36,625 nt of DNA from a virus: positions 1 to 36,625 of the IMG/VR virus record IMGVR_UViG_3300030098_001457; one strand, given 5' to 3'. Below the pieces are notes generated by a model. That model made no database searches. It was not told the DNA's origin and worked only from the letters and a program-made list of their open reading frames with translations. Position 1 is the first letter of the stretch; each line of letters starts with the position of its first letter. A program made the translations under genes and the position numbers. Below are positions 1 through 36,625 of this stretch, piece after piece.

Positions 1-1
1 G

Positions 2-493
2 GTACAAACAAAAAGAACTATAGGTGGGAGTGACTTGACACAAGTTAATTATTTACGACCTAAATTTGGTGATTATACTCCTTTTCAAAACATAGATTTA
101 TTGGGCTCTACTGATTATCAGCAGGTTATAAATGACAACGATTTTAGCACCGCAGGATTTCAAGGTAGAAGAAGTTGGGATTTATCGTTTAGCTATATAT
201 CTAAAGAAGATATGTTCCCTCGTTCATATTCAAATAATACAGCAGGGTATTATGATTATGATGACACTCAAGAGTTTGATGATGGCGGAAATTCTACTGG
301 ATTATACACAGATAATGTTGTAAATAATTGGTTGAACTTAACTCTAGGTGGTCAGATACCATTTATCTTCCAACCTGATAAAGACAAGCCTACTGACTTT
401 GCAATAGTAAAGATGGATAAAAACTCATTGCAGATTACACAACAAGCACCTATGCTTTATCAATTCAAGGTTAAGTTAGTAGAACAATTTTAA
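2..493 (+). CDS. Tail protein paralog, 3' part only (start lies before the window)
   Basis: The frame is open from the first bases, so this is the C-terminal part of a larger protein; the TTG at 35 is unlikely to be a start. The translated end is clearly related to the C-termini of the two tail proteins at 30512-32026 and 32028-33236. All three share a GD(Y/F)(S/A/T)P(W/F)xNIDL segment, an F(S/K)YI/L(S/D)K(E/T)(D/N)(M/I)FP segment and a final GGQIPFIFQPD block (about residues 115-126 here) followed by a short beta-rich end. It is inferred to be a distal tail or receptor-binding component, like its paralogs. No enzymatic motif is seen. It is followed by a transcription terminator, as expected for the last gene of a late tail operon. 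Confidence 0.8.
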   Translation, partial: VQTKRTIGGSDLTQVNYLRPKFGDYTPFQNIDLLGSTDYQQVINDNDFSTAGFQGRRSWDLSFSYISKEDMFPRSYSNNTAGYYDYDDTQEFDDGGNSTGLYTDNVVNNWLNLTLGGQIPFIFQPDKDKPTDFAIVKMDKNSLQITQQAPMLYQFKVKLVEQF

Positions 494-532
494 TTTCCCT
501 CCGACTACCCTATCCGTGTAGTTCGGTATAGC

Positions 533-572
533 AAAAAAGAGCCTTTACTTTAAGTAGTAAGGGCTTTTTTTT
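533..572 (+). terminator. Rho-independent terminator after the tail paralog
   Basis: A 9-bp stem (541-549 with 556-564, one G-U pair) with a 6-nt loop is followed by eight T residues (565-572). It is preceded by an A-run, so it could work on both strands. A weaker hairpin (501-508 with 518-526, one bulged T) lies just upstream. Together they separate the tail gene from the early gene block that starts at 696. Confidence 0.85.
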
Positions 573-695
573 ATACTATTTGCATTCTAAAGTGGTAAAA
601 AAATATTCAAATAAGCAAAAAAACATTTGGAATTGTCAATTATTATAGCGAAATTATCTATGTCAGACAATAAAACAAAACAGGAGAGTACAAAA

Positions 696-1064
696 ATGAG
701 TCAATGTCAATGTAGTTCAAACGTGTCAGGAGTTCATTGTTATGAGTGCGAAGACAAGCAGTTCGAGTGTCAAAATAAGATAGCTAAAAAGAAAATGTGT
801 AAGAAAAAAACTTCTATGAAAAGAAGTGGAAAAACAAATGAACTAACTAGAATGGAAAAAATACTTTGGGATAATGATTTAGAAAAGATGTTTACTAATC
901 ATTTAGAAGATGCTGAGAGTGCTTTAGAATGGTTTAAGAGTTGCCCTAAATTTTATGACCAATCCGAAGAAACTTGGATACCTCAAATTAAGAGATGCGA
1001 GGGTAGAATTGATACATTAAAACAAGCGATAAAATTAATTAAAGCAAATAAGGGAGTAAAATAA
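696..1064 (+). CDS. Cys-rich N-terminus small protein, unknown function
   Basis: This 122-residue protein is not recognised. The start at ATG 696 is chosen because a strong AGGAGAG lies 7 nt upstream; in-frame starts at 627 and 660 lack a ribosome site. The first 37 residues contain seven cysteines, including CQC, CYEC and two later single Cys, which suggests metal binding. A lysine-rich stretch follows, then a helical, acidic-to-basic C-terminal part from about residue 50. It is the first gene after the terminator and stops within the start of the next gene (TAATG overlap), so it probably opens an early operon. A role in host takeover or nucleic-acid binding is possible but unsupported. Confidence 0.75.
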   Translation: MSQCQCSSNVSGVHCYECEDKQFECQNKIAKKKMCKKKTSMKRSGKTNELTRMEKILWDNDLEKMFTNHLEDAESALEWFKSCPKFYDQSEETWIPQIKRCEGRIDTLKQAIKLIKANKGVK

Positions 1065-1237
1065 TGGGACTTCCTAGATGCACTAAATGTGGCGAGAAAC
1101 CAAACCTTATGCCTAGATGGACAGGTCAAGAGTATTTCTATATAGGCGACTGCATTACCTGTAAAGACCCACACGCAGAGTTCGTAGGCGATAATCCTGA
1201 AACATATGAAGGAGATGACTATGCTGACTTATCATAA
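1064..1237 (+). CDS. 57-aa zinc-ribbon-like microprotein
   Basis: This short reading frame begins at an ATG that overlaps the stop of the preceding gene (TAATG). It has two CxxC knuckles, CTKC at residues 6-9 and CITC at residues 30-33, spaced as in a zinc ribbon. The C-terminus is acidic. The stop lies 17 nt inside the next gene. Translation by coupling is likely; a GGGAG ribosome site lies about 8 nt upstream of the start. The function is unknown, but zinc-ribbon microproteins are common in phage early regions. Confidence 0.7.
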   Translation: MGLPRCTKCGEKPNLMPRWTGQEYFYIGDCITCKDPHAEFVGDNPETYEGDDYADLS

Positions 1238-1394
1238 GGAACAACTATATAAAAGATTAGACGAAATAGGATTTAGTGGTAATAAGATTACTGGCTTTTT
1301 TGTAGGTGATAGATTTGCTACAGTTAGATTGAGTGGTGGATTTATAATAAAGCTAGAAATAGACAGCAATGAGTATCAAATAATACAATCATAG
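1221..1394 (+). CDS. 57-aa small protein, unknown
   Basis: ATG 1221 is preferred over the in-frame ATG 1206 because AAGGAG ends 6 nt upstream of it. The product is compact and looks beta-rich after a short N-terminal helix (HKEQLYKRLDEIGF), with alternating hydrophobic residues around the segment ATVRLSGGFIIKLEI. No known family is recognised. It overlaps the preceding 57-aa gene by 17 nt and is followed 8 nt later by the next start, so it belongs to the same operon. Confidence 0.65.
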   Translation: MLTYHKEQLYKRLDEIGFSGNKITGFFVGDRFATVRLSGGFIIKLEIDSNEYQIIQS

Positions 1395-1402
1395 GAGAGT
1401 GT

Positions 1403-1525
1403 ATGGAATTTTTAGACCAGTTATATCAATGGGAATTAATAATGACAATAATAATGAAGTTTTCAGCAACACTTGCAATTTGGATTTGGGTGTATGAAAA
1501 TATGATAAATGGGGGGAGAAGATAA
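1403..1525 (+). CDS. 40-aa single-span membrane microprotein
   Basis: An AGGAGAGT leader sits 3-4 nt before ATG 1403. The reading frame encodes 40 residues with one hydrophobic span (about residues 13-31, including MTIIMKFSATLAIWIWV) and ends with the basic residues GGRR. The stop overlaps the next start (TAATG). It is probably an inner-membrane peptide. No homolog is recognised; one of three comparable small membrane peptides in this window. Confidence 0.6.
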   Translation: MEFLDQLYQWELIMTIIMKFSATLAIWIWVYENMINGGRR

Positions 1526-2007
1526 TGCCTATCGAACTATATGGTAAAAAATATGAAACAGTAGCTGAGAGAATTAATAGATTAGCTGTAGAAACAGAAG
1601 GAAATTATTCAATTAAAACAGATTATGATGTGTCTAACTATCCAATAATAATAGTAAAAGCGTTGCTAACTATAGGAGAAAACACATTCACAGGACACGC
1701 TATGGGTGATTTGTCTAATGCTAATCTAGGAAAGAAGGTTAAGGGCAAAATACTTGAAGCAACAGAAACTCATTCTATTGGTCGTGCTCTTGCTTCTTCA
1801 TCTAGGAATGGTGGAGAGTTTGCAAGTGCTGATGAAATGTTGCAAAACTCAGGAGATAACCAAGAAGAAAAACTTGCATCAGATAAACAGAAGTATTTTA
1901 TAGATAAGTTGTGTAATGAGAATGGATTAGATTCTGCACAATATATAACTGATGAATTGACAAATGTTGAAGCAAGTAAAATAATACAAGAGTTAAAAGG
2001 AGAGTAG
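1525..2007 (+). CDS. ERF/Rad52-like single-strand annealing or recombination-associated protein
   Basis: The 160-residue protein has the hallmark block seen in phage single-strand annealing or recombination-associated proteins: a beta-rich N-terminal half (VKALLTIGENTFTGHA, residues 44-59) followed by EATETHSIGRALASS (78-92) and a GGEFASADE segment (96-104). The motif E-(T/N)-x-E-T-x-(A/S)-I-G-R-A-L is typical of ERF/Rad52-type and related phage families. The last 40 residues (DKQKYFIDKLC...EASKIIQEL) form a small helical domain that recurs at the C-termini of phage recombination proteins. A GGGGGGAGA ribosome site precedes ATG 1525. Its likely role is strand annealing in phage recombination, together with RusA at 5949. 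Assignment to ERF or Rad52 proper is uncertain. Confidence 0.6.
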   Translation: MPIELYGKKYETVAERINRLAVETEGNYSIKTDYDVSNYPIIIVKALLTIGENTFTGHAMGDLSNANLGKKVKGKILEATETHSIGRALASSSRNGGEFASADEMLQNSGDNQEEKLASDKQKYFIDKLCNENGLDSAQYITDELTNVEASKIIQELKGE

Positions 2008-2008
2008 T

Positions 2009-2386
2009 ATGGAAGAAAAGCAACTAACATCTAAAGAATTAAAAATAGAAAGACAAAAGAAATATCCAAACAGGTGTACTGAATGTTTCCAAAATTATAA
2101 TAGAAATTATTATAATGAATATAGATTTGATTTAGACCTATGGAATAGAACTAGAACTTTGGATGATTGGTCACAATTTCATGGACACGATAGATTAAAC
2201 ATTAAAGTATTAAGTTATATTGGGAATAGCAGAGGTCATCACAATACACCTTGTAGCACTTGGAGTCTATACATAGATGAAGATTTAGGAGAAAAAGAAG
2301 TCTGCGTTGGTGAGGATATGCCGATAGAGCAATTAGAAAGATTGTATGAATTTTTAAAAACAGCTTTAAATAAAGAAGGAGAGTAG
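2009..2386 (+). CDS. Conserved-looking hypothetical protein, 125 aa
   Basis: The start is supported by AAGGAGAGT 4 nt before ATG 2009, one base after the preceding stop. Residues 20-35 carry a CTEC pair and many Tyr/Asn residues, the centre has HGHDR, and the C-terminal third has an acidic beta hairpin followed by a helix (EQLERLYEFLKTALNKEG). Only one CxxC pair is present, plus later single cysteines, so metal binding is possible but unproven. No family is recognised. Its place between the annealing protein and the alpha-CTD-like protein suggests an early function. Confidence 0.65.
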   Translation: MEEKQLTSKELKIERQKKYPNRCTECFQNYNRNYYNEYRFDLDLWNRTRTLDDWSQFHGHDRLNIKVLSYIGNSRGHHNTPCSTWSLYIDEDLGEKEVCVGEDMPIEQLERLYEFLKTALNKEGE

Positions 2387-2387
2387 T

Positions 2388-2933
2388 ATGAAATTATATA
2401 AAATTATTCAAAAAAATGGTAAACCTAAAAAGGTTTATCCAAAACATATAGCGATGAATTTGATGAGAGATATGAAAAAAGGGGAATGTTTTTATTATGA
2501 TGTATCACACCAAAGAGCACAAGATTGGTGTCAAATGTTTATGAGAAAAGAATTTTATAAAGAGCATGAAGATAAAAGAAACCAGTATTATAGAAAATTA
2601 AAAGAATTCAAAAGATTTAAAGTAGATAGTAAAACTGGTTATATAAAAAAAATAAAAGAGATTCCTATTTACACATATGAAAAAAGAGTATATAATTTTA
2701 TAAGAACAAGAAAAACAAAATTGAATACAATGGGAATACCAATAAGAATACAAAATTTATTATATCGTGCTGGATTTGAATATTCTGAAGAATTAGCTGA
2801 GATTGGTGTAAGAACACTAGCTGAGTATATTTATAGAAATAATTATGGGTATTGTCCTAGTTTTGATATTCTTGAAAAAACAATTACAGATTTAAAAAAA
2901 GCATTTAGAAAACAAAAAAGGAGAGTAGTATGA
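2388..2933 (+). CDS. Basic protein with an RNA-polymerase alpha-CTD-like C-terminal domain
   Basis: The N-terminal 110 residues are strongly basic and rich in Tyr/Lys with no recognised domain. Residues 113-173 (for example MGIPIRIQNLLYRAGF, then ELAEIGVRTLAEYI, then SFDILEKTITDLKKAF) follow the pattern of the helix-hairpin-helix C-terminal domain of the bacterial RNA polymerase alpha subunit: (I/V)RxxNxLxRAGI, a short helix around (E/D)L, then xxxLxxIxxxL. Such domains bind UP-element DNA or other proteins. This is fold-pattern recognition by eye, not an alignment. AAGGAGAGT precedes ATG 2388, and the stop overlaps the next gene (ATGA). A role in transcription redirection or DNA binding is inferred. 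Confidence 0.6.
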   Translation: MKLYKIIQKNGKPKKVYPKHIAMNLMRDMKKGECFYYDVSHQRAQDWCQMFMRKEFYKEHEDKRNQYYRKLKEFKRFKVDSKTGYIKKIKEIPIYTYEKRVYNFIRTRKTKLNTMGIPIRIQNLLYRAGFEYSEELAEIGVRTLAEYIYRNNYGYCPSFDILEKTITDLKKAFRKQKRRVV

Positions 2934-3184
2934 AAATAGATAAAATGACCAAAGGTAGTTGGGGTAAGATTAGAGCATATTTCAGCGTAGAGGTATCAGG
3001 CTTTACTATGAAGGGCTTTAAGCTAATAGAAGGAATGAATGGATTGTTTGTAGCACCACCATCACAAAAAGATGAAGATGGTAAGTACAACAATACAGTA
3101 TTCATAGAAAAAGAAATACTAAACACATTAACAAAGATGGCTATAAAAGAATATGGTGCTGATAGCGGCACTATGCCTTTTTAA
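2930..3184 (+). CDS. SpoVG-like regulatory protein
   Basis: The 84-residue product matches the SpoVG layout: an N-terminal beta strand pair (IRAYFSVEVSGFTMKGFKLIEG), the conserved NGLFVAPPS block (residues 37-45) and a C-terminal helix after the FIEKE strand. SpoVG proteins are small nucleic-acid-binding regulators, and phages often carry homologs in early operons. Full family length is about 80-100 residues, so it is complete. The start overlaps the previous stop (ATGA) and is preceded by AAAGGAGAGT. The C-terminus ends GTMPF, which resembles the acidic PF tip of ssDNA-binding proteins. DNA or RNA binding is inferred. Confidence 0.75.
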   Translation: MKIDKMTKGSWGKIRAYFSVEVSGFTMKGFKLIEGMNGLFVAPPSQKDEDGKYNNTVFIEKEILNTLTKMAIKEYGADSGTMPF

Positions 3185-3185
3185 T

Positions 3186-4094
3186 ATGAATGTATTAAGT
3201 CTTTTTAATGGAATGAGTACAGGACATACCGCACTTGATAATGTTGGAATCAAGGTTGGTAAGTATTATTCATCTGAAATAAAACCTGCCGCAATAAAAC
3301 TAACTCAACATCATTATCCTGATACTATTCAACTAGGAGATGTAACTAAATGGAAAGAATGGGATATTGATTGGAAGTCAATAGATATGGTGTTGAGTGG
3401 TAGTCCTTGTCAAGATTTATCACAAGCGGGTAAAATTAGCTATAAACATCAAAAAGGTTTAGAAGGTAATCGCAGTAGTCTGTTTTGGGTTTTTGTGGAC
3501 ATTCTTAATTACATAAAGGAATTAAATCCTAATGTTTTGTTTCTTCAAGAAAATGTAGGCTCTGCACCTAAAAAAGATGTAGGTATTATGTCAAGAGCAT
3601 TAGGTGTATATCCTGTAAGGATAAACTCATCTTTGGTTACTGCTCAACTTAGAGATAGATACTATTGGACAAATATTAGAACAAAAGAAGATGGCTTATT
3701 TGGAGATATTATATCTGATATACCACAACCAAAAAACAAGAAAATAGTTTTAAGTGATATATTGGTTAGTGGTAGTGTGGACAGAGATAAGCATACTTGT
3801 ATAATGGAAGGATATATTAGAAAAAATATATTTAATATTACCAAAAAAGAATGGGAAGAATATATACAAAAAAGACCAAAGGGTATGGTTACGATAATAA
3901 GTGATAGTAATTGTTTAAGGTTAGTCAATAAAACAGAGATGTGTCGATTGCAGGGTTTCCCTGATGATTGGTGCGATATATTAACTTACAAAGAAGCTGG
4001 TAGCTTATTAGGAGATGGTTGGACATTACCAATAATAGAACACATATTTAAATACATAGGAGATAATAATGAAAATCTACGAAGTAGCGTTTAA
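3186..4094 (+). CDS. dcm: C5 cytosine-specific DNA methyltransferase
   Basis: All core motifs are visible in a 302-residue protein: motif I SLFNGMSTG (5-13), catalytic GSPCQ with Cys75, the ENV motif (122-124), QLRDRYYW (154-161, motif VIII), a short target-recognition region of about 90 residues, then RLQGFP (254-259, motif IX) and GDGWTLP (276-282, motif X). It transfers a methyl group from S-adenosylmethionine to C5 of cytosine in a sequence that cannot be read off here. ATG 3186 is chosen: the in-frame ATG 3153 lies inside the SpoVG-like gene and would add 11 non-conserved residues. There is no clear ribosome site, so translation is probably coupled to the gene ending 2 nt upstream. The 3' end overlaps the next gene by 26 nt. 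Confidence 0.93.
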   Translation: MNVLSLFNGMSTGHTALDNVGIKVGKYYSSEIKPAAIKLTQHHYPDTIQLGDVTKWKEWDIDWKSIDMVLSGSPCQDLSQAGKISYKHQKGLEGNRSSLFWVFVDILNYIKELNPNVLFLQENVGSAPKKDVGIMSRALGVYPVRINSSLVTAQLRDRYYWTNIRTKEDGLFGDIISDIPQPKNKKIVLSDILVSGSVDRDKHTCIMEGYIRKNIFNITKKEWEEYIQKRPKGMVTIISDSNCLRLVNKTEMCRLQGFPDDWCDILTYKEAGSLLGDGWTLPIIEHIFKYIGDNNENLRSSV

Positions 4095-4272
4095 AGACAC
4101 AGAATCATCAAGAACAAGAAAGAAAAGATACTTTTCAAATAGAACAGACCAAAATGGATTCATTACAAGCCATATAGGTTCTTTATTCTCTTTTGAAAAA
4201 AAAGATTATAATATTGGTAGAAACAAATCAGACATAATTAAATTTTTAAATAAGGAAGATGACAATGGCTAA
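4069..4272 (+). CDS. 67-aa small basic protein, unknown
   Basis: A strong AGGAGATAAT leader immediately precedes ATG 4069, which lies inside the end of the methyltransferase gene. The product starts with a beta strand (MKIYEVAFKD), continues with a basic SSRTRKKRYFSNRT stretch and ends acidic. No domain is recognised. The overlapping start and the good ribosome site indicate a real, operon-encoded microprotein. It could be a nucleic-acid-binding factor because of its charge, but this is speculative. Confidence 0.6.
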   Translation: MKIYEVAFKDTESSRTRKKRYFSNRTDQNGFITSHIGSLFSFEKKDYNIGRNKSDIIKFLNKEDDNG

Positions 4273-4534
4273 AGAATCACAAAAAGACAAGGTTGTTAAG
4301 TGGCTAAAGTCAGGCAAAAGCCTAACACCACTTGAAGCATTACAAAATGGAATGGGTATGCGATTGGGTGCGATTATACATACATTGCGGCACGAAGAAG
4401 AAATGGATATTGTTAATCTAAACAAGTCAGGGAAAGATAGGTTTGCTGAGTATAAACTAAAGCAAAAAGTTGAAAAACAGGAACAATCAACTTTAGATTT
4501 AGGAAATACAAGTAGATTTAAATATCCTGATTAA
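4265..4534 (+). CDS. Winged helix-turn-helix protein
   Basis: The 89-residue protein has a helix-turn-helix pattern at residues 8-45: DKVVKWLKSGKSLTPLEALQ, then GMRLGAIIHTLRHE, followed by a wing-like DIVNLNKSG segment and the final AEYKL strand. This arrangement matches short phage helix-turn-helix proteins that precede replication genes. ATG 4265 is preferred to ATG 4259 because AAGGAAG would touch the latter but lies 6 nt before the former. It overlaps the previous gene by 8 nt and lies 32 nt upstream of the replication gene. A DNA-binding regulatory or replication-accessory role is likely. Confidence 0.65.
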   Translation: MAKESQKDKVVKWLKSGKSLTPLEALQNGMGMRLGAIIHTLRHEEEMDIVNLNKSGKDRFAEYKLKQKVEKQEQSTLDLGNTSRFKYPD

Positions 4535-4566
4535 TTATATTAAGTAGGTAAAAGGAGAGTCAAAAA

Positions 4567-5403
4567 ATGAGAAACAGAATACTACAAAAGACCTTTTGGA
4601 CAAGTGAGTCAATACTTGAATTAGAGTTGTACGAGAGGTTGTTATTTCTAGGCATGACAAATCACGCAGACGATGAAGGCATTATAAAAACATCACCAAA
4701 AGCACTAAAAGCAAAAGTGTTTCCTGCGGACAATATTAGCATTAATCAGATTCAAAAAGGATTAGATAATATGCACAAATTAAGCCTAATAGAGTACAAT
4801 GAAGATAGAACTCTTTGCAGGTTTGTAAATTGGACAGATTATCAAAAAATATCAAAACCATACCCATCTAAATTTAATTTTGTCGAGGAGAGCAAAAGCG
4901 ATTCCGTGAATGGTTCAGGAATGGTTCAGGAATGTTCCATCCCTAATAATAATAATAATAGTAATAATAATAAGAAAAATAAAAATAAAGATAACTTGGA
5001 ATTTGATGTGTGGTATGCTTTATATTCTCGTAAGATTGGAAAACCAAAAGCGGAGAAGGCATTTAACCTTTGCTTACAGGTATATGACTTAGAGGTAATA
5101 ATGGATGGTACTCAGAAGTGGGTAGATTACTGGAATAACTCACATACAGAAAAAAGATATATACCACATCCAACTACATTCCTTAATCAGGAAAGGTTTG
5201 TAGATGAGCCTGATGAGTTAGAGGTAGAAGTAGAATACAGGCTAGATAGTACAGGTTCATTCTATGTAGGATTCTGTGGTAAATGTAAGAAAAGTAATTT
5301 CTACAGAAAAGATGAATTGAAGCAAGATAGTAAATGCTGCAAGGCTAAGATACTACCAAGCAGAGATGTAAATTTAATACAAGATGTAAATGCAAAAGCA
5401 TAA
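4567..5403 (+). CDS. Replication initiator / helicase-loader-like protein with C-terminal zinc knuckle
   Basis: The 278-residue protein has an N-terminal winged-helix domain of the phage replisome-organiser type (residues 5-98; LQKTFWTSESILELELYERL, FLGMTNHADDEG, KTSPKALKAKVFP). A low-complexity Asn/Lys linker follows (126-142). A second helical domain (FDVWYALYSRKIGKPKAEKAF to YIPHPTTFLNQERF, 146-211) is the one usually found at the C-termini of DnaT/DnaD-like loaders. The tail carries C237, C240, C257 and C258, a possible zinc site not usual in the family. AAGGAGAGT lies 7 nt before ATG 4567. It probably binds the phage origin and recruits the host helicase. No helicase is encoded in the window. 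Confidence 0.7.
   Translation: MRNRILQKTFWTSESILELELYERLLFLGMTNHADDEGIIKTSPKALKAKVFPADNISINQIQKGLDNMHKLSLIEYNEDRTLCRFVNWTDYQKISKPYPSKFNFVEESKSDSVNGSGMVQECSIPNNNNNSNNNKKNKNKDNLEFDVWYALYSRKIGKPKAEKAFNLCLQVYDLEVIMDGTQKWVDYWNNSHTEKRYIPHPTTFLNQERFVDEPDELEVEVEYRLDSTGSFYVGFCGKCKKSNFYRKDELKQDSKCCKAKILPSRDVNLIQDVNAKA
4908..4975 (+). repeat. Short tandem repeats in the replication-gene linker
   Basis: An 11-bp unit, GAATGGTTCAG, occurs twice in tandem (4908-4918, 4919-4929) with a partial third copy to 4938. From about 4945 to 4972 comes a run of AAT triplets that encodes polyasparagine. The AAT array keeps the frame if it changes length; gain or loss of an 11-bp unit would shift it. Both lie in the linker between the two domains of the replication protein. 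Confidence 0.8.
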
Positions 5404-5406
5404 ACT

Positions 5407-5490
5407 AAGGCGGCACTCTCACTCTCCTATGTCATTGTCTGACTCACAACGACATACCTACACCTACTTGCCGAATGAGGGTGCTGCTTT
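5407..5490 (+). promoter_or_regulatory. Structured RNA leader that hides the ribosome site of the next gene
   Basis: This 84-nt stretch folds into an outer 14-bp stem (5407-5420 with 5477-5490, three G-U pairs) that ends exactly at the base before ATG 5491. The only plausible Shine-Dalgarno site, GAGGG (5477-5481), is inside the stem. An inner hairpin pairs 5428-5433 with 5451-5456 and 5435-5438 with 5446-5449, with one A-C mismatch and a 7-nt loop. ACTCTCC (5421-5427) is left single-stranded between the two helices. It begins 3 nt after the replication-gene stop. A riboswitch, thermosensor or protein-controlled translational switch is inferred; no known riboswitch class is recognised. Confidence 0.55.
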
Positions 5491-5742
5491 ATGCTAGAGG
5501 TAGTAGGATATTATCTATGTTTTACTATTTTTATAATACAGCCTATTGAAGAAATACATAATTGCAATAATCCAAATACGATAGGAAACTACCCACATAT
5601 TTTTTGCGAGTGGAGTGATAAAGATTTTATAGAATATCCTGATGGAAAAAGAAGATTGCGACCAAAGAGAAAGTTAGATAATGTTGTAAAAGCCTATTAC
5701 AGAAAGAGGTATTATGAACGAAGGTATATGGAAAAAAATTAA
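5491..5742 (+). CDS. 83-aa protein with hydrophobic N-terminus, unknown
   Basis: The product has a hydrophobic stretch at residues 4-17 (VVGYYLCFTIFIIQ), too short for certain membrane insertion, then two cysteines and a strongly basic C-terminal third (KRRLRPKRKL, YYRKRYYERRY). No family is recognised. The start codon is at the foot of the folded leader 5407-5490, so its translation is probably controlled by that structure. It overlaps the next gene by 29 nt. Confidence 0.6.
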   Translation: MLEVVGYYLCFTIFIIQPIEEIHNCNNPNTIGNYPHIFCEWSDKDFIEYPDGKRRLRPKRKLDNVVKAYYRKRYYERRYMEKN

Positions 5743-5857
5743 ATATTGGAGAAGAAAGTACAAGGATAAGCCAAATGGCTATTTCGTGGCGATGATGATA
5801 GGCGAAGAATATGCAAGTGAGAAGTCAAAACAATCTAAGTCAAGGAGAGCAAAATGA
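5714..5857 (+). CDS. 47-aa microprotein, paralog of the one at 34877-35047
   Basis: An AGAGG ribosome site lies about 5 nt before ATG 5714. The peptide begins MNEGIWKKIKYWRRKYKDKP, continues NGYFVAMMIGEEYASEKSK and ends with a basic tail. By direct reading, 31 of the first 39 residues are identical to the microprotein on the minus strand at 34877-35047. Such conservation in two genome places shows that it is a real, selected protein. The first half is a basic amphipathic helix and the second contains an acidic EE pair. The function is unknown. The stop overlaps the next start (ATGA). Confidence 0.75.
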   Translation: MNEGIWKKIKYWRRKYKDKPNGYFVAMMIGEEYASEKSKQSKSRRAK

Positions 5858-5952
5858 ACTATGAAAAAATGATAGTGTGGTGGTGTATATTAATATTTGG
5901 TATATTATCTTGGTATGCAATATATAGAGCAGTAAGGACACTATTCTTTTGA
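5854..5952 (+). CDS. 32-aa single-span membrane microprotein
   Basis: The start ATG overlaps the preceding stop (ATGA), and AAGGAGAG lies 5-6 nt upstream. The 32 residues are dominated by one hydrophobic span (IVWWCILIFGILSWYAIY, residues 7-24), with a charged N-terminus and a basic C-terminus (RAVR). It is probably an inner-membrane peptide. The stop overlaps the TTG start of the resolvase. A similar-sized membrane peptide (34614-34712, minus strand) lies near the paralog of the preceding gene, so the two loci have a similar make-up. Confidence 0.6.
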   Translation: MNYEKMIVWWCILIFGILSWYAIYRAVRTLFF

Positions 5953-6362
5953 TACAGTTTATTGTAAACGGATTACCAAGACCACAGCAAAGGCATAGAA
6001 GTAGAGGTAGATGGACATACGACCCATCATCAGAAGAAAAGAAAGAGTTTGCCTTTCAGATAAAAAAAGATGCCCCAGTAAAGCCAATGACAGATGAACT
6101 AGATGTTCATATAAGTTTTGTATACAAGCGACCTAAAAAACATTATAGAGTTAAAGCAGGTAAGTTACTAAGAAAGCAAGAAGTACCATTCTATAAGAAA
6201 TCAAGACCTGACCTAGATAACCTAATCAAATTCTACCTAGATGCAATGCAAGGAATAGTATATAAAGATGACTCACAGATAGTATCGCTAAATGCTCAAA
6301 AAGTGTATGGAAGTGAGAATATGGTACATATAAAAATATTCTATAATAAAAAATATTGTTAA
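5949..6362 (+). CDS. rusA: RusA-family Holliday junction resolvase
   Basis: The 137-residue protein matches the RusA family in length and motifs. It has the N-terminal VNGLPRPQQRHR segment, then RPDLDNLIKFYLDAMQG (residues 86-102), with the catalytic D88 and D90, and KDDSQI with D107-D108. RusA is a homodimeric metal-dependent endonuclease that cuts four-way DNA junctions; in phages it resolves recombination intermediates before packaging. The start is a TTG that overlaps the previous stop, with AAGGA about 10 nt upstream. It cooperates in principle with the annealing protein at 1525. Confidence 0.92.
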   Translation: MIQFIVNGLPRPQQRHRSRGRWTYDPSSEEKKEFAFQIKKDAPVKPMTDELDVHISFVYKRPKKHYRVKAGKLLRKQEVPFYKKSRPDLDNLIKFYLDAMQGIVYKDDSQIVSLNAQKVYGSENMVHIKIFYNKKYC

Positions 6363-6391
6363 AGTCAAGGAAAAAATATTATAATTAGGGT

Positions 6392-7486
6392 ATGGATATA
6401 CAAACAAAAACAATAGATAGCTTAATATTTGCAGAATATAATCCAAGACAGCTTACAGATGACCAATATCAACAATTAAAAGATTCTATAACAAGATTTG
6501 GCTTAGTAGACCCAGTTATTGTTAATCAGCATAAAGATAGAAAGAATATAATAGTTGGTGGACATCAGCGAGTTAAAGTGGCTAAGAAGATGGGTATTGA
6601 AGAAGTGCCTTGTGTGTTTGTGAATCTTAATTTAGATAAAGAAAGAGAATTGAATGTTAGGCTAAATAAAAACACAGGTGGTTGGGATTTTGATATATTA
6701 GCTGATATGTTTGATATGGATGAACTAATTGACTGGGGATTTAAAGAAGAAGAACTAGTAGGGTTTAGTGCAGAGGAAGAAAAAGAAGGTTTAATAGATG
6801 ATGATGAGATACCTGAAGAAGTAGAGCCAGTATGTAAGCTAGGCGATATATGGGAACTAGGAAGTCATAGGTTGTTATGTGGCGATAGCACAAAGAAAGA
6901 GAATATAGAATTATTATTGGGTGATATAAATATAGATTTATTATTAACCGACCCACCTTATGGTATTGATGCTGATAAAATGACTTTAGGAACAGGAAGA
7001 AAAGAATTTCATAGAGGAGACTGGGACAGCAAAAAGCCTGTAATTGATGTGTTTTTTGATTATTCTGATAGGTATATAATATGGGGTGGAAATTATTTTG
7101 CAGACATTCTTCCTATTAATAATGATTGGCTGTGTTGGTATAAAAAAAATGATAATTTAAGTTTTAGTGAATTTGAACTCGCTTGGACAAATCTAGGGAA
7201 AAACACAAGGCATATATCACATCATTGGGGCGGCGAGAAAAAAAAACATCCAACGCAAAAACCATTAGATGTAATTTTATGGTGCATGGGGATTATAAAA
7301 GGGTATAAAAACATATTAGACCCTTTTCTTGGTAGTGGCTCAACATTAATAGCGTGTGAAAAAACAAACAGAGTATGTTATGGAATGGAATTAGACCCAC
7401 ATTACTGCGATGTAATTATAAACAGATGGGAACAATATACAGGAAAGAAAGCGAATAAATTAAATGGCTCGACCGAAAAAACATAA
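6392..7486 (+). CDS. ParB-like domain fused to an N4-cytosine/N6-adenine DNA methyltransferase
   Basis: Residues 1-120 form a ParB/sulfiredoxin-like domain (NPRQL at 17-21, VGGHQRV at 55-61 in the nucleotide-binding box). Residues 145-360 form a class-beta DNA methyltransferase with the catalytic DPPYG (187-191), the target and support motifs HPTQKP (286-291), and the S-adenosylmethionine site DPFLGSGS (310-317). The motif order, catalytic motif before cofactor motif, defines the beta class. The acidic linker (EEEKEG...DDDEIPEE, 128-144) joins the domains. This fusion is widespread in phages and may protect phage DNA from host restriction. The ribosome site is weak. It overlaps the small terminase gene by 23 nt, so methylation and packaging genes are translated together. 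Confidence 0.9.
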   Translation: MDIQTKTIDSLIFAEYNPRQLTDDQYQQLKDSITRFGLVDPVIVNQHKDRKNIIVGGHQRVKVAKKMGIEEVPCVFVNLNLDKERELNVRLNKNTGGWDFDILADMFDMDELIDWGFKEEELVGFSAEEEKEGLIDDDEIPEEVEPVCKLGDIWELGSHRLLCGDSTKKENIELLLGDINIDLLLTDPPYGIDADKMTLGTGRKEFHRGDWDSKKPVIDVFFDYSDRYIIWGGNYFADILPINNDWLCWYKKNDNLSFSEFELAWTNLGKNTRHISHHWGGEKKKHPTQKPLDVILWCMGIIKGYKNILDPFLGSGSTLIACEKTNRVCYGMELDPHYCDVIINRWEQYTGKKANKLNGSTEKT

Positions 7487-7778
7487 CCTAGACACAGAGA
7501 AGGTAGAACAATTAGCAGGATTCGGTTGCACAAACACCGAGATAGCTAGTTTCTTTGGATGTAGTGAGAACACTATTAGGCGTAGTTATGGCGAATATCT
7601 TACAAAAGGCAGAGAGAAGGGTAAAATACGATTAAGGCAGTTACAATGGCGACAAGCAGAAAGAGGTAATACATCAATGCTTATATGGCTAGGCAAACAA
7701 GTATTAGGACAAACAGATAAGACAGAAGTAGATGCAAATATAAGACCAATAGAGGGCATAGACTTTGAAGGCATCTAG
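7464..7778 (+). CDS. terS: Terminase small subunit
   Basis: The 104-residue protein starts with a helix-turn-helix (residues 8-42; EQLAGFGCTNTEIASFFGCS then ENTIRRSY), which fits the DNA-recognition domain of small terminases, followed by a helical oligomerisation part with RLRQLQWRQAERGNTSMLIW (56-75). This QWxxAxxGNxxMLIWLGKQ(V/L)LGQ pattern is typical of phage small terminases. It recognises phage DNA and stimulates the large subunit. It lies directly before terL, with a 14-nt overlap, and starts inside the methyltransferase gene. Confidence 0.88.
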   Translation: MARPKKHNLDTEKVEQLAGFGCTNTEIASFFGCSENTIRRSYGEYLTKGREKGKIRLRQLQWRQAERGNTSMLIWLGKQVLGQTDKTEVDANIRPIEGIDFEGI

Positions 7779-9030
7779 GATTAAGCTACACAAAGAAGAT
7801 TACTTACCTCATCAATGGGAATTTATTACTTGTAAGAAACCAATCAATGCACTTGTAGGCGGCTTTGGTTCAGGTAAAACATACGCATTTCTACATAAGA
7901 CATTTATTAACCATGTCACTAAGTTTAATAACAAAGGAATGTCTAATGGTTGGGTAATATATCCGACTAATGAATTAGCAGAGGAATTGTTTGTAGAGCC
8001 AATGCGTGAGATATTTGAAAGGAATGGAATTAAGTACCAATACAATGTACAGAAGCATAAATTTACTACATCGTATGGTATTATCAAGATATATCAGTTG
8101 CAGAAGCCACAAAGAATTGTAGGTGCAGAATTAACATACATTGGTTTTGATGAGTTCGATGTAGAGTCTTGGAAAAATTGCGACATAGCATATAAGAAAG
8201 CTATAGGTCGTATGAGAGGTGCAGATAATTGTGAAATATACATAGTAACATCTCCTGAAGGATTCCACTATACTCATCATCAGTTTGTAGAGAACGCAAA
8301 CGATAGCAAGGCATTGATACACGGAAAGACAACGGATAATGTGTATTTGCCTGATGCTTATATTGGTTTACTAGAAGATAACTATGACCAAAGTATGTTA
8401 AAAGCATATAGAGATGGGCAGTTTGTAAACATATCAGCACTAAGCACATATCATAGCTTTGAAAGGAATAAGAATGTCAAAGAATGTAAGTACGACAGGG
8501 CTTTACCAGTACGAATCGGACTCGATTGGAATGTTGACCCCATGTGTGCGGTTTTATTCCACACATACCCATCAGAGCCCAAAGTTAAAATATTCGACTC
8601 AATATCATTATCACATCAAGGTCAAGGCGACTTATTAACAGCTAGGATGTGCAACACAATTAAAGAAAAATATCCTAATAGTCAGTACATTGTTTATCCT
8701 GATGCAAGTGGGTTTGCTAGACACACTTCTGCACAGTTTTCTGACATAGATATTTTAAAACAGAACGGATTTCTTGTTAAAGTAAGAAAATCAAATCCTC
8801 CTGTAGTAAATAGGGTAAATTCAGTAAATAAAATGTTGGAGGGAAACATTTTAATAGACCCAAGATGCAAGGCGTTAATACAAGACTTGGAAAAGGTAAC
8901 AAACAAGCAAGGCAGTAGAGATATAGACAAGTCTAATAAATTATTAACACACATGACAGATGCTCTTGGATATGCAATAGAATGGGAGTTTCCAATAATT
9001 AAACCAACATTAGGAGCAATAGAACGATGA
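7765..9030 (+). CDS. terL: Terminase large subunit
   Basis: The 421-residue protein has an N-terminal ATPase with Walker A GGFGSGKT (32-39) and Walker B LTYIGFDEFD (123-132), followed by the coupling motif VTSPEG (161-166). The C-terminal RNase H-like nuclease has its acidic residues in GLDWNVD (D254), YPDASG (D313) and THMTDALGY (D399). It translocates DNA into the prohead and cuts the concatemer. The start is a TTG (7765) within the small-subunit gene; no better in-frame start lies nearby. The stop overlaps the portal start (ATGA). Confidence 0.96.
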   Translation: MKASRIKLHKEDYLPHQWEFITCKKPINALVGGFGSGKTYAFLHKTFINHVTKFNNKGMSNGWVIYPTNELAEELFVEPMREIFERNGIKYQYNVQKHKFTTSYGIIKIYQLQKPQRIVGAELTYIGFDEFDVESWKNCDIAYKKAIGRMRGADNCEIYIVTSPEGFHYTHHQFVENANDSKALIHGKTTDNVYLPDAYIGLLEDNYDQSMLKAYRDGQFVNISALSTYHSFERNKNVKECKYDRALPVRIGLDWNVDPMCAVLFHTYPSEPKVKIFDSISLSHQGQGDLLTARMCNTIKEKYPNSQYIVYPDASGFARHTSAQFSDIDILKQNGFLVKVRKSNPPVVNRVNSVNKMLEGNILIDPRCKALIQDLEKVTNKQGSRDIDKSNKLLTHMTDALGYAIEWEFPIIKPTLGAIER

Positions 9031-10361
9031 TACCCAATAACATAGGCGAGTTATTAGTCAGACAGAGTAAATATGATGCACAGCAGAACGAGAAGAATAG
9101 ATGGCGTAAAGCTAGAATGGTAGCACGAAACTTCTATGATGGTCGCAATGAAGCATATACGAGGAAGTATTTCTCAGAAAGGCTACTTAACAAAGTTCCT
9201 ATATCTAATGTAAATATTACCAAGCGTATTATAGATAGAATTAGTTTAGTGTATATGAAGCCGCCTGTTCGTGAGTATTCTAATGAGAATGTTCCTATGA
9301 TGTTTGAAGAAAAAGACTTTAAGATGCAAAGAGCAGAGAGAATGACTAACCTGCTAGAGCATATACTTATAAAGCCTACATGGAGAGATGGCTTTATTGA
9401 TTATGATATTATAATGGACTTTGAGCCTATATTTGGTGATGACCCATTAAGACCTATAGGATTCACATATCCATTATCAATTAAATCATCTGTAATGGAT
9501 GACACACCTGAACTGATGGCGTACTGGGATGCAGAGAATACATTCATTTTTGATGACAATGGTAAGATACAAGACGACCCTGATAATCCTGAACACATCA
9601 ATCCTTATGGCGTATTACCATTTGTAGAGTGTTTTAAGAGTGGGCGACCTGAGTATAGCTATATGGACACAACTCCTGCAAATGACTTAATTGCAACTAA
9701 TTTAGAAGTAAATGTATCAGAAACAAATTCAAACGCAAATACTATGTTCCAATCGTTTGGTTATATGTATGTAAATGGAAGCCAAATTGAAAAAGATACC
9801 CTTGAGGTAGGACAAGATAAGATTTCTTTCTTGGGTATAGATGGAACGATGAACATTGTGTCGCCACCAAATACTGTTGAAGCCCTCGCTAGTTCAATCG
9901 AACATTCTTACAAGCTACTTGCACAGAACTATCATCTCAATATATCATTCGTAGAGGGTACTGCTGCACAATCAGGGGTGGCGATAAAACTTAGAAACCA
10001 AGAACTTACAGATGCTAGAATATCTGATGTAATTAGATGGAAAGGCATAGAGGATAACTTATTTGAAATAGAATCTATTATACTAGCAGTAGAAACTGGA
10101 ACAAATGCAGGAGAACTGCTTAAAGTAGATTATGAAGAAAATGTAGAAATACTATCAGACGAAGAACAACGAGCCAAGTGGGATTGGGAATTGTCACACG
10201 GAATCATCGATGTCGCTGATGTACTAATGCAACGAGATGCAGATAGATTCCCTGACAGAGAAACAGCACAGGCATATCTCGAAGAACGAGGTGCAAAACC
10301 AACAGAAGAAGAATCTCCACAAGGCTCGTTATTGGAAGCATTAACTAGACCTGTAGAGTAG
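9027..10361 (+). CDS. Portal protein
   Basis: The 444-residue protein lies directly after the large terminase. It has the usual portal features: an N-terminal segment with NVNITKRIIDRISLVYMKPP, a central stem and wing region, a DLIATNLEVN helix and a SGVAIKLRNQEL segment (typical AxSG(V/I)ALK(L/F) motif of portals), then an acidic C-terminal part. The dodecameric portal forms the DNA entry vertex and connects to the tail. ATG 9027 overlaps the terminase stop, and the TAG stop overlaps the GTG start of the MuF-like gene. Confidence 0.9.
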   Translation: MIPNNIGELLVRQSKYDAQQNEKNRWRKARMVARNFYDGRNEAYTRKYFSERLLNKVPISNVNITKRIIDRISLVYMKPPVREYSNENVPMMFEEKDFKMQRAERMTNLLEHILIKPTWRDGFIDYDIIMDFEPIFGDDPLRPIGFTYPLSIKSSVMDDTPELMAYWDAENTFIFDDNGKIQDDPDNPEHINPYGVLPFVECFKSGRPEYSYMDTTPANDLIATNLEVNVSETNSNANTMFQSFGYMYVNGSQIEKDTLEVGQDKISFLGIDGTMNIVSPPNTVEALASSIEHSYKLLAQNYHLNISFVEGTAAQSGVAIKLRNQELTDARISDVIRWKGIEDNLFEIESIILAVETGTNAGELLKVDYEENVEILSDEEQRAKWDWELSHGIIDVADVLMQRDADRFPDRETAQAYLEERGAKPTEEESPQGSLLEALTRPVE

Positions 10362-11077
10362 TGGCTGACCAAAACAAAATAGATAAAGTAGCAATAACAA
10401 TAGCAAACCAAGTAGAATCTCTACAAGCAGAGATGGTGCGTGATTTACTTAAATTATCCAAAGATAAGCGTTTCCAATCCATAGAGGACTTCTTATTCGC
10501 ACTAGAACAGATTGATTTGGAGCAAGTTGTACGATTAAAGGCACAAAATATAATTAATGGATATACAGCCGCACATACACAAATACTTGCAGATATGACC
10601 TTATTTGCAGATATAACAGAAAGCACATTACAATCCCTAACTAACTTTAGTACATCTAGCTTTGCAGATAGTCTAGGTAGAATGTCAGGCGTAATCAAGT
10701 CTGAGATAGTTAAGGGTGTATTAGGTGAAGCGACTGATAGAGGTATATTACAAGCAATACAACAACAAGCAGGACTATCTAACGCACAGATGCAGACACT
10801 TGTGACAACTGGTCTTAATGACTACTCTGCTAGTGTGGGTAAGGTTATGATAGATGAATCTCCTGCTAATACAAAGTTTAGATATGTAGGAGCACAAGAC
10901 GATAGGACTAGGGATATATGTAGAGAATTGTGGGCAGCAGGTGAGATGACAGAAAGACAAATCAAGTCTAGGTTTGGTGCAGATGTGTTTATCAGTAGAG
11001 GTGGGTTTAATTGTAGACACCAATGGATGCCTGTAGAAGCATCAACAAAGTCTAAGGATGTTAGAAAAGATGCTTGA
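10361..11077 (+). CDS. MuF-like minor head protein
   Basis: The C-terminal 60 residues contain the phage Mu protein F pattern: a TKFRYVGAQDDRTRDICREL segment, then RGGFNCRHQWMPV. The N-terminal 150 residues are helical. Proteins of this family sit near the portal inside the head and may be injected with DNA. The start is a GTG overlapping the portal stop (TAGTG), a common arrangement in this genome. The next gene starts 20 nt before this one ends. Confidence 0.85.
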   Translation: MADQNKIDKVAITIANQVESLQAEMVRDLLKLSKDKRFQSIEDFLFALEQIDLEQVVRLKAQNIINGYTAAHTQILADMTLFADITESTLQSLTNFSTSSFADSLGRMSGVIKSEIVKGVLGEATDRGILQAIQQQAGLSNAQMQTLVTTGLNDYSASVGKVMIDESPANTKFRYVGAQDDRTRDICRELWAAGEMTERQIKSRFGADVFISRGGFNCRHQWMPVEASTKSKDVRKDA

Positions 11078-11498
11078 TAAAAACTTTTTTAGAAGCCTAT
11101 CCAATAGAATTAGAAAAGATTATGTAGAGCACATCTTTGAGAAGGGTAAAGATGTCTTTGGTAAAAGATATAAGCCATATAGCAAAGAATATGGTGAAGC
11201 TAAAAGAGGTAATAAGATAAAAAGACAATCAGGTGCGTTTGCAAACAAGGTAACGCCTGTGCTTACTGGTGACTTTATGAATGATGCGAAGCCTAGTCAC
11301 ACTAGGAACTCTGCATCGGTTAAGTTTGCATCACATGGCGGAAAGGTTAATCACTTAGCTAAGATGGGAAGGAAAGTTACAGACGACAGACAACCATTTC
11401 CTAAAGGCGTGATTAGTATGATTGAAAGAGAAGTAAAGAAAGAAGTTGATTCTAAGTTCCCTAAAAATAAAGTAGTTAGAATAAAACTTAGAAAATAA
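11058..11498 (+). CDS. Mu gpG / virion morphogenesis-like protein
   Basis: The 146-residue basic protein resembles the phage virion morphogenesis (Mu gpG-like) family: FRSLSNRIRKDYVEHIFEKG, a KPYSKEYGEAKR segment, then LTGDFMNDAKPS and a region with SVKFASHGGKVNHLAKMG. These proteins act in tail completion or head-tail joining. ATG 11058 overlaps the MuF-like gene; ATG 11070 (four residues shorter) is equally possible, with AAGGA 11 nt upstream. It follows MuF as in many Mu-like head modules. Confidence 0.65.
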   Translation: MLEKMLDKNFFRSLSNRIRKDYVEHIFEKGKDVFGKRYKPYSKEYGEAKRGNKIKRQSGAFANKVTPVLTGDFMNDAKPSHTRNSASVKFASHGGKVNHLAKMGRKVTDDRQPFPKGVISMIEREVKKEVDSKFPKNKVVRIKLRK

Positions 11499-11510
11499 AT
11501 ATTTTTTATA

Positions 11511-11539
11511 TTGACTTTTATACTTATTATATGTATGTA
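11511..11539 (+). promoter_or_regulatory. Possible promoter upstream of the scaffold/capsid genes
   Basis: The 87-nt gap before the scaffold gene is very AT-rich and contains TTGACT (11511-11516), a good -35 box. A weak -10 box TATGTA (11534-11539) lies 17 nt downstream. A capsid promoter here would make sense because capsid protein is needed in excess, but the -10 match is only three of six bases. Confidence 0.3.
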
Positions 11540-11585
11540 AATATTTAGTAATTTTGTTAAATAACTCACAAAAGAGGAAATAAAA

Positions 11586-12167
11586 ATGTCAGAACAAAAT
11601 ACAGATACACCCATAGCTGATAACAACAGCGTAACAAATGACAGCACAAAAGCTGATACAAATGATAATAGTATTCCAAAAGCTAGGCTAGATGAAGTAG
11701 TTGCTCAGCGACACAAGGTTGCAGAAGAAAGAGATTCTTTAAGGGCTGAACTTGATAAGATAAAAGCCAATCAAGAATCACAAAGGAAGCAAGAACTTGA
11801 AAAGCAAGGTGAATATAAGACACTACTAGAAGAACAGGGCAAAGAATTAGAGAAATATAAAGCTGATTCAAATGCGTGGAATGATTACAAAACCAACAAA
11901 AGAGCATCATTAATGGAAAATATTACTAATGATGATGATAAACTAATTGCAGAAGATTTATCACTCGCTAAGTTGGAAAAGTTTGTGGGTAGGGTGACAC
12001 AAACAAACGCAATAGGAACTCCAAATCAAAGACCTGCAAACTCTGCAAAGGGCACAGGTGAATTTGGTGGATATAGTTCTTTTCAAGAGTGGGCTGAAAA
12101 AGACCCTGATGACTATGTCAGAAACAATCAAACAAATTCAGCTAAGGGTATTAAAATTGGCTATTAA
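11586..12167 (+). CDS. Scaffolding protein
   Basis: The 193-residue protein is highly charged and almost entirely predicted helical, with a low-complexity acidic Asn/Thr/Asp start, an IPKARLDEV motif (residues 30-38), and a long coiled coil (about 38-100; RHKVAEERDSLRAELDKIKA). This composition and its place directly before the major capsid gene match phage head scaffolding proteins, with the IPKxRxDEV start being typical. It guides procapsid assembly and is then removed. AAGAGGAAA precedes ATG 11586. The 3' end overlaps the next gene in another frame. Confidence 0.75.
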   Translation: MSEQNTDTPIADNNSVTNDSTKADTNDNSIPKARLDEVVAQRHKVAEERDSLRAELDKIKANQESQRKQELEKQGEYKTLLEEQGKELEKYKADSNAWNDYKTNKRASLMENITNDDDKLIAEDLSLAKLEKFVGRVTQTNAIGTPNQRPANSAKGTGEFGGYSSFQEWAEKDPDDYVRNNQTNSAKGIKIGY

Positions 12168-12414
12168 GGAAAACCATAGCAAGATACTTGGTGTTGATTT
12201 TGACCCCAAGAAAGAAATGGTTGTTGATGTTAAGGATGATGGCGATTGTGAAGTGGAATATAAAGGTAGTAAGATGAATTATTCAGACTATGTAGATGAA
12301 CTTGAAGATAGGGCGACAAGGAAGCAAGAAGGTAAATCTATGATTCGCAACTCTATTGGTCTTTTTGGTGGCGTAAACTTTGACAAGAACGGACAAATAA
12401 TTAAATCCTCATAA
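12157..12414 (+). CDS. 85-aa hypothetical head-region protein
   Basis: This reading frame lies between scaffold and major capsid. The best start is TTG 12157, 9 nt after AAGGG and inside the last codons of the scaffold gene; the frame is also open further upstream to 12058. The product is acidic with a beta-rich start (ILGVDFDPKKEMVVDVKDDG) and a helical centre (YSDYVDELEDRATRKQEG). It may be a small head component or an assembly factor. No family is recognised. An extended scaffold made by frameshifting cannot be excluded. Confidence 0.55.
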   Translation: MAIKENHSKILGVDFDPKKEMVVDVKDDGDCEVEYKGSKMNYSDYVDELEDRATRKQEGKSMIRNSIGLFGGVNFDKNGQIIKSS

Positions 12415-12433
12415 GAGGGAAAGTGAAAAATAA

Positions 12434-13378
12434 ATGAATCTTTTATTGAATAATATACAAAACTGGGCTCAGAATGGTTATGCAGGTAACCATAAGATGG
12501 CTCTAACAAACACAACATCAGCAGCAGGTGGACTAGGAAGAACTATTGGCGATTCTGTTATTGCTTTCAACCATGTGAATGTTATGTTCCCACTTGTAAC
12601 AGTAAAACAAGCAGCAAGGGGTTCTAATCATGTAAACTTTAGTGATTGGACAAAACTAACATCATCGAATGTAACAGCAGCTACACAGGCAACGACTACT
12701 ACCGCAGTAGCAATCACAACTGCTGCTAGAACAGCAACAATATCAGAGCATGTAATTGCTTCAACAGTTAGTGATTTAGTTCTTATGGGTTCAGGTGATG
12801 ACATTGTAGGTCAAGCAGGGACAGCACTAGGTAACGCAGTTGCAGCAAAGCTAGATGCAGACCTAACAGCATTAGGAACAGGTTTCTCACAAACAGAATG
12901 TGGTGCAGGAACTTCTCTTGCGTTGTCACATATATTTGGTGCGATGCGACAATTAAAAGCAGCTTCTGCTCCAATGCCTTTGAATTTAGTTCTTTCGCCA
13001 AAACAAGTATGGGGTGCAAAGGGACTAATAGCCTTAACTCACGATTCGGCAGTAACAGGCTCAAATGCTAAACCTCTATCAGTATTGGGGTCTAAAGGTG
13101 ACGAAGGTGTTGCAAACGGATTTATCGGTTCTATAGCAGGATTCGATGTTTATTGGTCAGACCAAATAAACGAGGATGTGGGTTCAGGTGGTGATGCCGC
13201 AGGTTTTGCTTTTTCACAAGGTGGAATCGGTCTTGGTGTCGGTGCTGAAGGGCTATTCAGAATAGCATCAGAGAGAGATGAAATGCTAAGAGCAGTAAAC
13301 TATGTCGCTACAGGATTTTGGGGCGAAATAGAGATTAAAGATGCTTATGGTGTTTACATTTTAAGTGATGTATCATAA
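12434..13378 (+). CDS. Major capsid protein
   Basis: The 314-residue protein has the composition of an HK97-fold major capsid protein. It is Ala/Thr/Gly-rich, with VTVKQAARGSNHVNFSDWTK (the spine or E-loop region), an ISEHVIASTVSDLVLMGSGD segment, a central LVLSPKQVWGAKGL and the C-terminal YVATGFWGEIEIKDAYGVYI. Position after scaffold and before a strong terminator supports this. Two starts are possible: ATG 12434, with AGAGGGA 13 nt upstream, or ATG 12497, which gives the more usual MALTNTTSAAGG start with AGGT 9 nt upstream. The 12434 start adds 21 Asn/Gln-rich residues. Many copies assemble the head shell. Confidence 0.88.
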   Translation: MNLLLNNIQNWAQNGYAGNHKMALTNTTSAAGGLGRTIGDSVIAFNHVNVMFPLVTVKQAARGSNHVNFSDWTKLTSSNVTAATQATTTTAVAITTAARTATISEHVIASTVSDLVLMGSGDDIVGQAGTALGNAVAAKLDADLTALGTGFSQTECGAGTSLALSHIFGAMRQLKAASAPMPLNLVLSPKQVWGAKGLIALTHDSAVTGSNAKPLSVLGSKGDEGVANGFIGSIAGFDVYWSDQINEDVGSGGDAAGFAFSQGGIGLGVGAEGLFRIASERDEMLRAVNYVATGFWGEIEIKDAYGVYILSDVS

Positions 13379-13390
13379 TAACTGATTAAC

Positions 13391-13418
13391 TGAGGGGAGT
13401 GTATGCTCCCCTCATTTT
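13391..13418 (+). terminator. Hairpin terminator after the major capsid gene
   Basis: A perfect 9-bp stem (13391-13399 with 13406-13414; TGAGGGGAG and its complement) with a 6-nt loop is followed by a short T-tract, TTTT (13415-13418 region). It lies 12 nt after the capsid stop and before an AAGGAG ribosome site. The short T-tract suggests partial termination, which would lower expression of downstream genes relative to capsid. Confidence 0.8.
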
Positions 13419-13432
13419 ACAAGGAGTAAATA

Positions 13433-13609
13433 ATGGCTGATAGATATTTTAAAAGACCAAATGGAAGTATTGTTAAAACACCTGACAATCAAGATGTAGA
13501 TAATTTAAAATCTTGGGAAGATAGATTTGTTGAGTGCGATAAAGATGGAAAAGAAATTAAAAAAGAAAAGAAACCTGCAAAGAAAAAGGCAAAGAAGGAA
13601 GGTAAATAA
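13433..13609 (+). CDS. 58-aa basic protein downstream of capsid
   Basis: AAGGAGTAA lies 8 nt before ATG 13433. The N-terminal half (RYFKRPNGSIVKTPDNQDVD) is followed by a SWEDRFVECDKDGKE segment and a Lys/Ala-rich tail (KKEKKPAKKKAKKEGK). The first residues are typical of small proteins next to phage capsid genes. The strongly basic tail suggests DNA or capsid-surface contact. The stop overlaps the next start (TAATG). Confidence 0.65.
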   Translation: MADRYFKRPNGSIVKTPDNQDVDNLKSWEDRFVECDKDGKEIKKEKKPAKKKAKKEGK

Positions 13610-14118
13610 TGGCTAATAGTTATAGTAATTATAATATTATACGAGTAACACCCACATTGACAGAAGATAGTGCTTATGCAGATGGAGATGTGTTGTTTAC
13701 AGCCACAGAGATACCTAATGCTGTATTAGGTGCAGGTGGATGTTCTAAGTTATTAAGTTGTTACTTGGTGGATAAAGACCAAAGTGCTTTCGGTGTAGAT
13801 TTACTTTTTACAGAAGAAAACACAGCTTTAGGCACGATTCACGCAACAGCCAATATTTCAGACGCAGACTTTAAAGCTATCGGTTTGTGTGGAGCTATGC
13901 GACATATTAATACTGTGGCTAAATCATCAGACATAGATGGATTATTTGTTTATAAGTGTATGTCTTTATCAGAATCAGAAGAATCTGTTGAGCCTATCTT
14001 ATTACAAGCAAAAGCAGGGAGCACGAGTGTTTTTGTTTCAGGTGTAATAAATACTGGGACTCCTACATTTACTAACACGGATGATATACAACTTATATTT
14101 CACATACAATACAAGTAG
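13609..14118 (+). CDS. Beta-rich virion protein, possible head decoration
   Basis: The 169-residue product is rich in Thr, Ser, Ala and Gly with alternating hydrophobic strands, as in phage structural proteins. Segments such as LLSCYLVDKDQSAFGVDLLF and TDDIQLIFHIQYK look like strands of a beta sandwich. It follows the capsid and 58-aa genes with overlapping start and stop codons. Homologs downstream of capsid genes in marine phages are mostly unannotated. A head decoration role is inferred from place and composition only. Confidence 0.55.
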   Translation: MANSYSNYNIIRVTPTLTEDSAYADGDVLFTATEIPNAVLGAGGCSKLLSCYLVDKDQSAFGVDLLFTEENTALGTIHATANISDADFKAIGLCGAMRHINTVAKSSDIDGLFVYKCMSLSESEESVEPILLQAKAGSTSVFVSGVINTGTPTFTNTDDIQLIFHIQYK

Positions 14119-14520
14119 ATGCCTAAATTCGGCAAAAAGTCCAAAGAAAGATTAGCTACTTGTGATGCAAGATTACAGAAGGTATTTAATGAAGTTATCA
14201 AATTCGTGGATTGCTCAATACTCGAAGGGTACAGAGAAAAAGAAAGACAAAACCAACTCTTTGACGAAGGTAAGACAAAAGTTATATACCCTAATGGTCG
14301 TCACAATAGTAATCCTAGTAGGGCTGTTGATGTTACACCTTACCCAGTAAACTGGAAAGACAGAGAAAGACAGACATTGTTTGCAGGTTTCGTATTAGGT
14401 GTCGCTAATCAAATGGGAATTAAACTCAGATGGGGTGGTGACTGGGATATGGACTTCGAGGTTATGGATAACAGGTTTGATGACTTTCCTCACTTTGAGT
14501 TGGATAAAAGCGAGAAGTAG
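14119..14520 (+). CDS. Endolysin, M15/VanY-like L-alanyl-D-glutamate peptidase
   Basis: The 133-residue enzyme shows the zinc-peptidase pattern of phage L-Ala-D-Glu peptidases: a SILEGYREKERQNQLFDEGK helix (33-52), then H62 and SRAVDVTPYP with D71 (zinc ligands), RWGGDWDMD (104-112), and FPHFEL with H125. It hydrolyses cell-wall peptide cross-links to release progeny. No signal peptide is seen, so it needs a holin; holin-like genes lie at 15741 and 16049. It begins the base after the preceding stop. Confidence 0.9.
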   Translation: MPKFGKKSKERLATCDARLQKVFNEVIKFVDCSILEGYREKERQNQLFDEGKTKVIYPNGRHNSNPSRAVDVTPYPVNWKDRERQTLFAGFVLGVANQMGIKLRWGGDWDMDFEVMDNRFDDFPHFELDKSEK

Positions 14521-15740
14521 TGCTAGATGCACCTAATCCTCGTAAATTAGTATGTCCAAATTGTTATCATATAGGGCTCTCTAAACAGGGATTTAACGAA
14601 AAAGGTGTGCAACGATATGGTTGCAAAAGTTGTAGGCAGAAAACAATATTTCCAATACACGATGCAGATTTAGATGTAATAAGAGAAAATGTAAGGCTTT
14701 CAAAACAGAAGCAGAAAGCACAAGACAGAAACAGAATATTCAACAAGTCATTTAGGGAACACGCTAGGATAGAAAATGCGGTTGAAGAATATAGTAAAGA
14801 ATTAGTAACGCTTTTTGAAAATAATCAGCTTAATAAGACCACTAATAGTTTTAAAGTAAATAGGGATGCAGTAGGCGTAATACAATTCTCAGATTTACAC
14901 TTCAACGAACTCGTAAGTTTAGAGAATAATAGGTATGACTTTAGTGTTGCATCAGCTAGAACAAGATTCTTTGTAAATAGGGCTAAAAGGTACTTTAAAA
15001 CAGCAAATGTGAGTAATGTGGTGATGGCTTTAACTGGTGACCTAATGAATAGTGATAGAAGATTGGATGAACTCTTAAATCAGGCAACAAACAGAGCACA
15101 AGCAACATTCTTAGGTGTAGATATATTGCAACAAGCTATATTAGACTTGAATAAAGATTTCAATGTGACAGTTGCATCTATAGTTGGGAATGAGGGCAGA
15201 GCAAACAAGGAAATGGGTTGGAGTGATATTATTGCTACAGACAATTACGATTATACAATATTCCAATGCCTTAGATTCTTATTTAGAGAAAGTGAGGTTG
15301 AGTTTGTGTTAGGTGACCCATCAGAACTTGTTGTGAATGTTGCAGGTCAGAATCTACTGTTAATGCACGGACACGGTTCATTTAGAGGTAAGCTAGATAC
15401 CGCAGTTAATCAGATAGCAGGTAGATACTCACTAAAAGGAATAAAGATTGATTATGTTATCTTTGGGCACGTACATAGTGCGAGAGTTGGAGATAATTTT
15501 GGGCGTTCTAGTTCTATGGTTGGGGCGAATGATTATAGCGAAAAGGCTCTCAATCTCAACGGAAGGGCTAGTCAGAATTGCTACATATTTTATAGCAATG
15601 GGAATAGAGATGGGGTTAAAGTAGATTTGCAAAATGTAGATTGCGAAGGATACAATATCGATAAATCACTTGCAGCATATAATGCTAAATCGCATAAAAA
15701 AAGAAGTACAAAAAGAACAATATTTGAGGTAGTAATATAG
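14520..15740 (+). CDS. Metallophosphoesterase with N-terminal zinc ribbon
   Basis: Residues 11-39 form a zinc ribbon with C12, C15, C35 and C38, similar to the InsA/IS1-type transposase ribbon (CPNCYHIGLSKQGF, RYGCKSCRQ). A helical region follows. Residues 118-380 carry a calcineurin-like phosphoesterase core: SDLH (D125, H127), GDLMNSDR (173-180), GNE (223-225), LMHGHG (281-286) and FGHVH (315-319). The usual GNHD/E motif reads GNEGR. The start is a GTG overlapping the lysin stop (TAGTG). It is placed between endolysin and holin-like genes, which is unusual for a DNA nuclease; it could act on nucleic acids or nucleotides late in infection. The substrate is unknown. Confidence 0.82.
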   Translation: MLDAPNPRKLVCPNCYHIGLSKQGFNEKGVQRYGCKSCRQKTIFPIHDADLDVIRENVRLSKQKQKAQDRNRIFNKSFREHARIENAVEEYSKELVTLFENNQLNKTTNSFKVNRDAVGVIQFSDLHFNELVSLENNRYDFSVASARTRFFVNRAKRYFKTANVSNVVMALTGDLMNSDRRLDELLNQATNRAQATFLGVDILQQAILDLNKDFNVTVASIVGNEGRANKEMGWSDIIATDNYDYTIFQCLRFLFRESEVEFVLGDPSELVVNVAGQNLLLMHGHGSFRGKLDTAVNQIAGRYSLKGIKIDYVIFGHVHSARVGDNFGRSSSMVGANDYSEKALNLNGRASQNCYIFYSNGNRDGVKVDLQNVDCEGYNIDKSLAAYNAKSHKKRSTKRTIFEVVI

Positions 15741-16037
15741 ATGGATATAATAGCGATACTAGAACAGTTTGGAGTACCAGTAGGAATGTGTATAGCATTT
15801 GGGTATTTTATATTTAAACAAAATAAATGGATTCAAGACGATTTAAAGCGTGATTTAGATGATGCGAATGAAAGATTTGAAAAGATAGTGATTGGATTAA
15901 TCAATTCACAGAAACAAATGCAACTAGATATTAAAGACTCTAAAGCAAGTTATAGAGCAATAGTTGAGATATTGGCTTCTCTTAGTGGTAATGGACTCAA
16001 GGAGAAGTTTTTAAACAAAAGAGATAATAATTATTAA
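15741..16037 (+). CDS. Holin-like protein with N-terminal membrane span
   Basis: The 98-residue protein has one N-terminal membrane span (about residues 8-26; FGVPVGMCIAFGYFIFK), followed by a long charged amphipathic helix with many Lys, Asp and Gln. This shape (MDxxxILxQFGxPVxxxxxxGYFxxK...) matches the BhlA/UviB-type class of putative holins. A holin would make membrane holes to let the endolysin out. It starts right after the phosphoesterase stop. Holin activity is inferred from shape and place. Confidence 0.6.
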   Translation: MDIIAILEQFGVPVGMCIAFGYFIFKQNKWIQDDLKRDLDDANERFEKIVIGLINSQKQMQLDIKDSKASYRAIVEILASLSGNGLKEKFLNKRDNNY

Positions 16038-16048
16038 AAGGAGATAAT

Positions 16049-16345
16049 ATGTTAGATACATTATTAGGAACTTTAGGTAGTAATTCAGGATTATTAGTAG
16101 GTGGCGGCTCATCAGCCATTGTTTTATGGGTATTAAAGAAGATACCTAACGATAGTATTATTAGCGTTGTAGAAACAGCGTTTGAAAGTGTTGGTAGAGT
16201 GTGTACTCTAAATCTTAGCAAGTGGAAAGCAACGAAAAAGGTATGGAACTCTACCATCGAGCCATACTTCGTTGATTTAATTGATAATGTTTTCGGAAGT
16301 GCCGTTCGTGGACTTATCAAGGGATTAAAGAGTGATAACAGCTAA
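16049..16345 (+). CDS. 98-aa membrane-associated protein, possible holin partner
   Basis: AAGGAGATAAT precedes ATG 16049. The N-terminal third is Gly/Ser-rich and hydrophobic (GLLVGGGSSAIVLWVLKKI, residues 14-32), compatible with one membrane span, followed by amphipathic helices with scattered basic residues. It lies between the holin-like gene and a small coiled-coil gene in the lysis region. It could be a second holin, antiholin or a membrane anchor. No family is recognised with certainty. Confidence 0.55.
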   Translation: MLDTLLGTLGSNSGLLVGGGSSAIVLWVLKKIPNDSIISVVETAFESVGRVCTLNLSKWKATKKVWNSTIEPYFVDLIDNVFGSAVRGLIKGLKSDNS

Positions 16346-16511
16346 GATTATACAGAAAGTATTGCCTTTCATACTCAAAGAGATGTGGAGGGCAATTACT
16401 CCTGAATTAGCCCCATTGCGTAAGTATGTCAATGAGCCTAATGAATTAGATAGAGAAGTAAAAGCATTAAGAAAGAAAGTAGCAAGATTAGAGAAAAGGT
16501 TGGATGGCTAA
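16332..16511 (+). CDS. 59-aa helical/coiled-coil protein
   Basis: A GTG start at 16332 lies 14 nt inside the preceding gene, with AAGGG about 9 nt upstream. The product is helical, with a hydrophobic N-terminal part (IIQKVLPFILKEMWRAI) and a C-terminal heptad stretch (LDREVKALRKKVARLEKRL). The stop lies inside the next gene (8-nt overlap). In this position, small coiled-coil proteins may be lysis accessories, but no clear match is seen. Confidence 0.55.
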   Translation: MITAKIIQKVLPFILKEMWRAITPELAPLRKYVNEPNELDREVKALRKKVARLEKRLDG

Positions 16512-17355
16512 AATACTACAATTAGATAACGAACTTACATCAGACAGGAAGCCTATTAAGGTGGGTGGTAAATCTACTGGACTATTAGTGTCAGATGCTA
16601 ATGTATATGTGGAAAATCAGCCAACAGAGGACAATCATGTAGCAACCAAGAAGTATGTTGATGATAACGCAGGTGGTGGTAGCGTTGCACTTAATGATTT
16701 GACAGATGTTGCATATTCTAGTGGAGATTTAACAATATCTAGCTTAGATAAAGTTGTTGCAGATGATTTTGTAGTAGATAGCGGTGCAAGTATTACATTA
16801 GATTCTCACAATGGTAACTTTGTAGCAAGTAAAGCAGGGACAGAGTTTAGTGTTGCAAATAGTGCTTATGCAGGTATGATATTAGGTTATACAAGGATTC
16901 AAAACAATAATACTGGTAACAGTCATGCTTTAATTACAATGGATGCTACTCTAACTGTATTACAAACAGTATCAGGGACTGATGTGTCGGTGACTTTTAC
17001 TGCACCACCATCAGGAAATGTGGAGATTCAAATGTTAGCATCCTTGTACGCATCATCCAAAACAATAGAACTTGCACTTTCTGATAGTTCTAGTTTTAGC
17101 GAGATAGATGAAACGCACACTTACGATGCAGGAGCTCAAAGTTCAGATGAAACAGATGTAAATATGACCTCTATTTCATTTGCATTAACTGGATTAACAG
17201 CAGGGCAATCATACACTTACTATATTGGAGGTGCTGAAACATCTTCAGGAACAGCATATTTTAGACACGGAAGATTTAGAACGACTGGTACGCACTATCC
17301 ACCAATCATAGTTAAGGCAATCGCATTGCCCTCAACCATCACAACAGGAGAGTAA
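16504..17355 (+). CDS. Virion fibre/decoration-like protein 1
   Basis: The 283-residue protein begins with a segment seen in phage fibre or capsid-surface proteins (SDANVYVENQPTEDNHVATK then KYVDD, residues 29-53). The C-terminal half (about residues 150-250) resembles an Ig or FN3-like beta sandwich: VTFTAPPSGNVEIQMLASLY, MTSISFALTGLTAGQSYTYY. Ser/Thr/Ala content is high. It is the first of three large beta-rich genes before the connector genes, which suggests capsid-surface or whisker fibres. It overlaps the next gene by one base (TAATG). Confidence 0.55.
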   Translation: MAKILQLDNELTSDRKPIKVGGKSTGLLVSDANVYVENQPTEDNHVATKKYVDDNAGGGSVALNDLTDVAYSSGDLTISSLDKVVADDFVVDSGASITLDSHNGNFVASKAGTEFSVANSAYAGMILGYTRIQNNNTGNSHALITMDATLTVLQTVSGTDVSVTFTAPPSGNVEIQMLASLYASSKTIELALSDSSSFSEIDETHTYDAGAQSSDETDVNMTSISFALTGLTAGQSYTYYIGGAETSSGTAYFRHGRFRTTGTHYPPIIVKAIALPSTITTGE

Positions 17356-18137
17356 TGAGTTTAACGAATAAAACATTGGCAAGTAGCTATAAAGATTTAT
17401 TGCAAGTAGATAATTCAAATAGCGGCATTGTTGCTTCAGCTAAGACTATAAAAGATGGGGAGGGAACATCTTCATCTTTATCAATAGGCGAGAGAGCAAC
17501 AAACATTCAACCTACAGTAAATACAACATCTACATTTAAAGTAGAGGATGTAAGTGGTACAGATTTGCTTGTAGTTGATTCAACAAATAGTAAGGTTTCC
17601 GCTCTTGGGAATTATGTAAACACTCAATATGCTTATTTTGGCATTGGAAGGGCAAATTCTTTTGTTGATGATACACATCATGCTTTACCATTTGGAAATC
17701 AATATAGCTCATCTGACGCATCATATCCACCTGCATTTGGTACTGGAACAGACCCTGCAACTACATTCACGACTTCTGAAGGTAATGCAACTAGAGCAAG
17801 TGACATAGTATCATGCCTTTGGTATGTAACAGATGCAATATCAATAGATGGCGTAACAGGTATAGAAGGTGCAGATACAGCAACTGGAGATACGACACGT
17901 ATGCACTTATTTAGTTATGATTTTACAAGCGGTGCAACAGCGTGTTTAACTAACGGAACTTTATTAGCGCACAACAGCGATGTCACTAATGCAGGAAGCG
18001 AACAACCATACTTGTCTAGTTTTACAGTAGATAGCGCATCAGTAGCAGCAGGGAAAGTAATTTTAGCATTTTTCAAGTCAGATAGTGTTAATTCTGACTA
18101 TACAATAAACATTAAAGTAAAATATCATTTAACATAA
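17355..18137 (+). CDS. Virion fibre/decoration-like protein 2
   Basis: AGGAGAGTA precedes ATG 17355. The N-terminal segment (LLQVDNSNSGIVASAKTIKD, then SSLSIGERATNI and FKVEDVSGTDLLVVDS) is the repeated coil-and-strand pattern found at the start of many marine phage fibre proteins. The C-terminal part (about 90-260) looks like a globular beta domain with conserved-looking FGIGRANSFVDDTHHALPFG. No enzyme motif is present. It is placed after protein 1, with 10 nt to the next gene; probably part of the same structure. Confidence 0.55.
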   Translation: MSLTNKTLASSYKDLLQVDNSNSGIVASAKTIKDGEGTSSSLSIGERATNIQPTVNTTSTFKVEDVSGTDLLVVDSTNSKVSALGNYVNTQYAYFGIGRANSFVDDTHHALPFGNQYSSSDASYPPAFGTGTDPATTFTTSEGNATRASDIVSCLWYVTDAISIDGVTGIEGADTATGDTTRMHLFSYDFTSGATACLTNGTLLAHNSDVTNAGSEQPYLSSFTVDSASVAAGKVILAFFKSDSVNSDYTINIKVKYHLT

Positions 18138-18147
18138 AGGAGTAACA

Positions 18148-19740
18148 ATGGGATTAGGAGATTATGGTAGCTCTCCAAGTGCTCGAACACTAGCAGGGCA
18201 AAATAGATTAAGCAGCGCATCCAAAGGTAAGAATAAATTTGCAACGCCAGTAGACATAAAAACAAAATCGGTTACATATAGTGCAGATACTCCAGATTTG
18301 TTACTTGATTTAAGCCTTTCAGGTAGCGCAACAGCTTCAAAGACAGGTGCAATTAATGCTGTTAAGGTGAGTAATGATGGGGATGTAAGTGCAATAGCGC
18401 TATTTGCATACAACTCATATACGGCAGAAGGTACGGTTGATACTGATGCTTCTGGTATAAGATATGTAAAGTATTTATTGAATCCAGGAGAGGAAATACA
18501 ACTACCAACGACTAGAGCAATAGTTGGAGATGCTGTAGGGGAGTATGATGGAACTGCCGTAACATCTTTAAATCCAGCAGATATTGCTAGTGGGGCAGAG
18601 ATAGTAGATACTGCCGCTAATGTAGACACAGCTACATCAGGGGACTTTGCTTCAGGCGCAACAGCTACAACTTTATATGTAGAGGCTGCTGGAATCAACA
18701 CTTATTTTTTCCCTGGAGATATAATAAAAATTGAAAGTGAGTATTTAGAGGTTACTGACGTTGGAACTGGCGCAGATTTAGCAAATTCAACATTGACTGT
18801 AAAGAGAGGTATGTTTGGAACTACAGCAGCTACTCATGCAGATGGAACAGCAGTGAATATATCATTTCATAATGAGATGCATCATCCTACAAAATATTCA
18901 ACCTGCCAAACAGATGATATGGGTAGATGGAAGAGTAATAATTTTTTCACTAAGGGTAGAGTTGGTAATGATGAAGGGTTTAAGGGAATTATACCTGGCT
19001 CAGTTGCAGTTCAATTCTTTACACAAGGCAGCCAATCACTTGGATTGTCAGATATTAATTCAAATTCAGAGTCAGGACTTACAGCATCAACTGCTTATGA
19101 ATTTGATATAAAAGTAGACGGAGGGACAACTTTTGATAACCTTTCATTTACTACAGATTCAAGTAACACTAGATTTGGAGGCTCTAATGGGATTGTATCT
19201 AAAATACAAGCTGCGCTAGATGCTCAGTACTACACATCAGGGAATCTATTTGAAAAGAAAGTTCATGTAACATTAGAGGGTGGGGATATGGTATTTAGGA
19301 GCGGTTCATATTTATCAACATCAGCAATAGAGCTCGGTGCAGGAAGCAGTGGAACAGCAGAGTTCTTTGGGACTGGTAGAATACCAGCAGCAGGAAGTAT
19401 ATCGCCAGCAATCGACTCAAGACTTGAGCCTGAACTTACATATGACCCAATTACAAACAGCTCATCATACAAAAGTATATTCATAAGAGATGATGGATAT
19501 GGAAATTTGATTTGGGCTAATGATAAGGTAGTTGGTAAGATTAACTACGAGACGGGCGCACATAATTGGACTTTGCCAGAAAAGCCCAATGCGCATTTTG
19601 TAGTTAGCTGCTTGCATACTTCTGCATTTAGTGGAAAATTAGACCCCACAACTACAGGTAAAACAAATTCATTGAGGCAAGTTTTAGCTAATACTCCTCA
19701 GCAAAAATGTGAAGCAAAGTTAACAGTCACAACATATTAA
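18148..19740 (+). CDS. Large beta-rich virion protein, 530 aa
   Basis: AAGGAGTAAC precedes ATG 18148. The protein is rich in Ala, Thr, Ser and Gly and lacks catalytic motifs. Segments such as YFFPGDIIKIESEYLEVTDV (about residues 186-205), followed by LTVKRGMFGTTAATH, resemble domains of phage baseplate or capsid-surface proteins that contain short beta modules. The C-terminal domain includes YKSIFIRDDGYGNLIWAND and a final Cys-containing strand. It is likely the largest part of the head-surface or neck structure. The exact role is unknown. Confidence 0.55.
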   Translation: MGLGDYGSSPSARTLAGQNRLSSASKGKNKFATPVDIKTKSVTYSADTPDLLLDLSLSGSATASKTGAINAVKVSNDGDVSAIALFAYNSYTAEGTVDTDASGIRYVKYLLNPGEEIQLPTTRAIVGDAVGEYDGTAVTSLNPADIASGAEIVDTAANVDTATSGDFASGATATTLYVEAAGINTYFFPGDIIKIESEYLEVTDVGTGADLANSTLTVKRGMFGTTAATHADGTAVNISFHNEMHHPTKYSTCQTDDMGRWKSNNFFTKGRVGNDEGFKGIIPGSVAVQFFTQGSQSLGLSDINSNSESGLTASTAYEFDIKVDGGTTFDNLSFTTDSSNTRFGGSNGIVSKIQAALDAQYYTSGNLFEKKVHVTLEGGDMVFRSGSYLSTSAIELGAGSSGTAEFFGTGRIPAAGSISPAIDSRLEPELTYDPITNSSSYKSIFIRDDGYGNLIWANDKVVGKINYETGAHNWTLPEKPNAHFVVSCLHTSAFSGKLDPTTTGKTNSLRQVLANTPQQKCEAKLTVTTY

Positions 19741-19749
19741 GGAGATAAT

Positions 19750-19833
19750 ATGCCATACGGATACGGTAAAAAAAGAGGTAGACCTAAGAAGTCTAAAAGA
19801 AAAATGAAAAGAAAATCTATTAAGAGGAGATAA
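19750..19833 (+). CDS. 27-aa AT-hook-like basic micropeptide
   Basis: AAGGAGATAAT lies directly before ATG 19750, one of the best ribosome sites in the window, and another such site (GAGGAGATAATAATG) follows for the next gene. The 27 residues are MPYGYG, KKRGRPKKSKRK and a final MKRKSIKRR. KRGRPKK contains the GRP core of the AT-hook, which binds the minor groove of AT-rich DNA. Sixteen residues are Lys or Arg. In a virion-gene block such a peptide may be packaged with DNA, much like the basic core peptides of other viruses. This is inference. Confidence 0.65.
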   Translation: MPYGYGKKRGRPKKSKRKMKRKSIKRR

Positions 19834-19835
19834 TA

Positions 19836-20810
19836 ATGGCATCAGCACCAATATATTGTACGCATAAAGAGCTAAAGCGAGTATTTCCTCAGTTGGATGA
19901 GTTTGACCAAAAAGTTCCTATATATGGGTGGACAGAGGTTTCAACTAATAAATATGCCGCTCATGATAGTGGTCAAGTAACTCAGTTATTTGTAGATGGA
20001 GAATCTTTAGGTTCAGCACAATCTGCTCACACCGACTTAAACGTTGAAGGAGAATGGTTTTACAACTCTACTGATGACGTACTTTATTATTATTCTGCTA
20101 GTACACCCATAGATAAGCTAATGGAGGCAGGTGAGCTTTTTACTACCATGGTAACTCAATTTAGAACAGATGCAAGTAGATATATAGATTCTAGGCTTGA
20201 CCCAAAACTACCTAAGAATCAACTAAAAGACAAAGAAGGAAACTTCGATTATATGATAGTAAGAACAACAGCTCTATACGCTGCTGCTTTTATGGTAAGG
20301 ACAAAAGACCCTACCTCAGAGATTGCCGCAGCACTTATGTTAGAAGCTGATAATAATGTTCAATTACTAAATGAAGGTAGAGCTGCATTATCTTGGCAGA
20401 ATACTGGAGATGCTTCGCAAGGCGTATTAAGAGATGTTACTTATACTGGAGCAGTCAGACCTGTAGACTTTAGGGGAAGGGCTGGGTCTGTAGATTATGA
20501 TTTGATTAAATTAGAAATTCAAGATGCTGGCATTATAGGGACAGCTACATATAACGTCTTTGTTAAAGATGGGAATGGATTAAAGCAAGACAAGGTAGTG
20601 GATGACGAAAAAATAACTGGAGATTACCAGTCTTTAGCTTACGGATTGCAAGTTAGATTTGCAGGGAATACAGATGCCTCTGAAGCAGTTGCTACGGATG
20701 AGTGGGAAGTAGAGGTTAGGGGTTACAACGAAGAAATTGACACTTCGGACTTAAAAGGTATAAAGATGACCAGAACAAGAAATAAATATATGAGAAGGAA
20801 TAAATTTTAA
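19836..20810 (+). CDS. Head-tail connector, gp36/DUF1320-like
   Basis: The 324-residue protein starts with CTHKELKRVFPQLDEF and has in its middle FRTDASRYIDSRLDPKLPKN and a RTTALYAAAFMVRT helix (about 111-158), the arrangement of small head-tail connector proteins related to Mu gp36/DUF1320: a helical bundle that holds adaptor rings under the portal. A C-terminal beta domain (GIIGTATYNVFVKDGNGLKQ, WEVEVRGYNE) extends it beyond the usual 140-180 residues. It precedes the tail completion gene, as is normal. Overlap of one base with the next gene (TAATG). Confidence 0.6.
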   Translation: MASAPIYCTHKELKRVFPQLDEFDQKVPIYGWTEVSTNKYAAHDSGQVTQLFVDGESLGSAQSAHTDLNVEGEWFYNSTDDVLYYYSASTPIDKLMEAGELFTTMVTQFRTDASRYIDSRLDPKLPKNQLKDKEGNFDYMIVRTTALYAAAFMVRTKDPTSEIAAALMLEADNNVQLLNEGRAALSWQNTGDASQGVLRDVTYTGAVRPVDFRGRAGSVDYDLIKLEIQDAGIIGTATYNVFVKDGNGLKQDKVVDDEKITGDYQSLAYGLQVRFAGNTDASEAVATDEWEVEVRGYNEEIDTSDLKGIKMTRTRNKYMRRNKF

Positions 20811-21259
20811 TGCCCGTAACTTTTACTAGTAACTTTAAGAATATTCTTGATAAATTACGTAACATTTTAAGGACAGAATTTAAGAACGCACTACCTGTGT
20901 ATATAGGTCATGAGTCTACACAAGCAAGTAGCCAATTTATGAGGTTAGACCCCATTGGTAGCGAATTAATTACATATATGGCGTCTGCTGAACAAAGAGA
21001 ATATACTGTTAATATGTATTATTACTTTTTGGATAAAAATATAAAGAAAACTTCTCTTGACCATGTGCTTAGGTATACGTCAAGAATTGAAGCATTGATG
21101 CACGATAATAGTAGTGCCTCTTACACTAATGAGAATAGTGCTACTGAGAAATGGTACAATGGAAGAGTTGAATCCACATCGCTTAATGCTTTAGAAGATG
21201 AGAATGAATATGTAGTTGAATTAGTGTGGAAGTGCCAACACACAGGAAACGTTAGCTAG
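20810..21259 (+). CDS. Tail terminator / completion-like protein
   Basis: The 149-residue protein has an N-terminal helix (SNFKNILDKLRNILRTEFKN), then a strand VYIGHE, a mid-region REYTVNMYYYFLDKN and a long helix before a last strand YVVELVWKCQH. Size, fold pattern and place between connector and tail tube match tail terminator or minor tail completion proteins that cap the tail tube. It overlaps the connector gene by one base. The assignment depends largely on gene order. Confidence 0.55.
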   Translation: MPVTFTSNFKNILDKLRNILRTEFKNALPVYIGHESTQASSQFMRLDPIGSELITYMASAEQREYTVNMYYYFLDKNIKKTSLDHVLRYTSRIEALMHDNSSASYTNENSATEKWYNGRVESTSLNALEDENEYVVELVWKCQHTGNVS

Positions 21260-21267
21260 GAGTTAAT

Positions 21268-21453
21268 ATGAAAGTTAAATTAAAGAGTATGGATGATAAA
21301 ATATCATCTAACCAAAATTACTGTGGTTTAGAACTATCTGATTGGACAGCACTAAATCAAGGAAAACAAGTGGAGCTAGATGTAGTTCCTGAACTAATAA
21401 AAGAACAAGTAGAGGAAGTAAAATCTACCTCTAATACAAAAGGAGGTAAATAA
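21268..21453 (+). CDS. 61-aa small protein before the tail tube gene
   Basis: AGGAGTTAAT precedes ATG 21268. The product is short and charged, with a GLELSDWTALNQGKQVELD segment and a C-terminal acidic helix (PELIKEQVEEVKS). No family is recognised. It is followed with a TAATG overlap by the tail tube gene, and a protein of this size and place is often found in siphophage tail operons. Confidence 0.6.
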   Translation: MKVKLKSMDDKISSNQNYCGLELSDWTALNQGKQVELDVVPELIKEQVEEVKSTSNTKGGK

Positions 21454-22469
21454 TGGCTAATGCAGCATTTTCACCAAAAGATTTTAAGGCTTGGGTGGTA
21501 GAGGAGACAGATACAGGTAATAACGCAGGGGCATTAGATGCTCCAGCCATAACAAGTGGTTTATCTCAACTTGATGTGGATTCGGTTAGCTTTCCATCTA
21601 TAACCCCAAATCAAAATTTAACACCAAGGTCAAGTGTTGGAAGGGTTTTGCACGCTAATGATTTTTACCAAGATAACGTAATGAGAGCGACAGAAGTTAC
21701 TTTGTCTGGAACTTATCACAATGATGGTGGACACGCATTATTAATGCAAAGCGTATGCGGAGTTAATCTCAACGCAGCCGCAGCAGATATTGCTATCCCG
21801 ACTGCCAGCACTACAGTGTCTGGTTTATATGGAAGCGGGACAGAGGATAATAAGACATTTACGTTAGTTTTAGCCCCGCCTGATACAACAGATGGATATA
21901 ATATTGTTTTAGTTGGTTGCCTATGTACCAATTTCTCAATATCAGCAGAGGCTGGAGCGGATGGAGGACTTTATAAATGGAGTGCTACTATATCAACTGG
22001 GCAGAAGCCTATAACAAATAACACAGCTACCATGCACGCAGATACAGCTTATTCAGCAGCGCCAATTTCTATATCTACATTAACTGGGGCTACAACGGTA
22101 AATAGTATCACATCAACTATTATGTCATCTTTCAGTGTCACTATAGATAGTCCTGCTGTATATACGGGCGTTTCAGCTACAGGATTTGCTGCTTTTGCTA
22201 GAGCGCCAGAGTTAGCTGTAACTGCAAGTGTTTCAGTCAAGTATGATTCGGTTACAAGACCAATACTTAACAACTTTAATACGCAATCTGCACACGATGC
22301 TGCTGGTATGCTTGCTCTTACACAGGCTACTGCAACCGACTGTTCTATTGCCATGGGAAGCGGAGTATTAACAAATGCAGCTTTAAGTGAAGCTGATATA
22401 ATGATGCTTGATGTAGATATAAAAGCTGTTAATGTTGGGAATGACATTTTAACATTTAATTTAGCATAA
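21453..22469 (+). CDS. Major tail tube protein
   Basis: The 338-residue beta-rich protein has the composition and place of a siphophage tail tube protein: after the tail completion gene and before the G/GT chaperones and tape measure. Segments such as RATEVTLSGTYHNDGGHALL and NIVLVGCLCTNFSISAEAGAD, followed by YKWSATISTGQKP, resemble tube-protein strands. AAAGGAGGTAA precedes ATG 21453. Hexameric rings stack on the tape measure to make the tail tube. No other family was recognised. Confidence 0.75.
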   Translation: MANAAFSPKDFKAWVVEETDTGNNAGALDAPAITSGLSQLDVDSVSFPSITPNQNLTPRSSVGRVLHANDFYQDNVMRATEVTLSGTYHNDGGHALLMQSVCGVNLNAAAADIAIPTASTTVSGLYGSGTEDNKTFTLVLAPPDTTDGYNIVLVGCLCTNFSISAEAGADGGLYKWSATISTGQKPITNNTATMHADTAYSAAPISISTLTGATTVNSITSTIMSSFSVTIDSPAVYTGVSATGFAAFARAPELAVTASVSVKYDSVTRPILNNFNTQSAHDAAGMLALTQATATDCSIAMGSGVLTNAALSEADIMMLDVDIKAVNVGNDILTFNLA

Positions 22470-22494
22470 TAGATAAATAAAAAAGGGAAAAAGA

Positions 22495-22776
22495 ATGGAA
22501 TTTAAAACTAAGTCTGGTAAAAAGGTTAAGTTTAAAGATGTTTCGATAGATGAAAAGGATATGCTCCTTGACTCTGTCGAATATGAGACAAATGAAGATG
22601 GTAGTGTTGGGAACGTAAAAATGCTCAACACTACTATGACTAAATGGATTAGAACCTGTTTAGACGGAGATTCTTCAGATGATTTTTTAAAAACTTTAAG
22701 TATGCAAGATAGAGTTGATATATTCATGGCTATGCAGGATTATATAGTCTTGGGGGAGCAGAAAGCCTCCAAATAG
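22495..22776 (+). CDS. Tail assembly chaperone, short form (gpG-like)
   Basis: The 93-residue acidic-helical protein lies between tail tube and tape measure, the position of lambda G. It has an N-terminal beta hairpin (TKSGKKVKFKDVSIDEKDML) and helices (LNTTMTKWIRTCLDG, QDRVDIFMAMQDYIVLG). Tail chaperones coat the tape measure before tube assembly. A predicted -1 frameshift at GGGGGA (22752-22757) produces a longer G-T form. Start ATG 22495 is preceded by AAGGGAAAAAG. Confidence 0.8.
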   Translation: MEFKTKSGKKVKFKDVSIDEKDMLLDSVEYETNEDGSVGNVKMLNTTMTKWIRTCLDGDSSDDFLKTLSMQDRVDIFMAMQDYIVLGEQKASK

Positions 22777-22809
22777 AACTCAACGTATTTTTTGAACCAT
22801 GCGGAGGCT
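22752..22809 (+). promoter_or_regulatory. Programmed -1 frameshift signal for the tail chaperone
   Basis: Five G residues (22752-22756) followed by A form a slippery run. GGG (22753-22755) can slip back by one base to GGG (22752-22754). Six nucleotides downstream, AGCCTCC (22764-22770) pairs perfectly with GGAGGCT (22803-22809), a 7-bp stem with a 32-nt loop. The stop TAG of the zero frame (22774-22776) lies in the loop. Frame -1 is open from 22743 to 23198 with protein-like content. This is the classic layout of siphophage G-GT frameshifting. Confidence 0.75.
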
Positions 22810-23198
22810 GTAGATTCCATAGTTTTCCTTACGAGGCACGAATACCTGTCATGATTGATGGCAGGTATGAAGAAAGATTATTTAGTAACAAAGAAGATGT
22901 TTGGGAAGTTGTAGATTTAATCATAGAGGAAACAAAAATTATGAATAATGAACATGGGAAATCTTTTGACATCGCATCTTCTATAGGGTCGCAAATACCA
23001 TTTTTTGCTTGCCCTAATTTTGTTTTTGATAAACTCACTCAGAAAGATATTCAAAGATATATATATTGTGAGAATTTTAAAACCCCTGCATTTCCTGGGT
23101 GTTACGGAGAGCAGCCAAGTAGATGGGTTCAAAAAAGTTATATAATTAGAAAAGCTTTAAATAGGCTGCAAAATAAGGCAGTAAAGAATGACAAATAA
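22755..23198 (+). CDS. Tail assembly chaperone, frameshift extension (gpT-like part of gpGT)
   Basis: This -1 frame continues the gpG-like protein after the slippery run, giving a fused product of about 234 residues (87 from the G frame and 147 from this frame). The region before ATG 22851 is clearly coding: SLQIELNVFFEPCGGCRFHS, then YEARIPVMIDGRYEERL, including a CGGC pair. ATG 22851 has no ribosome site in range, so expression through frameshifting is preferred. GT fusions in lambda-type phages link gpG-bound tape measure to the tail tube protein. The end overlaps the tape measure start by 11 nt. Confidence 0.75.
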   Translation, partial: GAESLQIELNVFFEPCGGCRFHSFPYEARIPVMIDGRYEERLFSNKEDVWEVVDLIIEETKIMNNEHGKSFDIASSIGSQIPFFACPNFVFDKLTQKDIQRYIYCENFKTPAFPGCYGEQPSRWVQKSYIIRKALNRLQNKAVKNDK

Positions 23199-25704
23199 AA
23201 TAGTTATAGATATTCAGTTAGGCAAAAATGCCGACAAGGTAAAAAAGGCAATAAAATCTTTAGCAGATGCGCAGGCTAGGTTAAATAAGACTGTTGTAAA
23301 GGCAACCCCTCCACAAGAAAAACTAAATACCGCTATGAAGAAAACCCATAAAGGTATGATAGATATTACTAACCAGGGAAGGTTAGTCCAAAATAGCTTT
23401 GCGACCATTCGTTCTAAATTACTACTTGTCTCATTTGGATTCGGGTTAGTTAACGCTTCGGTTGTTAAGCTTGTTAAAATGTTTGGAGAACAAGAGTTAG
23501 CAGAGAAGAGACTAACAACAGCTTTAGGTAGAAGGTCTCAAGCACTTATAGACCAGGCAGGTGCTCTACAGCAGCAAACTAGATTTGGTGATGAGGCTAT
23601 TATTGGCGCACAAGCTATGCTAGCTGCATTTATAAAAGAAGAAGAGGGGCTTAAAAAAGCAACTCAAGCAACCCTTGACTTAGCGTCTGCAAAAGGAATG
23701 GATTTAAATTCTGCTGCTGATTTGATAGCTAAATCTATAGGTTCTTCTACAAACTCTCTTACAAGATACGGAATAGAAGCTGAAGGCGCTGCTGGAAGCA
23801 CAGAAAGATTAGAATCTATAGTTAAAAATATTGACAAGATATTTGGCGGATTTGCTAAGGGCGAATTAAATACCACTCTAGGAATATTGAGTGCGACTGG
23901 AAATGCAGTTGGAGATGCTGCGGAAAATATTGGTCAAGTATTAGCACCAGCAGTTGAATCTACTGCAAGATTATTAAAAAGCTTTGCTGAATCAATTAGT
24001 GTAGAGAAAGTTAAAGCTTTAGGTGCGGCTATAACTGTGGCTACTGGGGCATTTGTCACATACAAAGCTGCGGTAGTAGCTGCGACAATAGCCCAATTTA
24101 ATCTACTAAGAGCTGGAGCGATAACTTTAAGTCTAGATAAGACTGCTAAAGCTGTAATGGGTGCAACAGCCGCATTTAAATTACTCAAAAAAGCACTCCC
24201 ATTCGCTGCGGTAATTGCTGCGTCCACAGCAATAGCAAAACTTGGTGGAGACTATTTAAAGTATACTAAAAATGTGATAGATGCCAAGGGCGTAACCAGT
24301 AATTTTCAGGCTTTATTGGTAGGTCTTGGAATTGTTAAAATGAAAGACGTAGAGCTGACAGAAAGAGCTAGAGAAGCACAAGAAAAATATAATAATAATT
24401 TAGAAAAGAGCGCTGAAAGCACATCAAGGTCTAAAGAAGAGATTGAAAAAAATATAATAGCAATGCAAAAACAATTAGACCTTCTTGAATTAAATGCTAG
24501 TGCCACGAGCGAAATAGACCAAATACAGAAAATGATTATTGAAAATGGCGGCTCGTTAACTATGCAAGAGTACGAACTTGCAAGTGCTATTGCTTCTGTT
24601 ACTGTAGAAAGAGAAAGGCAGAAAATAGCAATAAAGGCTCAGACTGAACAAATGAGGCAGTTAAAAAGAGAACAGCAAATATCTTTTTTATTGCAAAGTC
24701 AATTATTTGTTTTAAATGCGGAGGTTCAAGGGCAAGACCAATTTCAAATACAAACATTTAATGCTAGAGCTAATGCTGTTAGGAATATTAACGCTACGTT
24801 CGAAGATTACGGCACAGGTATAGATAAGTCTGTTGATTTAAATAATCTTCTTGTCGAAGGTATACAGAAGCAGAGTGAATGGGAGGGTATACTTACAGCT
24901 GAACTCCACAAAACTAACGACCCTCTTTTCAATAGAATTAAATTAATATTGCAAATCCTAGAAGCTCAAGAAGAATTAATAAACCAAAACAAAACACTTG
25001 TAGAGGCTCAATCTGAGTTAAATAATGAAATGAGCAGTGAAGACCTTAAAACTTCACTAGGAGAACAATTTTCTTTGCAGGGAGAGTTAAATAAAATAAA
25101 ATTACAAGAGCAGTTTATTGCCGATAACACCAAAATGTCAAACATGGAAAAAGATACCGCTCAGAATAAATTGACTGTTCAAAAGATTGGACTAATGAAG
25201 CAGGAGGTGACTTCAGCTATGGCGTTAGGCGCAAGTTACGATGACGCTGGAAAAGCTGCATCAGCAGCAGCTAGAGAGGCTATAAATGCAAAAGTAAGGG
25301 AAATACTAGCAAACCAACTAGCGAGCGTATTTGCAAGCGTTCCGTTTCCTGCAAATATGGTATTAGCAGCCGCATCAGCAGGTGCTGTTAGTTCAATATT
25401 AGAAAAAGGATTTAGCGCAATGGCTGCGATAAAACTCTCAGATTTTGAGCAAGGTGGATATGTTGGAGGAAATAGACACGCACAAGGAGGAACGATAATA
25501 GAAGCAGAGCGTGGAGAGTTTGTTATGAGCAGAAACGCAGTAGAGTCTATAGGTGTAGATAATTTAGAAAGTATGAACGCAGGTGGCGGAGCATCTTCGA
25601 TAGTAATAAATAACCCAATAATATCTTCAGAGTTTGTGGAAACAGAATTACCTGAGCTGATTGCAGAAGCAGTTAGAAAAGGCGCAGACTTTGGTATGTC
25701 TTAA
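23188..25704 (+). CDS. Tape measure protein
   Basis: The 838-residue protein follows the tail chaperones and is the length ruler of the siphophage tail. It has a long helical N-terminal region with coiled-coil stretches, hydrophobic segments near residues 275-300 and 337-352 (AAITVATGAFVTYKAAVVAA; ALPFAAVIAASTAIAK), and a Gly-rich C-terminus. The motif GGYVGG, followed by HAQGG, then AERGEFVMSRNAVES (about 755-790) is typical of many tape measure ends. At about 1.5 Å per residue it implies a tail of roughly 120 nm (inference). ATG 23188 overlaps the chaperone; the stop overlaps the next gene (TAATG). Confidence 0.9.
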   Translation: MTNKIVIDIQLGKNADKVKKAIKSLADAQARLNKTVVKATPPQEKLNTAMKKTHKGMIDITNQGRLVQNSFATIRSKLLLVSFGFGLVNASVVKLVKMFGEQELAEKRLTTALGRRSQALIDQAGALQQQTRFGDEAIIGAQAMLAAFIKEEEGLKKATQATLDLASAKGMDLNSAADLIAKSIGSSTNSLTRYGIEAEGAAGSTERLESIVKNIDKIFGGFAKGELNTTLGILSATGNAVGDAAENIGQVLAPAVESTARLLKSFAESISVEKVKALGAAITVATGAFVTYKAAVVAATIAQFNLLRAGAITLSLDKTAKAVMGATAAFKLLKKALPFAAVIAASTAIAKLGGDYLKYTKNVIDAKGVTSNFQALLVGLGIVKMKDVELTERAREAQEKYNNNLEKSAESTSRSKEEIEKNIIAMQKQLDLLELNASATSEIDQIQKMIIENGGSLTMQEYELASAIASVTVERERQKIAIKAQTEQMRQLKREQQISFLLQSQLFVLNAEVQGQDQFQIQTFNARANAVRNINATFEDYGTGIDKSVDLNNLLVEGIQKQSEWEGILTAELHKTNDPLFNRIKLILQILEAQEELINQNKTLVEAQSELNNEMSSEDLKTSLGEQFSLQGELNKIKLQEQFIADNTKMSNMEKDTAQNKLTVQKIGLMKQEVTSAMALGASYDDAGKAASAAAREAINAKVREILANQLASVFASVPFPANMVLAAASAGAVSSILEKGFSAMAAIKLSDFEQGGYVGGNRHAQGGTIIEAERGEFVMSRNAVESIGVDNLESMNAGGGASSIVINNPIISSEFVETELPELIAEAVRKGADFGMS

Positions 25705-28700
25705 TGATTGAATTAACTGATAGAATAAAAAATGACCTAAGTTCTTTCGTGACAAGCGCTGAGTATCTTATCTCAATAGAAAGACAAACTCCACTTCCTA
25801 AGTTATACATCGGAACAAGACAGCAAATGTTTGACGATGACGAGCTTGGCGTCAATGCAGTCTTTTATGAGGATTTAAATTTAAAAATAAGCGGGATAAG
25901 AGAGAAAATAGATTTAAGGACAAGGAAAATAAATCTATCAAACGTAAATATATCCTTTAATAATTTTAAAAACTCAAGCGGTAGGCTTTCCGATAGGATT
26001 GGCAATGGAATAGGTCAGATTATAAGCGTATACCTAAAGACTCAAAGTTGCCAAGATATAACTGATTGCGCCTTAATTGCTAAACTTAAAATATCGAGAA
26101 TAGTGCATGATTCCGACAAGATTACTATAAATGCTAATGATGTAAGTCTTGATAGTTTTTTTATTGATTTACCAGGGCATGAGAGTGTGTTGACTCCAGG
26201 GCGAACCTTTGCTGCTCATGAAAATAAGCCAGTCCCTATTTTGTTTGGTCATCTAAGTAAAGCCCCAGCGATACCTTATATGAATACAGTTGATACTACT
26301 GATTTATATTCAGATAATGGAATAGAAATATTATTTGATAATTCTGCTATAACATCAGGAGATGTACAAGTTCATGGCGTTAAAAACTTTACAATTCCTG
26401 GAGTATATGATGAAGCAGAATATCTTGAGTGTCATTTAAAAGTAGACAGGACATTAATGATTGGCGTAAGCAGTGAGTATTATTACGTTAATTGTTTGCC
26501 TTATATAAATACAAACAAAGTAATAGCTGAAGATTATCATAATTACCCTCAGTATCAGACTAAAGGAGATAGAATATCTATGATTTCCAAGTATGGAGAT
26601 TATGAAACTATACTTTTCAATAGTGCTTTATGGGTACATTCTTTCTCAGGGGTGAAATCAAGACAAAGTATGACTTTATTTTTACATGGTCAAGAGGCTA
26701 ATGCTGATAGACCTTTATATGTGGTTTACGATGATGGAGGAAGAGATGTTTTTAAAGACTTGTCTACAAGGAAAAACATAGGTACTGTGCCTTCTGATAT
26801 TCCAGGATTACTTCCAGACAAAGATGTTCTTCGTTTAAGCATTGGTGTTCAGAAGGTAAATTTCGAGCCACTATCTGGCTATAATACATACAAAGAGGAA
26901 GATTCAGATGGAAATTTAACTCCATACCCTGTGGATTTAAGTATAACTGGGAATATAGCCTTGTCGATGATTTATAAAGGTGGAGAAAGTTCGCCAGAAT
27001 TGTCAACCCATAAAGTTTACGCATATCCATCTGGGTTTAAGATTGACGAAGATGCACAGGGTGACATAACTACTCCAATGGAGGATTATGTGGATGTTGC
27101 GCAAGCTATGGGGTTTCCCTCAGAGTTGGTTAGTCTTAATGACGCATATTCAAATATTTTTGATTACGTAAATAATGGTTGGTTTCCCAATGGAATTAAA
27201 GATAAGTTTGAAATGTCTGCGGTTTATGAATTCACATTCAAAGGCTTAAGTCATGAAAATAATTCTGACAATGCAGCATATTCATATAAATCCTATTTTG
27301 ACTATCAATATCTAGCGTCCACTGGAGGTGGTGCTGGTATGGGCAAGCCATTTCGTGCTGAATTTCAAGGGGGCTCTCAAGACCAGTGGAATTGGCAAGG
27401 TTTAAATTGTAACGCTATATCTTTCTATCACTATCCAGATACTAATTCTTTGGGTGACCAAGACAATGATTATATATTTTACGATGCACTTGTAGGACTT
27501 GGCGGATTAGGTTTGAGGCGAGCTTGGGCTGAGGCGGATGTATTCTCTAATGAGTTTTTTGTAGACGCAAAAGGTAGAGTTGGAGGTGAATATGAAAATG
27601 TAAGTACAATACAAGGTGTAATCACTGTTCTTCATCCTGGTGACCTAGATAATATATACCAAGGTATATTTCTTCTCCTTAAAGAATTTGCAGAATTAGG
27701 GGGCGAAGGAAACCCTGTAGCTGGGTATAACAGAGAAAATAGGCACGCAAGAGGATTACATTCAATACTTCACGACGGACTTGCTAAAACTAAAAATATA
27801 AATGGTCATATTTATCAAGTAATGCTTTACGATGAAATGTCTGATTGCTATATATATGACATCGAGATAGAGAATATGCACTGGCGCTCACCATCTGTAA
27901 ATTCTAGTCCAGTGCAATATAATTCGGGTGTCCTGCGTACATATTTATTACCAGCCAGCGAGAGCCCAGCTGGTGATGCAGTGGATTCATATCCAACCGC
28001 AACAGGTGTAGAGGGATGGGATTTTTATATGAAAGCAAAAAAAGTTCATTTTTCTGATTCGGGATTATTTTACAGCGCTGGGGTAGCCCAGGAAAATTCT
28101 TACCCAACTTATTACATGAAAGGGTTTAAATTAGTTTACGGTAGGATTATATACGGAGAAAATCCAAATGAAATTTCAGAAATTTTGAGGGAGGAACATA
28201 GCACTCTAAATGATTATTTTAATAATCCTAATGGGTACTGGGTTGACCCAACAGATACTGATGATACAACATTTACAGGTTACGGACTTAGTTTTGTTAG
28301 ATGGAGAGAGGAAAATGAAACTCCAAATGCTCCTATATTAATAGAAAAACCCGCACAAATTATAAGAAATTTAATGCAGACAGAAATGAATGTTTCTGAT
28401 AACATGATAGATGAAGACAAGTATTTAAATGCCTTAAATGAAGACAGAAATACAAGTATGGCTTTTTCTATAAATGAGGTTAAAAACTCTAAAGATATTA
28501 TAGAAGATATATGTAGACAATCAAGATTATTTTTTAGGTACAGAGCTAGAGATGGAAAGGCTGAAATAGGGACTATAAAAAATCAATACAATACAAATTT
28601 AAAATCCCAAGGTGGGGATGTAGATAAAAAAATAAAATCAGAGAACGTAATTAAGTTTAGTTTCACAAAGACAAAAATGGAGGATTTATGTATAGGGGGT

Positions 28701-30071
28701 TGCCTAGTAAATTATCGCTATAATTATTTAACTAATAAAAATGAGCGTAGAACATCATTAATAACACTTGACGCAAATGAAGACAGCGGAGATTCTATAA
28801 GGACAAGGTATAGAAATTATTACGGGGTAATCCCAGGAGATGAAGATAATTATCTTCTTGAAATAGACGCTCCATACATTCAATCTGACTCTGTAGCTAT
28901 AGAGCTAAGAGATTTTATGTTTGAATTTTACAAGCATCAGCACTTATTGTTAAAATTAACTTTACCTTTTTTAGAGGCTGCTGATTTAGAAGTGGGTGAT
29001 ATAATATCGTTTGACGATAATATTAACGATACAAATTGCTATGGGAGAAGTTTAGTCCATGGACACACCAATATAAATCAATATATTTATCCAATCTACA
29101 TGATAACTTCTTGTAGTAAGAATTTAAAAGAAGTTACCATAGAAGCAATACAATTACATGAATTAAATCTAACATCGTCTGATTTTACCCCAACTATAGC
29201 TGGATGCACAGACCCACTTGCAAATAATTATAATGCAGATGCAACTGTAGATGATGCTAGTTGTGACTATGACCCCCCAGTCCCTGGGTGCATGAATGCA
29301 GCCGCAACAAATTATAACCCTGAAGCAACGTATGATGACGATTCCTGTGTGTTCCCAGAAGGATATTTTGGATGCACTGACCCCGCAGCAACAAATTACA
29401 ACCCCGATTCGGTCTTAGATAATGGTACTTGTGAGTACCCCCCGCCGCCTACTAGACCTGTGGTTGACATGACTGTGGAAAATTATGTTACAATGGGCTT
29501 ATGGGGTATTAACGTTGAAGATGCAAAAAGGTACACTTTTTTTCCTGGGGACACTGTTATAATAAGAAGTGATGCAACTACAGATAATGTGGATGGTGGA
29601 ACTATAGAATCTTGGTGGGACTTCCATATGCTTGGAGCTGACACGATTGTAGATGGATTTGCCTCATTTCAAGAAAATAGTGATGTTAATTTTTCCCTTG
29701 AAACATGGTATGAAGATGGCTACGGAGAAATAAAACAAATATCCTTTACGGTAACAGAAGAAATGCTTGGAAAAACTTTTGGTCATGCAGCTAGGTGTGA
29801 AGATAACGATGGTCTTGTCTCTCCTGAAGATACTTCACATCTAACAGTTATATCTATCGTAGACCCTTTTATACCTGGTGACGTAGACCTTAGCGGAGAT
29901 GTTAATGTGCAAGATATTATAAAAATAGTTCAGCACGTACTAGGAAATCTGTTAATAACAGTCGAGAATGGTTTCGATGAACAAAGTGTAATCAATGCAG
30001 ATTTTAATCAAGATGGACTGATTGATATACTCGATGTGGTTGGCATGGTAACATTGGTACTAGAAGGATAA
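25704..30071 (+). CDS. Tail tip / central fibre protein with GCTDPxA repeats and dockerin-like end
   Basis: The 1455-residue protein follows the tape measure, the position of tip or hub proteins. The N-terminal part (about 1-250; LKISGIREKIDLRTRKINLS, DRIGNGIGQIISVYLKTQ) and the region near residues 950-1150 (IIEDICRQSRLFFRYRARDG; FLEAADLEVGDIISFDDNI) resemble baseplate hub or tip proteins. From residue 1167 come three repeats of a GC-(T/M)-(D/N)-x-x-A-x-NYN-x-(D/E)-(A/S) unit at exact 28-residue spacing (1167, 1195, 1223). A beta sandwich follows (about 1250-1385). The end (1391-1455) has two calcium-loop-like DxDxxG...D repeats, dockerin-like. These features suggest cell-surface binding. 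Confidence 0.8.
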   Translation: MIELTDRIKNDLSSFVTSAEYLISIERQTPLPKLYIGTRQQMFDDDELGVNAVFYEDLNLKISGIREKIDLRTRKINLSNVNISFNNFKNSSGRLSDRIGNGIGQIISVYLKTQSCQDITDCALIAKLKISRIVHDSDKITINANDVSLDSFFIDLPGHESVLTPGRTFAAHENKPVPILFGHLSKAPAIPYMNTVDTTDLYSDNGIEILFDNSAITSGDVQVHGVKNFTIPGVYDEAEYLECHLKVDRTLMIGVSSEYYYVNCLPYINTNKVIAEDYHNYPQYQTKGDRISMISKYGDYETILFNSALWVHSFSGVKSRQSMTLFLHGQEANADRPLYVVYDDGGRDVFKDLSTRKNIGTVPSDIPGLLPDKDVLRLSIGVQKVNFEPLSGYNTYKEEDSDGNLTPYPVDLSITGNIALSMIYKGGESSPELSTHKVYAYPSGFKIDEDAQGDITTPMEDYVDVAQAMGFPSELVSLNDAYSNIFDYVNNGWFPNGIKDKFEMSAVYEFTFKGLSHENNSDNAAYSYKSYFDYQYLASTGGGAGMGKPFRAEFQGGSQDQWNWQGLNCNAISFYHYPDTNSLGDQDNDYIFYDALVGLGGLGLRRAWAEADVFSNEFFVDAKGRVGGEYENVSTIQGVITVLHPGDLDNIYQGIFLLLKEFAELGGEGNPVAGYNRENRHARGLHSILHDGLAKTKNINGHIYQVMLYDEMSDCYIYDIEIENMHWRSPSVNSSPVQYNSGVLRTYLLPASESPAGDAVDSYPTATGVEGWDFYMKAKKVHFSDSGLFYSAGVAQENSYPTYYMKGFKLVYGRIIYGENPNEISEILREEHSTLNDYFNNPNGYWVDPTDTDDTTFTGYGLSFVRWREENETPNAPILIEKPAQIIRNLMQTEMNVSDNMIDEDKYLNALNEDRNTSMAFSINEVKNSKDIIEDICRQSRLFFRYRARDGKAEIGTIKNQYNTNLKSQGGDVDKKIKSENVIKFSFTKTKMEDLCIGGCLVNYRYNYLTNKNERRTSLITLDANEDSGDSIRTRYRNYYGVIPGDEDNYLLEIDAPYIQSDSVAIELRDFMFEFYKHQHLLLKLTLPFLEAADLEVGDIISFDDNINDTNCYGRSLVHGHTNINQYIYPIYMITSCSKNLKEVTIEAIQLHELNLTSSDFTPTIAGCTDPLANNYNADATVDDASCDYDPPVPGCMNAAATNYNPEATYDDDSCVFPEGYFGCTDPAATNYNPDSVLDNGTCEYPPPPTRPVVDMTVENYVTMGLWGINVEDAKRYTFFPGDTVIIRSDATTDNVDGGTIESWWDFHMLGADTIVDGFASFQENSDVNFSLETWYEDGYGEIKQISFTVTEEMLGKTFGHAARCEDNDGLVSPEDTSHLTVISIVDPFIPGDVDLSGDVNVQDIIKIVQHVLGNLLITVENGFDEQSVINADFNQDGLIDILDVVGMVTLVLEG
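29202..29438 (+). repeat. Three 84-bp coding repeats (GCTDPxAxNYNPxA type)
   Basis: Repeats begin at 29202, 29286 and 29370 with the same 84-bp spacing and encode 28-residue units. The first residues are AGCTDPLANNYNADATVDD, then GCMNAAATNYNPEATYDDD, then GCTDPAATNYNPDSVLDNG, each ending with a Cys after an acidic turn. The DNA has diverged but the protein pattern is conserved. This repeat family is common in secreted and surface proteins of marine bacteria and their phages, and may bind calcium. Each unit has two Cys that could form a disulfide. Confidence 0.9.
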
Positions 30072-30072
30072 T

Positions 30073-30525
30073 ATGAAAATAATACAGACACATAATAAGG
30101 TTAACCTAGATTCAGTTAAAGATAATATTGTAGTGCTTGATATAAAGTATAAGGGTGTGTTTTCTGGCGAGGTTCATGGTAATACAGTTTGCGGGATAAA
30201 TGGTAAAAGGATGTTAATTGTGTTTATGTCCCCACCAGAAGAAGAGTTAATGACATACGAGGGAGACTTTAAAATAATAACATTTAAAGCTTATGATGAA
30301 AATGGGGATGAGATAAGGCAGCATTTAGTAAGTCGAATGATGGATGACTTTAAAATATCTAAATCGAAATGGAGCGTCTCAGATACAAAATATGAAGATT
30401 TTAATAAAACAAATAAATATAAAAAAATACAAAAAACGGAATTAAAGTATACTAGGATGGGTAAAGAGATAAAACTAAATGATAAAAATAAAGAAATAAT
30501 AAGGGTTAAAAATGTCCGAAAGTAG
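30073..30525 (+). CDS. 150-aa tail-region protein, unknown
   Basis: The reading frame starts one base after the tip-protein stop, with AAGGATAAT upstream. The product has an N-terminal beta-rich domain (VVLDIKYKGVFSGEVHGNTV; GINGKRMLIVFMSPP) and a strongly basic C-terminal third (KTNKYKKIQKTELKYTRMGK). It may be a small tail attachment or assembly protein. No family is recognised. It overlaps the next gene by 14 nt. Confidence 0.6.
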   Translation: MKIIQTHNKVNLDSVKDNIVVLDIKYKGVFSGEVHGNTVCGINGKRMLIVFMSPPEEELMTYEGDFKIITFKAYDENGDEIRQHLVSRMMDDFKISKSKWSVSDTKYEDFNKTNKYKKIQKTELKYTRMGKEIKLNDKNKEIIRVKNVRK

Positions 30526-32026
30526 TTATGGTTCAGTCGGAACGCCGAGAATCTTCGTAGATTACATCCAGTATGGAAAAGCTATTGGTATATTTGAAAA
30601 ATTACATTACAATCATATATCATTGTCAACGAATCCTGAAGCCCTATGGGATATGAATCCATCAAATGTTGCGACATTTGAAATTACATCTCAATCTGAT
30701 GGTAGTTTTGGAGCTTATGCTAAAATATTTTCTGATTCAGATTATGATAATCTACAATTTAGACATTTATTATCTACTGCGAACTATGGAGCATTATTAG
30801 GTCACAATATATCAACTATTGACCCTGAAAGATATGTTGAATCAAAAGTACAAGAAGGATATGCGAGTCAAAGTGGTATTTTAGGTCGTAGCACAGCTAG
30901 ACAAAATGTGGGTACGAATATATGGAAAATAAATAGCTTTGTTAGTAATAATTATGACTTGGGAGATATGAAATATTTTGATAGATTGGGTTTCAAAATA
31001 AATCGAGGAAATGAAGGTGTAGACTGGAATGTTGGTCAAGTTATAAAAATAGGAGCATTTTCATCTGGAAGATACTATGATTTTCCATATTCTCCAGACT
31101 TGGACGTAAAAATATCTTATAGGCATGAAGGCATAAAAACAGTCCGAACTTCAGGTGGAAGTGATTTAAGAAGCTATAGCTACACCAAGCCTAAAAAATG
31201 GGGAGACTACTCTCCTTGGGTTAACATAGACCTGAATGAAGGCGGAGATGAAGATTATAGTTCTATTTCAAGAACAGGCAAGAGAACCTTTGATATAAAA
31301 TATTCATACCTAGATAAAGAAAATATTTTTCCTATGAATTTTAATGGCAATATGGCTCTTGAGTATGGCTCATCTGAAGAATTGAGCGACAATTTGATAC
31401 AAAATGGGACATTTGCAGATGGTACATCTTACTGGAATGAACTAGGTCCTAGCGGAAGCGGATGGACTGATTGGAATCTTTCTGGTGGAAATGCCACCAT
31501 TGATGGGAGTCAACTAATAACCACAGCCGTATCTCAAGAAAATGTCGCAGAAATTGGGGAAACATTTAAAATTGAGTTTGATATAACATCAACGGCGGGT
31601 ACTATTCAATTTAGGTTAGGCTCACAATACGTAGAAACTGGAGGAACGGGTGGCGAGCTCATAGAAAGCACTGGAGGAGTGAAGCTTAAAAAAATATATT
31701 ACGCTGAGAATCGCTCTGCATTTGCGTACAATCAAAGTTTTAAATTCACAGCAAATAGTAGTTTTGCTGGCACTATAGATAATGTTAGCGTAAAAAAAGT
31801 TATAACACCAGCAGGGTCTTGGACTGATAGCAATACTGGTACACATAAAGATAATATTATTGGAAACTTTCTTACATTTACTATGGGCGGACAGATACCT
31901 TTTATATTCCAACCAGATAATGAAATCGCAGAGTTTGCAATTTGTAAATTAGATAAGCCGTCTTTGAAAATAAACCAAGAAGCAAATGGAGTCTATTCGA
32001 TTTCAATGAAATTTAAGGAGATATAA
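30512..32026 (+). CDS. Tail protein paralog 1 with inserted carbohydrate-binding-like domain
   Basis: The 504-residue protein shares its N-terminal start (SYGSVGTPRIFVDYIQYGKA) with the 402-residue paralog (SYGKVAKPRVYVDYVQYLKA) and its end (GGQIPFIFQPD) with both paralogs. Residues 293-430 (nt 31388-31801) are an extra domain: NLIQNGTFADGTSYWNE, a GWTDWNLSGGNATIDGSQ stretch and an end TIDNVSVKKV. That pattern, NGxF...W, then Gly-rich strands and a final IDNVxV strand, is like CBM4/9-type carbohydrate-binding modules. It is probably a receptor-binding tail component whose insertion recognises surface glycan. ATG 30512 overlaps the previous gene. Confidence 0.75.
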   Translation: MSESSYGSVGTPRIFVDYIQYGKAIGIFEKLHYNHISLSTNPEALWDMNPSNVATFEITSQSDGSFGAYAKIFSDSDYDNLQFRHLLSTANYGALLGHNISTIDPERYVESKVQEGYASQSGILGRSTARQNVGTNIWKINSFVSNNYDLGDMKYFDRLGFKINRGNEGVDWNVGQVIKIGAFSSGRYYDFPYSPDLDVKISYRHEGIKTVRTSGGSDLRSYSYTKPKKWGDYSPWVNIDLNEGGDEDYSSISRTGKRTFDIKYSYLDKENIFPMNFNGNMALEYGSSEELSDNLIQNGTFADGTSYWNELGPSGSGWTDWNLSGGNATIDGSQLITTAVSQENVAEIGETFKIEFDITSTAGTIQFRLGSQYVETGGTGGELIESTGGVKLKKIYYAENRSAFAYNQSFKFTANSSFAGTIDNVSVKKVITPAGSWTDSNTGTHKDNIIGNFLTFTMGGQIPFIFQPDNEIAEFAICKLDKPSLKINQEANGVYSISMKFKEI

Positions 32027-32027
32027 G

Positions 32028-33236
32028 ATGTCTTTGTCGATAGATTCTTATGGAAAGGTAGCGAAACCAAGGGTTTATGTGGATTATGTGCAGTACCTAA
32101 AGGCTGTAGGGTTAGTTGACAGTTATACAAGCCCAAGCGTATTAAGTTTTGATGCAAGTTTTAACCCTATGGACGCATGGGATTTTAATCCATCTAAAGT
32201 TTCAACTGGGGTAGTTGTGGATAGTGACGTAAAATATATAGCGTTTGGAGTTAATCTAAATTACTACCAAGAAACAAATAAGCCTAGGCAGGTGCAGCAA
32301 TTTATTTCTACTATAAATTATGGTGGAATTTTAAATCACAATTTTGGAGAAATTGGAATAGGTGGAACAACTAGAGATACGCATTTTAAAACAGAGAACC
32401 ACAATGAATCCCAATTAGCTAATTACATGTCGGACTACAGCGATATTCTAGGAGCGAGAAAGTTCCTAGATTTGGGCTCTACTTTATATTCAACGGGTGC
32501 TTGGTCAGGGAGAGAGTTTGAAGATGATGGAGATTTGGCTACTATATCAGGATTTCAATATGGGAACGCTGACAAGATAAAATTGGTATTTAGCTCGCTT
32601 ATTAAATACCCAGACGGTACAAATGAAGGGACATTTTTACAAGGAGAGGAATTAAGGATAGGCTCGGCGACAGTTGGGAGATATTTTGATTTTCCACAAA
32701 ATGCAGATTTGAATGTAAGTCAAACATTTGACTATTCTGGGATAAAATCAAACAAGACAATTTCTGGGGACGAAATGACACAAATTGATTATTATCAGTC
32801 TCCAAACTGGGGAGATTTTGCCCCTTGGACTAATATAGACCTACAGTCATATCAAGATATGGATTTAGATTTAGCTTATGCAGTAAACTATGAAGACAAT
32901 AAGGCAACAAGAAGAACTGGAAGAAGAAGTTTTACTGTGACATTTAGCTATATAGACAAAACTGATATGTTCCCTAAAAACTTTTATAAAAATTTAAGTG
33001 GTGATTATGAACCTATAACAGAAGGCTCTAATTCAGGCTTTACCTTTGATGAAGATGAAAGTATAGTTTCTAGTTTTTTAAATTATACTTTAGGTGGGCA
33101 AATACCATTTATTTTTCAACCAGATAATACAAAAAAAGATTTTGTGATTTGTAGATTAAGTAAATCAAATTCTACAATAAAACAAGTTGCCCCTGGGGTC
33201 TATTCTGTGACGTTTTCGTTTGTAGAGACTTGGTAA
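32028..33236 (+). CDS. Tail protein paralog 2
   Basis: The 402-residue protein is related over its full length to paralog 1 without the inserted domain, and its C-terminal third is related to the partial gene at 2-493. Shared blocks are the VDYVQYLKAVG start, ATVGRYFDFPQNADLNVS (compare SSGRYYDFPYSPDLDVK), NWGDFAPWTNIDL and GGQIPFIFQPDN. AAGGAGATATAAG precedes ATG 32028. It is the last gene of the plus-strand tail operon. Its final 37 nt overlap the last gene of the minus-strand operon. Distal tail or host-recognition role by association. Confidence 0.75.
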   Translation: MSLSIDSYGKVAKPRVYVDYVQYLKAVGLVDSYTSPSVLSFDASFNPMDAWDFNPSKVSTGVVVDSDVKYIAFGVNLNYYQETNKPRQVQQFISTINYGGILNHNFGEIGIGGTTRDTHFKTENHNESQLANYMSDYSDILGARKFLDLGSTLYSTGAWSGREFEDDGDLATISGFQYGNADKIKLVFSSLIKYPDGTNEGTFLQGEELRIGSATVGRYFDFPQNADLNVSQTFDYSGIKSNKTISGDEMTQIDYYQSPNWGDFAPWTNIDLQSYQDMDLDLAYAVNYEDNKATRRTGRRSFTVTFSYIDKTDMFPKNFYKNLSGDYEPITEGSNSGFTFDEDESIVSSFLNYTLGGQIPFIFQPDNTKKDFVICRLSKSNSTIKQVAPGVYSVTFSFVETW

Positions 33237-33580
33237 GCGTCTAGTTGGTCTTTTAATTGCCTTAATCGGCGCATATCCGCAAGGTAATCGTCATACCTAA
33301 TAACTATGTAGGCTTCGCCTCTATCCTCTCTAATAAGCTGACAATCTATAGCATCATCTTTTGGAAATATATACTCTGGTAATCGCTTTCTAATCTTGCA
33401 TTGTATGTGCGTTTCGTCATTGTACTTTTTATCTCCGATAACCATATCAACCTCTGGGTTTAATCCCATAGACCTTCCATCACTACCCCAAGCTCTTTTA
33501 GATGGGATTTCAAATAATTCTGCTTTTTTGCAACAGTCTCTTTCAAATTTGTTGCCCTTAATTTTTGACGGATGGCTCAT
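33200..33580 (-). CDS. PD-(D/E)XK nuclease-like protein
   Basis: The 126-residue protein has the spaced acidic and lysine residues of a PD-(D/E)XK fold: E13 in KGNKFERD, D45 in NPEVDMVIGD and Q60-C-K62 in HIQCK, with an AWGSDGRSMG loop (30-39). Such small phage proteins resemble Holliday junction resolvases or recombination endonucleases. The C-terminal helix is rich in Arg/Lys and Asp. AGGAGAAAA precedes the ATG at 33580. It overlaps the upstream zinc-binding gene by 23 nt and the converging tail gene by 37 nt. Confidence 0.6.
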   Translation of the reverse strand: MSHPSKIKGNKFERDCCKKAELFEIPSKRAWGSDGRSMGLNPEVDMVIGDKKYNDETHIQCKIRKRLPEYIFPKDDAIDCQLIREDRGEAYIVIRYDDYLADMRRLRQLKDQLDAYQVSTNENVTE

Positions 33581-33731
33581 GGTTTTCTCCTATTGGTAAA
33601 TAAACTAATACAAAACAATTACAATTACTACAGCTTAAATTACTTACTATGCCTTCACCTTCCATATCATAATCTTCATAATCATGGTCTCCACCCCAGA
33701 TTAACTCTGTATTGCAATGCCAACAATTCAT
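33558..33731 (-). CDS. 57-aa zinc-binding microprotein
   Basis: The peptide begins MNCWHCNTELIWGGDHDYED, then DMEGEGIVSNLSC and SNCNCFVLVYLP. CxxC at residues 3-6 and Cys34/Cys37 form a zinc-ribbon pattern with a conserved-looking ELIWGGDHD loop. Proteins of this shape are very common in phage genomes, usually of unknown function. GAGGGA is about 8 nt upstream of the ATG at 33731, which overlaps the previous stop by one base. It overlaps the nuclease gene start. Confidence 0.75.
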   Translation of the reverse strand: MNCWHCNTELIWGGDHDYEDYDMEGEGIVSNLSCSNCNCFVLVYLPIGENHEPSVKN

Positions 33732-34162
33732 TATAATTCCCTCAATTCAGTTAATGGCAGCAGTACGAGTTGCGCTAAGTCATCGTCTCCACCCATAACC
33801 ATTCTAGCTTTCTTTTTATTTAAAAAATCTTTAACTATTTCTTTTAGTTCTTTTACCTCGAATACTAAGGTATTTTTAATTTTTCCACACTCTACCAGTA
33901 CATGACACCAGTAGTCTGCTTTTGTTACAGATAAACCAGACAATTCCCCCCTATTTCTCACTTCAATAGCTATATTACCAGTCCTTACCCACATATCAAT
34001 ATCAGATTTAACCTCTATGGCTTTATTGTTCTCTGGAATTATTATATCGTACTCTTTAAAATATCCGTCTATTATCTTTGCTTGGGGGTACTTCTTTTGC
34101 ACTATATTTAAAATATAGTTTTCGTATTCTTTGCCTTCCTCTAAATCTTCCCTAAAGCTCAC
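33731..34162 (-). CDS. PD-(D/E)XK endonuclease-like protein
   Basis: The 143-residue protein shows an ordered restriction-endonuclease-like core: E12/E14 in the first helix, D39 in KEYDIIIP, then E50-V-K52 in AIEVKSD, followed by NIAIEVRNRG and a YWCHVLVE strand. This D-x10-ExK arrangement is typical of small phage endonucleases, which may degrade host DNA or act in recombination. The start is a GTG (34162) overlapping the preceding stop (GTGA). The C-terminal part is basic-helical. It is the second such fold in this operon, distinct from the one at 33200. Confidence 0.65.
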   Translation of the reverse strand: MSFREDLEEGKEYENYILNIVQKKYPQAKIIDGYFKEYDIIIPENNKAIEVKSDIDMWVRTGNIAIEVRNRGELSGLSVTKADYWCHVLVECGKIKNTLVFEVKELKEIVKDFLNKKKARMVMGGDDDLAQLVLLPLTELREL

Positions 34163-34512
34163 TTACCCCACTTATCTTTAGATAAAGCAAGTAACATATT
34201 CGCATAGTTCATCAAATCAATGCAAGTATCTTCTATAGATTCATCAGATACGCTCATATCTTCATTATGGAACATATTTTTCTTGTGGATATTAAGTAGT
34301 CTTTGAATTTTATCGTTCATGCGAATGACAACACCAAGTTGCGATAGGGCTTTGTTTGAGGAGGAGGAAATATCTAATCCTAATTTGATGTTGCCATCCC
34401 CATAATCATCTTGTTTCTTACACCAAAGCTGGTAAGCTCTGTCAAAATTATCCAAAAGTTCAGTAGTACATTGTGGATATTGTTTTTCTATTTTACTTAT
34501 TACATTATTCAT
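34159..34512 (-). CDS. DUF1599 / nucleotide-modification-associated domain 1-like protein
   Basis: The 117-residue helical protein has the pattern of this family: CKKQDDYGDGN (31-41), VVIRMNDKIQRLLNIH (61-76) and DESIEDTCIDLMNYANMLL (90-108). The family is found in phages and linked by comparative genomics to nucleotide modification or MazG-like pyrophosphatase activity; the biochemical role is not established. AAGGAAAAGAA precedes the ATG at 34512. With two DNA methyltransferases in the window it may belong to a nucleotide or DNA modification theme. Confidence 0.7.
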   Translation of the reverse strand: MNNVISKIEKQYPQCTTELLDNFDRAYQLWCKKQDDYGDGNIKLGLDISSSSNKALSQLGVVIRMNDKIQRLLNIHKKNMFHNEDMSVSDESIEDTCIDLMNYANMLLALSKDKWGK

Positions 34513-34603
34513 TTCTTTTCCTTTCTTCTAAGTCTGGGGTGGCTATGCACCAAGTTTCAATTAAGCTCCTTGACCACCCCATCCTCTTTTCGACAAGGCA
34601 CAC
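34505..34603 (-). CDS. Possible 32-aa microprotein across a hairpin
   Basis: A GTG start at 34603 opens 32 codons (MCLVEKRMGWSRSLIETW, then CIATPDLEERKRNE) that end 8 nt inside the DUF1599-like gene, the same overlap style as neighbouring genes. The ribosome site is weak. An internal ATG at 34582 has AGAGG directly adjacent. The reading frame fills the otherwise empty 101-nt gap, and contains a TGGGGTGG/CCACCCCA hairpin. Either coding or a regulatory leader is possible. Confidence 0.35.
   Translation of the reverse strand: MCLVEKRMGWSRSLIETWCIATPDLEERKRNE
34535..34581 (-). promoter_or_regulatory. Hairpin in the leader of the DUF1599-like gene
   Basis: A perfect 8-bp G-C-rich stem (34535-34542 with 34574-34581) encloses 31 nt and holds a 4-bp inner stem (34551-34554 with 34569-34572). 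On the minus strand it ends 22 nt upstream of the ATG at 34512, before the ribosome site. No U-run follows on this strand, so it is not a standard terminator. It may influence mRNA stability or translation, or may merely be part of the possible microprotein gene here. Confidence 0.45.
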
Positions 34604-34613
34604 CTATATGCAC

Positions 34614-34712
34614 CTATAATCTATCCGCTAAATATTCTATTAAATTAACCATTAAAACTATAGCCATGCAAACGACTGCTATTATTATAATGCCACTAAA
34701 TAGTAAAGTCAT
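34614..34712 (-). CDS. 32-aa single-span membrane microprotein
   Basis: The ATG at 34712 is chosen because AAAGAGG lies 7 nt upstream; the longer frame has no better start. The peptide (MTLLFSGIIIIAVVCMAIVL, then MVNLIEYLADRL) is one long hydrophobic span followed by a short polar tail. It probably inserts into the inner membrane. It overlaps the end of the upstream zinc-binding gene by 17 nt. The function is unknown. Confidence 0.6.
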   Translation of the reverse strand: MTLLFSGIIIIAVVCMAIVLMVNLIEYLADRL

Positions 34713-34905
34713 CTTTAAACCTCTTTTTGTTTTTACTGCCATACTCCCTGATAGCACATTTCTCGCAAATAATAAGTTCCTTTTTAGGGTATTTTGGAAG
34801 TATCTCATACGTTTCATATACATATCTAAACTGACCTATATTGTATTTTTTACACATTTTACAAGTAAATGGACTCTTAGGTAATTTTTGCTTTACGTCC
34901 CCCAA
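34696..34905 (-). CDS. 69-aa zinc-finger-like protein
   Basis: The product has two CxxC pairs, CKMC and CEKC, about 30 residues apart with aromatic and basic residues between them (YNIGQFRYVYETYEILPKYP), and a basic C-terminus (YGSKNKKRFKD). This points to a zinc ribbon or finger. TTG 34905 is chosen because AGGAG lies 5 nt upstream. A GTG at 34944 (13 residues longer, AGGAG 7 nt upstream) is possible but would overlap the upstream microprotein by 68 nt. The function is unknown. Confidence 0.65.
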   Translation of the reverse strand: MGDVKQKLPKSPFTCKMCKKYNIGQFRYVYETYEILPKYPKKELIICEKCAIREYGSKNKKRFKDDFTI

Positions 34906-35047
34906 CCTTACTCCTTTGCGATGGAGATAGCTTTGATTTTTCACTTGTATACTCCTCGCCTATCATCATTGCCACATAATATCCATTAGGCATATCTTTA
35001 TATTTATTTCGCCAGTATTTAATTCTTTCCCACAGACCTTTGTTCAT
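34877..35047 (-). CDS. 56-aa microprotein, paralog of the one at 5714-5857
   Basis: AGGAGAGTAA precedes the ATG at 35047. The peptide begins MNKGLWERIKYWRNKYKDMP, then NGYYVAMMIGEEYTSEKSK, with a basic C-terminal tail. It shares 31 of its first 39 residues with the plus-strand microprotein at 5714. The pair shows that the shared 39-residue core is under selection. It directly follows the folded leader 35061-35138, which could control it. The function is unknown. Confidence 0.75.
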   Translation of the reverse strand: MNKGLWERIKYWRNKYKDMPNGYYVAMMIGEEYTSEKSKLSPSQRSKVGGRKAKIT

Positions 35048-35060
35048 TTACTCTCCTATT

Positions 35061-35138
35061 AAAAAAATTGGCTACCCTTGGGAGCTTTATAAGAAAAGTT
35101 TGCAGGTGAAGAAAGGAAGAAACCTGCGTAGGGTAGCC
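35061..35138 (-). promoter_or_regulatory. Three-way-junction RNA with a terminator-like U-run
   Basis: On the minus strand this gap folds into an outer 9-bp perfect stem (35070-35078 with 35130-35138), an inner 6-bp hairpin (35102-35107 with 35122-35127, 14-nt loop) and a second 6-bp hairpin (35083-35088 with 35095-35100, one G-U pair, 6-nt loop). After the outer stem comes AA and seven U residues (35067-35061). Four bases later, AGGAGAG (35051-35057) serves the microprotein. A consensus AAGGAGG (35137-35143) without a nearby start codon overlaps the first bases of the outer stem. It is a candidate transcription attenuator or riboswitch-like element; no known class is recognised. Confidence 0.55.
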
Positions 35139-35149
35139 TCCTTAATATA

Positions 35150-35308
35150 CTATAACTGCGTTATCTTTTCAACTATTTTGTCTATCTCTGCTAGAGTCTT
35201 TTCCGCTATCATGTCATGCTCTGCTATTGCTTTTAATCCTTCTTTAGCAATTTTCATAGCTTCGTATAATATCTCTAGCTCTTGATATATTTTATTCGTC
35301 TCGTTCAT
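35150..35308 (-). CDS. 52-aa helical small protein
   Basis: ATG at 35308 is supported by AGGA about 6 nt upstream; a longer in-frame ATG lies inside the previous gene. The product is a single amphipathic helix pattern (YQELEILYEAMKIAKEGLKA, then MIAEKTLAEIDKIVEKITQL) likely to form a coiled coil. It overlaps the upstream gene by 17 nt. No family is recognised. Confidence 0.6.
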   Translation of the reverse strand: MNETNKIYQELEILYEAMKIAKEGLKAIAEHDMIAEKTLAEIDKIVEKITQL

Positions 35309-35732
35309 ACTTTTCCTGCATTCTTTTAAAAGCTTTTGACATTGCAACCTTCTTTAAATACTCTGGATTATCTTCAGTTTGCATTTGTTCTTTCTGTTCT
35401 ACTTGTATAGTAGGATTCTCCTTACTCATCCAGTTCATTAAAAACTTCTTAAAATCTTTCTTATAATTGCTAGACAACCATAACTTCGCTCTTTTACAAG
35501 CAAAGTCTACATCTATCGCAGGATATGCGCTTTTTAATTCATTATACCACTCGGATTCTGTGGTATTTAGGCTATCAAAAAAATTATCAAGCCTATCTTT
35601 ATAAGGAAGTGCTTTAGCTTGGCTACGCTTGTCATTATTTTTAATATAACGCTCCTGCAACCAAGCAAACACTTTATCTCCGTCAGCTAGATACTGCTTT
35701 CCGTTCTTCTCTATCATAATCTTGATAGACAT
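35292..35732 (-). CDS. Helicase-loader-like protein (DnaT/DnaD-type C-terminal domain)
   Basis: The 146-residue protein has an N-terminal part (MIEKNGKQYLADGDKVFAWL) and a central block, NELKSAYPAIDVDFACKRAK, then LWLSSNYKKDFKKFLMNWMS (residues 65-103), which matches the C-terminal domain common in phage replication or helicase-loader proteins: YPxxDxxxxxxxAxxWLxxN...KxFLxNWL. A winged-helix domain is absent, so it is a short form. It overlaps the upstream gene by one base. It may work with the plus-strand replication protein at 4567. Confidence 0.6.
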   Translation of the reverse strand: MSIKIMIEKNGKQYLADGDKVFAWLQERYIKNNDKRSQAKALPYKDRLDNFFDSLNTTESEWYNELKSAYPAIDVDFACKRAKLWLSSNYKKDFKKFLMNWMSKENPTIQVEQKEQMQTEDNPEYLKKVAMSKAFKRMQEKYERDE

Positions 35733-36073
35733 TAGAAGGGCATCTCTCCTTCTGCTTTAGCAGTTTGAGGTGCTGATTTAACTTGTGGTGCATCAGGGTC
35801 ATACTTCTCCCAGCTCTTTGGAAATAACTTATTCCCAACTTTTGTTTGACCAAATGGCAACTTCCAACCTTTATTATCCTTATCTCTGATTTCGTAAAAG
35901 TCATTACCATCATGCTCTCTCACGCTATAAGCTAGATTTGTTCCCTTTGTTACAGGGTTTATTTCTTGACAAAAGACTTCCTCAAACATAGCAAGCTGCT
36001 TAAATATCTCTTTAACATCTCCCTCTGCTTCTAAACAAAGCCTTTTATTTGGTGACCAGTATTTCACTTTCAT
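35732..36073 (-). CDS. Possible ssDNA-binding-like protein with acidic MPF tail
   Basis: The 113-residue product has a beta-rich N-terminal domain (KYWSPNKRLCLEAEGDVKEI; FEEVFCQEINPVTKG; SVREHDGNDFYEIRDK; WKLPFGQTKV) and ends with a Pro/Ala linker and AEGEMPF. The end resembles the acidic PF tip of single-stranded DNA-binding proteins that recruits partners. The SpoVG-like protein ends in a similar GTMPF. OB-fold identity is not shown by sequence. It sits in an operon with a loader-like protein. It overlaps the upstream gene by 29 nt. Confidence 0.5.
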   Translation of the reverse strand: MKVKYWSPNKRLCLEAEGDVKEIFKQLAMFEEVFCQEINPVTKGTNLAYSVREHDGNDFYEIRDKDNKGWKLPFGQTKVGNKLFPKSWEKYDPDAPQVKSAPQTAKAEGEMPF

Positions 36074-36539
36074 TTGTTTTCTCCTTTACTAGTTGTAAAT
36101 TACTTGCTTTTCTATTAAAATTATCAATTATCTTTATTAATCTATGGTTGGCGTCAAAAGCGAAATAAGGTCGTTGAGACTTATCAAACCATTTTTCAGA
36201 TTCACTATTAGAATATGCTGTGGTATTTATATTAAAATTGACCTTTCTATCTTGCACGTATTCCATGATGGCTACAATATAAAAATTAGCTACATAGTTT
36301 AAACTTTCTCTATTTATGATTGTATACCTTTTTATAAATAAATTAAATATATCAAGTATTTCATTTGATGTATGTAAATCTAGAAGTCCATACATAACGT
36401 TTCGTGTATCTTGATAATCCTCATCATCCTTTAATGTCTGCTTATCTATATTTGTTTGTGCTTTTTGTAAAAAATCCTCTACATAATTTTCATTTTCCTG
36501 TGGGGTGAATCGCTCTGCAAACATATCTCCTAAATTCAT
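36045..36539 (-). CDS. 164-aa hypothetical protein
   Basis: AAGGAAGAG lies 5-6 nt upstream of the ATG at 36539. The protein is acidic at its N-terminus (MNLGDMFAERFTPQENENYV), helical in its centre (NEILDIFNLFIKRYTIINRE; VANFYIVAIMEYVQDR) and ends with a Lys/Arg-rich helix. No family is recognised. It heads the ordered part of the minus-strand operon, directly before the possible ssDNA-binding protein. Confidence 0.6.
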   Translation of the reverse strand: MNLGDMFAERFTPQENENYVEDFLQKAQTNIDKQTLKDDEDYQDTRNVMYGLLDLHTSNEILDIFNLFIKRYTIINRESLNYVANFYIVAIMEYVQDRKVNFNINTTAYSNSESEKWFDKSQRPYFAFDANHRLIKIIDNFNRKASNLQLVKEKTNESEILVTK

Positions 36540-36551
36540 TGCGCTCTTCCT

Positions 36552-36611
36552 TTATATTTTTTCTATAATAATTTTATTATTTTCTACTTTTATATTGACT
36601 TGTTCTGACAT
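36552..36611 (-). CDS. Possible 19-aa leader peptide
   Basis: An ATG at 36611 opens 19 codons (MSEQVNIKVENNKIIIEKI) that stop 12 nt before the next gene. The ribosome site (TTGGAAA) is weak. The peptide alternates polar and hydrophobic residues as in a beta strand. It could be a leader or the first gene of the operon, but it is short and lies at the window edge. Confidence 0.3.
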   Translation of the reverse strand: MSEQVNIKVENNKIIIEKI

Positions 36612-36625
36612 TTTCCAACCTAATA

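Follow-up and report, generated by a model that had tools for sequence, protein, structure and literature searches.

Host-takeover proteins of phages, including TraR/lambda Orf73, Aqs1, T7 Gp0.4, Gp4.5 and GIL01 Gp7 (PMC11323111), are very small accessory proteins, as the microprotein characterized in this work appears to be, but no sequence relation between that class and the microprotein was found. The Zn-ribbon microprotein of pelagiphages and cyanophages (e.g., gp08 of HTVC027P) is similarly small and is a neighbor in the same genomic islands; however, it belongs to a different family and is very common, whereas the microprotein is rare. The Zn ribbon was recovered in at least 587 confirmed IMG/VR contigs, as well as in pelagiphage HTVC027P, cyanophages and HMO-2011, and its records are mostly unnamed, being called hypothetical or, in some, 'protease'. 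Regarding described protein families, phrog_33942 (PHROGs v4, 60 aa, function unassigned) displays a weak collinear match to residues 5-34 of one copy of the microprotein (copy 1), which is not significant (E 0.031; 0.096 for the copy of a sister phage, and none for copy 2 or the homolog in contig L009).

The window, i.e., the whole stretch of DNA analyzed, is a 36.6-kb virus record of a tailed phage encoding a terminase, RusA, a DnaD-like initiation protein, DNA methyltransferases and an exonuclease, and its first 25 kb had no match at the DNA level among cultured phages. Two relatives were used for comparison: an almost identical phage (L003/L012, contig G001), which extends 2.9 kb past the right end of the window, and a sister phage (L004/L010/L011, contig G002). 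The 29,091-bp contig of the sister harbors an exact 92-bp terminal repeat and its genes are collinear across the join, which together indicate a complete circle of 28,999 bp (29.0 kb). The term marine is applied to these phages on account of the relatives of their Zn ribbon, namely those of pelagiphages, cyanophages and marine single-cell viruses, and not of sample records.

Two peptides of the window, of 47 aa (copy 1) and 56 aa (copy 2), align without gaps over 47 residues, 35 of which are identical, and the 31 of 39 shared N-terminal residues reported in the preliminary description were confirmed by alignment, both ORFs having an ATG, a stop codon and a good Shine-Dalgarno (SD) sequence. 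This similarity is far beyond chance (E 6.5e-24 in an all-against-all BLASTP of window ORFs of at least 30 codons), and the only other paralogs detected by BLASTP among the six-frame ORFs were three tail genes. At the DNA level, the copies constitute an inverted repeat with 80% identity across 123 nt. Over the 47 codons compared, pS was 0.84 and pN 0.14 (pN/pS 0.17), with a marked imbalance between synonymous and non-synonymous differences (Fisher p 4e-12) and a third-position excess (p 0.003). Since the differences are overwhelmingly synonymous, both copies encode a protein under constraint, and the sequences indicate that selection on the protein has long maintained both reading frames. Thus, the earlier proposal of a selected microprotein held when the suggested comparison of synonymous and non-synonymous change was run, as purifying selection between the copies was revealed. 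The copy-1 orthologs of the window and the sister are separated by 3 non-synonymous changes and no synonymous one. As this number is too small to interpret, constraint is visible in the longer comparisons only.

Copy 1 is located in the plus-strand replication region, with the following features:

4567..5403, plus strand: replication initiation protein (DnaD-like; phrog_270, E 5e-25)
5409..5492, plus strand: long-stem hairpin upstream of the copy-1 mini-operon (fold z -4.3; no match to covariance models R1/R2)
5491..5742, plus strand: 83-aa protein with an N-terminal hydrophobic segment (homolog at 3042-3317 of contig L024, E 4e-11), sharing 29 nt at its 3' end with the start of copy 1
5714..5857, plus strand: microprotein copy 1, 47 aa, net charge about +9 (ATG, stop; SD AGAGG; homolog 93.6% identical in L004/G002)
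5854..5952, plus strand: 32-aa single-membrane-span peptide directly after copy 1 (ATGA overlap; conserved in L004)
5949..6362, plus strand: RusA-like Holliday junction resolvase (phrog_140, E 5e-34)

Exactly the same arrangement is found in the sister, including a microprotein of 47 aa. Readthrough of the copy-1 stop codon was also considered and rejected: the TGA overlaps the ATG of the next gene, and beyond it the resemblance amounts to a few K/R residues.

Copy 2 is found in a minus-strand operon of small, early-type genes. Its structured leader is followed by the microprotein, an 82-aa CxxC protein, a 32-aa membrane peptide and RNA element B, after which come further genes and the Zn ribbon:

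35070..35138, minus strand: structured leader directly upstream of copy 2, with a 9-bp GGCTACCCT/AGGGTAGCC stem followed by a T run (fold z -2.1)
34877..35047, minus strand: microprotein copy 2, 56 aa, net charge about +8 (ATG, stop; SD AGGAG; identical in the near-identical phage L003/G001)
34696..34944, minus strand: 82-aa CxxC...CxxC small protein, downstream of copy 2 and overlapping its end (from sequence)
34614..34712, minus strand: 32-aa single-membrane-span peptide, about 165 nt after copy 2 (from sequence)
34514..34616, minus strand: RNA element B, a hairpin, an invariant GUCGAAAAGAG and a covarying hairpin (99 bits with model R1; fold z -3.1)
33558..33731, minus strand: 57-aa Zn-ribbon microprotein (CWHCN..IWGGDHDYEDY), widespread in marine phages and adjoining microprotein homologs elsewhere
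33200..36539, minus strand: early operon with copy 2 (not present in the circular sister genome)

This operon spans at least 6 kb, as it comprises 33.2-36.6 kb of the window and 2.9 kb of the near-identical contig. A sigma-70-like TTGAAA-17-TATATT is present at 35172-35144, just upstream of the leader, the count of such sites being not above chance. The placement of the two peptides in oppositely oriented operons, each near a folded RNA (5409-5492, plus; 35138-35070 and 34616-34514, minus) and a 32-aa membrane peptide, therefore agrees with what had first been noticed; the two membrane peptides show no mutual resemblance.

Homologs of the microprotein were identified in 4 contigs besides the window (L003, L004, L009 and L025). 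Peptide-pattern scans of IMG/VR recovered, in addition to G001 and G002, only L009, a contig of 9 kb that shows hardly any similarity to the window in DNA and whose 53-aa homolog is 55-62% identical and overlaps the start of the Zn-ribbon gene by ATGA. Matches to the Zn ribbon yielded 80 neighborhoods for inspection, and among these a profile of the four known members detected a diverged one in L025, a 47-aa ORF (MGTKNRTWKRVQKIRAELEKSPNGWPLCKMVGAEYFENRAPKNWKDA) downstream of the Zn ribbon (by 94 nt) and of a 33-aa membrane peptide (by 9 nt) (HMM E 0.012; 15.9 bits vs at most 10.6 in 5000 shuffles; BLASTP E 1e-4 against the sister copy). Most members share the core W-K-[RK]-[IV] ... P-N-G-[YW]-x(4)-M-[IV]-G-x-[EQ]-Y, with P-N-G, M, G and Y invariant across the family. 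L025 contained the sole further member in 38 Zn-ribbon contigs searched whole. The suggested search for homologs succeeded in IMG/VR contigs; in cultured phages, tblastn of 50,697 phage records with the copy 1, copy 2, L009 and L025 members returned none. GTDB genomes searched with two pattern sets and NCBIfam gave no match either, the best Pfam hit (PF01265, 14.7 bits) fell below its curated cut-off of 23.8, and searches of PDB by sequence and by fold and of BFVD produced chance-level matches only. The 51-aa proteins of L024 and L028, which lie near a Zn ribbon and carry an SPS motif, were examined as candidate homologs and discarded, since the profile did not match them.

Judged from their sequences, both peptides belong to a new, rare and previously unrecorded family of small basic phage proteins. 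The preliminary description would have been set aside by a peptide confined to this genome and free of purifying selection; instead, homologs occur in other phages and constraint is evident between the copies. A protein-coding family too short for annotators was thus found by reading the raw sequence, and both the synonymous sites and the homologs in other phages confirm it. A previously unrecorded microprotein family present twice in one phage is a real, and unsurprising, kind of object.

The contigs L009, L024, L025 and L028 have genes of an early/replication region in common, and in L009 and L025 the microprotein lies beside the same small Zn-ribbon gene within replication/early regions; both also encode a Sak/DUF1071-like annealing protein, an assignment tested for L025. 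The Zn ribbon of L009 is 68% identical to that of the window, and an 81-aa protein of L009 resembles the 82-aa CxxC protein, as judged by eye only. Structured RNAs precede the small genes by the Zn ribbon in the four contigs, as follows (contig coordinates):

L009: sigma-region-4-like protein and microprotein; RNA element B at 3134-3237
L024: 51-aa protein plus a homolog of the 83-aa protein encoded in the window; RNA element A, before the small-gene island, at 2706-2807; RNA element B at 2813-2885
L025: membrane peptide and microprotein; RNA element A, before the small-gene island, at 5893-5980
L028: AbrB-like protein (homolog in G001) and 51-aa protein; RNA element A, before the small-gene island, at 2376-2473; RNA element B at 2481-2574

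The microprotein is probably drawn from a pool of interchangeable small genes, together with the Zn ribbon, the membrane peptide of about 32 aa, the 83-aa protein and the AbrB-like protein, and these genes and the structured RNAs would make up variable islands within replication/early regions across a marine-type phage group. We infer that the islands are expressed early. The case also points to the presence, in marine-type phages, of small-gene islands that include structured RNAs.

The phage of the window would carry two such islands, one in the plus-strand replication operon, also present in the sister, and another in the minus-strand early operon, which the sister lacks. When the proteins of the minus-strand operon, all but two of the smallest frames, were compared by tblastn against G002, no homolog other than the microprotein itself was found. 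Absence at that place from a close relative, by which accessory islands (phage morons) are recognized, holds for copy 2 and its operon only; copy 1 is common to the window and the sister. As the whole operon is present in one phage and absent from the other, gain or loss of a module is favored, and the second copy would have arrived, or in the sister left, with the whole module rather than by local duplication. We infer either a gain in the window phage or a loss in the sister. On the whole, we lean towards a new rare family that resides in islands of interchangeable small genes, with copy 2 gained or lost along with its module. The window has tail-type paralogs at 1-493, 30512-32026 and 32028-33236, and the sister has one at the matching place; hence, the difference between the two phages in the minus-strand operon goes along with one in the tail paralogs.

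The preliminary description had regarded the pair as a duplication retained for reasons of dosage or timing. That claim did not survive in its original form: with synonymous sites saturated (pS 0.84), the split between the copies is old and a recent duplication is excluded, and the closed circle of the sister contains copy 1 only, without the whole copy-2 operon. An old duplication within the phage lineage, with both copies kept for two times or two amounts, is consistent with the constraint on both copies, with their position in oppositely oriented operons that are likely transcribed differently, and with a protein identity between them (35/47) that exceeds the identity of either to L009 (28-29/47). 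We nevertheless regard it as rather unlikely, given the missing operon in the sister and the lack of any recent duplication. In the protein tree, copy 2 grouped with the L009 homolog and not with copy 1, this grouping being weak (86/66; 47 columns, rooted on a very long branch). As the copies belong to different transcription units, different timing is possible; however, no argument from dosage or timing is needed, because a foreign early module gained, or a module lost in the sister, explains the pair, and module gain is more likely than the dosage or timing view.

The structured RNAs raise two further explanations, in which RNA and microprotein would act together. RNA element B displays a variable first hairpin, the invariant GUCGAAAAGAG, a second hairpin with compensatory changes, and GACU, just before a gene start, and model R1 matches it in the window, L009, L024 and L028 only. 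In RNA element A, a long stem closes a three-way junction that has a GNRA-capped arm. Several island RNAs have pyrimidine-rich loops, and in RNA B the invariant segment is placed between two variable helices. Rfam gave no match in the window at the gathering threshold, nor at E up to 3 for the RNA elements of L009, L024, L025 and L028. Because both window copies and the members in L009 and L025 each have a structured RNA upstream of them within their island, and the microprotein is strongly basic, it could be proposed as the RNA-binding partner of these RNAs in a phage ribonucleoprotein control cassette. This seems to us improbable: the RNAs adjoining the copies do not form a single family, the hairpins adjacent to copy 1 and copy 2 matching neither model R1 nor R2, and RNA B is also present in two contigs, L024 and L028, in which no microprotein member was found. 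We give equally little credence to an undescribed RNA-protein regulatory cassette shuffled among marine phages and present twice here. Far less probable still is a unit resembling type I toxin-antitoxin systems, with the membrane peptide as toxin, the structured RNA as antitoxin and the microprotein as helper; each copy is indeed near a 32-aa single-span peptide and a folded RNA, and the same trio is seen in L025, but the RNAs are on the genes' own strand and not antisense, and the membrane peptides near the two copies show no sequence relation to each other and match no family. The RNA elements themselves are a more unusual part of the islands than the microprotein and, being absent from Rfam, the more rewarding target. 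The loop of RNA A contains UCCUUUC (L024, L028) or UUCUUUUCC (L025), which resembles the 16S anti-Shine-Dalgarno end, and UCCUUUC is also contained in the loop of the copy-2 leader (35138-35070 of the window).

With regard to the protein, the net charge of the family members ranges from +6 to +11, as counted from the sequences, and no membrane span is evident. The AF2 models agree in three short helices separated by the PNG turn, with an SPS helix cap, at low confidence (pLDDT 65-68, pTM 0.37-0.38), and Foldseek searches with these models returned nothing of note. No Pfam helix-turn-helix or PDB match accompanied the three low-confidence predicted helices, and a helix-turn-helix around VAMMIGEEY was rejected, as the positions expected to be hydrophobic are charged. 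A strongly positive protein of three short helices might, early in infection, bind to nucleic acid or to an acidic protein of the host; based on these models, nucleic-acid binding or host takeover is a tentative and somewhat doubtful assignment. The early/replication neighbors, the mosaic neighborhood and the basic charge fit an accessory early protein that would bind nucleic acid or a host protein, and the microprotein gene is probably an accessory early gene of a kind usual in phages.

Other differences were observed among the compared genomes. At positions 6392-7486, the window encodes a ParB-like N-terminal domain and a DNA methyltransferase domain within one 364-aa protein; the sister has no such protein at this position, and its terminase genes come directly after RusA. 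In addition, a PD-(D/E)XK-nuclease-like gene of the near-identical phage G001 (L012, 1552-2643) seems to be split into three overlapping frames.
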